45,742 bases of DNA, from contig CANJRL010000006.1 in assembly GCA_947476675.1 (NCBI GenBank), forward strand, positions 1-45,742. The letters are read 5' to 3'. Every line of letters starts with the position of its first letter. Position 1 is the first letter of the stretch. The DNA is from Phycisphaerales bacterium (GTDB lineage: Bacteria > Planctomycetota > Phycisphaerae > Phycisphaerales > UBA1924). Made by a program: the position numbers and the translations under genes. The notes beneath the pieces were generated by a model. It worked only from the letters and a program-made list of their open reading frames with translations, did not search any database and was not told the origin of the DNA. Below are positions 1-45,742 of the stretch, piece by piece.

Positions 1-206
1 AACGCGTACAGCGCCACCGACACCACCGCGGCGCCCCCGAGCATCGCCCACGTCGGCGTGCTCGAGTAGGTCTGGGGCGGGACCTCGTCGGGCCTCGAAG
101 AGATGGTCCACAGGATGACGAACCACTGGTTCCCGACCGCCGCGAACGCGGTGGTCACCCTCGAGAGGTGCAGCACCGGCGCGAGCCTCAGGAAGATCCT
201 GCGCAT
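1..206 (-). CDS. N-terminal fragment of a membrane protein, possibly UbiA-family prenyltransferase
   Basis: The reading frame is open on the minus strand from an ATG at 204-206 to the window edge, giving 68 residues with no stop. It begins MRRIFLRLAPVLHLSRVTT, continues with a hydrophobic stretch ending NQWFVILWT, and reaches a second hydrophobic stretch (WAMLGGAAVVSVALYA) at the edge. A basic N terminus followed by two membrane segments and an early 'LSRVTTAF' run recalls the start of UbiA-type prenyltransferases. The diagnostic NDxxDxxxD motif would lie outside the window, so the family is only a guess. It is divergent from ribH with a 65-bp gap. Codon third positions are strongly G/C as in neighbouring genes, which supports real coding. 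Confidence 0.5.
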   Translation of the reverse strand, partial: MRRIFLRLAPVLHLSRVTTAFAAVGNQWFVILWTISSRPDEVPPQTYSSTPTWAMLGGAAVVSVALYA

Positions 207-271
207 GCGCCGATCCTACCGCCGCACGCCCACCCCGCCCCGGCGATTCGGACGGTCCTACACTCGCCCCC

Positions 272-748
272 ATGGCCAAAGGCCCCGCCAAGCCCGGCAA
301 CGCGCTCTCCGCACGAAGGCTCCGCGTGGCGATCGTCGTCAGCCGGTACAACGCCTTCATCACCGATCGCCTGCTCGAGGGCGCCAGAGACGAATTTGTC
401 GAGCTCGGCGGCAGAGCGTCCGCGCTGACCGTCCTGCACGCCCCGGGCTCGTTCGAACTGCCGCAGATCGCCTCCGCCGCCGCCCACTCGGGCGGGTTCG
501 ACGCCGTCGTCGCGCTCGGGTGCCTCATCAAGGGCGAGACGCGGCACGACGAGTACATCGCCCAGGCCGTCGCCCTGGGTCTGACCCAGGCCTCCGTCGG
601 TTCCGGGGTCGCCGTCAGTTTCGGCGTGCTCACCGTCGACACCCAGGCCCAGGCCGAGGATCGCGCCGGAGGCTCCCACGGGAACAAGGGCGCTGAGGCG
701 ATGCGCGCGGCCGTCCAGACCGCCCACGCGATCCGGTCGCTGGCCTGA
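272..748 (+). CDS. ribH: 6,7-dimethyl-8-ribityllumazine synthase
   Basis: RibH condenses 5-amino-6-ribitylaminouracil with 3,4-dihydroxy-2-butanone 4-phosphate to make lumazine, the penultimate step of riboflavin synthesis in the cytoplasm. The 158-residue protein is the normal family length. Visible signatures are the substrate loop SRYNAFI (24-30), GSFELP (59-64), the GETRHDEYI segment (88-96) whose His92 matches the catalytic histidine, and EDRAGG (129-134) with the phosphate-binding arginine. The canonical GETxHFDYV is slightly altered here. It starts a plus-strand run with nusB (7 bp downstream) and ftsY, so the three are probably co-transcribed. No other riboflavin gene is present in the window. 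Confidence 0.95.
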   Translation: MAKGPAKPGNALSARRLRVAIVVSRYNAFITDRLLEGARDEFVELGGRASALTVLHAPGSFELPQIASAAAHSGGFDAVVALGCLIKGETRHDEYIAQAVALGLTQASVGSGVAVSFGVLTVDTQAQAEDRAGGSHGNKGAEAMRAAVQTAHAIRSLA

Positions 749-755
749 CCGCACC

Positions 756-1211
756 ATGGCCTCCCCCCGCGACATCCGAAGACGGGCGCTGCAGGCGATG
801 TACCAGCTCGACGTCCGGGGCGAGGCCGACGCCGACGCCGTGCGCTCTTCGCTCGAGGAGGCCGATGACCTCGGCCCGGCCGAGCGCGACAAGGCATGGG
901 AACTGGCCCGCGCCGCGCACGCGGCCCGCCGCGACGCCGACGAGGCGCTCAAGCGCCTGGCGCCGGACTGGCCGGCCTACCGCCAGCCGGCGCTGGACCG
1001 GGCCATCATCCGCCTGGCCCACCACGAGCTCGCCACCGGCCGCGCGGCCCCCGCGATCGTCATCAACGAGGCCGTCGAACTCGCCAAGGAGTTCAGCACC
1101 GAGCGATCGCCCGGATTCGTCAACGCCGTGCTCGATCGCATCGCGAAGGCCGCCGCCGCGCCGCAGGACGCGTCGCCCGAGCCGCCCGCCTCGGCCCAGG
1201 AGACCGCCTGA
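756..1211 (+). CDS. nusB: Transcription antitermination factor NusB
   Basis: This 151-residue, mostly helical protein begins ASPRDIRRRALQAMYQLDV, the typical NusB N-terminal RNA- and NusE-binding helix. It also has the characteristic PAIVINEAVELAKEF segment (about 106-120) followed by SPGFVNAVLDRIA. NusB binds boxA RNA with NusE (ribosomal protein S10) in antitermination complexes on rRNA operons. The gene lies between ribH (7-bp gap) and ftsY (2-bp gap), and ribH-nusB adjacency is common in bacteria. The tail after residue 130 is Ala/Pro-rich and probably disordered. Confidence 0.94.
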   Translation: MASPRDIRRRALQAMYQLDVRGEADADAVRSSLEEADDLGPAERDKAWELARAAHAARRDADEALKRLAPDWPAYRQPALDRAIIRLAHHELATGRAAPAIVINEAVELAKEFSTERSPGFVNAVLDRIAKAAAAPQDASPEPPASAQETA

Positions 1212-1213
1212 CC

Positions 1214-2146
1214 ATGGGGCTGTTCGGGTCCGCGCTCTCGAGGATCAGGAAGGGCCTCGCCGCCACGCGCGAGGCGCTCGTCAAGTCGGTCAAGGACATC
1301 CCGTCGCTCTTCCGCGGTTCGCTGAGCGAGGAGTCCATCAACGACATCGAGGCCAGGCTGATCCGCGCGGACATCGGGGTCGCGACCACTCGGCGATTGA
1401 TCGACGGCCTTCGGACCGATTACCGCGCGGGCAGGATGACCCGGGGCGAAGACGCCCTCGCCTACCTCAAGCGCGAACTCAAGGCCATGTGGCCACAGGA
1501 GGTGCGCACCCTGCGCTTCGCCGATCAAGGGCCCACCGTCATCCTCGTCGCCGGGGTCAACGGCGCAGGGAAGACAACCACGATCGCCAAGCTCGCCCAC
1601 CGCCTGCGCGGAGAGGGCAGGGTCGTGCTGCTCGCGGCCTGCGACACATTCCGCGCCGGGGCGGTGCGCCAACTCGAAGTGTGGGCGGAGCGGCTGGGCG
1701 TCGAGGCGGTCAAGGGCCAACAAGGCGGGGATCCGGCATCGGTTGCGTTCGACGCGTGCCAGGCGGCGGTCGCCCGTGCTGTCGACGTGCTGATCGTCGA
1801 CACCGCCGGCCGCCTGCACACCCAGGATCCTCTCATGCGGCAACTGACCAAGATCCGGGACGTCGTGCAACGCAGGATTCCCGGGGCGCCGCACGAGGTC
1901 CTCCTCGTGCTCGACGCCACGATCGGACAGAACGCCATCCGCCAGGCCGAGGAGTTCACCAGGGCGATCGGCGTGACCGGTCTGGTGCTCACGAAGCTCG
2001 ACGGCACAGCGCGCGGCGGCGCGGTGGTGGCGGTGAGGCAGGGGCTGAGCCCCCCGGTGAAGTTCGTCGGCGTCGGCGAAACACTCGACGACTTCGAGGC
2101 GTTCGATCCCGATGCGTTCGTGGAGGCGCTGTTCGAGGAAGACTGA
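1214..2146 (+). CDS. ftsY: Signal recognition particle receptor FtsY
   Basis: FtsY is the SRP receptor GTPase, which delivers ribosome-nascent chain complexes to the Sec translocon at the inner membrane. The 310-residue protein has a helical N domain (about 1-95) and a G domain with the P-loop GVNGAGKTTT (114-123), DTFRAGAVRQL (144-154), a DTAGR motif and TKLDGTARGG. The GVNGxGKTTT loop and lack of an M domain separate it from Ffh. The ATG at 1214 is chosen because it begins MGLFGSALSRIRKGL, a normal short FtsY N terminus, just 2 bp after the nusB stop. The frame stays open upstream, but only as the shadow of nusB. The long acidic A domain of E. coli FtsY is absent. Confidence 0.96.
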   Translation: MGLFGSALSRIRKGLAATREALVKSVKDIPSLFRGSLSEESINDIEARLIRADIGVATTRRLIDGLRTDYRAGRMTRGEDALAYLKRELKAMWPQEVRTLRFADQGPTVILVAGVNGAGKTTTIAKLAHRLRGEGRVVLLAACDTFRAGAVRQLEVWAERLGVEAVKGQQGGDPASVAFDACQAAVARAVDVLIVDTAGRLHTQDPLMRQLTKIRDVVQRRIPGAPHEVLLVLDATIGQNAIRQAEEFTRAIGVTGLVLTKLDGTARGGAVVAVRQGLSPPVKFVGVGETLDDFEAFDPDAFVEALFEED

Positions 2147-2670
2147 CCCTTGCGTCCGATTTCGACGGCTTTTCCGCGGCGGACTTAGCGCATTTCACAT
2201 ATCGCGCTCACCATCTTGACGGGGCGCGCAGATACGGTCCCCACCCTCCCAAGCCTTTTGCCGTCCCACCTCTCTGGGTTCCCAACTCCGGACACACACA
2301 CGATGCCTCAAGAAATCCGCGCCGCCGGGAACGGTGTTGCGCTCCGGACAATCTGGGCAAGGTGCGGCTCCTCGGCGCCGTCCGAAAGGCTGCTCCGCGC
2401 CCGCCGCGAGGGTGGCACGGTGCGGAAATCCCTCAACGTCAAGCGCCGTCGAAAAATCTCTCATCGACTCGGGTTGTTTGTCTCGACAAGCGTGGAAACG
2501 CGTGGTAGTCTTCCTGTCGATCGTTGCCTGCACAGCAACGTGGATCTTCTCAACTCTGCAAGCGTGTTTCGGGCCTTCCGTTCGCGCCGTTCGTACGTGG
2601 GATTGGGTCTCGTCGGCCGCCGCGGTGAACACCGCGCCGCCGGCTGAGTCAAATCGAGGCGTTTCTTCCT
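2147..2670. other. Gene-free stretch between ftsY and a terminator; possible noncoding RNA
   Basis: About 520 bases without a convincing gene. Frames stay open here (for example plus 2216-2647), but third codon positions are not G/C-biased as in real genes of this window and no protein family is recognisable. Base composition is visibly less GC-rich than in the neighbours. The stretch contains potential hairpins such as GTTGC/GCAAC near 2525 and GCGGT/ACCGC near 2630. It also has a weak promoter-like pair (TCGACA at 2483-2488 and TAGTCT at 2506-2511, 17-bp spacer), and a strong plus-strand terminator follows at 2671-2712. I could not match it to tmRNA, RNase P RNA, SRP RNA or 6S RNA. Confidence 0.4.
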
Positions 2671-2712
2671 CGCCGCCCGGTGTGCGAAAGCACGCTGAGC
2701 GGCGTTCTTTTT
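2671..2712 (+). terminator. Strong intrinsic terminator, plus strand
   Basis: The outer stem CGCCGC (2671-2676) pairs with GCGGCG (2699-2704). The inner stem GTGC/GCAC is capped by a GAAA tetraloop, and TTCTTTTT (2705-2712) follows directly. Nothing coding on the plus strand ends just upstream: ftsY ends 525 bases earlier. It therefore ends either a long ftsY trailer or a separate small RNA. Confidence 0.7.
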
Positions 2713-2759
2713 GGGCCCCTCCGGTCGCGTCGGCCTCCCACCCTGGCCGCCGCCACGAA

Positions 2760-2833
2760 TACGCCCGTTGGGAGTCGAACCCAAAACCTTCGGCTTCGGA
2801 GGCCGACGCTCTATCCAATTGAGCTACGGGCGC
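2760..2833 (-). tRNA. tRNA-Arg (anticodon CCG)
   Basis: On the minus strand a complete cloverleaf can be drawn. The acceptor stem is GCGCCCG (5', ending at 2833) against CGGGCGT (2761-2767), with a G-U first pair. The D arm is GCTC..GAGC, the anticodon stem TCGGC/GCCGA encloses the loop CTCCGAA, and the T arm is TTGGG-TTCGACT-CCCAA. The loop places CCG at the anticodon, reading the Arg codon CGG. The 3' CCA is not encoded. The length is 74 nt including the discriminator A at 2760. Confidence 0.95.
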
Positions 2834-2908
2834 AAGGCCCACCAATGCTACGATCGGCCGCCCAAATGGGCAATCTTCCGCCCCCCGCCCGGGGACCCCT
2901 TCACCGCG

Positions 2909-4165
2909 ATGACCGCCGAACTTTCTCGCGCCACGCAGCCCTTATCGGCTGCGGCCCCTCGCCTCAGCCTGCCGTACCTGCTCACGATCGTCTGGGTCGC
3001 GAGCGTGGCAAACGCCACGTTCAATCTCGGGGTCTACTTCGTCACCAAGTCCGCGTTCGAGTTCTCCCGGTGGGAGAATCTGCTGCTCGGGGTGACCAAC
3101 GGCCTAGGGTACATCCCGGGCGCACTCCTCGTGGGGCCGTTGCTGCGGCGGCTCGCCGGCCGATTCCCAGGCTTCAGCACCCGCCTCGGGCTGATGCTGA
3201 TCATGACGGGCGTGGGACTCGCCCAATCTGTCCCGGCCGTGTTCCCCGAGTTTCGGTGGGCGGTGTTTCCGGCAGGTTTCGTCTTCAACGCGCTTTCCGG
3301 GGCGATGTGGCCCGTCGTCGAGAGCTACCTCTCCGGCGGACGCCGCGCCGAAGACCTGCGGCGGTCGACCTCCTGGTTCAACGTGGTGTGGGCCTCGACG
3401 ACCTTCATCTCCGGCCTGCTCATGGCGCCGCTGATCGAGCATCGCCCCTTGCTGATTCTGCTCTTGGCAGGGGGGCTGCAGATCCTCGTGACGATGGGGG
3501 TCTGGGCGTTCCCGCAACATCCCGCCCGCCACCTGCACGATGCCCACGAGCCCCACCCACCGGTCTACGCCGACCTTCTGACCGCGTGCCGGTGGCTGCT
3601 GCCGATGTCCTACCTGCTGTGCTACTGCCTGGCGCCGATCCTGCCGCAACAGATCGCGGAATTCGGGCTGCCGCAGTCCCGCGAGCCACTGGTCGGAGCA
3701 ACCTGGGGTTTGCTCCGGTGGGTCGTCTTCGTCGTATTCGCAGTGTGGGCCGGATGGCACGGGCGGTGGGGGGCGCCGATCGGCGCTGCGCTCGCGTTGG
3801 TCGCCGGCTTCGTGACCATCGTCGCCGCGGTGTCTCTCCCGATGCTGCTGGTCGGCCTCGCGCTCTTCGGGGTCGGCATGGGGGGGATCTACGCCACCGC
3901 CCTCTACTACGCGATGGAGGTGGGATCGGCGGAGGTTGAGGCCGGGGGAACCCACGAGGCGCTGATCGGCCTGGGGTTTGTGCTGGGCCCGGGCTTGGGC
4001 GCGATCGCGGCGCTCTCGGCGCCGGTCGTGATGCCGACGAGTGGCGCTGGGGGGGCTGCGACGCTGACCATCGGCATCATCGGTGTCGCTGCCGCGGTAG
4101 CCGGAGGAGGCGCTGCCCGGTCGATCGCCCGCGGCCGCCGCAACCATCGCCGGGAGTCTCCCTGA
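2909..4165 (+). CDS. MFS-like multi-pass membrane transporter
   Basis: This 418-residue protein has about 11-12 hydrophobic segments and resembles major facilitator superfamily permeases in overall layout. A first helix (YLLTIVWVASVANATFNLG, about 25-43) is followed by short cytoplasmic loops rich in Arg (LLRRLAGRF), a central hydrophilic linker (HPARHLHDAHEPHPP, about 208-222) dividing two halves, and a basic C terminus. No substrate motif is visible. The ATG at 2909 is chosen because it gives a short polar leader before the first helix; the frame remains open upstream but runs through the antisense of tRNA-Arg. The gene stands alone, with tRNA-Arg divergent on its left and a minus-strand terminator immediately after its stop. 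Confidence 0.75.
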   Translation: MTAELSRATQPLSAAAPRLSLPYLLTIVWVASVANATFNLGVYFVTKSAFEFSRWENLLLGVTNGLGYIPGALLVGPLLRRLAGRFPGFSTRLGLMLIMTGVGLAQSVPAVFPEFRWAVFPAGFVFNALSGAMWPVVESYLSGGRRAEDLRRSTSWFNVVWASTTFISGLLMAPLIEHRPLLILLLAGGLQILVTMGVWAFPQHPARHLHDAHEPHPPVYADLLTACRWLLPMSYLLCYCLAPILPQQIAEFGLPQSREPLVGATWGLLRWVVFVVFAVWAGWHGRWGAPIGAALALVAGFVTIVAAVSLPMLLVGLALFGVGMGGIYATALYYAMEVGSAEVEAGGTHEALIGLGFVLGPGLGAIAALSAPVVMPTSGAGGAATLTIGIIGVAAAVAGGGAARSIARGRRNHRRESP

Positions 4166-4205
4166 AAAAGAACAACCCCAGACCTGCATTTCTGCAAGCC
4201 TGGGG
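4165..4205 (-). terminator. Intrinsic terminator, minus strand (possibly bidirectional)
   Basis: CCCCAG (4176-4181) pairs with CTGGGG (4200-4205), with an inner TGCA/TGCA pairing. On the minus strand the hairpin is followed by a T-rich tract (TTGTTCTTTTT, complement of 4165-4175). On the plus strand no T tract follows, so it mainly serves leftward transcription. No minus-strand gene ends here: the nearest stops at 4639. Confidence 0.65.
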
Positions 4206-4480
4206 CGTTGAGTAAGAGGGAAGCCTTGGTGAATGGACGCGCGTGTCGGCGTCCGAGATGAGGAGCGAATCCGAGCCGAGACGCCTGCAACTCAATGCGT
4301 CGCCAGCCTGTCGGCCGGCCCCGATTCGGGAAGGCGTCTGCAACGGATCCGAATGAAGCCCCCGAGCGAGCCCAAATCGATAGTGCCGCCGCCGGGCCGC
4401 CTCAGAGATGACGGACCAAGGGAGCAACGACAGTCGTCATGTGGACAGCCCACACGAATAGGCGAGCGCGTTCTCCCTCA
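4166..4480 (-). ncRNA. Candidate small RNA (about 315 nt) bounded by a promoter and a terminator
   Basis: No credible protein is encoded between the MFS stop (4165) and the lipoprotein stop (4639). On the minus strand, a sigma-70-like promoter (-35 TTGCTC at 4510-4515, -10 TATCTT at 4487-4492, 17-bp spacer) would start RNA near 4480. A good intrinsic terminator would end it near 4165. I could not match the sequence to tmRNA, RNase P RNA, SRP RNA or a known riboswitch. Alternatives are a long 3' trailer of the valS/lipoprotein transcript or a short unrecognised protein. The prediction rests on the two signals and the absence of a gene. Confidence 0.35.
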
Positions 4481-4486
4481 CCCGAA

Positions 4487-4515
4487 AAGATACAGTTTGT
4501 TCTTCAAACGAGCAA
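4487..4515 (-). promoter_or_regulatory. Putative sigma-70-type promoter with an inverted repeat in the spacer
   Basis: Read on the minus strand: TTGCTC, 17 bases, TATCTT. The spacer holds the perfect inverted repeat GTTTG-AAGAA-CAAAC (4495-4509), which could be an operator. The surrounding 100 bases are clearly more AT-rich than the rest of the window. Confidence 0.4.
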
Positions 4516-4638
4516 GAATCCAACCCGAAAAGGATCGTGAAAACGTGCGAAGGTCTGGTTCACCCTTCGTCCTCGCGAACTGATCTCCGCGGAATTCGGA
4601 TGGGGGTTTCCCCCGGGTTTGCCATCTGCGGACACTGG

Positions 4639-5703
4639 TCACTGTTGCAACGGGGATTTACCGGACACCACCGCCTGCCGCGACCCGGCCCGGACGAGCG
4701 TGTCCACAAATGCCGTGTACTCGGTTTCGAGGAGGGCGAGGTCGCCAAAATAGGCCTCGATCACCTCGGTCCCGCGGCGGCGAGCGGCGGCCTCGCTGGC
4801 GCGCTGAGGGCCGAATCGCGTCATCAGTCCATCGGTCAGCAGGCCCCCTGCTGCGTCTTGGAGAAGACGCCGGAAGGCCTCCTGGTGCTTGCCCCCGGCC
4901 CCCTCGTTGAGGAAGTGCGTCAGGGCCCAGACCTGCGCGTAGTAGTTGACCGCCGCATCGCCGGTGCGCATGAGCAGGTCCTGCGGCGCCGAGGAGAGCA
5001 GTTCGGTGAGTGGCCTCAGTTCCTTTTTGCCGTGGGCCTTGCGGAGCTGATCGAAGCGTTCGACGTTGGCCCAAGGGCGGAAGGACGGGGCGGGGCCCAG
5101 CCACCGGTGGCCCTCCATGAACGTGGCGATCCCCTCTTCGAGGTAGATCGGGAGGCCCTCGCGGAAGGTGCGCTGGGTGTATTGGTGCCAGCCTTCATGG
5201 GCGGCGATGGCGAGGGTGTCGAAGAGGCCGATGTCCCACAGGAAAGCACGGCCCCCGGTGGCGAACCCGCCGCGGGGGATGTTGATGTAGCGCTCGCCCT
5301 CGCGGCCGAGGATTTCCAGGGTGATGCGCTGCCACTGGGGGCGATTGGCCATCAGGAATGTGTCGAGCCGGATCGGCGGCGCCGGGAGAGGGCCCAGTGC
5401 CGTGCGGTAGTGGGCGATGGCGGTCTCGAGGAACAACGGTGTGCGCTTGAGGATGGTCGCTTCACGCACGGTGGTGAAGAGGCGGTAGTGGGCGGTTCGG
5501 ATCAGGGCGCCTTTGTTGGAGGAGAAGTCCCAGGCCTCGCGGCTCTCGACGACCTCGGTGGGAGGGGCGGCGTCGGGCTCCGACGTCGCCTGAAGTGGCG
5601 CCGGGGCCGGCTGGATCGGGGTGACCACGGCGGCCTTCTCGGCGCCGCAGGCGGCCAGGAGGGCGAGGGGGACGATCAGGAGCGCGCCGGCGCGGTGCTT
5701 CAC
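4639..5703 (-). CDS. Lipoprotein with an HExxH metalloprotease-like domain
   Basis: The 354-residue product has a lipoprotein signal peptide (hydrophobic 7-17, lipobox LAAC with Cys19), so it is probably anchored in a membrane facing the periplasm. After a Pro/Ala linker (to about 55), the core carries AAHEGWHQY, an HExxH zinc site (His169, Glu170, His173). EEGIATFMEG (189-198) could supply the third ligand, in the manner of gluzincins and DUF1570-type proteins common in planctomycetes. The start is GTG at 5703, overlapping the valS stop TGA by four bases (GTGA). That indicates translational coupling and avoids the upstream open frame, which is only a valS shadow. The substrate is unknown. 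Confidence 0.75.
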   Translation of the reverse strand: MKHRAGALLIVPLALLAACGAEKAAVVTPIQPAPAPLQATSEPDAAPPTEVVESREAWDFSSNKGALIRTAHYRLFTTVREATILKRTPLFLETAIAHYRTALGPLPAPPIRLDTFLMANRPQWQRITLEILGREGERYINIPRGGFATGGRAFLWDIGLFDTLAIAAHEGWHQYTQRTFREGLPIYLEEGIATFMEGHRWLGPAPSFRPWANVERFDQLRKAHGKKELRPLTELLSSAPQDLLMRTGDAAVNYYAQVWALTHFLNEGAGGKHQEAFRRLLQDAAGGLLTDGLMTRFGPQRASEAAARRRGTEVIEAYFGDLALLETEYTAFVDTLVRAGSRQAVVSGKSPLQQ

Positions 5704-8700
5704 GAGGGGAGTCCTTCCAGGGCGGCGCGGGCGGCGTTGCGCTCGGCGATTTGCGCGTTGAGTTGGTCGCGGGTCTGCTGCACGAGGTTGGCCGGGGCGC
5801 GCTGGGCGTACCCGGGGTTGCTCAGACGGGTTTCGAGCGCGGCGATTGATTTCTCGAGGTCCTCGACCTTCTTCGAGAGCCGGGCGCGCTCGGAGCCGGT
5901 GTCCGCGGCGTCGGTCAGGTTGGAGAGCCGCTGCTCCGCGGCTTCGAAGGTGACGACCGAGGAGAGAGCGCCCGGGGGTGGCGGGTCGGTGGTGGCGCGC
6001 TCGAGGCCGGCCATGGTCTCGACAAGGGAGCCGGCGGCGGCGACGGCGGCGGCGAGATCGGGGCTGGCGAGGTGGAGGGTGACGCGGCGCTTGGGCGGGA
6101 CGTTCTGCAGGGCGCGGGCCTCGCGCACGGCGGTGATCAGGCCGCGGAGGCGCTCGAAGTCGCGCTCGGCGGCGGCGTCGCGCAGGCTCTCCGCGGCGGC
6201 GGGCCACGGGGTGAGGCAGAGCAGGCCGGAGGGGTGACTGGCGAGCGAGAGGCCGGAGACCTCGGCGGCGGGCAGTTCGCGGAGGCGCTCGAAGACGGCC
6301 TCGGTGATGAACGGGGCGACGGGGTGGAGGAGGCGGAGGATGGTGTCGAGGGCGGCGCGGAGGACGGCGCGCTGGGCGGGGTTCTCGCGCACGGTGGGCT
6401 TGATGGCCTCGAGATACCAGTCGCAGAAATCGCGCCAGAGCAGGTCGTAGACCGCCTGGGCGTAGTCCGCGTACTCGTAGGCGCGGACGGAGGCGGTGAC
6501 GGCGTCGACGCTGGCGGCAAGGCGGGAGAGCATCCAGCGGTCGGCGAGGGCGAGCGCCTTGGGAACGTTGGCTTCTCCGGCCGGAGCCTCTTCGAGGATG
6601 CTGGTGGCGAAGCGGGCGGCGTTCCAGAGTTTGTTGCAGAAGTTGCGGCCGAGGTCGAACTTGGGGCTGGTGTTCCTGCCCGAGGCCGGGTCGGGCTCGA
6701 CGGGCATGCGCACGTCCTGCGTCTGCGTGGTCATGTGGCAGAGCGTGAAGCGCATGGCGTCGGCGCCGTGGGTGGCGATGATGTCGAGGGGGTCGACGCC
6801 GTTGCCCAGGCTCTTGGACATCTTGCGGCCTTCGCCGTCCTGGATCATGGCGTGGATGAAGACGTCGCGGAAGGGGACCGGTCCGGGCGCGCCGGCGTGC
6901 GCGAGGAGGTAGCGGTTGAACATCACCATGCGGCTGACCCAGAGGGTGATGATCTCGCGGGCGGTGCAGAGAACGTCGGTGGGGTTGAAGGCGCTGAGCG
7001 TGCCGGCGGTCTGGGGGGATTGATCGGGGTCGGGCCAGCCCATGGTGGAGACGGGCCAGATGCCGGAGGAGAACCAGGTGTCGAGGACGTCGGGGTCTTG
7101 GGTGAAGCCATGAGATTCGAGCAAGGCGATCGCTTCGTGATCGTCTGGTTGTCTCACGCAGAAGGACAGCAACGAGGCAAAGTTGAGATCAGCGCTAAGG
7201 TCACTCATTTGCAGGTTCGGATCATGTCGTCCAACCGTAGAAATTCGCCCCTGATCCACGAGTCGACCAAGCCTCTGTTCGAGCGCTTCGAGAACATCGT
7301 GTTCGAGCACTAGTTCAGTTCGGCTCCATGCAGCGATCTGGTGACCCCACCACAGTTGCCGTGAGATCGGCCAATCGCGGAGGTTTTCGAGCCACGTCTG
7401 GTAGGTCTTGGCGTAGCGCTCGGGCACGAAGCGGAGGGAGCCGTCGAGGAGGGGCGCGAGGGCCAGGCCCGCGAGGGAGTAGAGGGGGACATCCGTTCCC
7501 TGGATCAGCCCGGCGTCGGGGAGGCTGGGGATCTGCTTCTTGACCGCGATGTACCACTGGTCGCTGAGGTAGGGCTCGATGGCGACATGGGAGCGGTAGG
7601 AGTGGCCGACGGAATGGCGGTAAGGCTTCTGGGCTTCGAGCAGGCCGAGGTCGCGGAAGGATGCGACGACGGCCTTGCGGGCGTCCTCACGGCTCAGGCC
7701 GACGAAGCGGCGGGCGTCGCCGACATCGGACCAGCCGTGCTGGTCGGAGATGCTCGCGTCGGGGGCCATGACGTTGATGGCTTCGAGGCTGTGGCGCTTG
7801 CCGATCTCGGCGTCGTTGGGGTCGTGGGCCGGGGTGACCTTGAGGAAGCCGGTGGCGTACGCGGCCTTGGGGTCCTTGGCGGCGGCCTCCGGGTCGCTGT
7901 GCATTGCCGCGGGAAGGACGACGTAGTCGTCGGCGAGGATGGGGATGACGCGTCCGACGAGAGGGAGCCTGGCGAAGGCCTGGGCCTCGCGGAGCGCAGG
8001 CCATCGCGGGTCGCGCGGGTTCATGGCGACCGCGGTGTCGCCGAGGTAGGTCTCGGGGCGGGTGGTGGCGACGGTGATGTGGTCGACCTCGCCGCCTAGC
8101 AGGCGCACGCGGACGCGGTTGCCCTTCGCGTCGCAGAGGGGGTAGCGCAGGTAGTAGAAGAAGCCGTCGACTTCTTCCATCTCGACTTCGTCGTCGGCGA
8201 GGACGGTCTGGGTGGCGGGGTCCCAGTTGACGAGGCGCTTGCCGCGGTAGATGAGGCCGTCGCGGAAGAGGCGGAAGAAGGCCTCGCGGACGGCTCTGGC
8301 GCAGACCTCGTCCATGGTGAAGCGCTGGCGTTCCCAGTCGCAGGAGCAGCCCATGGCCTTGAGTTGGCCGGTGATGAGGGCCTCGTACTCGTCCTTGAAG
8401 GCCTGGACCTTGGCGACGAACTCGTCGCGGGGGTAGTCGGTGCGGCGTTTGCCTTCGGAGGCGAGCAGGCGCTTCTCGACGACGGTTTGGGTGGCGATGC
8501 CGGCGTGGTCGGTGCCGGGCATCCAGAGGGTTTCGAAGCCCATCATGCGGTGGGCGCGGGCCTGGACGTCCTGGAGGGTGGTGTTGAGGGCGTGGCCGAG
8601 GTGGAGGGCGGCGGTGACGTTGGGCGGTGGGATGAGGATGGTGTAGGGCCGGCGGGCGCCGGCGGTGACGGTCGCGGGGTCGGCGTGGAAGGCGCGGGCG

Positions 8701-8768
8701 GCGTCCCAGCGGGCGCGGATGCGGCCTTCGTGCTCGGAAGGGCGGTAGGCCTTGGAGAGTTCGGGCAT
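5700..8768 (-). CDS. valS: Valyl-tRNA synthetase
   Basis: ValS charges tRNA-Val and edits mischarged threonine. The 1022-residue protein is somewhat longer than E. coli ValS. The class Ia HIGH motif appears as HLGH (56-59) after PPPNVTAAL. KMSKS lies near residue 649 in GRKMSKSLGN, DVLDTWFSSGIWP precedes it, and the C-terminal coiled coil characteristic of ValS is present (about 950-1022). A stretch of roughly 65 codons (about 483-546, nt 7130-7320) has near 52% GC against more than 70% around it. There the sequence departs from the usual zinc-knuckle-like ValS segment, although the frame is intact. The gene is divergent from the TPR gene (62-bp spacer) and is followed by the coupled lipoprotein gene. 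Confidence 0.96.
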   Translation of the reverse strand: MPELSKAYRPSEHEGRIRARWDAARAFHADPATVTAGARRPYTILIPPPNVTAALHLGHALNTTLQDVQARAHRMMGFETLWMPGTDHAGIATQTVVEKRLLASEGKRRTDYPRDEFVAKVQAFKDEYEALITGQLKAMGCSCDWERQRFTMDEVCARAVREAFFRLFRDGLIYRGKRLVNWDPATQTVLADDEVEMEEVDGFFYYLRYPLCDAKGNRVRVRLLGGEVDHITVATTRPETYLGDTAVAMNPRDPRWPALREAQAFARLPLVGRVIPILADDYVVLPAAMHSDPEAAAKDPKAAYATGFLKVTPAHDPNDAEIGKRHSLEAINVMAPDASISDQHGWSDVGDARRFVGLSREDARKAVVASFRDLGLLEAQKPYRHSVGHSYRSHVAIEPYLSDQWYIAVKKQIPSLPDAGLIQGTDVPLYSLAGLALAPLLDGSLRFVPERYAKTYQTWLENLRDWPISRQLWWGHQIAAWSRTELVLEHDVLEALEQRLGRLVDQGRISTVGRHDPNLQMSDLSADLNFASLLSFCVRQPDDHEAIALLESHGFTQDPDVLDTWFSSGIWPVSTMGWPDPDQSPQTAGTLSAFNPTDVLCTAREIITLWVSRMVMFNRYLLAHAGAPGPVPFRDVFIHAMIQDGEGRKMSKSLGNGVDPLDIIATHGADAMRFTLCHMTTQTQDVRMPVEPDPASGRNTSPKFDLGRNFCNKLWNAARFATSILEEAPAGEANVPKALALADRWMLSRLAASVDAVTASVRAYEYADYAQAVYDLLWRDFCDWYLEAIKPTVRENPAQRAVLRAALDTILRLLHPVAPFITEAVFERLRELPAAEVSGLSLASHPSGLLCLTPWPAAAESLRDAAAERDFERLRGLITAVREARALQNVPPKRRVTLHLASPDLAAAVAAAGSLVETMAGLERATTDPPPPGALSSVVTFEAAEQRLSNLTDAADTGSERARLSKKVEDLEKSIAALETRLSNPGYAQRAPANLVQQTRDQLNAQIAERNAARAALEGLPS

Positions 8769-8830
8769 GGGGGTCGCGAGTGTACTCGCAGGCCTCGCGA
8801 TGCCGCGTCGGTTGCGCGTATGGTGTCGGC

Positions 8831-9904
8831 ATGTCCGAGGAACGGCTCAAGCGGCTGCGGGCGAGGCGTGCGGCGGCGATGGGCGTGGGGTTCGGCCTGC
8901 TGGCGGTGATGGCGGCGGTCGCGGTGGCGCTGCGGATGGCGGCGGCGCCTCCGAGGTCTGCGGAGTCGAAGCCGTCGGCGTCGCCGAGCGGCGCGGCGGC
9001 GGTCGAGCCGGAGTCGCCGAGGCGCGGTCCTGCGGTCCGGGCCGGGCTGGAGGAGGCGATGGCCTCGGCGCGGTCGTACCTGAACAAGGGAGAGGCGGCG
9101 AAGGCGGAGGCGATCGCGCGGGCGCTGGTGGAGCGCGACGCGGAGGATCAGGACTCGCGGGTGATGCTCGCCGAGTGTCTGCTGGCGCTGGACCGGGGCG
9201 CGGACGCGCTGGAGCAATACGAGCGGGCGATCTCGATCGGGCCCGACGGGGCGGAGTTGCGTTTCGCCGCGGGGACGGTGGCCTCGCAGATCGGGAAGCC
9301 GGAGCGGGCGGTGGAGCATTACCGCGCGGCGCGGGCGATGGACCCGTCGAATCCCAAGCACCCGCTGTATCTGGCGCAGGTGGAGCGGGCGCTGGGGAGG
9401 GTCGAGGCGGCGAAGGAGTCTCTGGTGCGGGCGGCGGCGCTGGACCCGGATCAGCCGATCGCGTGGGCGGCGCTGGCGGATATGGCGTTGCAGGAGGGCA
9501 ACCTGCCGATGGCGAGGCAACACATTGTCCGGGCGCGGGCGCTGGAGCCCACCAACGCGCGGTGGCGGGTGATCGAGGCCCGGGTTCATCGGAGGGAGAA
9601 TCGGCCGGAGGAGGCGGTGCGGCTGCTTCTTGCTCTCGGCGATGCCGCGCTGGCGGATGACGCGGCGGCGACGCAGGAGTTGGCGCTGTGCTACGGCCTG
9701 CTCGGCCGGCCGGGCGATGCCGCGGCGGCGTTCATGCGGATGTCGGCGCGGAGGACGGAAGACGCTGGCGCGGCGCTGGGGGCGGCGGAGTGGCTGGTGC
9801 ACGCTGGCCGCCCCGACGAGGCTTTGGTTTTCGCGCGCGCGGCGGCGGGGCTGGGGAGCGCGGAAGGGAAGGCGCTGGCGGAGAGGCTCAGCGGGGCAAG
9901 GTAG
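8831..9904 (+). CDS. TPR-repeat protein with one N-terminal membrane segment
   Basis: The 357-residue product starts with a basic segment (MSEERLKRLRARRAAA) and one hydrophobic helix (about 17-35). A Pro/Ser/Ala-rich linker follows (to about 70), then tandem tetratricopeptide-like helical pairs to the end, such as LVERDAEDQDSRVMLAECLL, ALEQYERAISIGPD, AVEHYRAARAMDPSN and AKESLVRAAALDPDQP. The recurring A-x-x-x-Y/A-x-x-A-x-x-x-x-P pattern is typical of TPRs. It probably acts as a membrane-anchored scaffold outside the cytoplasm; no partner is obvious. The ATG at 8831 is preferred over the in-frame start 51 bases upstream because it gives the positive-inside leader. It ends 17 bases inside the oppositely oriented next gene. 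Confidence 0.85.
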   Translation: MSEERLKRLRARRAAAMGVGFGLLAVMAAVAVALRMAAAPPRSAESKPSASPSGAAAVEPESPRRGPAVRAGLEEAMASARSYLNKGEAAKAEAIARALVERDAEDQDSRVMLAECLLALDRGADALEQYERAISIGPDGAELRFAAGTVASQIGKPERAVEHYRAARAMDPSNPKHPLYLAQVERALGRVEAAKESLVRAAALDPDQPIAWAALADMALQEGNLPMARQHIVRARALEPTNARWRVIEARVHRRENRPEEAVRLLLALGDAALADDAAATQELALCYGLLGRPGDAAAAFMRMSARRTEDAGAALGAAEWLVHAGRPDEALVFARAAAGLGSAEGKALAERLSGAR

Positions 9905-10337
9905 CCTCGGCGCGAGGCCCCTCGTCGGGACGCGCCCGACCTGGCGCGGGGATGATGGCGCGGGGGGTGGGGAGAAACGCCGGAGTCATCCGGCGGTCGG
10001 GTGCGGCGCGGTCGCTGCGGAAGGTGCGGACGGCGACGATGTCGCCGCGGTCGCGGAGGAGGCGCTGTCGCGCGGCCTCGATGCGGGCGTTGACGCCTCG
10101 GCCTTCGATGCGGACGGCGGGGCTGATATCGATGGATTGGGCGTTGATGCGGACGCGGGCGCGGCCGGGGAGGGTGGGAGGCGCGAATTGAGCGCGGTGG
10201 GTGACGACTCGAACGTGGGGAGTGGAGTCGACGAGCGCGACGGTGGGGGCGGAGCCGACGATGCCGACGGCGCGTGGCCCTGCGGCAGCGAGGTTGGCGA
10301 GCGCGGCGAAGGCGAGTGCGGCGGCGGTGGTGCGCAT
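9888..10337 (-). CDS. Small secreted protein of unknown function
   Basis: A 149-residue protein with a clear signal peptide (MRTTAAALAFAALANLAAAG; cleavage expected near 19). The mature part is Arg-, Ala- and Pro-rich with short beta-like stretches such as VALVDSTPHVRVVTH and ARVRINAQSIDISPAVRI. No family is recognised. Its last 17 bases overlap the 3' end of the TPR gene tail to tail. The ATG at 10337 is taken because it directly begins the signal peptide. Codon third positions are G/C-rich, but this does not exclude an artefact in such DNA. The PEP-CTERM-like gene lies upstream on the same strand, separated by that gene's strong terminator, so this gene probably has its own promoter. Confidence 0.5.
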   Translation of the reverse strand: MRTTAAALAFAALANLAAAGPRAVGIVGSAPTVALVDSTPHVRVVTHRAQFAPPTLPGRARVRINAQSIDISPAVRIEGRGVNARIEAARQRLLRDRGDIVAVRTFRSDRAAPDRRMTPAFLPTPRAIIPAPGRARPDEGPRAEATLPR

Positions 10338-10410
10338 GGGGGGCTTTGGGGTTCTCGGTCGCGTCGCGATTCCGCGCGCGATGAACCATGCGCCGTGAGG
10401 ACGCGAAAGC

Positions 10411-10441
10411 AAACAAAAAACCGGGCCTTCTGAGGCCCGGT
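10411..10441 (-). terminator. Intrinsic terminator of the PEP-CTERM-like gene
   Basis: A perfect 8-bp stem ACCGGGCC/GGCCCGGT (10420-10427 with 10434-10441) has a 6-base loop. On the minus strand it is followed by a run of six T and then GTTT. It lies 28 bases downstream of the stop at 10469. Confidence 0.85.
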
Positions 10442-10468
10442 CGGAAGATCGAGAAGAGGAGCGGCGGC

Positions 10469-11311
10469 TCAGCCTCGGCGCCTCGGGGCGAAGAGGGCGA
10501 GGAAGAGGAGGGCGGTGGAGGGGGCGGGGATGAGGGCGAGGTTGTCGAAGTAGCCTGCGGCGGGATTGGCGCCGCCGCTGATGGAGCCGGCGCCCGCGTC
10601 CTGGTAGTTATCGCTGTAGAGGACGGCCTGCTCGAGGAGGCCGGAGTTGCCGAGCGTCGGGTTCAGGAAGCCGGCGTTGAAGGACTGTCCGTCGTAGCGG
10701 TAGTTGATGCCGGTCTGCGTCAGTTCGACAGAGACGGTTTTCCAGGTGTTGCGGGCCCAGTTGATGCCGGTGTTCACGAAGGTGAGCGCGCCCGCGGTGT
10801 TCTGGCCGACGTAGATCGTGCCGCGATAGTCGAAGTTCACCACGAAGAGCGTCGCGTTCGGCTCTCCTGGAATCGGGGAGGAGACCGTGGCGCCCGAGAA
10901 GAAGTAGTTGCTGCCGCCGCTGTCGTCGATGCGGACGTCGACCTGCATGGTGCGCCGGGAAGGGTTGGAGAAGATCGGGCTGAAGCCCCCGAGGAAGGCG
11001 CCTTGTGCGGACTGCGCGTTCTTCGTGAGACGGAGGGCCTGTCCCGGGTTGCCGCCGGTCCCGACGGTGCTGGCGTCGTTGGCCCCGAGATTGGCGAAGC
11101 CGGTCCAGCCGTTCTGGTTGTTGACCGTGCCCTCGGCGTAGCCCTCCGACGCCTCGAATCCGGTTCCGTTGAACGAGGAGTCTCGGTAGCCCGTGGAGGC
11201 AAGGGAGGACAGGGATTGCGGGGCGAAGGTGGAGGTGTTGCGAGCGGCGTGTGCCGTTGCGGCGCCGACGACCGCGACCAGCGCGGTGAACGAATACCGT
11301 GGCGTTGACAT
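10469..11311 (-). CDS. Secreted PEP-CTERM-like anchored protein
   Basis: The 280-residue protein has a signal peptide (1 to about 23, ending ATAHA). Its beta-rich, Gly/Asn/Ser-rich body resembles a lectin or jelly-roll domain: GFEASEGYAEGTVNNQNGW, ..VDVRIDDSGG.., NTWKTVSVELTQTGINYRYDG. The C terminus is PAPSTALLFLALFAPRRRG (262-280), a short proline motif, a hydrophobic helix and an Arg cluster. This matches the architecture of PEP-CTERM exosortase substrates, with PAPS replacing the usual PEP. Such proteins are exported, cut by exosortase and attached to extracellular polysaccharide. The body resembles surface domains that bind or cover glycans, but ligand and role are unknown. The ATG at 11311 starts the signal peptide directly; the upstream in-frame ATG at 11395 adds a polar leader. 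No exosortase is in the window. Confidence 0.8.
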   Translation of the reverse strand: MSTPRYSFTALVAVVGAATAHAARNTSTFAPQSLSSLASTGYRDSSFNGTGFEASEGYAEGTVNNQNGWTGFANLGANDASTVGTGGNPGQALRLTKNAQSAQGAFLGGFSPIFSNPSRRTMQVDVRIDDSGGSNYFFSGATVSSPIPGEPNATLFVVNFDYRGTIYVGQNTAGALTFVNTGINWARNTWKTVSVELTQTGINYRYDGQSFNAGFLNPTLGNSGLLEQAVLYSDNYQDAGAGSISGGANPAAGYFDNLALIPAPSTALLFLALFAPRRRG

Positions 11312-11369
11312 CTCTCTGACTCCTCTCCGCGCGTGCCGGCGCGGTGTCAAGATGGCGAAGAACGTTGCG

Positions 11370-11394
11370 TGCCCTCCGTGTGCGTGGGAGGGCA
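11370..11394 (-). terminator. Inverted repeat, possible terminator of the ABC transporter genes
   Basis: TGCCCTCC (11370-11377) and GGAGGGCA (11387-11394) form a perfect 8-bp stem with a 9-base loop. It lies between the ABC ATPase stop (11450) and the PEP-CTERM-like gene start (11311). No clean T tract follows on the minus strand, so it could instead be a leader or regulatory hairpin. Confidence 0.45.
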
Positions 11395-11449
11395 ATCCCG
11401 GAAATGATACGCCGGAATGGTGCGGGCGCGCGCTCGGAACTGCAAAATG

Positions 11450-12514
11450 TCAGCCAAACTTCCCGAGGATCCTGGCCGGATCGCCTCGACGCCACGGGAT
11501 GTCGGGCGGGGGGGCGTCCTCGCCCGGTTGGGCGTCCGCGGCGACCCATCGGGTTGGCTCCACCTGGATGAGCGCGGCTGGACGGGAGCGGGGATCGGCC
11601 TTGGTGTGCGGCCACCAGGCGTGGCGGCCGTTGGGCAGTTCCATGCCTTGGGGGCCTCCATGGGCGATGATCTCGGGGACGGTGCGCAGCCGTTCTTGTG
11701 GGCCATCGAGGCGCGGGCACACCGCGAGCAGGGCCCGGGTGTAGGGGTGGAGTGGCTGCTCGAAGACATCGAAGACTCGGCCGTATTCGACGACGTGGCC
11801 GGCGTACATCACGCACACGGTGTCGGCGATGGAGGCGACGACGCCGAGGTTGTGGGTGATGAAGACGACGGCCATGGCGCGGTCCTCGCGGGCGCGGGCC
11901 AGGAGGGCGAGGATCTGGGCCTGGACGGTGACGTCGAGGGCGGTGGTGGGCTCGTCGGCGAGGAGGATCCGCGGGCGGCAGGCGAGGGCCATGGCGATCA
12001 TGACGCGCTGGCGCATGCCGCCGGAGAACTCGTGGGGATATTGGCGGAGACGCGCGGCGGGGTCGGTGATTCCCGCTTCGGCGAGGGCGTCGGCGGCGAT
12101 GGACGCGGCTTCGCGCCGGCCTGCGGGGCGGTGGCGGCGGACGGCCTCGATGAGTTGCTCTCCGACGGTGAAGACGGGGTTCAGCGAGGACATCGGCTCT
12201 TGGAAGATCATGGCGGCATCGCCGCCGCGGATCGGGAGCATGTCGCGCTCGGGGAGCCTGAGGATGTCGACCGGAGCCGCGGCGGGGTCGCGGGCCGCGA
12301 GGAGGATGCGGCCCGCTTCGACGCGCGCGGCGCGGGGAAGCAGGCGGAGCACGCTGAGCGCGGAGACGGACTTCCCCGACCCGGATTCGCCGACGACGGC
12401 GAGGGTCTGGCGCGGGTACACCGAGAGGGAGACGCGGCTCACGGCGTGGCGGCGCCCCCCGTCGGGGGACGGGAAGGAGACCGAGAGCCGGTCGATGCGG
12501 AGCGCGGGGGTCAT
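11450..12514 (-). CDS. Oligopeptide/dipeptide ABC transporter ATP-binding protein (DppD/OppD type)
   Basis: The 354-residue ATPase has Walker A GESGSGKS (near 40-47), Q-loop IFQEP, signature FSGGMRQR and Walker B ILLADEP followed by TTALDVTVQAQIL. It also has the H-loop ITHNLG and the C-terminal HPYTRALL...CPR segment of the peptide/nickel subfamily. It would power import of peptides or similar solutes through the adjacent permease. The ATG at 12514 overlaps the permease stop (ATGA), so the two are coupled. The extended C terminus (WWPHTKADPRSRPAAL onward) is Pro-rich. The second ATPase (DppF), the second permease (DppB) and a binding protein are missing here and must be elsewhere if the transporter is functional. 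Confidence 0.92.
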   Translation of the reverse strand: MTPALRIDRLSVSFPSPDGGRRHAVSRVSLSVYPRQTLAVVGESGSGKSVSALSVLRLLPRAARVEAGRILLAARDPAAAPVDILRLPERDMLPIRGGDAAMIFQEPMSSLNPVFTVGEQLIEAVRRHRPAGRREAASIAADALAEAGITDPAARLRQYPHEFSGGMRQRVMIAMALACRPRILLADEPTTALDVTVQAQILALLARAREDRAMAVVFITHNLGVVASIADTVCVMYAGHVVEYGRVFDVFEQPLHPYTRALLAVCPRLDGPQERLRTVPEIIAHGGPQGMELPNGRHAWWPHTKADPRSRPAALIQVEPTRWVAADAQPGEDAPPPDIPWRRGDPARILGKFG

Positions 12515-13626
12515 GGCGTGCGGGGTCGGTCGCGGCGCGGGTCGAGCGATTCGCGGAGGGCCTCGCCGAGCATGTTGAGGGCGAGCAGCGTGACGGCGAG
12601 GAAGAGGGAGGGGAAGAGGAGGAGCCACCACCGAGACCGGACGGGGTTGAGTTGGGAGAGGCCGTCGGCGACGAGCGTGCCCCAGGAGGGCGTGGGCGGG
12701 GCGATGCCGATGCCAAGGAAGGAGAGGAAGGACTCCTGCAGGATCGCCTGCGGGACGGTGAGCGTGGCGTAGACCACGATCGGACCGGCCAGGTTGGGCA
12801 GGAGGTGGCGGAAGAAGATCCGCATCGGGTTGGCGCCAATGGATCGGGCTGCTTCGACGAAGGGGCGCGCCTTGAGGCTGAGCACCTGCCCTCGAACGAC
12901 GCGGGCCATGGTGAGCCATGAGACGCCCCCGATGGCGACGAGCATGGTGGCGATGTTGACGGCCGTGCGCGCGCCGTCCGTTGGCATGGGGTAGAGGCGG
13001 GCGGCATCCGCGGCGGCCCGGGCGATGGCGTCGTCGCGGTCGGGGGCGGACGCCGGGATGCCCCGGGCTTCGATGTAGGCCTCGCGCTGCTGGGCGGCGG
13101 CGCCGACCGCGGAGCGCAGGCTGCGGTCCGCGAGGGCGTCCGCGGCGAGCGCGAGCAGGATGACGAGCAAGATGTACGGCAGCCCGTAGAGGGTGTCGAC
13201 GATGCGCATCATGACCGCGTCGATGCGTCCTCCGGCGTAGGCGGCGGTGGCCCCGTACGCCGCGCCGATGATGACGGCGATAGCGGCGGCAGCGAAGCCG
13301 ACGCCGAGCGAGACCGCGCCCCCGGCGAGGCATCGGGTGAGGAGGTCGCGGCCGAGCGGGTCCGAGCCAAGGGCGAAGGCCGGAGCGTTCGCCGAGGGGG
13401 ATGCGGCAGCGCTGTCGCGTCGGGCGCGCTCGTCGGCGTTGTGGGACGCCCAAGAGGGCGGCAGGCGATGGGCGGCGAGGTTCTCAGCGCGATACCGAGG
13501 GGCGGGCTGCCCGCCGCCGCGGGACATCGTCCATGGGAGGGAACCGAAGCAGGCCAGGAAGATGGCGGCGGCGACGCATCCGCCGAGGATCGCCGCGAGG
13601 GGATGCCGCGTGTGGCGCCGCGCCAT
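12511..13626 (-). CDS. ABC transporter permease (DppC/OppC type)
   Basis: This 371-residue inner-membrane permease has an N-terminal helix (about 10-30), an extracytoplasmic segment ending FALGSDPLGRDLLTRCLAG (typical of DppC), and a core of five further helices. The EAA loop reads EAARSIGANPMRIFFRHLLPNLAGP. Between helices 3 and 4 there is an extra hydrophilic stretch of about 60 residues (roughly 170-230, including AAQQREAYIEARGIP and ARAAADAARLYPMP) that standard DppC proteins lack. The segment EAYIEARG resembles the loop of the partner permease. It overlaps the downstream ATPase by 4 bp and lies 27 bp after the coiled-coil exported protein gene, so it may share a transcript with the sigma/anti-sigma genes. 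Confidence 0.9.
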   Translation of the reverse strand: MARRHTRHPLAAILGGCVAAAIFLACFGSLPWTMSRGGGQPAPRYRAENLAAHRLPPSWASHNADERARRDSAAASPSANAPAFALGSDPLGRDLLTRCLAGGAVSLGVGFAAAAIAVIIGAAYGATAAYAGGRIDAVMMRIVDTLYGLPYILLVILLALAADALADRSLRSAVGAAAQQREAYIEARGIPASAPDRDDAIARAAADAARLYPMPTDGARTAVNIATMLVAIGGVSWLTMARVVRGQVLSLKARPFVEAARSIGANPMRIFFRHLLPNLAGPIVVYATLTVPQAILQESFLSFLGIGIAPPTPSWGTLVADGLSQLNPVRSRWWLLLFPSLFLAVTLLALNMLGEALRESLDPRRDRPRTP

Positions 13627-13653
13627 GCGCGTGAGGGTACCCGGGGTCGCTGG

Positions 13654-14619
13654 TCAGGGCCTTGGCGGTCGCTCGCTCTCCGGGCCCGGGCGCGGGCCGG
13701 GGGCGCCTCTGCCCGGCGGGTCGCGGTCGAGTCGGGCGATCATGTCGTCGACTCGTTTCTTGATTTCGGCGTCGCGGTCGGGCCCGGCGCGGTTGATCTC
13801 GGCGCGGATGCGCTCGAGCCGCTCGGCGAGCATCGCGACGCTGTGCTGCTTCTCGCGGAGCGCGACGTCGTAGCGGCGCTCCACGGCGGCGGTGATGCGG
13901 GCGACGGCCTCCTCCACGGTCTTGGGCTCTGGTTCGTCGGTGGGGCCCGGCGCCGCGTGCGGCTTGGGCAGGCGGTGCCTGAGTCTGCTGTACTCCATCG
14001 CGGCGTGGCGGAGGTCGAAGTCGGCGCGCAGCTCGTCGAGGCGGATGTCGAAGAGGTCGGGGTCTTCTTTCTGAAGCCGGCCAAGTTCGTGAATGCGGGG
14101 TGCAAGGCGCCGGATCATCTGCTCAGCAAGGGCGGGGCGGTCTTTCGCGAGCTGCTGCAGGCGGTCGTAGAACGCCGGGTTGCGGCTCTTGATGAGCGCG
14201 AGCACGCGCTCCCGGATCTCCTGCCAGGGGAGGTCCGGCCCTCGAGCGCCGGGGGCGGGGCCGGGTCCGGGGCCATCGGGCCCTTCCAACGTCGGTTTCG
14301 GAGGCGTGAGCGCGGCGTGGACGTCGGCTTCGTTGGCGCCGGATCGGGCGAGTTCGAGTGCGCGCTCGTGGCGGGCGAGTTCGGCCTTGAGGAATTCGAC
14401 ACGCATCTCAAGATCAGCGCGGTCGACCGGCCCGGGCGCTGGCGCCCCGGGCTCGCGCTCGGGGCCGGTCCGGCGCTCGTCCGCGCGGCTCGGCGCGGCG
14501 CGGTCGGCCGGCTCGCGGCGGGGGCGGCGCTCCTGGTCAGCCGGCGGTGCAGCGCGGCAAACGCCGCAGATGGTGAGCGTCGCGAGCGAAAGAACGCATG
14601 CCCATCGTGCGCTGGACAT
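13654..14619 (-). CDS. Exported coiled-coil protein, third gene of the ECF sigma operon
   Basis: The 321-residue protein has a signal peptide (1 to about 23, ending CRAAPP) and a long Arg/Pro/Glu-rich disordered stretch (24-68). A helical region with coiled-coil heptads follows (MRVEFLKAELARHERALELA, about 71-91). A Pro/Gly linker leads to a second helical block with IRERVLALIKSRNPAFYDRLQ and a long helix ERRYDVALREKQHSVAMLAE near 250-270. The composition recalls periplasmic Spy/CpxP- or CnrX-like helical proteins, but no motif proves it. The gene overlaps the anti-sigma stop by one base (TGATG), so it is coupled to the sigma/anti-sigma pair and is a candidate sensor or effector for it. Confidence 0.7.
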   Translation of the reverse strand: MSSARWACVLSLATLTICGVCRAAPPADQERRPRREPADRAAPSRADERRTGPEREPGAPAPGPVDRADLEMRVEFLKAELARHERALELARSGANEADVHAALTPPKPTLEGPDGPGPGPAPGARGPDLPWQEIRERVLALIKSRNPAFYDRLQQLAKDRPALAEQMIRRLAPRIHELGRLQKEDPDLFDIRLDELRADFDLRHAAMEYSRLRHRLPKPHAAPGPTDEPEPKTVEEAVARITAAVERRYDVALREKQHSVAMLAERLERIRAEINRAGPDRDAEIKKRVDDMIARLDRDPPGRGAPGPRPGPESERPPRP

Positions 14620-15080
14620 CAGTTGGTTCCTTCGGTGAGGATCGAGTCATCGGCCAGGATCCGCGGATCGAGGCCGTCGAGGTCCTTGCCGACGGCGGCG
14701 AGGTCGGCGGACGCGGTCGTGGTCGAGGACCAGTCGGCGAAGGCGACGGTGATGGCGGCCTCGGCGCTCTCGAGCAGGGCGGCCTCGGAGACGCCGGCGG
14801 CAGGAGCGACCAAGGCCTGAGGGGCCCGCGTTGCGAGCAGCGCGCCGATGCCCGTGCAGGCGGCGATGCCCAGCCCCGCGGCGGCGGCGCGCCACCGCGA
14901 GGGGCCGATCCTCGCGACGATCACGGGCGGCTGGGTGGGAGAGGACGCTGCGGCGATGCGGGCCTCGAGAGCCGCAGGAGCGGCCGCGCGCTCGGCGGCG
15001 GCCAGAACGTCGAGCGCGGCGGCGACGCCGGCGATATCGGAGGGGATCGGCTCGTCGTTGAGGTGGTCGCGGGGGCTCAT
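14619..15080 (-). CDS. Probable membrane-anchored anti-sigma factor
   Basis: The 153-residue protein has a cytoplasmic N terminus of about 65 residues (DHLNDEPIPSDIAGVAAALDVLAAAERA and following), one transmembrane helix (WRAAAAGLGIAACTGIGALL, about 63-82) and an extracytoplasmic tail. There is no HxxxCxxC zinc motif. Its assignment rests on position directly after an ECF sigma gene with a 4-bp ATGA overlap, on small size and on single-pass topology, which match planctomycete ECF partners. It would hold the sigma factor inactive at the inner membrane until an envelope signal is received. No protein family is recognised from sequence alone. Confidence 0.65.
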   Translation of the reverse strand: MSPRDHLNDEPIPSDIAGVAAALDVLAAAERAAAPAALEARIAAASSPTQPPVIVARIGPSRWRAAAAGLGIAACTGIGALLATRAPQALVAPAAGVSEAALLESAEAAITVAFADWSSTTTASADLAAVGKDLDGLDPRILADDSILTEGTN

Positions 15081-15694
15081 ACGGTCTTCCTTCCCGGAGC
15101 GGGCGCCATCATCTCCTTGAGCTTGCGGAGTGCTCGGTGGTGACGCGCAAGGACGGTCCCGAGAGGTTCGCCGAGGGTTTCGGCGATCTGCTTGAAGGAC
15201 AGGCCGCCGTGGTGGCGGAGTTCGACGACCTCGCGGTCGGCATCGGGGAGTCGGGTCAAGGCGGCGCGGAGCGCGCGGAGATGATCTTCATCATTGTCCG
15301 CCGGCCGGGCGGTCGCCGGGGCGGCCGAGCATGCGTCGAGGGCCGCGGGTTCGGCGGTGGCGACGGCGCGTGCCCGGCGGCGGATCTCGTCGCGCACGCG
15401 GTTGACGGCGATGCGGAAGAGCCAGGACTCGAAGCGGCCTCGCTCCTCGTAGCCGCCGATCGAGCCGGCGCGGAGGTGATGGGAAACGGTGACGAACACG
15501 GACTGGGTGACTTCCTCCGCGGCTTCCTCGCCGAGGCGGCGGGAGCGGGCAAGTGCGAATATCCGCCGCGCGTAGCGGGAGACCAACTCGCGCCACGCTG
15601 TCTCGGCGTCCGGACCGGGGGCGGCGGCGCGGGCGAGCAGGACGGGGACGTCGGAGGGCGGTGCCGGTGTTGTGTCGGCGGTCATGGCCCTCAT
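15077..15694 (-). CDS. ECF RNA polymerase sigma factor
   Basis: The 205-residue protein contains sigma region 2 (WRELVSRYARRIFALARSR and GRFESWLFRIAVNRVRDEIR, about 37-115) and region 4 (LPDADREVVELRHHGGLSF and KQIAETLGEPLGTVLARHHR, about 152-195). A short variable linker joins them and no region 3 is present, as in extracytoplasmic-function sigma factors. It directs RNA polymerase to a stress or envelope regulon. The ATG at 15694 is used; another in-frame ATG lies at 15685, and neither has a strong ribosome-binding site. It is the first gene of an overlapping minus-strand operon with the anti-sigma-like gene and the exported coiled-coil gene. About 200 bases separate it from tRNA-Phe. Confidence 0.9.
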   Translation of the reverse strand: MRAMTADTTPAPPSDVPVLLARAAAPGPDAETAWRELVSRYARRIFALARSRRLGEEAAEEVTQSVFVTVSHHLRAGSIGGYEERGRFESWLFRIAVNRVRDEIRRRARAVATAEPAALDACSAAPATARPADNDEDHLRALRAALTRLPDADREVVELRHHGGLSFKQIAETLGEPLGTVLARHHRALRKLKEMMAPAPGRKTV

Positions 15695-15896
15695 GCCCCG
15701 GGAGGAACGCCGCGGAGAGGCGTATATTGCATCGCGGGAATGGGGGATGTCAGGGTGCCGATGCGGACCGAGAACGGCGGGTCGACTCTCGGGGGCGGTG
15801 AGGTGGGGGGATCGGGGCTCGGCTTGCCCGGGGTGGGGCTGGGTGATAGGTTTCCTCCCCATGTTCTCAGAGCCGATGAGGGCAGGGCTTGGCGTC

Positions 15897-15969
15897 GGGC
15901 AGTTAGCTCAGTTGGTAGAGCACAGCACTGAAAATGCTGGGGTCCCCGGTTCAAGTCCGGGACTGCCCA
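15897..15969 (+). tRNA. tRNA-Phe (anticodon GAA)
   Basis: The full cloverleaf is visible. The acceptor GGGCAGT (15897-15903) pairs with ACTGCCC (15962-15968). The D arm is GCTC-AGTTGGTA-GAGC, the anticodon stem CAGCA/TGCTG encloses the loop CTGAAAA with GAA at the anticodon position, and the T arm is CCCGG-TTCAAGT-CCGGG. The discriminator is A at 15969 and no CCA is encoded. The last 19 bases overlap the 3' end of the glycosyltransferase gene on the other strand. Confidence 0.96.
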
Positions 15970-17057
15970 TTTTCTTCGGTTCCATCGGTGATCAGCCAGG
16001 GCCACAGAAGGCCCGGCCGTCGCGCGCCGGCCTCGGCGGCGTCGAGCATCGGGCCGGGGCTGAGCGTGCCGATGAGCGCGGCTTCGGCGCGGGGCGGGTC
16101 CGCGACGAGCGGCGTATATCGCTCCGCGAGAGCCTGCCGGATGGCCCACTCGTGCTTGCCCGGCGCGACGATCGCGACGGTTCGCGGCGGCCTGTCGCCG
16201 AACTGGGCGTCGAGCGCCTCGCGGCAGGCGGCGAGGCCGGTGAAGCGGTCCCACTGATCCGGCGTCATCGGCGTGCGCGGTTGGGCGGCGAGGGAGGTGG
16301 CCAGGTCTGCCATGCCGAGGTCGAATCCTCCGTTTGCGGACTCCTTCGCAGCGATTACCCGGTAGCGCGCAATGTGGCGCTCGATCTCGGCGTTGCGGAC
16401 CGCTTCGGGCGCGTAGCGCTGGGCCGTCCAGCAGTTGTTGCGCACGAGGTTGCGGACGATGCGGTTGAAGTCGCGTCCGGCGGTGGTCTTGTCGTGGATG
16501 ACGCGGAAGCGGCGATCGAAGGCGATGCGGCAGCCGCGGAGGATCATCCGCGCTGCCAGGTCGTACTCCTCGGCGTAGTACTCGAAGGCCGGGTCGTAGC
16601 CTCCGAGTTCCCGGAAGAGGTCGGCGCGGATGGCGGCGCCGCAGCCGATGAAGACTTCGGGCAGTCCCCCGTCCTCTCGGGGCGTCGAGCCGTCGGGGCG
16701 CGGGGTGAGGAAGATCTCGGCGGCGATCGCCGCGACGTCGGGCGCTACGTTGCGGATGGCGTCGAGATGGCCGAGGGATGCGGGCCATGAGTCGTCGTCG
16801 AGCATGATGAGCCAGGCGCTGCGCGGGTCGGCGGCGTGGGCGGCATGGTTGCGCGCGGCGGCGGCGAGGTTGCGATCCAGGCGCAGGGTGCGGACGGGCA
16901 CGCCCGAGGTCAGCGAGCGCGGGGTGCTCACGGCGTCGGCGGAGGCGTTGTCGGTGACGATCACCTCGGCCTCGTGCGGGCCCAGCGAGGCGATGGCGTC
17001 GAGCGTCCTCGCGAGGGCGGCGTGCCGGTCGCGGGTGGGGATCACGTAGGTGATCAT
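15951..17057 (-). CDS. Glycosyltransferase family 2 protein
   Basis: The 368-residue protein begins ITYVIPTRDRHAALARTL, the classic GT2 N terminus. It then has EVIVTDNASAD (nucleotide binding, about 36-46) and MLDDDSWP (about 88-95), where the aspartates form the metal-binding DxD-type motif. FIGCGAAIRADLFRELGGYDPAF and EEYDLAARMILRG follow, as in rhamnosyl- and other GT-A transferases. It transfers a sugar from an NDP-sugar to a surface glycan in the cytoplasm. The C-terminal third (after about 250) is unrecognised. The ATG at 17057 lies 5 bases after the stop of the upstream sugar kinase gene, so the two form an operon. Its last codons are the complement of tRNA-Phe. Confidence 0.88.
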   Translation of the reverse strand: MITYVIPTRDRHAALARTLDAIASLGPHEAEVIVTDNASADAVSTPRSLTSGVPVRTLRLDRNLAAAARNHAAHAADPRSAWLIMLDDDSWPASLGHLDAIRNVAPDVAAIAAEIFLTPRPDGSTPREDGGLPEVFIGCGAAIRADLFRELGGYDPAFEYYAEEYDLAARMILRGCRIAFDRRFRVIHDKTTAGRDFNRIVRNLVRNNCWTAQRYAPEAVRNAEIERHIARYRVIAAKESANGGFDLGMADLATSLAAQPRTPMTPDQWDRFTGLAACREALDAQFGDRPPRTVAIVAPGKHEWAIRQALAERYTPLVADPPRAEAALIGTLSPGPMLDAAEAGARRPGLLWPWLITDGTEENGQSRT

Positions 17058-17062
17058 GGCGT

Positions 17063-18712
17063 TCACGACGCGATGAGTTCGGTCGGGCGCGGCGTGAGGC
17101 GGGTGTCGGCCGGAGCGTAGGCGAGCGTGGCGCCGGCGAGACGGGCCAGGCTCTGCCGGAGGTCGGCGGCGGTGACGGGGATGTTCCCGAGCCGCTGGGC
17201 CTCGCACGCGGCCGCGAGCGAGCCGAGGAAGGCGGAGGCGATATCTCCGGCGTTGGCCGCGAGCGCGAGCGTGGCGGCGGCGAGGAGGGCGTCGCCGCAG
17301 CCCAGAGGGTCGATCGGGTAGCCGCAGAGCGCGGGCACGTGCTCGCCCCGGACGCGGGAGCGGTTGGGGCCGGCGTCGTCGGCGGCGTCAGCGCCGGAGA
17401 TGGGCTCGAAGGCGATGAGCCCGTCGCCCCCGAGGGTGACGAAGAGGCGGCGGCTCTGGGTCTGCGCGAGAACCTGCCATGCGACGGCGGGGAGTGATTC
17501 GTTGAAGGAGCGGGTGGCGCCTCGGGCCTCGGGCTCGCTGGGGGTGAGCAGGTCGAAGCGGCGGAACGCGAGCAGCGGCGCCTTGGGGCCGGAGACGTCG
17601 CCGGCGAGGATGTTGACCGAAGGGCGAAGGCGCACGGCGAGTTGATCGATAAGGCCGGGCGTGAGCATCCCGTTGCCGAAGTCGGCGATGATGGCGGCTT
17701 CGAAGCCCCCGGCGATGTCTGCGGCGGCCCTGACGAGGCGCTGCCGCGCGGCGCTGCTCAGCAGGAGCGGCGAGAGGTTGTTGACCTTCATCACCTTCTG
17801 CGTGCCCACGAGGTAGCGGTGCTTCTCCGGGAGCGGCTGGGCCATGGGGACGCCGAGGACCTCAACGCCCTCGGCGGCGAGGCGGAGGCGCAGGCCGTCG
17901 TCGCCGGTCTCGGGCAGGGCCGTGAGCAGAACCGGGCAGGCGCCCAGGGCGGCGAGGTGCCGGGCGATGATGGCGGCGCCTCCCTCGTAGCGGCGGCTCT
18001 CCAGAGGGCGGAGGGTGAGGACGGGGGACTCGGAGGCGACCTCGGGCTGGTCGCACAGGAAGTACTTGTCGATGATCGTCTCGCCGACGACGAGGACCTT
18101 CTTGCCGCGGAACGCGGAGATGACGCCGGTGAGGCGGCCCCCGTCGAGTTCCGGGCGGCCCAGGAGTTGCACGAGCCGCGCGTGGTAGGGGTCGACGCTG
18201 CGCTCCAGAGCCGCGATAAGAGCGGTGGAGGAGAAGACGACGTCGCCGGAGGAGAAGACGACCTGGCCCCCGGCCGCCTCGACCGCGGCGCGCTCCTGCG
18301 CGAAGCGCGGGTCGTTGTTCGCCTCGTACTCCTGGCCCTTGATGTAGACGTCGGGCTGGACTTCGGCGAGGAGTTCCGCGGCGGTGGCGCGCTGGTCGAT
18401 GCACACCCAGTCGACGCAATCGAGTTCGGCGAGATTGTCGGCGCGGAGTTCTTCGGGGATGAGCGGGGCGCCCTCTCGCTTGGTGAAGGCGCTGTCGCCG
18501 GTGATGGTCACGAGCAGGATGTCGCCGTGAGCCTTGGCCTGGCGGAGGTGGCGGATGTGCCCGGGGTGGACGATGTCGAAGCAGCCGTGGCATTGCACGA
18601 CCCGTTGGCCGGCCAGGCGGGCCTCGTGTCGGCGGGCCAGGAGATCACTCAGGGAGAGGATCTTGGGCCTCGCGGTCGGGGGGCTGGGGCGGCGGCCGGG
18701 CCGTGGGGGCAT
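17063..18712 (-). CDS. Two-domain sugar nucleotidyltransferase / PfkB-type kinase (HldE-like, domains swapped)
   Basis: Residues 1 to about 165 form a cytidylyltransferase-like nucleotidyltransferase with CHGCFDIVHPGHIRHLRQAK (41-60), where HPGH is the HxGH motif, and DVYIKGQEYE. Residues about 180-549 form a ribokinase/PfkB kinase with VLVVGETIIDKYFLC, YEGGAAIIARHLAALG and the signature DPLGCGDALLAAATLA. Both activities match HldE, which makes ADP-D-glycero-beta-D-manno-heptose. In E. coli HldE, however, the kinase is N-terminal and the transferase C-terminal. The exact sugar is therefore inferred. The start used is the ATG at 18712; another in-frame ATG is at 18745. It is divergent from the GT-B-like gene and is followed by the GT2 gene after 5 bases. 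A GT9 gene at the window's right edge is consistent with heptose use. Confidence 0.85.
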   Translation of the reverse strand: MPPRPGRRPSPPTARPKILSLSDLLARRHEARLAGQRVVQCHGCFDIVHPGHIRHLRQAKAHGDILLVTITGDSAFTKREGAPLIPEELRADNLAELDCVDWVCIDQRATAAELLAEVQPDVYIKGQEYEANNDPRFAQERAAVEAAGGQVVFSSGDVVFSSTALIAALERSVDPYHARLVQLLGRPELDGGRLTGVISAFRGKKVLVVGETIIDKYFLCDQPEVASESPVLTLRPLESRRYEGGAAIIARHLAALGACPVLLTALPETGDDGLRLRLAAEGVEVLGVPMAQPLPEKHRYLVGTQKVMKVNNLSPLLLSSAARQRLVRAAADIAGGFEAAIIADFGNGMLTPGLIDQLAVRLRPSVNILAGDVSGPKAPLLAFRRFDLLTPSEPEARGATRSFNESLPAVAWQVLAQTQSRRLFVTLGGDGLIAFEPISGADAADDAGPNRSRVRGEHVPALCGYPIDPLGCGDALLAAATLALAANAGDIASAFLGSLAAACEAQRLGNIPVTAADLRQSLARLAGATLAYAPADTRLTPRPTELIAS

Positions 18713-18743
18713 GGCAGGGTTATCGGCTGCTTTGGGCGGGGTC

Positions 18744-21323
18744 ATGAGGGCGCGGCGCCTGGGCCGGAAAAAACGCCGAGAGGCGCGGGGGCGGGCCGAT
18801 CTTGATGCCGTGGCGAGCACCCCCCTGGCGGCGACGGTCGGTGCGGCGGCCGGGTGGTCGCGCGCCGAGGTGGTCGCTCTGGGTCGGACAGGGAACGCGT
18901 GGGCATTTGTGCCGCTGGCGCTCGGGCTGGCGGCTCCGGGGGTGGAGGACGACGAGGTGCGTCTGCTCCTGGCGGCGGCGTACGGCCGGCTGGGGCTGCG
19001 GACGGCGGCGCTGGAGCAGTTCGGGTCGCTCGGGTCCGGCGTTGCGGCCCAGGCGGCGGGGCTGGAGGAGATGCTGCGCAGGCTACCGCCGGATGAGGCG
19101 TCGCTGGAGGAACGGGAATCGGTCTTGCGTGGGAACCTTGACGCGCTGGCGGAGCGAGGCGAAGGGAGCCTCGATCTGCGGGGCCTGATTCCCTCGTGGC
19201 GCGAGTCAGCGGCGGAGACGCGGTGCTTTCGCGCCGCCGGCGGGAACATGCTCAGGCGCCGCAGGGGCGCGTGGGTCCGGTTCGCTGATGATGCGGGGGC
19301 GGCGGAGGCGGCGATCCCGTCGCCGAGCGGCGCGGGCGATGCGGAGCGGGTGACCCCGTACTTCTTTGAGGGGATCGATCCGCCGTGGCTGTTCCGCCGC
19401 GCAGCGCTGTGCACGCCGCCGAATCCTGATGGGTCGGAGTGCCGGTTGACGGTGGTGTGCCCGAGCGGGGACGACCTGGTCGAGGCGCTCTCGCTCGCGG
19501 ATCTGCGCGAGTGGATCGCCCAGCCGAGAACGGAGTGGTTCGTGGGCGAGGGCGCCTCGGAGCGATTCGCCGCGGCGCTGCGCGGGAGGTTCGATGAGCG
19601 GATCGGCAACCGCGTGGCGGTTTCGCCGCTCCCGGGCGAGCGGGTGGGCGCGGGGGCGATTGTTGGCGGGGCGCTCGAGGAGCAGGCGGGGCTGCAGCGG
19701 TCGCTCGCGGCGATTATGGCGGAGGTCTATTCCGGGCGCGACCGAGCGTGGTGGGCGCGGCGGTATCGCGAGGCGTTCGGGGGCGGCGCGCCCCTTCGGG
19801 TGCTGATCCCGAGCAGCAGGTTCACGCGGTTCGTGCGGTTCTCGGCGGAGGATCTGGCCGATGCGCTGCGCGGGCTCGGGTGCGAGGCGCGGGTGCTGAT
19901 CGAGCCTTCCGCGGCGTCGCAGTTCTGCTCCGTGGCGCACCTGCGGGCCTACGCGGAGTGGCTCCCCGACCTGGTCATCATGGTGAACCACACGCGGTCG
20001 ATGCACGCGGCGAAGACGCCGCGCGGCGTGCCGTTCGTGACCTGGATCCAGGACCGCGTGGCGGGGCTGTTCGACGAGGCGGTCGGCCGCGGCCTCGGCG
20101 AGGTGGATTTCGTCGCCGGGCACCTCTTCCCCGAGTTGTTCGATCGGTTTGGGTACCCGCGCGCCCGCCGGTTGCCCGCGGCGGTCATGGTGAGCGCGCG
20201 GAAGTTCCACGACGGCGAGGCGACCGAGGAGCAGCGGCGGCGCTTCGAGTGCGAGATCGCGTTCATCAGCAATCACGGCGAGACGGCCGAGGCGATGCGG
20301 GGCCGGCTCATGCACTCGGCCCCAGCGGCGCAGCGCCCGGCGCTGGCGCGGATCGTGCCGGAGATCGAGGCGGGGCTCGAGCGGCTGCTCGAAGTAGGCC
20401 TCCTGCATCACGCGGAGCCTGCGGAGGCCGGGCCGACCGGCCCGGGGGGCGGCGGGCCGATCAGCGCTTCGATCGACGACCTGTGCGCCGGGGCGTGCGC
20501 GCCGCACGTGCGCAAGGGCGAGGAGGCCGCGGCAACAGCCGCGATCGGCGCCTCGTTCGCGTACCCGATGTTCGAGCGGATGCTCAGGCACCAGATGGCC
20601 GAGTGGGCGGCGGCGCTGTGCGAGGCGAGGGGCTGGCGGCTCCACCTCTACGGCAGGGGCTGGGAGGCGCACCCCCGGCTCGCCGCGCACGCGCGGGGCG
20701 TGATCGAGCATGGGGACGACTTGCGGGCGGCGTACAAGTGCGCCGGGGTGTCGCTGCACGCGGGGATGGGAGGCTGGACGCACCAGCGGGTGATGGAGGC
20801 GGCGCTCTCGGGAGGGTGCACGATCGCGCGGCTCAAGGCCGAGGATGTCTGGGCTCTGGAATGGTGGGCCCAGAACTCGATCGCGGCCGAGCCCGGGCTC
20901 GAGACCACCGACGAGCCAGGGTTCCCTCACTACGGGTTCCGGTACGCGCCGGTGGCCGACCACTGGCAGTCGATGATGGTCGCCGGTCTCTGTCAGCGCT
21001 TGGGCGTGACGCCCCTGCATTACGCGTACGGCTGGCAGGCGCTCTCCCCTGCGCAGATCGCCGCGCCCTGGGCGGACAACGCGGGCAGGCCGGTCCCGAT
21101 GCGGGCCGCGTGGCTGCTCGGCGACCCGTCGGAAGCGGGCTACTGGTCGCGTGAGTCGTTCGATCGCGCGGCGGCGGGGGTTGTCGAGTCGCGCGAGCGT
21201 CGGGCGTCGCTCTCGCGGTGGCAGCGCGAGGCGGCGCTGGAGTGCTTCACCTACGACCGCTTCGCGCGCGACCTGCTGGCGATGGTGCGCGAGGGGGTCG
21301 AGGGCGCCGCGCCGAGGTCGTAG
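18744..21323 (+). CDS. Large GT-B-like glycosyltransferase with an uncharacterised N-terminal half
   Basis: The 859-residue product starts with an Arg/Lys-rich leader and an Ala/Leu-rich helical region resembling TPRs (about 40-130), then a domain I do not recognise. From about 350 on it looks like a GT-B or CgeB/DUF3880-type transferase: VLIPSSRFTRFVRFS, DALRGLGCEARVLIEPS, VPFVTWIQDRVAGLFD, then WRLHLYGRGWEAHP, CAGVSLHAGMGGWTHQRVME and AALSGGCTIARLKAEDVW. The last block matches the acceptor/donor-site pattern in which a peripheral sugar transferase picks the NDP-sugar. Acceptor and donor are unknown. The ATG at 18744 is preferred, but one at 18711 would overlap the start codon of the divergent kinase gene. 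Its 3' end overlaps the next, opposite gene by 73 bases. Confidence 0.7.
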   Translation: MRARRLGRKKRREARGRADLDAVASTPLAATVGAAAGWSRAEVVALGRTGNAWAFVPLALGLAAPGVEDDEVRLLLAAAYGRLGLRTAALEQFGSLGSGVAAQAAGLEEMLRRLPPDEASLEERESVLRGNLDALAERGEGSLDLRGLIPSWRESAAETRCFRAAGGNMLRRRRGAWVRFADDAGAAEAAIPSPSGAGDAERVTPYFFEGIDPPWLFRRAALCTPPNPDGSECRLTVVCPSGDDLVEALSLADLREWIAQPRTEWFVGEGASERFAAALRGRFDERIGNRVAVSPLPGERVGAGAIVGGALEEQAGLQRSLAAIMAEVYSGRDRAWWARRYREAFGGGAPLRVLIPSSRFTRFVRFSAEDLADALRGLGCEARVLIEPSAASQFCSVAHLRAYAEWLPDLVIMVNHTRSMHAAKTPRGVPFVTWIQDRVAGLFDEAVGRGLGEVDFVAGHLFPELFDRFGYPRARRLPAAVMVSARKFHDGEATEEQRRRFECEIAFISNHGETAEAMRGRLMHSAPAAQRPALARIVPEIEAGLERLLEVGLLHHAEPAEAGPTGPGGGGPISASIDDLCAGACAPHVRKGEEAAATAAIGASFAYPMFERMLRHQMAEWAAALCEARGWRLHLYGRGWEAHPRLAAHARGVIEHGDDLRAAYKCAGVSLHAGMGGWTHQRVMEAALSGGCTIARLKAEDVWALEWWAQNSIAAEPGLETTDEPGFPHYGFRYAPVADHWQSMMVAGLCQRLGVTPLHYAYGWQALSPAQIAAPWADNAGRPVPMRAAWLLGDPSEAGYWSRESFDRAAAGVVESRERRASLSRWQREAALECFTYDRFARDLLAMVREGVEGAAPRS

Positions 21324-22363
21324 ATCGGGATCACCGGCACGCCGCGGGGCCCGAAGATGGCCCTGGCCCGCGCCAGGAGCAGGCGCTCGTGGGCGTCGGA
21401 AGAGATCACCACGGCATCGGGGCGAACCGACGGATCGACGGGGCGCGCGACCGCAGCGCCCAGCATGGTCGCGGCACGGGGTCGATCGTCGAGGATCGCC
21501 TCGATCACCAGGCCCCGCGCTCGGAACGGCCGGAGCCCGATGCGGCGCGTGTGGGCCCCCGCGCCGAAGAGGGCGATTCGGCGGGCGCCGAGGGCGACGC
21601 AAAGAAGCGCAGCGCGATCAACAAGAGCAGGGACCAGGCGCGGGTCGTTGCGGATGATCGCGGGCGGAGGCGGGGGAGGGGGGGGCGGCACCCGCGCGAG
21701 CGCCGTGCCGATCGTCAGCGTCTCCTTGGAGATCCAGCCGGCGTCGCGGAGCGCCGCGAGCAGGTGAGGGAGCGCGCGGGGATCGGCGTGCACCCCATCA
21801 TGGACGCACCCGCGCCTGGGCGCTCCGCGAGCGTCCGCGAGGGCCGCGGTGACGTCGAGGACGGAGGCGCCGCGGCGGCGCGCCGACTCGTGGAGCCCTT
21901 CGTTGAAGCCGCGGGCGGCCGCGGCGCGCTGGGCGAAGGCGCCGGCGACGGGGGTTTCGGGGTTCAGGCCCGGGTCGATGCGCGTGGGTGGAGGCACGGC
22001 AAGGAAGGCGAGCGGACGACCGCCGACAATGGCCCGGCCCGCGTCGACGTACCGCCTCGCGAGCGTCGCCCCGGCCTCGCGGCAGGCGCCGGCGGGGGCG
22101 TGCCTGACGACGTGGGCGCGGCAATCAATCTCGCCGAAGGCCAGGAGGACCGGCGTCGCCCGGCGTGCGCCGCGGAGCACGCGGCGGATGATCTCGCGAA
22201 CCGGGTGCGAGGGCGAAGCGACGGAGTGCGCGAGGAAGGGCCCGAGGTGGCGCACGTCGATGCCGGGGAGAGCGCAGACCGGCCGCGCCGGGTGCCTCGC
22301 GCACAGGCCGTGGAGACCGGTGAAGACGGAGACGTGGCTGTCGCCGATGACGAGGAGCGGCAC
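21251..22363 (-). CDS. SGNH hydrolase-like protein with a C-terminal Rossmann-like module
   Basis: This 370-residue protein has two domains. Residues 1 to about 220 look like an SGNH/GDSL hydrolase: LLVIGDSHVSVF with GDSH (7-10, Ser9 nucleophile), FGEIDCR (76-82, block III) and HDGVHAD (188-194, Asp189-x-x-His192). Such enzymes remove or transfer acyl groups on sugars. A nine-proline linker (226-234) leads to a Rossmann-like domain (262-349) with ALFGAGAHTRR, AILDDRPR, AVVISSDAHE and GVPVIPIYD. The same domain ends the next two proteins. The gene lies 7 bases after the GT-A-like gene, so they are probably one operon. It is likely a sugar O-acylation or deacylation enzyme of the glycan locus; which direction is unknown. 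Confidence 0.75.
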   Translation of the reverse strand: MPLLVIGDSHVSVFTGLHGLCARHPARPVCALPGIDVRHLGPFLAHSVASPSHPVREIIRRVLRGARRATPVLLAFGEIDCRAHVVRHAPAGACREAGATLARRYVDAGRAIVGGRPLAFLAVPPPTRIDPGLNPETPVAGAFAQRAAAARGFNEGLHESARRRGASVLDVTAALADARGAPRRGCVHDGVHADPRALPHLLAALRDAGWISKETLTIGTALARVPPPPPPPPPAIIRNDPRLVPALVDRAALLCVALGARRIALFGAGAHTRRIGLRPFRARGLVIEAILDDRPRAATMLGAAVARPVDPSVRPDAVVISSDAHERLLLARARAIFGPRGVPVIPIYDLGAAPSTPSRTIASRSRAKRS

Positions 22364-22370
22364 GGGGCGC

Positions 22371-23498
22371 TCAGGCGTGGACGAGCCGTCGATCGGGCTC
22401 GGGCGTGGCGGGCTCCGCGCCGTACAACCTCATCACGGGGATGCCGGCCTCGCGGAAGATGGCCGAGTTGTCCCACAGCCTGTCCTCGACGGAGTTCGCA
22501 GAGAGGACGACGGCGCGGACGCCTATGGCCAAGGCTCGTTCGCGGGAGACGACCGGGATGTTCCAGGGCCGGCGGCCGTGGTTGGTCGGGTTGTCGTCGA
22601 TGATGCAGGCGATGCGGACCGGCGGCTCGCAGAGGGCGGCGACGCCGATGCGGGTGTGGAAGCCGAAGCCATAGAGGGCGACGGGGTCGAGGCTGAGGTC
22701 GGAGCACCGCCGCAAGCCGCCCGAGATCGCCGCGGCGAAGGCGTTGTCGAGGGCGATGTAGGCCATGCGCTGCTCGGCGAGCACGAGCATGTCCGCCCGG
22801 TCGTCCGGGGGCGTGAACCGAGGCCGGCGGTCGGCGCCGGGCCCCGAGGGCTCGTGCCCCGGGAAGCCGGCGTGGGCGCGGGCGACGTAGAGGAAGCAGT
22901 CCTGCAGGTCGTTGTTCTTAACGCTCTCCCAATAGGCGGGCTGCGCCGCGCCGGTGCGGGTGAAGTGCTCGTGGTAGTGCGTGAGGTCGGGCCTCTCCCA
23001 CAGGGCGCCCATGCCCCTGGCGAGCCAGAAGAGCTCGTTGTCGGCGTAGTTGTGGTGGTAGCCGGCGCACATGCCGCCCGTGCCGCCGTACATGGTGTCG
23101 AACCAGGCGCGGCCGAGGAAAGGCGAGCCGCAGTACCGCCGCGCTGCGAGATAATCATCGCCGTGGGGCTGCATCACCCCGAAGGTGTCGGGGAAGCGGC
23201 CGAGGAACTGCTCGGCGAGATCGTGCGCGGAATAGTTGGGGTCTGGGAGCATGTCGTCCCCGCCGCAAACCACGATGGGGCAGGACTTCGGGACGATCTC
23301 GCGGCAGAGGATGTTGCTGCTCGCCGGCCACCCGGGGTAGCGGTCGCGCCAGACGGCGATGTCGGCGGGGATCTCACCTCGCTCATAGTTCTGCAGGACG
23401 GCGGTCTTGTAGCCCATCTCGCGCCACACCGGGAGGACCTTGCGGCACTTCTCGGGGTTGGCGCTGGGGATGGCGAACCAGACGTCGTGGGTGGGCAT
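22371..23498 (-). CDS. GT-A-like glycosyltransferase with a C-terminal Rossmann-like module
   Basis: Residues 1 to about 240 of this 375-residue protein resemble a GT-A transferase: VWFAIPSANPEKCRKVLPVW and GYKTAVLQN at the start, and CGGDDMLPDPNYS (78-90) where Asp81-Asp82 could bind the metal-nucleotide. The family is not certain. Residues 273-360 form the shared Rossmann-like domain: ALYGFGFHTRIG, ACIIDDNPTNHG, AVVLSANSVED and GIPVMRLYG. It is divergent from the FkbM gene at 23698 across a 199-bp spacer that holds a GC hairpin. It runs into the SGNH gene after 7 bases. Aromatic-rich stretches (AGYHHNYADNELFWLARG) suggest an unusual acceptor pocket. It probably adds a sugar in the surface-glycan pathway. 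Confidence 0.65.
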   Translation of the reverse strand: MPTHDVWFAIPSANPEKCRKVLPVWREMGYKTAVLQNYERGEIPADIAVWRDRYPGWPASSNILCREIVPKSCPIVVCGGDDMLPDPNYSAHDLAEQFLGRFPDTFGVMQPHGDDYLAARRYCGSPFLGRAWFDTMYGGTGGMCAGYHHNYADNELFWLARGMGALWERPDLTHYHEHFTRTGAAQPAYWESVKNNDLQDCFLYVARAHAGFPGHEPSGPGADRRPRFTPPDDRADMLVLAEQRMAYIALDNAFAAAISGGLRRCSDLSLDPVALYGFGFHTRIGVAALCEPPVRIACIIDDNPTNHGRRPWNIPVVSRERALAIGVRAVVLSANSVEDRLWDNSAIFREAGIPVMRLYGAEPATPEPDRRLVHA

Positions 23499-23540
23499 TC
23501 GGGCTCCGGGAGCGAGGAGTCCTCGGGAGCATCGACGACC

Positions 23541-23571
23541 CGGGCCCCCGGGCTTGAGCCCCGGGGCCGGA
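23541..23571. repeat. GC-rich inverted repeat in the divergent spacer
   Basis: The arms CCGGGCCCCCGGGC and GCCCCGGGGCCGG flank a TTGA loop and pair almost perfectly. The repeat sits between the divergent genes starting at 23498 and 23698, where it could be a shared operator or a transcription block. Pure composition is an alternative explanation. Confidence 0.4.
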
Positions 23572-23697
23572 ACTTGAGCGCCCCGGCGGGATTTGGTGAA
23601 GAAGCGCTTGCCTGGGAGGGGCGGCGCTCATGGGGGGGCGCCGGGGTCGCCGATAAGCGGTTGCGGACGCCCCCACGCCCCGCGCCGAGGAAGTGCC

Positions 23698-24765
23698 ATG
23701 CGCCTGTTCGAGTACGACGCGTACGCCTCGATCACCCGCTTCATCGACCGCGATGAGCCGCTGGTCATCGTCGATGTCGGCGCCAACGAGGGGCTCACGG
23801 CGGAGCGGATGCTGGCCGAGTTCCCCAACGCCACGGTGCACGCGTTCGAACCGTCGCCCGAGACCTTCGAGCGGCTGAGGGCGAGGGCGGAGTTCGACCC
23901 GCGCATCCGGCCCGAGGCTCTGGCCTGCGGATCGCGCGAGGGGGAGGCCGACTTCCACGTCACCGCCAACCACTGGTGTTCATCCGTCCTGGCGCCGAGC
24001 GCCCTGGGCAAGCGGTACTACGGCGACTGGTACGAGACCAGGCGCGTGCTGAAGGTCCCGATGGTCACGCTCGACGGCTGGGCCCGCCAGCGCGGCGTCG
24101 ATCGCGTCGACTTCCTCAAGGTTGACGCCCAGGGCTACGACCTCGAGGTGCTCCGCGGCGCGACGCGAGTGCTCGGCTCGGTGAGGGCGATCAACTGCGA
24201 GTGCCAGTTCGCGGCCGAGTACGAGGGGTGCGGCACATTCTCGGAGGTCGACCTGTTCCTGCGCGGGCAGGGCTTCGCGCTGCACCAGGTGCACGAGGTC
24301 TGGTCCAAGGGCGACGAGGTGCAGACCTCGTACGCCGACGCGCTGTGGGTGCGGGCCGAGGTGCTGGAGCGATTCCGCGGCCGCAAGGACATGCCGAACC
24401 TCTCGCCCAAGGGCCGGGTGGCCCGGGCCCTGGCGCGGGCGGCGGCGCAGGGCGCGACGAGGGCGGCGCTCTTCGGGTGCGGGCAGCACACCAGGCGGCT
24501 CGCGGAGCATCTCGACGCCATGCCGCTCCCCGTGGTGGCGATCATCGACGACAACCGCGCCCTGCACGGGGGGCGCATCGCGGGGCGTCCCGTAGCGCCC
24601 CAGAGCGCGATCGAGGAACTCGGCGTCGACGTGGTGGTGCTCTCCTCCGACGCGCACGAGGCGGCGCTGTGGCGCGCCAGCGCCGGGCTCAGGGCTCGCG
24701 GGGTCGCCGTGATCCCGTTGTACGGCCGCCACGAGGAGGCCGCCCCCGCCGGCGCGGTGGCGTGA
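23698..24765 (+). CDS. FkbM-family methyltransferase with a C-terminal Rossmann-like module
   Basis: Residues 1 to about 240 of this 355-residue protein form a SAM-dependent FkbM methyltransferase: IVDVGANEGLTAERML (24-39) is the SAM loop, HAFEPSPETFERL follows, and DFLKVDAQGYDLEVLRGA (138-155) is the FkbM signature. These enzymes O-methylate sugars or hydroxyls. Residues 254-343 are the shared Rossmann-like domain (ALFGCGQHTRRLAEHL, VAIIDDNRALHGG, VVVLSSDAHEAALW, VAVIPLYG). The ATG at 23698 has GAGGAA upstream at suitable spacing. It begins a run of three FkbM genes; its stop overlaps the GTG start of the next gene (GTGA), so the run is translationally coupled. Confidence 0.85.
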   Translation: MRLFEYDAYASITRFIDRDEPLVIVDVGANEGLTAERMLAEFPNATVHAFEPSPETFERLRARAEFDPRIRPEALACGSREGEADFHVTANHWCSSVLAPSALGKRYYGDWYETRRVLKVPMVTLDGWARQRGVDRVDFLKVDAQGYDLEVLRGATRVLGSVRAINCECQFAAEYEGCGTFSEVDLFLRGQGFALHQVHEVWSKGDEVQTSYADALWVRAEVLERFRGRKDMPNLSPKGRVARALARAAAQGATRAALFGCGQHTRRLAEHLDAMPLPVVAIIDDNRALHGGRIAGRPVAPQSAIEELGVDVVVLSSDAHEAALWRASAGLRARGVAVIPLYGRHEEAAPAGAVA

Positions 24766-25493
24766 CCGGCGCGGCCGCCCGGGCCTCGTGCCTCTCGTCC
24801 AGCGCTACGGCGTTCTATGCGCGGCTCGCGGATGCGGGGTATTCGCCGGCTGTGATCGCGGACGTCGGCGCCTCCAACGGCGCGTGGTCGGTCACCGTCG
24901 CGGAGCATTTCCCGCGCGCCGCATTCCATCTCATCGAGCCCCTTTCCCGGGCTCGGGACGACTACTCCCGGGTGCTCGCGTGGGCGATGCGAGAGCACGG
25001 GTCATTCGTCCTGCACGAGTGCGCCGCCGGAGAGGCCGACGGCGAGGCCGACCTGTGGCTCCACCCCGAGGGCGTCGGCAGCACCCTGGTGCGCGCCTCG
25101 GCGAGGCCCGGCGAGCGCCGCCGCGTGCCTGTGCGGACGCTCGACTCGCTGGTTGGCTCCGGGGACATGCCCCAGCCCTCGCTCGTCAAGATCGACGTGG
25201 AGGGGGCAGAGTTGGCGGTGATCCGAGGAGGGGGGCGGACCATCGGCAACGCCGACATCGTGCAGGCCGAGGTGCTCCTGCGGCCGAAGGCGGGGGGTGG
25301 GGAGCCGCTGGCGCACGAGGTGATCGAGGCGATGATGTGCCTGGGCTTCGTGCTGGTGCAGATCGCGGGGTCGTGGCGCAGGCCGGACGGGGAGTTGCTG
25401 CTCGCCGACGCGATGTTCGCGCACCGGCGCGCGGTGGGACGGTTCGCGGCGGCGGGCGAGCCCGCGTGGGAGCCGCAGGAAGGCGAGGGCTGA
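24762..25493 (+). CDS. FkbM-family methyltransferase, second of three
   Basis: The 243-residue protein shows the FkbM pattern IADVGASNGAWSVTVAEHFP (SAM loop), HLIEPLSRARDDYSRVL, LVKIDVEGAELAVIRGG and ADIVQAEVLL. It lacks the C-terminal Rossmann-like module of its upstream neighbour. Its order of motifs and the ending GFVLVQIAGSWRRPDGELLLADAMFAHRR closely parallel the next gene, so the two are probably tandem paralogues. The GTG at 24762 overlaps the preceding stop as GTGA; no better start is visible before the SAM loop. It probably O-methylates a different position or sugar of the same glycan. The next gene follows after 3 bases. Confidence 0.85.
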   Translation: MTGAAARASCLSSSATAFYARLADAGYSPAVIADVGASNGAWSVTVAEHFPRAAFHLIEPLSRARDDYSRVLAWAMREHGSFVLHECAAGEADGEADLWLHPEGVGSTLVRASARPGERRRVPVRTLDSLVGSGDMPQPSLVKIDVEGAELAVIRGGGRTIGNADIVQAEVLLRPKAGGGEPLAHEVIEAMMCLGFVLVQIAGSWRRPDGELLLADAMFAHRRAVGRFAAAGEPAWEPQEGEG

Positions 25494-25496
25494 GCA

Positions 25497-26219
25497 ATGA
25501 CCACGGTCGAGTCATTCGCGGGGATCGAGCGGGCGTTCTTCTCGAAACTCGGCGACCTCGGCTTCGCGCCGCGCTGCGTGCTCGACATCGGGGCGTCCAA
25601 CGGCTCGTGGTCATCGATGATCGCGGAGGTGTTCCCGGAGGCGAGGTTCGAGATGTTCGAGCCTTTGGCCGGGCGGCGCCCCGAGTACGACGCCGGGCTC
25701 GCCTCGGTCATGGCCTCGCGCTCGAACCTGCGACTCCACCCGGTGGCGCTGGGATCGGAGAACGGGGAGGCGGCCTTCTGGTCAGAGACCGCCGGGGTCG
25801 GCAGTTCGCTGCTCGTCGGCAACGTGCCGGCGGAGGAGAAGATCACCGTGCCGGTGCGCCGGCTCGACGATGCCGTCCGCGATGCGGGGATCGCCCCTCC
25901 GGAGATCATCAAGGTCGATGTCCAGGGCGGTGAGATGCAGGTGCTCCGGGGCGGGCGCGAGACCTTCGCCGCCGCGGACGTGCTGCACCTCGAGACGTGG
26001 CTCCGCCGCGGCTACGGCCAGCAAACCCCGCTGCTCCACGAGCTGATCGACGCGCTGAGGCCGATGGGCTTCGTGCTGGTGCAGTTCGGCGACTTCTGGC
26101 GCCACCCCGATCAGGAACTGGTCAGCGTCGACGCGTTCTTCGCCGCCCGGAGGCTGATCGAGAGGCTGCGCGAGCAGCGCCGCGGCTTCCCGTGGCCCGG
26201 CAACTGGTGGGAGGGCTGA
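25497..26219 (+). CDS. FkbM-family methyltransferase, third of three
   Basis: The 240-residue protein carries VLDIGASNGSWSSMIAEVFP, EMFEPLAGRRPEYDAGL, IIKVDVQGGEMQVLRGG and ADVLHLETWL, the FkbM fold and signature. It ends GFVLVQFGDFWRHPDQELVSVDAFFAARR, very like the upstream paralogue. The start ATG lies 3 bases after the previous stop. It ends 10 bp before the stop of the opposite-strand ccoS gene, so the two clusters converge here. Its function is assigned only as SAM-dependent sugar or small-molecule O-methylation. Confidence 0.87.
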   Translation: MTTVESFAGIERAFFSKLGDLGFAPRCVLDIGASNGSWSSMIAEVFPEARFEMFEPLAGRRPEYDAGLASVMASRSNLRLHPVALGSENGEAAFWSETAGVGSSLLVGNVPAEEKITVPVRRLDDAVRDAGIAPPEIIKVDVQGGEMQVLRGGRETFAAADVLHLETWLRRGYGQQTPLLHELIDALRPMGFVLVQFGDFWRHPDQELVSVDAFFAARRLIERLREQRRGFPWPGNWWEG

Positions 26220-26229
26220 TCGAGGCGGC

Positions 26230-26379
26230 TCATGCGTCGTCGTCGTCGCGGAACAGGATCCTCACCGGGGGCGTCGCCGTGTCGTCGTACTGACCTCGGC
26301 GCGTCGCCCAGACGAACGCGCCGACGAAGAGCGCCGCGATCCCCAGCGTGATCGGCAGGATGATGAAGATCACCTCCAT
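26230..26379 (-). CDS. ccoS: cbb3-type cytochrome oxidase maturation protein CcoS
   Basis: A short 49-residue protein: MEVIFIILPITLGIAALFVG followed by AFVWATRRGQYDDTATPP and an acidic end (FRDDDDA). One transmembrane helix followed by an Arg-rich W/RxGQYDD segment is the CcoS signature. CcoS is needed to insert haem and copper into the cbb3 catalytic subunit. Its start overlaps the end of ccoI by 10 bases, the usual ccoI-ccoS order, and it is the last gene of the cco operon. It converges on the third FkbM gene. Confidence 0.9.
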   Translation of the reverse strand: MEVIFIILPITLGIAALFVGAFVWATRRGQYDDTATPPVRILFRDDDDA

Positions 26380-28871
26380 CGAGCACCCCCGGCGGCTGGC
26401 TCGGCAAAGGCCCGGTTGCGGAAGGAGAGCACCGCGACGGTGACGCTGCTGATCGGCATGAGCACCGCCGCGACCAGCGGGCTCACCAGCCCCGCCATCG
26501 CCAGGGCAACGAAGACCGCGTTGTAGCCGAGGGAGACGGCGAGGTTGCGGCGGATGACGCGGGTCACCCCCCGCGCGCCGCGCACCAGGTCGACGAGCCC
26601 GGCAAGCCCGGGCCGCGAGAGGTACACGTCGGCCGCGGCCAGCGCCGCCTCCGCCCCGCCGTGCACTGCAACGCCGACGGTCGCCGCGGCGAGCGCAGCG
26701 GCGTCGTTGACTCCGTCGCCGACCATGACCACCGGTCCGGTCGCGGCCAGCGCCGCGATGCGCGCGGCCTTGGACTCCGGCGTCGCCCCTCCGACGACGG
26801 ACGCGGCGCCCAGCCCCAGCGACGCACCCACCGCGGCGGCGACGCGCGGGTCATCGCCCGAGAGCAGGAGGGGGCGCCAGCCCGCGCCGCGCAGGGCGCC
26901 GATCGATGCCGCGGCGTCCTCGCGGATCGTGTCGCCGAGCGCGATCACAGCGGTGGGGGCGCCATCGGCGGCGGCGAGCACGGGGGTGAGACCGTCGCGC
27001 GCCGCGTCGGCGATCGCTCGCTCAAGGGGGAGGGGGAGGCGGGCGCCGGAGGACAGCCGGGAGAGCACGAACGCCGGCGACCCGATGATGAGCGAGACAC
27101 CCTCGACGTGCGCCTCGACGCCGCCGCCGAGGCTGTGGGCCACGGATTCGGGCTCTTGACCATCTTCCCCCGAGAACGCCTCTGCGATGGCGCGTGCCAA
27201 GGGATGATTGACGCTCCGTTCGGCGGCGGCGATGAGCGGCTTGAGATGAGCCGGCCCGGCGTAGCGTTCGACCCGGGGCGAGCCGGTGGTCAGCGTGCCG
27301 GTCTTGTCGAAGACGATGGTCCCCTTCCCGGCGAGCGACTCGAGCGCGTCGCCCCCCTTGATCAGGATGCCGCGGCGCGCGGCGCGGCCGATGCCGACCA
27401 CCACGGCCAGCGGGGTCGCGAGGCCGAGGGCGCAGGGGCAGGTGATGATGAGCAGGGCGACGGCGTGCTCGACGGCCGCGGCGGCGCCGGCCCGCCACCA
27501 GATCGCCGCGGTGACCGCGGCGCAGAGCAGGACGGCGGCGACGAACCACGCGACGACCCTGTCCGCCGCGCGCACGATCGCCGGACGCCGGTGCGCGTGG
27601 TCCTCGACGAGGCGCATCAGGGCGGCAAGGCGGGTGGCCTCGCCGGCGGCGGCGGCGCGGACCAGGATGCGTGAGGCGAGGTTGACCGACCCCGCGACCA
27701 CCGACGCGCCGGGCCCGACCGGCGCGGGGCGTGACTCGCCGGTGAGCAGCGAGGAATCGACCGCCGAGGCGCCGGCTTCGACCAGGCCGTCGACCGGGAT
27801 CGACTCCCCCGGCGCGACCGCGACCAGGTCGCCCTCCCGCAGGGCCTCGATGGGCACGGCGCGCTCGGCGCCGGCGTCGACGCGGACGGCGCGCGAGGGG
27901 GTGAGGTGGAACATCGCCTCGATCGCGTCGGCGGCGCGGCGCTGCTGCGACGACTGGATGAAGCGGCCGATGAGCAGCAGGAAGACCAGGGTGCAGATGG
28001 TGTCGAAGTAGACCTCGCCCGCGCCCCGGGCGGTGTTGGAGGCGCCGTGCGCCATGCCGATGAGCAGCGCCAGGGCGATCGGGACGTCCATGTGCAGGGC
28101 GCCGACGCGGAGCGAGGCGATGGCGCCGCGGAAGAAGACGCGCCCGGGCCAGCAGATCGATGCCAGCGCCAGCCCGGCGCTGACGCACCGGAACCAGAGG
28201 CTGAACCGCCCGTCGATGCCGGTGAACAGCCCCGCGTAGAGGCTGATGGCGAGCAGCATCGTGTTCCCGAAGAGGGCGCCCGCCACGCCGATGCGCTGGA
28301 CGGCCTGGCGCGTCTCGCGCACCCGGGCCTCCCGCCCGTTGGCGCCGCGCAGCGGCCAGGAGGGGTAGCCCAGCCGGTCCATGGCGCGGGCGGCGGCGGA
28401 GAGCGCGATCTCGCCCTCGCGCCACAGGAGCGTGATCTGCCCCCGGCTCAGGTCGACCCGGGCCTCGACCACCCCGGGGGCGACGCGCGGCAGACGCTCG
28501 AGCAGCCACACGCACGCGGCGCAGTGAAGGCCCCGGCTCACCAGCGTGGCGCGGAGCAGCTCCGGCCCGGCGCGCGAGACGTGCAGGCGGTGGAAGACCG
28601 GGTCGTCGTATTCGTCGTACGCGGCCCCCGTGGAGGATGCGGGGCGCGGGGAGGCCCCGTCGGCCCTCAGGTACTCGTAGAACCGGTCGAGCCCGCAGGC
28701 GCGGATCGCGGTGCGCGCCGTCTCGCACGCGTGGCAGCAGAACTGCTCGGCGGCTTCCGGGCGCACCAGCCCCCGGGGGACGGGCAGGGCGCAGTGAGCG
28801 CACAGGACGGGGGCGTCGGCGCGGGCCGGGGCGGCGCTCCGAGCGAGGATGTCAGCGGGGAGAGCGCTCAT
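26370..28871 (-). CDS. ccoI: Copper-translocating P-type ATPase of cbb3 oxidase assembly (CcoI/FixI)
   Basis: The 833-residue P1B-type ATPase supplies copper for CcoN. It has the CcoI-type N-terminal cysteine cluster (CAHCALPVPRGL and QFCCHACETA, about 24-50) and a metal-binding CAAC loop (LHCAACVWLLE, near 118). It also has eight membrane segments including the CPC site CPCALGLATP (near 478), DKTGTLTTG (near 520), an HP loop and GDGVNDAAAL (near 716). The CPC motif and position inside the cco operon make it CcoI rather than a general copper exporter. It overlaps the TauE/SafE-like gene by 20 bases and ccoS by 10. Confidence 0.95.
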   Translation of the reverse strand: MSALPADILARSAAPARADAPVLCAHCALPVPRGLVRPEAAEQFCCHACETARTAIRACGLDRFYEYLRADGASPRPASSTGAAYDEYDDPVFHRLHVSRAGPELLRATLVSRGLHCAACVWLLERLPRVAPGVVEARVDLSRGQITLLWREGEIALSAAARAMDRLGYPSWPLRGANGREARVRETRQAVQRIGVAGALFGNTMLLAISLYAGLFTGIDGRFSLWFRCVSAGLALASICWPGRVFFRGAIASLRVGALHMDVPIALALLIGMAHGASNTARGAGEVYFDTICTLVFLLLIGRFIQSSQQRRAADAIEAMFHLTPSRAVRVDAGAERAVPIEALREGDLVAVAPGESIPVDGLVEAGASAVDSSLLTGESRPAPVGPGASVVAGSVNLASRILVRAAAAGEATRLAALMRLVEDHAHRRPAIVRAADRVVAWFVAAVLLCAAVTAAIWWRAGAAAAVEHAVALLIITCPCALGLATPLAVVVGIGRAARRGILIKGGDALESLAGKGTIVFDKTGTLTTGSPRVERYAGPAHLKPLIAAAERSVNHPLARAIAEAFSGEDGQEPESVAHSLGGGVEAHVEGVSLIIGSPAFVLSRLSSGARLPLPLERAIADAARDGLTPVLAAADGAPTAVIALGDTIREDAAASIGALRGAGWRPLLLSGDDPRVAAAVGASLGLGAASVVGGATPESKAARIAALAATGPVVMVGDGVNDAAALAAATVGVAVHGGAEAALAAADVYLSRPGLAGLVDLVRGARGVTRVIRRNLAVSLGYNAVFVALAMAGLVSPLVAAVLMPISSVTVAVLSFRNRAFAEPAAGGARWR

Positions 28872-29646
28872 CGCAACAGGGGGACTCGCTCGGCGTGAGG
28901 TGGGATGCGACGTCGACCAGCTGGCTCGGCGCAGGCGGGGCGCCGTAGTCCGCTCCCGCGGCGCGCAGGCGGCCGGGGGCGAGAAGGTTGGCCGCTCCGA
29001 TGGCCACCACGGCCAGCGCGGTGACGGTCGGCACGTGACGACCGAGCGCTCCGGCGCGCGACGCCAGCGCCTGCACCCCGGACCCGACGGCGACGAGCGC
29101 GGGGAGCGTGCCCGCCCAGAACACCGCCATCACCGCCGATCCGGCGAGCGCCGAGCCGGTCCCCGCGCTGGTGATGACGAACGCGTACAGCCACCCGCAG
29201 GGCAGCAGCGTCGTGGCGAGCCCCGTGGTCGCTGCGCGGGCGATGGGCGTGCGCCTGGAAGCGAGGCCCAGGACGGATGACGCGAGCCGCTGCATCGCCG
29301 GGGGGACGGGCGCCTTCGGCACGGGCACGCCCTGCAGCCGCAGCACAGACGCCGCGCCGAACACGATCATGCTCGCGCCCGCGACGGCCAGCGCGGCGCG
29401 CTGAACACCCGCGAGGGAGCCTGCGAGGTCGAACGCACGGCCGGCGGCGCCCGCGAGAGCCCCCAGCGCCAGATAGGTCAGCAACCTGCCGCCGTTGTAC
29501 GCCGCCTGCAGACGGGCGCGGCTCCTCGCATCGGCTTTCGCGTCGAGGCCGACCGCGAAGGCGACGAACGCCCCGCACATCCCGGCGCAGTGCAGGCTCC
29601 CGAGCACGCTGGCGCAGAAGACCGCGGCAACCAGCGCGGCGCTCAT
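28852..29646 (-). CDS. TauE/SafE-like membrane protein of the cbb3 operon
   Basis: The 264-residue membrane protein has about six hydrophobic segments. It begins MSAALVAAVFCASVLGSLHC and AGMCGAFVAFAVGL, with GSLHCAGMCG typical of the SafE/cytochrome-biogenesis DsbD-like family. Its centre is LLPCGWLYAFVITSAGTG. Genes of this family recur between ccoH and ccoI in cbb3 operons and are thought to help copper supply or assembly. The C terminus carries a CC pair (SPCCDERSPR). The ATG at 29646 overlaps the ccoH stop by four bases; the frame continues upstream only as a shadow. The gene is a supporting member of the operon with no proven substrate. Confidence 0.85.
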   Translation of the reverse strand: MSAALVAAVFCASVLGSLHCAGMCGAFVAFAVGLDAKADARSRARLQAAYNGGRLLTYLALGALAGAAGRAFDLAGSLAGVQRAALAVAGASMIVFGAASVLRLQGVPVPKAPVPPAMQRLASSVLGLASRRTPIARAATTGLATTLLPCGWLYAFVITSAGTGSALAGSAVMAVFWAGTLPALVAVGSGVQALASRAGALGRHVPTVTALAVVAIGAANLLAPGRLRAAGADYGAPPAPSQLVDVASHLTPSESPCCDERSPR

Positions 29647-30116
29647 CGGGCTCGCCCCGGCGCCGGCGCCGCGTCCTGCTCGTCGGTGAAGACCGTGCCG
29701 TCGCCCGTCTCGGCGCGCACGCGGACGTGCCACGAGCCGCCGGTGGTGACCGTCATGGGGGCGGCATACTCGCCCGGATCCTGCTCGGTCAGCAGGACGG
29801 CGAAGCGCCCGGACGCCCGGCGGTTGGGGAACGCTTCGCACCGGACCGTCGCGCGCGCGATCGGGGTTCCGCCGCTGTCGGCCAGGCGGACGCGCAGGCC
29901 GCCCTCCTCCAGCGTGACGCCCGCGGACCAGCCCAGCGCGAGGCTGCGCGCGCGTTGGCGGGCGGCGTCGTCCCAACGCACCGCCTTGTCGTAGAAGCCC
30001 GGCTCGACGGCGAAGGAAGGGTCGGAGGTTGCGCGGTAGATCAGCGCGGCCACGCTCACGAGGCCGATGAGCGCGACCGCGGCCGGCGCGGCGACCCACA
30101 CGCGGAGAGCGCTCAT
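29643..30116 (-). CDS. ccoH: FixH/CcoH-family cbb3 assembly protein
   Basis: A 157-residue protein with one N-terminal transmembrane helix (VAAPAAVALIGLVSVAALIY, about 8-27) and a periplasmic beta-rich domain. It carries the segment FAVEPGFYDKAVRWDDAARQ, matching the FixH 'vvePdYYrkal.Wd' pattern. FixH/CcoH stabilises the cbb3 complex and the copper-loading step. Its start overlaps the ccoG stop (ATGA) and its end overlaps the TauE/SafE-like gene. It is divergent in the periplasmic part, so the identity rests on position, topology and the short motif. Confidence 0.82.
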   Translation of the reverse strand: MSALRVWVAAPAAVALIGLVSVAALIYRATSDPSFAVEPGFYDKAVRWDDAARQRARSLALGWSAGVTLEEGGLRVRLADSGGTPIARATVRCEAFPNRRASGRFAVLLTEQDPGEYAAPMTVTTGGSWHVRVRAETGDGTVFTDEQDAAPAPGRAR

Positions 30117-31585
30117 TCGTGCTCCTCCTTCTCGCTCCGGGGGCGGGGAGCATCCCCCGCGGGTCCGAGCATGCGGAAATTCAGCGGCTTGGCGAGCCCG
30201 CGCCCGTCGGACACCACCAGCGTGATCTCGAGCGCGCCCCGCTCCGAGAACGCCCCGCTCGGCGCGACCACCACAACGCCCATCGTGTGCGTCTCCGAGG
30301 GGGCCAACACCGGCGGCTCCGCGTCCGTCACCACGCGCACGCCGAGCGCAGCGGCTTCTGGGGATGGAGTGACCCCAAAGGTGGCGGCGTCCGCTCCGCG
30401 GTTGACGATGCGAAGGCGCACCTGGTTGCCGATCTCGCCATCGCCGAGCGGATAGAACGGGGCGCCCTGCCTCGGCAGGATCGCGGCCTCCGCGACGGGC
30501 TTGGTGACGAGCAGGTAGACGAACGCCCCGAGCAGCAGCGCCACCAACGCGGGGTAGAGCGCCAGGCGCGGTCGGAGGATGGACCTCGCGGCGCCTTCGC
30601 GCATCGCCTGCGACGCGTACCCGATCAGCCCCCTGGGCTTCCCGATCTTGTCCATGACCGAGTCGCACGCGTCGATGCACTGCGCGCAGCCGACGCACTC
30701 CATCTGCAGCCCTTCGCGGATGTCGATGCCGGTCGGGCAGGTGGTCACGCACATCGCGCAGTCGATGCAGTCGCCCCGCGCCTGGGGAACAACTCGCAGC
30801 GAGATCTCCCCGGCGGGCGCCCCGCCCCGGTTCAGCCTGCCGCGCGGCTCGCCCCTCGCCCTGTCGTAACTGACGATCAGCGAATGCCGGTCGAGCATCA
30901 CCGACTGGATGCGGCCGTAGGGGCACGCGACCAGGCAGGTCTGCTCGCGGAAGTACGCGAAGTCGAACATCATCATGCCGGTGACGGCTGCCATCAGGGC
31001 GAACGAGCCGGGATGCTCCGCGGGCGAGCGCGACATCCAGTGCCGCAGATCATCCACCCCCACGAAATACGCCAGGAACACGTTCGCGAGCGCGAAGGAG
31101 CAGACGAGGAACGCGGCGTGCTTGGCGCCCTTGAGAGCCGCGGGGGTCGGCCGCTTGGCGCGGGCCGAACCCGGTGCGCCCTCGAAAAGCCGCTCGATGG
31201 GGCGGAACAGGAACTCCATGTAGACGGTCTGTGGGCAGGCCCAGCCGCACCACACCCGGCCGAACAGGGCGGTCGCCGCGAAGATGGCGAGGAAGGCGGC
31301 GATGAACAGCACCGCCACCAGCAGCGTGTCGGTGGGGAAGAAGGTCGAGCCGAAGAGGTGGAAGCGTCGCTGGGCGATATCGAGAAGCACGGCCGGCGAT
31401 CCGTTGACGCGGATCAGGGGCAAGGCGACAAAGAGCGCCATCAGCGCGTATCCGGTCGCCCGCCTCGCCGTGAGGAACCGGCCGCGCGAGAGCCGGGGCC
31501 TGAGCCAGCGCCGCGATCCGTCGGCGTTGAGTGTGGCGAGCACGCGGCCCTCGGGGGCCGGTGCGGTCGGCGCCTCAACCGCCAT
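30113..31585 (-). CDS. ccoG: cbb3 oxidase accessory polyferredoxin CcoG (FixG/RdxA)
   Basis: The 490-residue membrane protein has an N-terminal block of helices and GRVWCGWACPQTVYMEFLF (about 108-126), the hallmark NosR/FixG motif. Two 4Fe-4S clusters follow (CIDCAMCVTTCPTG and CVGCAQCIDACDSVM, about 265-310). The large C-terminal periplasmic immunoglobulin-like domain is FixG_C-like (LRIVNRGADAATFGV). It is an inner-membrane ferredoxin that probably reduces copper for the oxidase. It overlaps the ccoP end by 11 bases and ccoH by 4. Confidence 0.95.
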   Translation of the reverse strand: MAVEAPTAPAPEGRVLATLNADGSRRWLRPRLSRGRFLTARRATGYALMALFVALPLIRVNGSPAVLLDIAQRRFHLFGSTFFPTDTLLVAVLFIAAFLAIFAATALFGRVWCGWACPQTVYMEFLFRPIERLFEGAPGSARAKRPTPAALKGAKHAAFLVCSFALANVFLAYFVGVDDLRHWMSRSPAEHPGSFALMAAVTGMMMFDFAYFREQTCLVACPYGRIQSVMLDRHSLIVSYDRARGEPRGRLNRGGAPAGEISLRVVPQARGDCIDCAMCVTTCPTGIDIREGLQMECVGCAQCIDACDSVMDKIGKPRGLIGYASQAMREGAARSILRPRLALYPALVALLLGAFVYLLVTKPVAEAAILPRQGAPFYPLGDGEIGNQVRLRIVNRGADAATFGVTPSPEAAALGVRVVTDAEPPVLAPSETHTMGVVVVAPSGAFSERGALEITLVVSDGRGLAKPLNFRMLGPAGDAPRPRSEKEEHE

Positions 31586-32174
31586 GGGGCGCGCCTCCGG
31601 GGGCCGGCGCGGGCCCCCACGGCGGGATCGGCTTGCCCTCCGGCGGCTTGCCCGGCTGGGGATGGCTGCGCATGTTGGCGACGAACGACGCGACGAGGAT
31701 GCGCTCGTTCTCGGTGAGCCTGTTGCCCCACGCCGGCATGCCCTTGGCGCCCACCCCCTCGGTGATGACCCTGAAGATGTCGGTCATCTTCTCCACGTTG
31801 ATCCATGAGTCGTCGGTGAGGTTGGGGCCCGTGATGCCGCTCCCGGTGGAGCCGTGGCAGACGGCGCAGTTGGCGGCGAACACCGAGCCGCCGAAGTTCA
31901 TCCATCGCTCGTCGGCCATCATCCGGAACATGGTCGGCTCGTCGGGTGAGAGCGTGCCCAGCACGGCGAACAGCCTGCCGTAGTAGTCCTTCTTGTCCGA
32001 GGCGAGGGCGTCGTACGGCGTCCACGCCAGTTCCGAGGCGTGCCAGAAGACGGCGTAGAACGCCGAGAACACGACGGTGGCGATGAAGAGCATGTGCCAC
32101 CAGCCGGGGGTCGGGTTGTCGTACTCCGTGATGCCGTCGTATTCGTGGTCGAGGACCCGCGGTTCGTGCCTCAT
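31575..32174 (-). CDS. ccoP: cbb3 cytochrome oxidase subunit III (CcoP), single haem c
   Basis: CcoP feeds electrons to CcoN. The 199-residue protein has the CcoP N-terminal motif HEYDGITEYDNPTPGWW (10-26), one transmembrane helix (about 27-45) and one c-type haem site CAVCH (103-107) with a likely Met ligand in GMPAWG (145-150). Standard CcoP carries two CxxCH sites in about 290 residues, so one haem domain is missing. The C-terminal Pro-rich tail (KPPEGKPIPPWGPAP) is probably disordered. Its start overlaps the ccoQ stop by four bases. I see no second CxxCH here or frameshifted nearby. Confidence 0.93.
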   Translation of the reverse strand: MRHEPRVLDHEYDGITEYDNPTPGWWHMLFIATVVFSAFYAVFWHASELAWTPYDALASDKKDYYGRLFAVLGTLSPDEPTMFRMMADERWMNFGGSVFAANCAVCHGSTGSGITGPNLTDDSWINVEKMTDIFRVITEGVGAKGMPAWGNRLTENERILVASFVANMRSHPQPGKPPEGKPIPPWGPAPAPGGAPHGG

Positions 32175-32383
32175 CGGCGGGCCTCCGCGTTGCCGGGCGC
32201 GGCCTCGTCCCGGACGCGCTGCCCGTCGTCGAGCGCAAGGGCGGCGACATCCGCCTCGATCTTCCGGCTCGCGCGGCTCCAGAGCCGCGCTACCAGGACC
32301 AGGAACAAGACGAGGAAGATCGCCAGCCCGATCTCGGGCGCCACGGTGGCGTTCATGCCGCTGACAACGTCGGAGAGCCTCAC
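32171..32383 (-). CDS. ccoQ: cbb3 oxidase small subunit CcoQ-like
   Basis: A 70-residue protein with one hydrophobic helix (GLAIFLVLFLVLVARLWS, about 19-36) and a charged tail, the expected size and form of CcoQ, which stabilises the oxidase complex. It sits between ccoNO and ccoP, overlapping both by four bases (ATGA). Sequence similarity in this family is low, so the identification comes from size, topology and place. Confidence 0.8.
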   Translation of the reverse strand: MRLSDVVSGMNATVAPEIGLAIFLVLFLVLVARLWSRASRKIEADVAALALDDGQRVRDEAAPGNAEARR

Positions 32384-34659
32384 TTGGCGCCCCCTTCCTT
32401 TGCCGGTCCCGCGGTCGGCGCCGCGGCGGCGGTGGTCTTGGAAATGTCTGTCCCGAGCCGCTGGAGGTACGCGACCAGCGCGATGACCTTCTTGTCGCCC
32501 ATGTTCTTGTAGCCCCCCTGGCCCTCGAGTTCGGCGGCGATCGCCGCGGCCTGCGCCCGCGCCAGGTCCTCGGCCCGCTCGGCCTCATCCCTGCTGTACG
32601 GCACGCCCAGGGCGACCATCGCGCCGACGGTGGCGCGGATCTCGCCGTAGTCCGTGCCCTGCTCGAGCAGGTGGGCGTACGTGGGCATGATCGAGCCCTG
32701 GACCAGCTGCCTGGGGTTCTCGAAGTGACGCACGTGCCAGTCGTGGCTGTACTTGCCCCCGACGCGGTGCAGGTCCGGCCCGATGCGGCGCGACCCCCAC
32801 TGGAACGGATGGTCGTAGACAAACTCGCCCGGTTTGCTGTACTCGCCGTAGCGGCGGGTCTCCGCCCAGATCGGGCGGATCATCTGCGAGTGGCAGTTGT
32901 AGCAGCCCTCGGCCCGGTAGATGTCGCGCCCGGCCAGCTCAAGGGGGGTGTACGGCGTGACCGACTCGATCGTCGGCACGTTGGACTTGATCGCGAACAT
33001 GGGCACCGCCTCCAGCGCCGTGCCCACGCTGATCGCCGCGATCACGAACACCGCGAACTTCACCGGCATGCGCTCCCACAGCCGGTGCCAGGAGAGTCGG
33101 GCGAATTCGTCCGCCGCCTTCCCGGCGTCGATCACCGAGGTGAGGTCGGAGCGGTAGGGGGCGTCGTGCGCCGGCCGGGCCTCGAGAAGCGGCGCGGTGT
33201 GCAGCGTCTCGGCCAGGACGCGCGGGCGCCCTGCACGGGTCATCAGCAGGTTGAACGCCGCCATGACCATCCCCACGACGAAGAGCCCGCCGCCCCCGGC
33301 GCGGATCCAGTAGAGCGGCGCGAGCTTGGTGACGGTCTCCACGAAGTCGGGATAGGCGAGGGCGCCGTTGGCGTCGAACGCGCGCCACATGAGGCCCTGG
33401 GTGATGCCCGCCCACTGCATGCTCACCCAGTACGCGATGATGCCGATGGTGGCGATCCAGAAGTGCCACTCGGCCAGGCGCTTCGACCACAGGGGCGCCT
33501 GGTAGAGCCTGGGGAACAGCCAGTAAGCCATCCCGAAGAAGAGCATGGCGTTCCAGCCCAGGGCGCCGCCGTGCACGTGCCCGATGGTCCAGTCGGTGTA
33601 GTGCGACAGGGCGTTCACGCTCTTGATCGAGAGCACCGGCCCCTCGAAGGTTGCCATGCCGTAGAACGTGATCGCGGTGACGAAGAACTTGAGCACCGGG
33701 TCGGTGGCCACCTTGTGCCAGGCTCCGCGGAGCGTCATCAGCCCGTTGATCATCCCGCCCCAGGAGGGCATCCACAGCATCAGCGAGAACAGCATGCCCA
33801 GCGTCGAGGCCCACTGAGGCAGGGCCGTGTAGTGCAGGTGGTGGGGGCCCGCCCAGATGTAGATGAACACCAGCGACCAGAAGTGGACGATCGAGAGCTT
33901 GTACGAGAACACCGGCCTCTCGGCGGCCTTGGGCAGGAAGTAGTACATCAAGCCCAGGATCGGCGTGGTGAGGAAGAACGCCACCGCGTTGTGCCCGTAC
34001 CACCACTGCACGAGGGCGTCCTGCACGCCGGCGTACACCGAGTACGACCGCAGAGGCGCCGCCACGACCACCAGGCTGTTGAACACGTGGAGCACCGCGA
34101 CCGTCGCGATGGTCGCGATGTAGAACCACAGGGCCACGTACAGGTGCCGCTCCCGCCGGCGGAGCAGCGTCCCGAAGAAGTTCGCCCCGAAGAAGCCAAC
34201 CCACACCACCGCGATCGCGATGTCGATCGGCCACTCCAGCTCGGCGTACTCCTTCCCCTGGGTGAAGCCCAGGGGCAGCGTGACTGCCGCGGAGACGATG
34301 ATCGCCTGCCATCCCCAGAAGTGCAGGTTGCTCAGCAGGTCGCTGAACATCCGCGCCTTGCAGAGCCGCTGCGTCGAGTAGTACACCCCGGCGAACATGC
34401 CGTTGCCCACGAACGCGAAGATCGCCGCGTTGGTGTGCAGCGGGCGGAGCCGCCCGAACCCGAGCCACTCCAGCCCGAAGTTCAGGCGCGGCACGACCAG
34501 CTGGAGCGCGATGAAGAGCCCGGCGGCCATCGCCACGACGCCCCACAGCAGCGTCGCCAGCATGAACTTGCGGACGATCGAGTCGTCGTAACTGAAGGTG
34601 TCAACCGTCCGAACGGCCGGGCGCCCGGCGGGGTCGAATGTCGAGGCCGAGGTCATCAT
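32380..34659 (-). CDS. ccoNO: Fused cbb3 cytochrome oxidase subunits I and II (CcoNO)
   Basis: The 759-residue protein joins CcoN (1 to about 480) and CcoO (about 520-759). CcoN shows the helices and histidines of the haem-copper site: RPLHTNAAIFAFVGNGMFAG (low-spin haem), WWYGHNAVAFFLTTPILG (Cu/active-site His and Tyr region), WAGPHHLHYTALPQW, and DWTIGHVHGGALGWN for the haem b3/b pair. CcoO begins WERMPVKFAVFVIAAISVG, contains the CcoO haem c site GCYNCHSQMIRP, then DHPFQWGSRRIGPDLHRVGG, and ends with a Pro/Ala/Lys tail. It is the catalytic O2-reducing, proton-pumping core with high oxygen affinity. It is the first gene of the operon and divergent from an Rrf2 regulator. Confidence 0.96.
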   Translation of the reverse strand: MMTSASTFDPAGRPAVRTVDTFSYDDSIVRKFMLATLLWGVVAMAAGLFIALQLVVPRLNFGLEWLGFGRLRPLHTNAAIFAFVGNGMFAGVYYSTQRLCKARMFSDLLSNLHFWGWQAIIVSAAVTLPLGFTQGKEYAELEWPIDIAIAVVWVGFFGANFFGTLLRRRERHLYVALWFYIATIATVAVLHVFNSLVVVAAPLRSYSVYAGVQDALVQWWYGHNAVAFFLTTPILGLMYYFLPKAAERPVFSYKLSIVHFWSLVFIYIWAGPHHLHYTALPQWASTLGMLFSLMLWMPSWGGMINGLMTLRGAWHKVATDPVLKFFVTAITFYGMATFEGPVLSIKSVNALSHYTDWTIGHVHGGALGWNAMLFFGMAYWLFPRLYQAPLWSKRLAEWHFWIATIGIIAYWVSMQWAGITQGLMWRAFDANGALAYPDFVETVTKLAPLYWIRAGGGGLFVVGMVMAAFNLLMTRAGRPRVLAETLHTAPLLEARPAHDAPYRSDLTSVIDAGKAADEFARLSWHRLWERMPVKFAVFVIAAISVGTALEAVPMFAIKSNVPTIESVTPYTPLELAGRDIYRAEGCYNCHSQMIRPIWAETRRYGEYSKPGEFVYDHPFQWGSRRIGPDLHRVGGKYSHDWHVRHFENPRQLVQGSIMPTYAHLLEQGTDYGEIRATVGAMVALGVPYSRDEAERAEDLARAQAAAIAAELEGQGGYKNMGDKKVIALVAYLQRLGTDISKTTAAAAPTAGPAKEGGAK

Positions 34660-34803
34660 CGGGCTCTCCGCATGGGCGGGGTGCAGAAGCCAGGCGCGTG
34701 GCTGCCTTAGCCGCGGCCTGGCGAGGGGCGTCGCCGGGAGGGGTCAGATCCCCGTTCGGGCCCCAATGGCGATGAGAATATCCAGAATCGGCCAAAGATC
34801 AAG

Positions 34804-34830
34804 ATATACGGAGTGCTAAATCCGCAATAT
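34804..34830. promoter_or_regulatory. Inverted repeat in the cco/Rrf2 divergent spacer; candidate operator
   Basis: ATATACGGA-N8-TCCGCAATAT: CGGA (34809-34812) mirrors TCCG (34821-34824) and ATAT (34804-34807) mirrors ATAT (34827-34830). It lies in the most AT-rich part of the 277-bp spacer between ccoNO and the Rrf2 gene. An Rrf2-type dimer is the obvious candidate binder. No FNR-type TTGAT-N4-ATCAA is seen. Confidence 0.45.
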
Positions 34831-34936
34831 TTGAGATAGAGTTGTCTGGATTTCCCCCGCCCGGCGGGGTACGGTCAGCACGCGAGCACCAGAGCGGTCG
34901 CGCTGCGCCCGCGCATCGCCGCCACCGGAGTTGCAC

Positions 34937-35440
34937 ATGTATGGCAAGCAGACGCAGACCGCGATCGCAGCGATGAGCCGCCTTGCCGAGATCTATGACG
35001 GAGGCCGCACACGACTCTCCGCCAGCGACATCGCCCGGGACCGAGGCCTGCAGGCCCCGTTCGTCGCGAAGCTCATGACGGCGCTCTCGCAGGCGGGGCT
35101 CGTCGATGGCGCCCCCGGCCCTGGCGGCGGGTACTCACTCGCGCGGCCCCCGGGCAGCATCCGGCTCGCCGAGGTCTTCGGGCTCTTCGAGCGCGAGGAC
35201 ACCAGCACGACGTGCCCCTTCGGCGCTGGGACCTGCGGCGGGATCACCCCGTGCCCGCTGCACGACAAGCTGGTCAACCTGCAGCGCGCCCTCGATGATC
35301 TGCTGCAGAACACCACGTTCGAGGAGTTCCATCGGCGCGCGGCGGAGGGCGCCGCGCAGCCGGTCATGCCGACCGGGGTCGCGCCAGCGCGGCGCGAGTC
35401 GTTCCGCGCCGCTGCCGGTCCGAATCAGGCCTCGCGCTGA
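34937..35440 (+). CDS. Rrf2-family transcriptional regulator with a three-Cys cluster
   Basis: The 167-residue protein begins MYGKQTQTAIAAMSRLAEIY, the Rrf2 N-terminal helix. A winged helix follows with RLSASDIARDRGLQAPFVAK (recognition helix region) and the wing GPGGGYSLARP. The C-terminal dimerisation helix carries Cys residues in CPFGAGTCGGITPC (about 91-104), spaced C-x6-C-x5-C, close to the C-x5-C-x5-C of IscR. It should bind an Fe-S cluster and sense iron-sulfur status, NO or redox. The ATG at 34937 fits GGAG at 34927-34930; an in-frame TTG lies at 34931. Divergent placement suggests control of the cbb3 operon. Confidence 0.88.
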   Translation: MYGKQTQTAIAAMSRLAEIYDGGRTRLSASDIARDRGLQAPFVAKLMTALSQAGLVDGAPGPGGGYSLARPPGSIRLAEVFGLFEREDTSTTCPFGAGTCGGITPCPLHDKLVNLQRALDDLLQNTTFEEFHRRAAEGAAQPVMPTGVAPARRESFRAAAGPNQASR

Positions 35441-35452
35441 TGGCCCCGACGC

Positions 35453-38400
35453 TCAGTGAGCCGCCGCCGGCGGCTGCGGGGGACCGGCGTGCCCGCCCGG
35501 CGCGACGGCGTTCTTCTTTCCTCCAACCGCCTCGCTGAAGCGCTGGATCAGGACGTAGAAGACGGGGACAAAGAAGACCGCCAGGAAGGTGGCGGTGATC
35601 ATCCCGCCCATCACGCCGGTGCCGATCGAGTGCCGCCCGGCGGCGCCCGCTCCGGTGCTGATCACCAGCGGGATCACGCCGAGGATGAACGCGAGCGAGG
35701 TCATGACGATGGGCCGCAGGCGGAGGCGGGCGGCCTCGATGGCCGCTTCGACGATCGTCTTGCCCGCGGCGCGCTGGAAGACGCAGAACTCGACGATGAG
35801 GATCGCGTTCTTCGCCGCAAGGCCGACGAGGGTGAGCAGGCCGATCTGGAAGTAGATGTCGCGGTCGATCCCGCGGATGAACACCGCCAGCAGGGCGCCG
35901 AAGATGCCCACGGGCACCGCGAGCAGCACGGCGATCGGGAGCGACCACTTCTCGTACTGGGCGGAGAGCACGAGGAACACCACGAGCAGGCCGAACGCCA
36001 GCACCTTCGGCGCCTGGTCGCCCGACTTGACCTCCTGGAACGACGCGCCGCTCCACTCGTAGCCGAAGCCCGGGGGGAGTTCGCTCTCCGCGGTCTCGCG
36101 CATCGCGGCCATCGCCTGCCCGGTGCTGTAGCCGGGCGCCGGGGCGCCCGTGATCTGCACCGAGGGGAAGCCGTTGAAGCGGCTGACGATGTTGGGCCCC
36201 GCCTGGAATCGCGTGCTCACCACCGAGCCGAGCGGGACGGCGTTGCCCTTGTCGTTGCGCACGTAGATCGACCGGATGTCCTCGGGATTCTTGCGGAACT
36301 CCGGCTCGGCCTGGAGCTGGACGCGCCAGATGCGCCCGAACTTGTCGAAGTCGTTGACGTAGAGCGCGCCGAGGTACGCCTGCATCGCGTCGAAGACCTC
36401 GTTCACGCGCACGCCCATCATCTTGGTCTTGGTGCGGTCGAGGTCGACGAACAGCTGCGGCTGGGTCACGCGGAACGGGCTGTTGAGCCCGGCGATCTCG
36501 GGCCTCTCGCGCGCCTTCGCGAGGAACTTGTCCATCGCCGCCGCGAGGGAGCGCACGTCGGCGGATTCGCGCGACTGCAGCTGGAACTCGAACCCGGCGC
36601 GCTGGCCCAGGCCCTGGATCGCCGGGGGGTTGAAGGTGAGGACGAGCCCGTCCTTCTCAGCGCCGAACGCCCCCCACGCGGCGCCGATCATCGCCTTGGC
36701 GTGCTGGTCGGGGTTCTTGCGCTGGTCCCACGGCTTGAGGGGGACGAACATGACGGCGGCGTTGGTGCTGTTGACGCCCCCCGAGAGCAGGTCGTACCCC
36801 CCGAGGGTCACCACGTTCTGGACGTTGGGGTTGTCGAGGTAGAACCTCTCGACGCGGCGGACCAGCGCGTCGGTCCGCTCGAGCGACGCTCCGTCGGGGA
36901 GCAGCACCACCGAGATGATGTAGCCCTGGTCCTCGTCGGGGATGAACCCGCTCGGCACCCTCTGGAAGAGCGTGTACGTCCCGAAGAGCACCGCGCCGAA
37001 AACCAGCACCGTCCCGATCGCGCCCCGGATCGCGATGCGCACGGCGCCCGTGTACCCCCGCGTCAGACGGTCGAAGCCGGCGTTGAACCACCGGAAGAGG
37101 ATGAACTTCTTCCTCCCGTGGGTCGGCCGGAGCACGATGCGGCACATCGCGGGGCTCAGCGTGAGAGCCACGATGCTCGAGATGAGCACCGACACCGCGA
37201 TGGTGACGGCGAACTGCTTGTAGAGCTCGCCGGTGAACCCGCCCAGGAAGCCGACGGGGACGAACACCGCCGCGAGCACGAGCGACGTGGCGATGATCGG
37301 CCCGGTGACCTCCTCCATCGCCTTGATCGTCGCCTCGCGTATCGGCAGGTTCTCCGTCTCCATGATGCGGTCCACGTTCTCGATCACCACGATCGCGTCG
37401 TCCACCACGATGCCGATCGCCAGCACCATGCCGAACAGCGTCAGCGTGTTGATGGAGAAGCCCAGCGCGAGCATCCCCGCGAACGTGCCGATGATCGACA
37501 CCGGCACCGCGACCAGGGGGATGATCGTCGCCCTCCACGACTGCAGGAACACGAACAGGACGACGAGCACCAGGCCGATGGCCTCGAGCAGCGTCTGCAC
37601 GACCTCATCGATGGACACCTGAACGAACTTGGTGGTGTCGTAGGGCACGTCGTACTCGACGCCCTTGGGGAAGGCCCGGGACATCGAGTCCATCGCGGCG
37701 CGGATCTGCGCCACGGTGTTCAGCGCGTTGGCCCCGGTCTGCAGGTAGACCAGCACCAGGGTGGTCGGCTGGCCCCCGAGCCGCCCGAAGAGGTCGTAAC
37801 TCTGGGACCCCAGCTCGACGCGCGCGACGTCGCGGAGCCGGATCATCGAACCGTCGGGGTTGGCCCTCAGGATGATGTTCTCGTAGTCGGTCGCGGTGTC
37901 GAACCTGCCGCGCGTGAGCACCGGCAGGGTGAGCTGGGCGCCCGGCTCGTTGGGAGACTGCCCGATGCGCCCCGCCGCGAACACCGCGTTCTGTTCGCGA
38001 ACCGCCGAGGCGACGTCGCTCACCGTCATGGTCTTCTGCGCGAGCCGATCGGGGTTGACCCAGATCCGCATCGCGTAGTCCTTGGCGCCGAAGACGAGCA
38101 CGTCGCCGGCGCCCGGGATCCGCTTGAGCGCGTCCACCACGTTGATGGTCGCGTAGTTGCTCAGGTACACGTCGTCGTACTGCGCATCGCTCGATTTCAG
38201 CGCCACCACGCACAGCAGGTTGCTCGACCGCTTGGTGACCGGGATCCCCTGCCGCACCACGTCCTGCGGCAGGCGGGGCTGGGCGATCGAGAGGCGGTTC
38301 TGCACGTCGACCGCCGCGATGTCCTGGTCCGACCCGATCTCGAAGGTCGCGGTGAGCGACATCGTGCCGTCGTTGGCGCTCTGCGAGGAGTAATAGATCA

Positions 38401-38626
38401 GGTTCTTGGCGCCGCTCAGCTGCTGCTCGATCGGCGCAGCGACCGACTGCGCCACCGTCTCGGCGCTCGCCCCCTGATACGTGGTGGCGACCTGCACGGT
38501 GGGGGGGACGATCTCCGGGAACTGCGCGATCGGCAGCACGAAGATCGAGATCCCTCCGAGCAGGAGGATCACCAGCGACACGACGGTCGCGAACACGGGC
38601 CGATCGATGAAGAACTTGGAGATCAT
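35453..38626 (-). CDS. RND-family efflux pump inner-membrane protein (AcrB/MexB type)
   Basis: At 1057 residues it has the normal HAE1-RND length. It begins MISKFFIDRPVFATVVSLVI, with periplasmic porter domains, and carries the TM4 proton-relay region FGMVLAIGIVVDDAIVVIEN (DD) with TFAGMLALGFSINTLTLF before it. The second half has PVGIFGALLAVFIRGIDRDI and GLAAKNAILIVEF. It drives proton-coupled export of drugs, detergents or other hydrophobic compounds with the adaptor encoded 10 bp upstream. No outer-membrane TolC partner is in the window. The ATG at 38626 is chosen as the family-typical start; the frame remains open upstream. No regulator lies beside the pump. Its stop and the Rrf2 stop converge with a 12-bp gap. 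Confidence 0.96.
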   Translation of the reverse strand: MISKFFIDRPVFATVVSLVILLLGGISIFVLPIAQFPEIVPPTVQVATTYQGASAETVAQSVAAPIEQQLSGAKNLIYYSSQSANDGTMSLTATFEIGSDQDIAAVDVQNRLSIAQPRLPQDVVRQGIPVTKRSSNLLCVVALKSSDAQYDDVYLSNYATINVVDALKRIPGAGDVLVFGAKDYAMRIWVNPDRLAQKTMTVSDVASAVREQNAVFAAGRIGQSPNEPGAQLTLPVLTRGRFDTATDYENIILRANPDGSMIRLRDVARVELGSQSYDLFGRLGGQPTTLVLVYLQTGANALNTVAQIRAAMDSMSRAFPKGVEYDVPYDTTKFVQVSIDEVVQTLLEAIGLVLVVLFVFLQSWRATIIPLVAVPVSIIGTFAGMLALGFSINTLTLFGMVLAIGIVVDDAIVVIENVDRIMETENLPIREATIKAMEEVTGPIIATSLVLAAVFVPVGFLGGFTGELYKQFAVTIAVSVLISSIVALTLSPAMCRIVLRPTHGRKKFILFRWFNAGFDRLTRGYTGAVRIAIRGAIGTVLVFGAVLFGTYTLFQRVPSGFIPDEDQGYIISVVLLPDGASLERTDALVRRVERFYLDNPNVQNVVTLGGYDLLSGGVNSTNAAVMFVPLKPWDQRKNPDQHAKAMIGAAWGAFGAEKDGLVLTFNPPAIQGLGQRAGFEFQLQSRESADVRSLAAAMDKFLAKARERPEIAGLNSPFRVTQPQLFVDLDRTKTKMMGVRVNEVFDAMQAYLGALYVNDFDKFGRIWRVQLQAEPEFRKNPEDIRSIYVRNDKGNAVPLGSVVSTRFQAGPNIVSRFNGFPSVQITGAPAPGYSTGQAMAAMRETAESELPPGFGYEWSGASFQEVKSGDQAPKVLAFGLLVVFLVLSAQYEKWSLPIAVLLAVPVGIFGALLAVFIRGIDRDIYFQIGLLTLVGLAAKNAILIVEFCVFQRAAGKTIVEAAIEAARLRLRPIVMTSLAFILGVIPLVISTGAGAAGRHSIGTGVMGGMITATFLAVFFVPVFYVLIQRFSEAVGGKKNAVAPGGHAGPPQPPAAAH

Positions 38627-38636
38627 GCTCGGGTGT

Positions 38637-39824
38637 TCACCTCGTGGAGGCCGCCCCGCCCGGCGCAGTCGCCGAGGCCTGCTGGGGCTTGGCCGGCTCC
38701 GGTCTGACAACCGCCCCAGGCCGAGCCAGCAGCAGCCCGTCGACGACCACCCGCTCCCCCGGCTTCAGCCCGCTCTCGATGATCCAGGTGTCGTTGAACC
38801 AGTTCCCCAGGGTCACCGGCCGCGGCTCGACGGTGTCCTTCTGCCCGACCACCATCACCATCGGGCCCATGGGCATCTGCACCACAGCGCGTTGCGGCAC
38901 GGTGATCGCGTCAACCCGTTCCCAGCCCAGGATGCTGGCCTTGACAGACTGACCGGGCTGGAGCACGCCGCCGGCGTTCGGCAGCGCCGCTCGCACCGCC
39001 GCGGTGCCTGTCAGCGGGTCCGTTCGCACGTCGATGAAGTTGATGATCCCAGTGTGCGGATACTTCGTGCCGTCGGCCAGGGTGACCGCGACCGGGACCT
39101 TCCCGGGCTCGGGCCCGACGATCCGGCCCGACGCCACATCTTCCTTCCAGCGCAGGATCTCCCGCTCGGGGATCGGGAAGTACACGTAGATCGGGTCATC
39201 CTGGATCACCGTCGCGAGCAGGCTGTTGCTCCCGGCGTCGACGAGGCTTCCCTGCTCCTTCTGCGCACGGCCGATGCGGCCATTCAGCGGCGAGTGCACC
39301 TTGGTGTAGCTCATGTTCAGTTCGGCGTTCGCCAGTTCGCCCTGGGCCAGCCGCACCGCCGCCTTGGCATTGAGCAGGTTGGCCTGCGCCTCGTCCATCT
39401 CGCGGGGGTTGACCGCTCCGAGTTCGGCGACCTGTTCGAGACGCTGCAGCGTGGTCTCGGCAAGAAACCGCTGCGCCTCGCCCTGATTGAGCTTGGCGCG
39501 GGCGATCTCGAGGTCCGCCTCGAAGGAGCGGGGGTCGATCTCGAAGAGCAGGTCCCCCTCCTTCACCCGGCCGCCCTCTTCGAACAGCCAGCGGAGAAGG
39601 AACCCCTGTACCCGCGCACGGACCTCGACGGTCTTGGACGCCTCGGTCTGGGCCACGAAGTCATAGGAAACCGGGGCGCGGCTCGCCGCCACCGTCACCA
39701 CGCCGACCGCGGGAGGGGGCGCCGCCGGGGGAGCCGCCGGAGCGCCCCTCTTGCACGCCGCGAGCAGCGGGCATGCCGCGATGATCACCGCACCAGTGAC
39801 GACTCCCGGCTTTGCTTGCGGCAC
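38637..39824 (-). CDS. RND efflux periplasmic adaptor (membrane fusion protein)
   Basis: The 395-residue adaptor has a lipoprotein-type N terminus (VVTGAVIIAACPLLAAC, lipobox Cys) and a lipoyl half SYDFVAQTEASKTVEVRARV. A hairpin of long helices follows (KLNQGEAQRFLAETTLQRLE and ANAELNMSYTKVHSPLNGRI), then beta-barrel and membrane-proximal segments. MFP proteins link the RND pump to TolC. The start is GTG at 39824 with GAGGAG about 8 bases upstream; the frame is open further upstream, but without a signal peptide. It forms an operon with the pump gene. No TetR- or MarR-type repressor is next to it. Confidence 0.92.
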   Translation of the reverse strand: MPQAKPGVVTGAVIIAACPLLAACKRGAPAAPPAAPPPAVGVVTVAASRAPVSYDFVAQTEASKTVEVRARVQGFLLRWLFEEGGRVKEGDLLFEIDPRSFEADLEIARAKLNQGEAQRFLAETTLQRLEQVAELGAVNPREMDEAQANLLNAKAAVRLAQGELANAELNMSYTKVHSPLNGRIGRAQKEQGSLVDAGSNSLLATVIQDDPIYVYFPIPEREILRWKEDVASGRIVGPEPGKVPVAVTLADGTKYPHTGIINFIDVRTDPLTGTAAVRAALPNAGGVLQPGQSVKASILGWERVDAITVPQRAVVQMPMGPMVMVVGQKDTVEPRPVTLGNWFNDTWIIESGLKPGERVVVDGLLLARPGAVVRPEPAKPQQASATAPGGAASTR

Positions 39825-39937
39825 GGACACACTCCTCGAGGTCGCCGCGGAGCGCGCGCGGACCGTCAAGGGGCAGCCTACCCGAGTCTCCGTTCCGACG
39901 TCCTTCCCGTGGGCGCAGTCTCCCCGGGGGAGGGCGG

Positions 39938-39983
39938 TCAAACGAAACGCCGCGCACAGGTGGGTGGGACCCTGCGCGCGGCG
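39938..39983 (-). terminator. Intrinsic terminator downstream of hsp20
   Basis: CGCCGCGC (39948-39955) pairs with GCGCGGCG (39976-39983), and an inner CAGG/CCTG extends the stem. On the minus strand it is followed by TTTCGTTT (complement of 39940-39947). It lies about 70 bases past the Hsp20 stop at 40053. Confidence 0.65.
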
Positions 39984-40052
39984 CTCCATGGGTGGCTCAG
40001 TGCGGCGGAGGGCGGTGACGATCGCCCGAGGGCGCCGGCTTGGTTCATCCGG

Positions 40053-40451
40053 TCAGCGCTGCGCGACCTCGATCTTCCGAGGCCGGGACCGCGCCGCCTT
40101 CGGAAGCGTGATGGTCAGAACTCCGGCCTCCAGGGTCGCGGCGATCGAGGCGGAGTCCACGCCCTCGCCGATCCGGAGCGACCGGCGATAGTCGCCGACG
40201 CGGTAGCCCCGGCGGATGAACTCGCCGCTCGCCGGGCCGCGCTGCGCCACCCGGGCGGAGACGGTCAGCACGCCCTCTTCGACCTCGATCGACACGCCGT
40301 CGGCGTGCGCTCCCGGCGTGTCCATCGACACGATGTAGGCCTCGGGCGTCTCGCGGATGTCCGCAAGAGGCGAGAAGACGGGCGCCTCGTCGAACGCCGC
40401 GCTCCGGGCCTCGGCGCCATTGCAGCAATTGGTTGCACACGTGGTGGTCAT
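40053..40451 (-). CDS. Hsp20/alpha-crystallin small heat-shock protein, Cys-rich N terminus
   Basis: The 132-residue protein has the alpha-crystallin domain from about 26 to 130. PLADIRETPEAYIVSMDTPG opens it, with GVSIEVEEGVLTVSARV and the closing LEAGVLTITLPKA (A-x-x-x-G-V-L-x-x-x-x-P type) before KIEV. It holds unfolded proteins as an ATP-independent chaperone. The N terminus MTTTCATNCCNG has three cysteines in twelve residues, unusual for Hsp20 and suggestive of metal binding or redox control. The start ATG has AAGGA 7 bases upstream. It follows the second Hsp20 gene by 111 bases on the same strand. Confidence 0.92.
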   Translation of the reverse strand: MTTTCATNCCNGAEARSAAFDEAPVFSPLADIRETPEAYIVSMDTPGAHADGVSIEVEEGVLTVSARVAQRGPASGEFIRRGYRVGDYRRSLRIGEGVDSASIAATLEAGVLTITLPKAARSRPRKIEVAQR

Positions 40452-40467
40452 GGGTTGTTCCTTCTGT

Positions 40468-40483
40468 CGCCCCCCGAGGGGCG
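40468..40483 (-). promoter_or_regulatory. Leader hairpin just upstream of the Hsp20 ribosome-binding site
   Basis: CGCCCC (40468-40473) and GGGGCG (40478-40483) form a 6-bp stem with a 4-base loop. It lies four bases upstream of the AAGGA site (40459-40463) of the Hsp20 gene. It might affect translation or mark the end of the preceding transcript. Confidence 0.3.
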
Positions 40484-40562
40484 GTTGTGTTTCGGGAAAG
40501 CGCGCCGAGGGCACGCGCTCGGGGCCGCAGGCGTTGCCCTGCGCCCCTGAGGAGAGAGAGGC

Positions 40563-41030
40563 TTACTTGGTCTTGATCTCGATCTTGCGGGCCCTGGTCG
40601 CGGCGGCCTTGGGAAGCGTGACGACCAGCACGCCGTGCTCCAGCGTCGCGCTCACACGCTCGTGGTCGACCTCGCCCGGCACGCTCACGCTCACGCCAAA
40701 CTCGCCGGTCGCGCGTTCGCGGCGGATCACCTTGGTCTTCTCGTCCGTCGGCTGCTCACGCCGCGCCCCCTTGATGGTGAGCAGCGAGCCGTCGAGCGTG
40801 ACCTCGACGTCGTGCAGGGTCAGGCCGGGGAACTCCGCCTCCACGTGGACGGCGCTGTCGGTCTCCCACATGTTGACCGCCGGCATGCCGAGTCGCGACT
40901 GGTTCATCGACGCGGGGAGCGGCGCGAGCACCGGGAGGGCGCCCAACATGTCGTTGAAGAAACGCTCGATCTCCCGGCCGGGCAGGTAGCCCGGATAGGC
41001 AAGGTTCATCGATCGGGGCTGGCGGAACAT
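40563..41030 (-). CDS. Hsp20/alpha-crystallin small heat-shock protein
   Basis: The 155-residue protein has an N-terminal arm with YPGYLPGREIERFFNDMLG and an alpha-crystallin domain (about 47-155). This contains MPAVNMWETDSAVHVEAEFP and GLTLHDVEVTLDGSLLTIKG, the loop ERATGEFGVSVSVPG, and the end LEHGVLVVTLPKA. It is a typical Hsp20 chaperone paralogous to the gene 111 bases downstream. The ATG at 41030 has GGAG seven bases upstream. The two probably form one heat- or stress-responsive unit, but I see no CIRCE element in the 298-bp spacer before the divergent metal ATPase gene. Confidence 0.94.
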   Translation of the reverse strand: MFRQPRSMNLAYPGYLPGREIERFFNDMLGALPVLAPLPASMNQSRLGMPAVNMWETDSAVHVEAEFPGLTLHDVEVTLDGSLLTIKGARREQPTDEKTKVIRRERATGEFGVSVSVPGEVDHERVSATLEHGVLVVTLPKAAATRARKIEIKTK

Positions 41031-41328
41031 GGCGTGTCTCCGAAATGCCTGAAACAACCAGGCGGATTGGTTGATGCATCCCGCTCGGCAACTTCGCCGA
41101 TGCGGACGCAGAGACACGAAGGCAACCGCCGTGCCGGAATCGGCCCCGCGTTCCTGACGCGCCCGGGGGGCCTCGTCGAGCCGGGAAACGGCTCCCCAAT
41201 CCGCCACGAGTGTCATCCGACCCAAAATTTCCGCCAGAGTGGCAGCGTGTCCCGACCGCCAACCCCGGCTCACAGATGAGACGCGTTCTCGGCACACAAC
41301 AGGTTCCGAACCGGCTAGCGTGCCGTCC

Positions 41329-43830
41329 ATGCCCCCGGCGGTCAGCCTTGATCTTCCACTCGACGTCCCTCCCGGCGCGACCGACGCGGAGAGCCGCCTC
41401 GCCCATTTCCTCTCCCACGTGCGTCGCGAGCCCGGCGTCCGCCGCGCCGAAATCATCCCCCAGTCGGGCGTCGAGGGGGCCCCGACCCGCACGCTCCGCG
41501 CGACCTTTGACCGCCGTGCCCTGCCGCTCGCCTCGCTCGACCGCATCGCGCGGCACGCCGGCGTCTCCCTGCCGGGCTTCCAGGCCAGGTGGGCCCAGGT
41601 GGTGCTGCGGGTAGACGGGATGGTGTCGCCGCAGAGCGAGGATGCCATCGAGGCCGCCATCCAAGACCTCCCCGGGGTGCTTGGCGCCGCGTCGTACCCC
41701 TCCCGCACGCTGCGGCTCGAGTTTGACCGCCAGCAGTGCCAGTTGCCCGAGATCGCGGTGCGCCTTGGCAGGCTCGGCTTCCGGGTCCACCCGGCGGGCG
41801 CGGTCCCGTCGACGCAGCCGGAGTCCGCGGCGCTGGCGGCGCTCCGCGCCGGAGAATCGTGGCTCCGCCGCCGGTGGGGGGCGTTCAGGGCCGCCTCGAA
41901 CAACCCGCTCGCCGCCGCCATCGCCGGGGTGACCCTGCTCGCCGCAGGATTCGCCGCCGAACTCACCCAGGGCAAGGGCGCGCTGTCGCTCCTCCTCTAC
42001 CTTGGCTCCTACGCCGCCGCCGGCTCCGGCTCGGCTCGGGACGCGGTGCTCTCGCTCTGGAAGCGAAAACTGAACATCGACGTGCTGATGTTCGTCGCCG
42101 CCATCGGCGCCGGCGTCATCGGCCACCTGCCCGAGGGCGCGCTGCTCCTCGTGCTCTTCGCCTTCGGCCACGCCGGCGAGACGCTGGCGATGGACCGCGC
42201 CCGTCGCGCCATCGAAGAACTCAACAAGATCGCCCCCGAGACCGCGGTCCTCAAGACCCCGACCGGGCTCAAGACCGTCCGCGTCGAGGACCTGCGCCCG
42301 GGCGACGTGGTAGTCGTCAAGCCGGGCGAGCGCGTCCCCGCCGACGGCAAGGTCGCCGAGGGCGTTTCCTCGATCGACCAGTCGGCCATCACCGGCGAAT
42401 CAACCCCGGTCGAGAAGGCCGCCGGATCTCCCGTGTTCACCGGCACGCTCAACGGCAGCGGCGCGCTGGACGTGGTTGTCGAGAGACTCGCGAGCGAGAC
42501 CACCCTCGCCAAGGCCATCCGCCTCGTTCAGGAAGCCCAGACGCAGAAATCGCCCACGGAACTGCTCACCGACAAGGTCGAGCGCTACTACGTCCCCTTT
42601 GTGCTCGCGGCGACCGCGGCGCTCTTCCTCATCCCCCCATGCTTTCAAGGACTCACCGCGGATGCGTGGAAGACCTGGTTCTACCGCTCCATGGCGTTCC
42701 TCACCGCCGGGTCGCCCTGCGCTCTGGCCATCAGCACCCCGGCCGCCGTGCTCTCCGCGCTGGCCCGCTCGGCGCGCATGGGCGTTCTCATCAAGGGAGG
42801 CGCCCACCTCGAAACGCTCGGCCGACTCCCCCGGGACGGCGTCATCGTGTTCGACAAGACCGGGACGCTCACCGTCGGCAAACCCAGCGTCGTCGGGGTG
42901 GCGGCGTTCGCGCCGGCGACCGTCAGCGGCATCGCGGCGCCGGCGCTCGCGATGCCCGACAACGCCGCCGCGGTCCTCAGCATCGCCGCCTCCCTCGAAG
43001 TCGCGAGCAGCCACCCGCTGGCGGAGGCCGTCGTCGCCGCGGCCGCGCAGGCCGGCTGGGCGGGCCAGCGCGCCGAGCGTGTCGAGCAGGTCATCGGCAA
43101 GGGCCTCCGGGGAATCCTCGGCGGCGCGGCCATCGAGGTCGGCAGCCCGCGCATGTTCGAGGGCGATCCCGGCCTCGCGACCGTTCTCCCCCTGGCAGAG
43201 GAGGAGCAGGCCAAAGGGCGCACCGCGGTGCTTGTCCGCCGAGACGGGCGCTTCATCGGGATGCTCTCCCTCGCCGACCGCGCCCGGCCCAACGCCGCCT
43301 CGACCATCGCGGACCTGCGGTCCGTGGGCGTCGCCCGCGTGGTGATGCTCACGGGCGATGCCGAGGGCCCCGCCGCGGCCCTCGCGAAGGAACTCGGCGT
43401 GGACGAGCATGTTTCAGGCCTGCTCCCGGAGGACAAGATGGCCCGGATCCGCGCGTTCGCCGAGGGCCGCCAGACCGTCGCCATGGTCGGGGACGGCGTC
43501 AACGACGCGCCGGCCCTGGCCGCCGCCTCGGTCGGCATCGCCATGGGCGCCGCCGGCTCTGACGTCGCTCTTGAGACCGCCGACGTCGCGCTGATGCACG
43601 ACGACCTCTCCCGGCTGCCCGACGTGCTGCGCCTCGCCTCCTTCGCTCAAAGAATCGTGGCGCAGAACCTTGTGATCGCCTTGGGCGTGATCCTCCTGCT
43701 CGCGCCCTTGGCCGCCATGGGCCAGGCGAGGATCGGCATCGCCGTGCTCTTCCACGAGGGCAGCACCGTGGTGGTGGTGCTCAACGCCCTGCGCCTGCTC
43801 GGGTTCCAGACCTCGGCGCGGGCGAGGTAA
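41329..43830 (+). CDS. Heavy-metal P1B-type ATPase, SPC (P1B-4-like) class
   Basis: The 833-residue protein has two N-terminal HMA-like folds without CxxC (about 20-160, for example RWAQVVLRVDGMVSPQSEDA). Membrane helices follow, then the transmembrane metal site AGSPCALAISTP (near 461), DKTGTLTVG (near 508), ASSHPLAEAV, GDGVNDAPAL (near 721) and HEGSTVVVVLNALRLL (near 808). SPC plus HEGST is the P1B-4 pattern, which usually exports Zn, Cd, Co or Fe. Without CxxC, N-terminal metal sensing must differ from ZntA or CopA. The ATG at 41329 begins MPPAVSLDLPLDVPPG; upstream in-frame codons are possible. It is divergent from the Hsp20 genes. Confidence 0.93.
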   Translation: MPPAVSLDLPLDVPPGATDAESRLAHFLSHVRREPGVRRAEIIPQSGVEGAPTRTLRATFDRRALPLASLDRIARHAGVSLPGFQARWAQVVLRVDGMVSPQSEDAIEAAIQDLPGVLGAASYPSRTLRLEFDRQQCQLPEIAVRLGRLGFRVHPAGAVPSTQPESAALAALRAGESWLRRRWGAFRAASNNPLAAAIAGVTLLAAGFAAELTQGKGALSLLLYLGSYAAAGSGSARDAVLSLWKRKLNIDVLMFVAAIGAGVIGHLPEGALLLVLFAFGHAGETLAMDRARRAIEELNKIAPETAVLKTPTGLKTVRVEDLRPGDVVVVKPGERVPADGKVAEGVSSIDQSAITGESTPVEKAAGSPVFTGTLNGSGALDVVVERLASETTLAKAIRLVQEAQTQKSPTELLTDKVERYYVPFVLAATAALFLIPPCFQGLTADAWKTWFYRSMAFLTAGSPCALAISTPAAVLSALARSARMGVLIKGGAHLETLGRLPRDGVIVFDKTGTLTVGKPSVVGVAAFAPATVSGIAAPALAMPDNAAAVLSIAASLEVASSHPLAEAVVAAAAQAGWAGQRAERVEQVIGKGLRGILGGAAIEVGSPRMFEGDPGLATVLPLAEEEQAKGRTAVLVRRDGRFIGMLSLADRARPNAASTIADLRSVGVARVVMLTGDAEGPAAALAKELGVDEHVSGLLPEDKMARIRAFAEGRQTVAMVGDGVNDAPALAAASVGIAMGAAGSDVALETADVALMHDDLSRLPDVLRLASFAQRIVAQNLVIALGVILLLAPLAAMGQARIGIAVLFHEGSTVVVVLNALRLLGFQTSARAR

Positions 43831-43839
43831 CGCCCGGGG

Positions 43840-44427
43840 TCACTTCTGGGCCAGCGCCTTGTCGATCAGGTCGAGCATCTCCTTGTCGTCAGGGCGCGTC
43901 CGCGAGCCGAAGTGGGCGATCACGTTGCCCGTGCGATCGACGAGGAACTTCTCGAAGTTCCACTTCACCTCGCCGCCAAGCGGGCCGGGCAGACCGGTCA
44001 TCTGCTTGTACAACGGGTGCGCGTCGTCACCCTTGACGCTGATCTTCGAGAACATCGGGAACGTCACGCTGTACTTGGAGGTGCAGAACTCGCTGATCTC
44101 CGCGTCGGTCCCCGGCTCCTGGTTCCCGAAGTTGTTCGCCGGCATGCCCAGAATCACCAGGCCGTCGGCCTTCTTCGATTCGTAGAGGCTCTGCAGGCCG
44201 GCGTACTGCGGCGTGTAGCCGCACTTGCTCGCGACGTTCACGATCAGCACCACCCTGCCCTTGTAGTCGGCCAGAGGCTGCTCGGAGCCGTCGATCCGCT
44301 TGAGCGTGTGCCCGAGCACGTACGCGCCGCCGGACTCCGACGCCGACTTCTCGTCCGCGAAGCCCGGCGCCGCCGCGATTGCGAAGGCGATCAAAGAAAC
44401 CGCCGCAACGTTCGTTCGATGCTGCAT
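43840..44427 (-). CDS. Exported glutathione peroxidase-family protein
   Basis: The 195-residue protein has a signal peptide (1 to about 24, AAPGFADEK). The thioredoxin-fold GPx core has NVASKCGYTPQYAGLQSLYE (peroxidatic Cys69), MPANNFGNQEPG (95-106), EFCTSKYSVTFPMF (Cys115, position of the resolving Cys of yeast Gpx3) and EVKWNFEKFLVDRTG (Trp156, Asn157). The canonical FPCNQFG is replaced by MPANNFG, so the catalytic Gln is Asn99 here. It should reduce hydroperoxides in the periplasm using thioredoxin-like donors rather than glutathione. The 3' end faces the metal-ATPase stop after 9 bases. Confidence 0.92.
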   Translation of the reverse strand: MQHRTNVAAVSLIAFAIAAAPGFADEKSASESGGAYVLGHTLKRIDGSEQPLADYKGRVVLIVNVASKCGYTPQYAGLQSLYESKKADGLVILGMPANNFGNQEPGTDAEISEFCTSKYSVTFPMFSKISVKGDDAHPLYKQMTGLPGPLGGEVKWNFEKFLVDRTGNVIAHFGSRTRPDDKEMLDLIDKALAQK

Positions 44428-44524
44428 GTCTTGGCTCTCCTCGGCCGTCGCAGGGCCGGCTGGTGGTCTCAGAACTCCTCAAGGATACACAGCCCGAACG
44501 CTCCCGCGGACTACTATCAGGCAG

Positions 44525-45331
44525 ATGATCCGCCTGTCACGAGCCGTCCGATGCAGCGTCAACGACGCTCCCTCAGCCGGCGTGGCGCAGGCCGGCCCGC
44601 CCGTCAACGGCTACGCCGCCCACCCGCCGATGCAAGGCCTTGGCCGCCACTACGAACTTGTCCTCGAATGCTGGGGCGAGGTAGACCCCCTCACCGGGTA
44701 CTTCCTGAGCATCTCCGAGATCGACCGCGCCGCAAGGACCGCCGTGCTCCCGCTGCTCGAGGACGCGTGCAGGTCCGCCCCTCAGACCGAGCCGACGCTG
44801 CTGCTCCCCGCGCTCGTCCGCGCGGCGAGCGCCGCGCTCGAGGGCCGCCTGCACTCCCTGACCTGGCGCCTCTCGCCCACCTACAGCGTCCGCATGGAGA
44901 CCCAGCAGATGGACCGCGCCATCATCCGCCAATCTTTCGAGTTCGCCGCCAGCCACGTCCTGCACTCCCCCTCGCTCTCGCCGGAGCAGAACCGGGCCCT
45001 GTTCGGCAAGTGCAACAACCCGTCGGGCCACGGCCACAACTACCGCATCGAGCCCGCCGTCGCCGTCCCCGCCGGCTCCTCCGCGTTCGGCCTCCCGGAC
45101 CTCGAGCGCATCACCGACGAGGTCATCATCCGCCGCCTCGACCACACGCACCTCAACCGCGACGTGCCCGAGTTTGCCGGCGACGCTCTCAACCCCTCGG
45201 TCGAGAACATCTCGAAAGTTTGCTTCGACCTCCTGCGGCCCGCCGTGGCGGCCGCCTCCGGAGGGGCAGCCGCCCTCCTCTCGGTCACCGTCTGGGAGAC
45301 CGAGAAGACCTCCTGCGTCTACCCGGGGTGA
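44525..45331 (+). CDS. Two-domain PTPS/QueD-like protein
   Basis: Residues about 130-268 are a 6-pyruvoyl-tetrahydropterin synthase/QueD domain: SFEFAASHVLHSPSL (His144), GKCNNPSGHGHNYRI (Cys163, His169, His171; zinc and catalytic residues), RRLDHTHLNRD (205-213) and VTVWETEKTSC (Glu258, Glu260). This fits 7-carboxy-tetrahydropterin synthase of queuosine synthesis or the pterin pathway. The first half (1-125) resembles a second copy (GLGRHYELVLECWGEVDPLT) but has lost the Cys and most metal ligands. The ATG at 44525 is used. No queC, queE or folE lies in the window, so QueD versus PTPS is open. Confidence 0.85.
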   Translation: MIRLSRAVRCSVNDAPSAGVAQAGPPVNGYAAHPPMQGLGRHYELVLECWGEVDPLTGYFLSISEIDRAARTAVLPLLEDACRSAPQTEPTLLLPALVRAASAALEGRLHSLTWRLSPTYSVRMETQQMDRAIIRQSFEFAASHVLHSPSLSPEQNRALFGKCNNPSGHGHNYRIEPAVAVPAGSSAFGLPDLERITDEVIIRRLDHTHLNRDVPEFAGDALNPSVENISKVCFDLLRPAVAAASGGAAALLSVTVWETEKTSCVYPG

Positions 45332-45369
45332 GCGTCGCCGGGCGGGCCCCTCTCCCATAGAGTGATCCT

Positions 45370-45742
45370 GTGCCGACCACCGAGACGCCGCGAATGCCCG
45401 CCGAGCCGGAGCGGATCCTGCTGATCCGGCCGAGCGCGCTCGGCGACGTCTGCCGCACCGTCCCCGTGCTCGTCAGCCTTCGCGCACGATTTCCCGGAGC
45501 CCGCATCGACTGGCTCGTGCGCGACGCGTACGCCCCCGCCGTCGCGGCCCACCCGGACATCACCGGCGTCGTCTCCTTCCCCCGCGCCGCTCTCACCGGT
45601 TGGTGGAAGGGCGGGGCCCCGACCCGGCATCTGCTCGCCTTTCTTCACGCCCTGCGCGAGCCGCGCTACGACATGGTCATCGACTGCCAGGGCCTCTTTC
45701 GCAGCGGCGTCTTCGCCGCCGCCACCGGCTCGCGTCGCCGCC
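45370..45742 (+). CDS. Glycosyltransferase family 9 (heptosyltransferase-like), 5' part
   Basis: The frame is open from GTG at 45370 to the window edge, giving 124 residues. After a short polar leader it reads RILLIRPSALGDVCRTVPVL, then SLRARFPGARIDWLVRDAYA, VAAHPDITGVVSFPR and YDMVIDCQGLFRSGVFA. This is the standard N-terminal domain of ADP-heptose:LPS heptosyltransferases (GT9): the GD(V/I)xxTxP-like loop and the DxQGLxRS motif. An in-frame ATG at 45394 is an equally plausible start because family members begin close to RILLIRPSALGD. It lies 38 bases after the PTPS-like gene. Together with the HldE-like protein it hints at heptose in a surface glycan. Confidence 0.88.
   Translation, partial: MPTTETPRMPAEPERILLIRPSALGDVCRTVPVLVSLRARFPGARIDWLVRDAYAPAVAAHPDITGVVSFPRAALTGWWKGGAPTRHLLAFLHALREPRYDMVIDCQGLFRSGVFAAATGSRRR

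Follow-up and report, generated by a model that had tools for sequence, protein, structure and literature searches.

Three neighboring genes in the window, the whole 45,742-nucleotide stretch of Phycisphaerales DNA analyzed here, encode proteins whose C-terminal tails are homologous but whose heads are unrelated to one another (Table 1). In pairwise BLASTP comparisons the three tails matched at E 1e-8 to 1e-15 with 30–45% identity. Local alignment scores, compared with 1,000 shuffles, were 12.8–24.1 SD above the shuffled values for tail pairs and −1.0 to 0.1 SD for head pairs, bearing out the original prediction of one common tail on three unrelated heads. The reading frames and strands were also as first given, with the P0003 gene divergent in orientation from the genes of P0001 and P0002. 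The tail is a common C-terminal module, as proposed, although it spans about 95 residues rather than 88.

Table 1. Module-bearing genes, module copies, and neighboring genes in the window
Feature	Position	Strand	Basis
P0001, SGNH/GDSL-like hydrolase head with C-terminal module	21251..22363	-	PF13472 E 1.2e-4; GDSH and DGVH blocks
Module copy 1 (GAGAHTRR / LDDR / ISSDAHE / IY)	21311..21610	-	profile, 79.7 bits
P0002, GT-A-fold transferase head (predicted) with C-terminal module	22371..23498	-	AlphaFold and Foldseek
Module copy 2 (GFGFHTR / IDDN / LSANSVE / LY)	22413..22715	-	profile, 112.4 bits
P0003, FkbM methyltransferase head with C-terminal module	23698..24765	+	PF05050, TIGR01444
Module copy 3 (GCGQHTRR / IDDN / LSSDAHE / LY)	24430..24732	+	profile, 115.6 bits
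FkbM methyltransferase without module	24762..25493	+	PF05050 4.3e-14
FkbM methyltransferase without module	25497..26219	+	PF05050 1.1e-14
Large glycosyltransferase-like ORF, start uncertain	18534..21323	+	PF13524 E 1.7e-4
HldE-like cytidylyltransferase and PfkB kinase ORF	17063..19609	-	PF01467 1.8e-14, PF00294 2.3e-12
GT2 glycosyltransferase of the same island	15951..17207	-	PF00535 3.3e-10

The FkbM assignment of the P0003 head was clear, as both PF05050 (6.7e-24, 85.4 bits against a cut-off of 22.7) and TIGR01444 (5e-28, 98.3 bits against 37.7) scored well above threshold. The SGNH assignment of the P0001 head held for the catalytic blocks, with GDSH close to the N-terminus and DGVH toward the head's C-terminal end, whereas the PF13472 score (23.1 bits) fell below the cut-off of 32.9. 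The P0002 head had no Pfam match. Its AlphaFold model (pLDDT 88.1) recovered GT-A enzymes in Foldseek (B4GALNT1, SunS, mannosylglycerate synthase, and EXTL2; E 3.5e-5 to 1e-3), and on this modeled structure the head has the GT-A fold that had been proposed, with a predicted transferase activity. In most loci fetched from other genomes, homologs of the large glycosyltransferase-like ORF adjoin module genes, and the HldE-like ORF, whose true start is probably near 18740, is likewise kept near module loci elsewhere. Two candidates for further copies were set aside: the C-terminal extension of the GT2 enzyme, which looked tail-like by eye but had no match to the module profile, and a weak match in the same genome (C16, E 0.04), which was left uncounted as a fourth copy.

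We surveyed 1,166 genomes, nearly all Planctomycetota, in part by scanning contigs with a profile built from a 14-row alignment. Of the 90 genomes sampled from the window's family (Phycisphaerales), 74 carried the module, often in runs of neighboring genes; it was sparser in Lentisphaerae, Omnitrophica, Deltaproteobacteria, and Chitinivibrionia. In these other genomes the same tail was joined to many other heads, covering about ten chemistries (including GT2, GT4, TylF and class-I methyltransferases, sulfotransferase, asparagine synthase, and radical SAM), and heads with a family match were for the most part of glycan-locus type. Elsewhere in the phylum, matches to Rossmann domains (among them NeuD-like and CapD-like ones) at E 1e-6 to 1e-9 lacked the HT signature and were treated as distant superfamily relatives. 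A set of tandem paralogs with a common PF08484 domain (L205) was rejected as a parallel case, every one being a methyltransferase.

Module copies were clustered, with a second copy within 15 kb for 86 of 150 copies against about 2 expected. The main rival to the substrate handle proposed below is a docking module, in which binding among the tails themselves, or to one common partner, holds the island enzymes together as a metabolon, the pocket being inherited and a ligand not required. The presence of the same tail on enzymes without common chemistry, encoded side by side, favors docking, as does an adaptor-like variability in its position (mostly C-terminal, but also N-terminal, internal, and tandem); moreover, Rossmann-like domains often dimerize. 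However, conservation peaks at three places, namely the predicted ligand loop that follows strand 1, the end of strand 2, and the stretch behind strand 4, with drift in the remaining columns (about 28–65% identity), and the tail tree tracks head type rather than locus (20 changes versus 46.9 when shuffled). We place docking on the unlikely side.

That the tails mostly track head type could also reflect a plain history of fusion, in which a long-standing part of a single enzyme family underwent local duplication and head swaps and is now mostly structural. The tail was present in 5 of 5 homologs of the P0001 head (in 150 genomes) and in 20 of 21 homologs of the P0002 GT-A head, which fits such a history. 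Against it, FkbM-head relatives at ≤38% identity are without the tail, N-terminal, C-terminal, and tandem fusions all occur, and the signature is near invariant across phyla and chemistries; a pocket would not survive in a decaying linker domain. We consider this the least probable of the explanations. A homologous, Rossmann-like tail, present also on many other heads and lacking from FkbM relatives, agrees with the original prediction, and neither of the contrary outcomes named there (tails that differ in fold, or each tail a customary part of its head's own family and unrelated to the others) was observed.

The AlphaFold model of the module (pLDDT 93.7) has a Rossmann-like fold, with top Foldseek matches to the N-domain of UDP-quinovosamine 4-dehydrogenase (3NKL, 1.3e-4) and the extra domain of 2PY6 (1.4e-4), followed by Rex, VioB, and KijD1. 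Its signature, GxGxHT / DD / SS...E / Y, is retained whatever head is attached and is also present in other phyla on other heads; among 74 tails, conservation was 99–100% for DD, 97–99% for GxG, 92% for H, 93% for T, 96% for S, 89% for E, and 95% for Y. Pfam and NCBIfam searches of the window gave the tail no named family above cut-off, and PHROGs and phage searches matched the FkbM head only. In profile–profile comparisons (hhalign), the module matched the PF08484 C-terminal domain (97.3%, E 1.8e-11, 90 of 101 columns), the PglD/NeuD N-domain (96.7%, E 3.5e-10, with GxGxH and DD in register), and Rex (93.4%, E 2.6e-7), against 0.8% for succinyl-CoA synthetase (SucD) as a control. The suspected resemblance to PglD and NAD-binding domains was thereby substantiated, and, judged by sequence profiles, the module is nearest to the PF08484 C-terminal domain and the UDP-sugar-binding N-domain of PF17836.

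Rex senses NADH through its Rossmann domain, and the tail might by analogy be a regulatory sensor, with NAD(H) or a nucleotide sugar acting as the effector that tunes all island enzymes. Rex is among the top structural matches and also matches by profile (93.4%), but the sugar-nucleotide domains are closer in profile, and the tail has GxGxHT and DD where Rex has GxGxxG and DxD. Pfam scans of tail-bearing proteins found no DNA-binding domain, such as the winged helix of Rex. We regard a sensor as improbable.

In the PglD-type enzyme Pcryo_0637, Asp40 and Asp41, equivalent to Asp35/36 of PglD, bind the UDP-sugar at its ribose and uracil (PMC8040287). The two invariant Asp residues of the module align with this uridine-holding pair. 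We tentatively favor, at somewhat less than an even chance, a reading in which the tail is a common handle that holds a pathway intermediate linked to a nucleotide, perhaps UDP, and so recruits substrate to the head. The tail, related to the C-domain of sugar C-methyltransferases and the UDP-sugar-binding N-domain of PglD/NeuD, has become fused, among Phycisphaerales and a handful of lineages elsewhere, to several enzymes of a surface-glycan island. The tail of each enzyme would grip the same nucleotide-linked intermediate and deliver it to its own catalytic head for methylation, acyl or ester chemistry, or sugar transfer, and elsewhere perhaps for sulfation or amidation. The analysis itself establishes that the tails are homologous, share a pocket signature that is kept, occur in clustered genes, and sit on unrelated heads, that their predicted fold is Rossmann-like, and that some FkbM relatives are tail-less. 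From this we infer ligand binding, the UDP linkage, and the substrate-recruitment role of the tail. Several points argue against it. Glycosyltransferase heads should already have a binding site for their donor, which leaves no evident need for a second nucleotide site, and sulfotransferase and asparagine-synthase heads normally act without UDP-sugars, except where the acceptor is itself nucleotide-linked. In addition, all three window tails score under the PglD_N cut-off, and the PglD/NeuD match spans only half of the domain. The island also encodes an HldE-like enzyme, and the known product of that type would be ADP-linked rather than UDP-linked.

Among peptide natural products there is precedent for one domain shared by the enzymes of an entire pathway; to our knowledge, no comparable handle is known for bacterial surface glycans, and those of Planctomycetota have been little studied. 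Should the tail bind an intermediate shared by these enzymes, it would mark glycan-pathway enzymes and predict which of them act on one substrate, provide a portable part for glycan engineering, and suggest that Planctomycetota assemble the glycan on a nucleotide-linked carrier or on some other carrier in common. If it is a docking module instead, the members of glycan-synthesis complexes could still be recognized from their sequences.

Among known systems, PF08484 (TcaB9/KijD1/MtmC) is similar in that a Rossmann-like domain forms the C-terminal part of an enzyme for sugar-nucleotide tailoring. The hhalign match includes the conserved Glu after strand 4, and the Foldseek search with P0002 also returned KijD1 and TcaB9. 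However, PF08484 is confined to one enzyme family whereas the module is spread over many, its first loop is GAxxKG rather than GxGxHT, the second Asp of DD is extra in the module, and tail-bearing proteins lack the PF08484 N-terminal half. At the PF08484 cut-off of 23.5 bits the window proteins were unmatched; 9 of 40 tails matched weakly, and one Omnitrophica copy exceeded the cut-off (45.7 bits). The N-domain of PglD, NeuD, VioB, and PerB (PF17836) shares the G-x-G-x-H loop and the D-D after strand 2, and 24 of 40 tails matched it at E below 0.1. Against its cut-off of 23.4 bits, P0003 reached only 15.5 bits (E 0.027) and P0001 and P0002 were unmatched, while some relatives scored above it (in L043, 30.1 bits; in L076, 44.7 bits). 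In PglD/NeuD the domain is N-terminal on a left-handed beta-helix acetyltransferase, whereas the module is mostly C-terminal, and no hexapeptide acetyltransferase domain was found in the tail-bearing proteins scanned with Pfam; the second half of the module (SSD..E and LY) is also unlike PglD/NeuD.

The FkbM methyltransferase 2PY6 of Methylobacillus flagellatus likewise has a structurally matching domain (profile E 0.0069) fused to an FkbM enzyme, although the matching stretch (residues 50–107) lies near the chain N-terminus and the window modules are C-terminal. Literature naming 2PY6 with FkbM yielded nothing on its function, and our searches, largely confined to non-subscription literature, found the shared-tail arrangement nowhere described. 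The fold of the module is already known, and this form of it appears to be new. In arrangement, it recalls RRE domains, in which one small domain on many unrelated RiPP pathway enzymes recognizes a common substrate. By this analogy, though we think it unlikely, the island's assembly and tailoring enzymes (transferases, methyltransferases, hydrolases, sulfotransferases, and amidotransferases) might all grip one nucleotide-linked intermediate, with assembly and decoration of the glycan both taking place on a nucleotide carrier. Fold and substrate differ between RRE domains and the module, and the comparison concerns how the two would work rather than homology.

The three open reading frames were recovered in the window, itself an entire contig (G000:C6) of a 2.72 Mb assembly that is 92% complete, at the positions and on the strands originally predicted. 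Their products (P0001, P0002 and P0003, see table) do end in one homologous tail, with pairwise BLASTP E values of 1e-8 to 1e-15, tail-versus-tail scores 12.8, 18.4 and 24.1 SD above shuffled sequence, and, among others, the G-x-G-x-HT loop, DD, PV, VV-S, E and Y identical in all three. The N-terminal enzyme parts (heads) likewise differ as proposed, scoring against each other at the level of shuffled sequence. Profile families identified the P0003 head as an FkbM methyltransferase, in agreement with the earlier assignment. For the SGNH head of P0001 the profile match was weak, but the GDSH and DGVH blocks are present. The profile search gave no family match for the P0002 head, called GT-A-like; however, the AlphaFold model of P0002 (22 homologues, pLDDT 88.1) matches the GT-A glycosyltransferases B4GALNT1, SunS, mannosylglycerate synthase and EXTL2 (E 3.5e-5 to 1e-3). 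The C-3'-methyltransferases KijD1 and TcaB9 were also matched, with an rmsd of about 15-17 A over two domains, and were therefore read as matches to the tail only.

Features of the window and of other loci
Source	Positions	Strand	Feature
Window	15897-15969	+	tRNA gene at edge of glycan island, overlapping 3' end of opposite-strand GT2 ORF
Window	15951-17207	-	GT2; conserved C-terminal extension of 60 residues (IVxxGK ... LSPGPMLDA), also in relatives
Window	17063-19609	-	HldE-like protein; nucleotidylyltransferase (residues 341-446), then PfkB kinase (503-810)
Window	18534-21323	+	Large glycosyltransferase-like ORF (start uncertain)
Window	21251-22363	-	P0001; SGNH/GDSL-like head, module
Window	about 21662-21688	-	Nine-proline run in P0001, between head and module
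Window	22371-23498	-	P0002; GT-A-fold head, module
Window	23698-24765	+	P0003; FkbM head, module
Window	24762-26219	+	Two consecutive FkbM methyltransferase genes without module
L136	1417-2217	-	P0002 GT-A-head homologue (42% identity) on separate contig, without module
L078 (Lentisphaerae)	4993-7041	+	Single protein with three tandem module copies; adjoins genes with more distant Rossmann-like domains
L205	8707-12448	-	Three tandem SAM methyltransferases, each with the whole or part of the C-methyltransferase C-terminal domain
L054	1117-1854; 1946-2725	-; +	NeuD/PglD-type acetyltransferase gene adjoining motA-like flagellar gene (by eye)

For 40 tails, AlphaFold predicted with high confidence a domain of alternating alpha and beta elements (pLDDT 93.7, pTM 0.86). 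Its Foldseek matches in the PDB were the N-domain of UDP-quinovosamine 4-dehydrogenase (3NKL, 1.3e-4), an extra domain in an FkbM protein (2PY6, 1.4e-4) and Rex repressors (3.5e-4), with VioB and KijD1 lower. Profile-profile comparisons with families from the same genomes favoured the C-methyltransferase C-terminal domain (97.3%, E 1.8e-11, 90 columns) and the PglD/NeuD N-domain (96.7%, E 3.5e-10, 49 columns), followed by Rex (including three SucD-like rows; 93.4%, E 2.6e-7); succinyl-CoA synthetase, the control, reached 0.8%. These scores bear out the suspected likeness to PglD/NAD-binding proteins and place the module nearest to sugar-nucleotide-related domains; the window copies did not score as members of PF17836 or PF08484.

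The P0003-tail search found the module in 78 of 150 related genomes. The window's family contributed 74 of its 90 genomes, and the remainder of the order 4 of 60. Among 150 listed copies, 86 had another within 15 kb, compared with about 2 under random placement. Many further heads carry the same tail. In 20 loci, partly picked for multiple copies and with tails located by profile, tail-bearing heads formed clusters without BLAST links between them: GT4, the P0002 GT-A head, FkbM, cluster 3 (no assignment), GT2, Methyltransf_24, SGNH, TylF, and class-I methyltransferases with an N-terminal tail. The exact FkbM/GT-A/SGNH triplet, order and orientation kept, recurs in three other genera (L037, L038, L039), and homologues of the window's large glycosyltransferase, HldE-like enzyme and GT2 repeatedly adjoin module loci. 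A profile scan of genome contigs gave 32 loci, mostly Phycisphaerales (the nearest named records being Phycisphaerales metagenome assemblies); the outliers belong to Lentisphaerae, Deltaproteobacteria, Omnitrophica and Chitinivibrionia. One Lentisphaerales locus (L085) holds four neighbouring tail-bearing proteins (unassigned, GT4, GT2, sulfotransferase), and a Lentisphaeraceae contig (G514:C70) packs eight into about 22 kb, with the heads TylF, GT4, asparagine synthase, GT4, GT-like, class-I methyltransferase with two tails, unassigned and GT-like; three of the eight match the tail weakly, at 26-29 bits. Other heads include a sulfatase-fold protein (L265) and a radical SAM/B12 protein (L084).

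That the tail might be a usual part of each head family does not hold for FkbM: among homologues of the P0003 head, the 11 nearest, at identities from about 42% upwards, come with it (in one case it precedes the head within one ORF), and all those found at 38% identity or less lack it, as do the two FkbM genes that follow P0003 in the window. The association is nearly fixed for the GT-A (20 of 21 homologues) and SGNH (5 of 5) heads, although the tail is common to all three. The tail tree, with few columns and many open forks, has two deep groups (split 100/99), one with SGNH and Methyltransf_24/TylF-type heads, the other with GT4, GT2, GT-A, FkbM and cluster 3 heads. Head type changes 20 times on it versus 46.9 in shuffles; most of the fusions are therefore old, and joining or swapping happened independently several times. 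The proline run in P0001 is probably a linker.

Conservation across 74 tails centres on Asp40 (100%), Asp41 (99%), Gly16 (97%), Gly18 (99%), His20 (92%), Thr21 (93%), Ser72 (96%), Glu77 (89%) and Tyr98 (95%), and tails of other phyla and heads largely retain the signature (first Asp 24/24, second 18/24, His 21/24, Ser 21/24). Pcryo_0637, a PglD-type acetyltransferase, uses Asp40 to bind ribose and Asp41 to bind uracil; the PglD equivalents are Asp35 and Asp36, and PglD His15 replaces a residue abutting the pyranose (PMC8040287). Profile-profile alignment puts the DD and H of the tails in register with those of the PglD/NeuD family. In printed alignments the second Asp occurs in 3NKL and neisserial 4M98, but not in PerB (DAD) or VioB (DN). 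The 3NKL and 4M98 enzymes use UDP-sugars, PerB GDP and VioB TDP. This pattern, from a small sample, suggests a uridine ligand as a prediction.

Retention of the pocket whatever the head chemistry or host argues for one common ligand, and most recognised heads are of glycan assembly or decoration type. In the simplest mechanism, the tail would let every enzyme hold the same nucleotide-linked intermediate. The weakness of this reading is that heads of the transferase, sulfotransferase and amidotransferase kinds would need such a handle only if the acceptor itself were nucleotide-linked; the main rival would be a docking (metabolon) role for the tail, with effector sensing third.

Elsewhere in the island, the HldE-like protein has its domain order reversed relative to usual HldE, the tRNA gene is a possible insertion point, and the GT2 extension was ruled out as a module copy, being unrelated by profile. 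In the literature searched we found no description of one tail common to several neighbouring glycan-island enzymes of about ten chemistries; related domains and single fusions are already known, in PF08484 enzymes and 2PY6.

Follow-up and report, generated by a model that had tools for sequence, protein, structure and literature searches.

The window, by which we mean the whole stretch of 45,742 nucleotides analyzed here, is contig C6 of a Phycisphaerales genome of 2.72 Mb (91.6% complete). It holds a cluster of genes for a cbb3-type cytochrome oxidase and, divergent from them, a gene for an Rrf2-family regulator:

26370-28871, minus strand: ccoI-like copper P-type ATPase (TIGR01511, 441.4 bits, cut-off 397)
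30113-31585, minus strand: ccoG accessory protein (TIGR02745, 409.2 bits, cut-off 316.7)
31575-32183, minus strand: ccoP-like c-type cytochrome subunit (scanned as 31578-32183; TIGR00782, 85.7 bits, under the cut-off of 179.95)
32380-34659, minus strand: fused ccoN-ccoO, cbb3 oxidase subunits I and II (NF011053, 1200.8 bits, cut-off 1080; TIGR00780, 651.5, cut-off 583.15; TIGR00781, 239.3, cut-off 200.65)
34937-35440, plus strand: Rrf2-family regulator of 167 aa with the motif C93-x6-C100-x5-C106-x2-H109

Both the ccoN and the ccoO profiles score over their cut-offs in the fused protein, identifying it as a cbb3 oxidase, and the name ccoI is given to the ATPase because of its position within the cco cluster. 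The divergent arrangement of rrf2 and the fused ccoNO gene and the 277-bp length of the spacer between them (34660-34936), both reported in a preliminary description of this region, are confirmed. The start of rrf2 is placed at the ATG at 34937, with a TTG at 34931 as an alternative. At its other end rrf2 is convergent with a gene for an RND efflux permease (35453-38710, minus strand; NF000282 over cut-off), and a heavy-metal P-type ATPase is encoded further along (41239-43830, plus strand; TIGR01512, the cadmium family, over cut-off).

Both profile score and fold place the regulator in the Rrf2 superfamily. It scores 85.8 bits against PF02082 in a profile search (curated cut-off 30) and 83.8 bits against TIGR00738 (curated cut-off 73.3), and its AF2 model (mean pLDDT 81.4) resembles RsrR, IscR, NsrR, and CymR. 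A Foldseek search with the model returned 37 matches at E ≤ 0.001, comprising IscR, RsrR, NsrR, CymR, one named Rrf2 protein, and unnamed putative regulators, with RsrR and IscR the nearest solved structures. We place the protein outside IscR and NsrR because its scores lie far under the curated cut-offs of both equivalogs (TIGR02010, 46.3 vs. 207.55; NF008240, 19.8 vs. 182); it is probably an Rrf2 member that works like IscR or RsrR, belonging to neither. Three cysteines and a histidine occupy the ligand positions of Fe-S Rrf2 proteins, and the protein is a probable iron-sulfur sensor. The C-x6-C-x5-C pattern was read correctly in the preliminary description, although its position, given there as about residues 91-104, is in fact C93, C100, and C106.

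That description regarded Rrf2 control of a cbb3 oxidase as unusual, a view that does not hold for the juxtaposition of the two genes in this order. Among 301 genomes of the order, 144 encode ccoNO at E ≤ 1e-100, in 148 places, eight of which were left out for lack of a ccoN start or proximity to a contig edge, giving 140 ccoN upstream regions from 139 genomes. A divergent Rrf2 gene lies within ~1.5 kb in 77 of these 140 regions, an Rrf2 gene in another orientation in 5, and none in 58 (tblastn, 17 queries). The 77 comprise 16 of the type found in the window (A-type) and 61 of a distant type (O-type), a division recovered in a tree of 121 Rrf2 proteins with support of 100/99, in which the bootstrap was not fully settled and some branches are long. 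The other Rrf2 protein of the window's genome falls on the O side of this tree. Extension of the pairing to the whole phylum is rejected, as none of 29 regions from outside the order (28 genomes; 29 of 32 places found) had an adjacent Rrf2 gene.

The full motif C-x6-C-x5-C-x2-H is present in 80/80 A-type relatives (first sample) and in 15/16 A-type proteins encoded next to ccoN (second sample). In one genome (G007; L013/L305) ccoNO is 90% identical to that of the window over the part compared, whereas the adjoining Rrf2 protein shares just 51% identity and lacks the first of the cluster cysteines, a point against the shared control proposed below. Tandem pairs of A-type rrf2 genes occur at L293 and L312 (G149 and G304), where the pair adjoins ccoNO, and at L059. 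The three cysteines and the histidine are complete in 45/61 O-type proteins; motif sequences were viewed for 12 of the remaining 16. An O-type subgroup (L179, L194, L254, L278, and similar) carries motifs such as CPLxLPEHxxxLCPLH, in which the middle cysteine of the cluster is substituted or displaced and a histidine lies close by, and perhaps coordinates a two-Cys two-His cluster.

Only 12/80 A-type loci adjoin ccoNO. The genes neighboring A-type rrf2 (30 ORFs scanned, some matchless) are mixed, including respiratory genes and also those for universal stress protein, MgtC, transporters, NadA, a PurT-like protein, thiolase, and more, and we therefore do not claim a purely respiratory regulon. 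At L066, L067, and L091, A-type rrf2 is near genes for COX3 and cytochrome c domains, a cytochrome c/ethylbenzene-dehydrogenase-like protein, and NrfD; the neighbors at L086 fall in the same BLAST clusters as those at L066.

Phylogenetic footprinting started from the best 80 of 108 relative-encoding loci together with six loci from related genomes, which yielded 85 usable rrf2 upstream regions, or 79 once near-copies had been removed. Most of the 79 share a 28-bp dyad, the putative operator GAAATnnnGATATnnATATCnnnATTTC. It emerged from palindromic EM with the width set to 28, which estimated the share of regions containing a site at 82%; of 60 runs begun at random, the top eight arrived at the likelihood of the seeded run. 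The spaced word pair CGGA-N6-TATC occurs in 19 regions compared with at most 0.3 per shuffle. In a motif-free test, inverted repeats in these 79 regions were compared, at each gap from 0 to 20, with those in 40 shuffles. Repeats are enriched at the even gaps 2, 4, 6, 8, 10, 12, and 14 (z 4.6-7.7, with z = 7.7 at gap 8) and not at the odd gaps 3-15 (z 0.1-1.5), whereas gaps 0, 1, and 16 have z near 3 (3.1 at gap 1). This contrast between even and odd gaps indicates a dyad centered between two bases. In the control set of 58 ccoN regions without an adjacent Rrf2 gene, z is raised at even gaps as well as at odd ones (1.8 to 5.3) with no such contrast, showing that AT-rich sequence alone yields some repeats. 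Sites of at least 15 bits number 68 in the 400 bp before rrf2 in 80 named loci, compared with a background of 13 in the 549,549 bases of the same loci (0.0095 per 400 bp).

Scanning the window with a matrix trained on 64 rrf2 upstream regions away from ccoNO placed its two best positions side by side in the spacer. The features recognized there are as follows (operator sites have no assigned strand):

34763-34790: possible weak operator site 3, CCAATGGCGATGAGAATATCCAGAATCG, 10.0 bits
34775-34802, minus strand: candidate cco core promoter, TTGATC-N16-TATTCT, read by eye, 8/12 consensus letters
34803-34830: putative operator site 2, GATATACGGAGTGCTAAATCCGCAATAT, 16.1 bits, rank 2 of 45,715 window positions, 5/10 arm pairs
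34827-34854: putative operator site 1, the strongest, a 28-bp dyad ATATTTGAGATAGAGTTGTCTGGATTTC, 19.2 bits, rank 1 of 45,715 window positions

The score of site 1 is reached by 1/5000 shuffles of the spacer, that of site 2 by 2/5000, and that of site 3 by 48/5000; support drops once shuffling is limited to the AT-rich core (15/5000, 48/5000, and 485/5000, respectively). From these counts, sites 1 and 2 are well supported and site 3 is uncertain. The centers of sites 1 and 2 are 24 bp apart, a spacing that recurs in L013 and L034. Across 15 ccoNO-linked loci, the best site is unmatched by 300 shuffles in 14, and in the other (L010) p = 0.013.

Site 2 corresponds to a palindrome, ATATACGGA-N8-TCCGCAATAT, that the preliminary description had singled out. 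The repeat is indeed present (34804-34830), with unequal arms (9 vs. 10) and 5/10 pairs when aligned without gaps. On its own it is not above chance, the best repeat in 300 dinucleotide-shuffled spacers having 6 to 9 pairs, most commonly 7 (170/300), and we reject it as evidence by itself since every one of the shuffled spacers holds a better repeat. The exact core CGGA-N8-TCCG, which was picked post hoc, is expected ~0.01 times in the spacer and has one further occurrence in the window (44283). The palindrome becomes significant only through relatives, by way of the matrix from 64 other loci. It then belongs to a set of two or three putative operator copies; it is not the strongest of them, the stronger neighboring site 1 having gone unnoticed in the preliminary description, and its outer ATAT arms are not conserved letters.

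In the window's own genome, where the preliminary description had proposed looking for the same repeat, an operator pattern finds three places, namely the spacer, C21:3326-3349 (13.8 bits), and C32:23679-23702 (9.6 bits), whereas the operator consensus with ≤3 mismatches finds none in the genome, the window's own sites diverging further than that. A looser pattern occurs at 22 places, two of them in the spacer (sites 1 and 3, with site 2 missed); 15 of the loose-pattern places were scored by the matrix, and the best outside the spacer has 13.3 bits. The operator-like sequence at C21:3326-3349 (L362 in G000) lies just 5′ of a plus-strand ORF and is a possible second target in this genome.

An operator serving only the rrf2 gene should be absent at ccoN where that gene is unlinked. 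In 17 genomes the A-type gene is unlinked; among these, the 400 bp upstream of ccoN reach at least 15 bits in nine and pass p < 0.05 in 11 (100 shuffles). All nine fall among the ten genomes with an A-type match at E < 1e-60; of the seven with a more distant A-type gene none reaches 15 bits and two pass p < 0.05, a split by relatedness made after the result was known. In genomes lacking an A-type match, too, 9/41 ccoN upstream regions attain 15 bits, so that the difference is modest for all unlinked genomes (9/17; Fisher p = 0.03) and clear for the close relatives (9/10; Fisher p = 1.3e-4). Training of the matrix included rrf2 upstream regions of some unlinked genomes, never their ccoN regions. 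Operator-like dyads are also seen upstream of ccoN in Planctomycetota of another family without an adjacent Rrf2 gene (L346, L352, and L345 in G381, G444, and G398, with 24.0, 21.6, and 19.1 bits, respectively).

The O-type lineage has its own variant of the operator. With the width unchanged, palindromic EM on 60 spacers of the O type gave, from random starts, GAntAnnnGATAaattTATCnnnTanTC, which shares its framework with GAAATnnnGATATnnATATCnnnATTTC and differs in the outer letters. In a two-fold matrix-preference test, for which the common GA/TC framework was the seed and which covered 47 of the 61 O spacers, A-type spacers preferred the A matrix in 16/16 cases and held-out O1 spacers the O matrix in 41/47. 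Such lineage-matched variants are hard to explain unless the Rrf2 proteins bind there. Under the A matrix, 41/60 O-type spacers pass p < 0.05, plus one from a genome with both types.

Divergent pairing with ccoN recurs in the order, the dyad is conserved, it is found at ccoN in several genomes whose regulator gene is unlinked, and the ligand residues are conserved. On these grounds we think it likely that the spacer serves both genes as a control region, in which an IscR/RsrR-like [2Fe-2S] Rrf2 protein binds both operators and controls its own gene and ccoNO, most likely as a repressor. In this mechanism, an Rrf2 dimer would hold a [2Fe-2S] cluster through Cys93, Cys100, Cys106, and His109 and would bind the two adjacent 28-bp operators at 34803-34830 and 34827-34854, setting two or more dimers between the divergent promoters, from where it would control both rrf2 and the divergent ccoNO cluster. 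The cluster-loaded form is predicted to repress both genes, with relief once the cluster is reduced, damaged, or lost; the signal may be oxygen or redox state, iron-sulfur status, or NO. If the switch is RsrR-like, cbb3 would be released as oxygen falls.

The direction of control at ccoNO invites another explanation, in which the same Rrf2 protein, bound at the same place, represses its own gene but acts as an activator of ccoNO from a position upstream of the ccoNO -35. Sites 1 and 2 lie just upstream of the candidate cco -35 (34797-34802), neither covers the candidate -10, and their distances from the ccoN ATG (181 and 157 bp) would suit an activator too. These promoter elements are by-eye guesses; a promoter scan found none, and the cco candidate lies below its threshold. 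Repression is more plausible in the 7/25 loci listed where, counted from the furthest-upstream in-frame ATG of ccoN, a strong site is found at 6-40 bp; in five of the seven, however, choosing another in-frame ATG would increase this distance, and the remaining two (G084 and G236) share one site. This uncertainty in ccoN start codons lowers our confidence in repression slightly, and we regard activation as rather improbable. It is less probable still, and in our judgment unlikely, that the operators serve autoregulation of rrf2 only and that ccoNO merely shares the spacer under the control of something else. The strongest site in the window is indeed closer to rrf2 (96 bp) than to ccoN, and operators before rrf2 are common (68 sites in 80 upstream stretches), yet few A-type loci adjoin ccoNO. 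Against this stands the operator at ccoN in genomes whose A-type gene is elsewhere, above all in nine of the ten close relatives.

Control of cbb3 oxidases is usually attributed to FNR/FixK, and the FNR box was taken here as TTGATnnnnATCAA. Conventional control of this kind, with the AT-rich palindromes reflecting no more than promoter composition within GC-rich DNA, appears very improbable here. The preliminary description saw no FNR box in the spacer, and the best match there has 4 mismatches of 10. It also held that conservation of an FNR site in relatives in place of the repeat would count against Rrf2 control; relatives instead keep an Rrf2-type operator between rrf2 and ccoN (16/16 A-type spacers next to ccoN, shuffle p < 0.05 with 100 shuffles each) and no FNR site (≤2 mismatches in 0/16), a result that favors its claim. 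The best FNR matches in A-type spacers average 3.44 mismatches compared with 3.47 in mononucleotide shuffles, so that neither the window nor the 16 spacers resemble the class of FNR/FixK-controlled cbb3 operons, and O-type spacers have a match with ≤2 mismatches in 7/61 cases. The contrast between even and odd gaps and the lineage-matched operator variants are likewise hard to obtain from composition. What speaks for FNR/FixK is that cbb3 operons are FNR-type targets elsewhere, such as ccoNOQP of Rhodobacter sphaeroides (PMC4263372), that the genome has one CRP/FNR-type HTH match just over cut-off (27.8 vs. 27 bits, the matching ORF of the region looking short at 102 aa), and that the 58 ccoN regions without an adjacent Rrf2 gene slightly exceed shuffles in FNR matches (mean 3.10 vs. 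3.38 mismatches; 13/58 with ≤2).

Shared control of rrf2 and ccoNO by the Rrf2 protein, our preferred reading, suggests from comparative sequence evidence that a local Rrf2 switch stands in for the usual oxygen regulators at planctomycete cbb3. More tentatively, we propose that in Phycisphaerales-type planctomycetes an Rrf2 [2Fe-2S] switch may have replaced FNR/FixK as the direct oxygen/redox control of high-affinity respiration, in two Rrf2 lineages that each have a co-evolved variant of one 28-bp operator framework. If true, many members of one planctomycete order would have a local Fe-S system in its place, acting at a defined operator, and the two lineages with their matching operator variants would offer a natural experiment in DNA choice by Rrf2 proteins.

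Known Rrf2 systems offer partial parallels. Among the matches listed in a literature search (Rrf2/IscR with cbb3, terminal oxidase, or planctomycetes, with most subscription journals outside its reach), the portions available contained no case of a cbb3 operon controlled directly by an Rrf2 protein. IscR autoregulates through a dyad, as predicted for the window's system, and its type 1 site is 25 bp, differing from the 28-bp, even-centered operator of the window. Unlike IscR, which has C-x5-C, the window protein has C-x6-C, and no isc or suf genes are found among the window neighbors scanned by profile. The two proteins have in common the Rrf2 fold and three cysteines followed after two residues by a histidine, matching Cys92, Cys98, Cys104, and His107, the cluster ligands reported for IscR of E. 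coli and relatives (PMC5411485). NsrR, an NO sensor, also has the Rrf2 fold and three cysteines, but in the window protein a histidine follows the third cysteine. RsrR of Streptomyces venezuelae is the best structural match (6hsm, about 23% identity) and its gene likewise forms a divergent pair, with two sites lying in the promoter region common to both genes; its [2Fe-2S] cluster is redox-switched and it binds best when oxidized (PMC5015018). It differs in that its neighbor is nmrA rather than an oxidase and its operator has an odd-centered 11-3-11 form in that same source, a form rejected here because even gaps 2-14 and not odd gaps 3-15 are enriched. An Rrf2 protein with a terminal oxidase as its predicted target is known from Acidithiobacillus ferrooxidans, in which CtaR is predicted to control an aa3 biogenesis operon (PMC2754497); the oxidase differs, the prediction comes with no operator in the text seen, and clustering of CtaR with cbb3 genes in T. 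denitrificans is a remark of its authors with data not shown. Together with CtaR, the nearest parallel is IscR of Caulobacter, an Rrf2 regulator that affects expression of ccoNOPQ, indirectly and by acting on fixK (PMC11475020), whereas the putative operator of the window is at ccoN itself.
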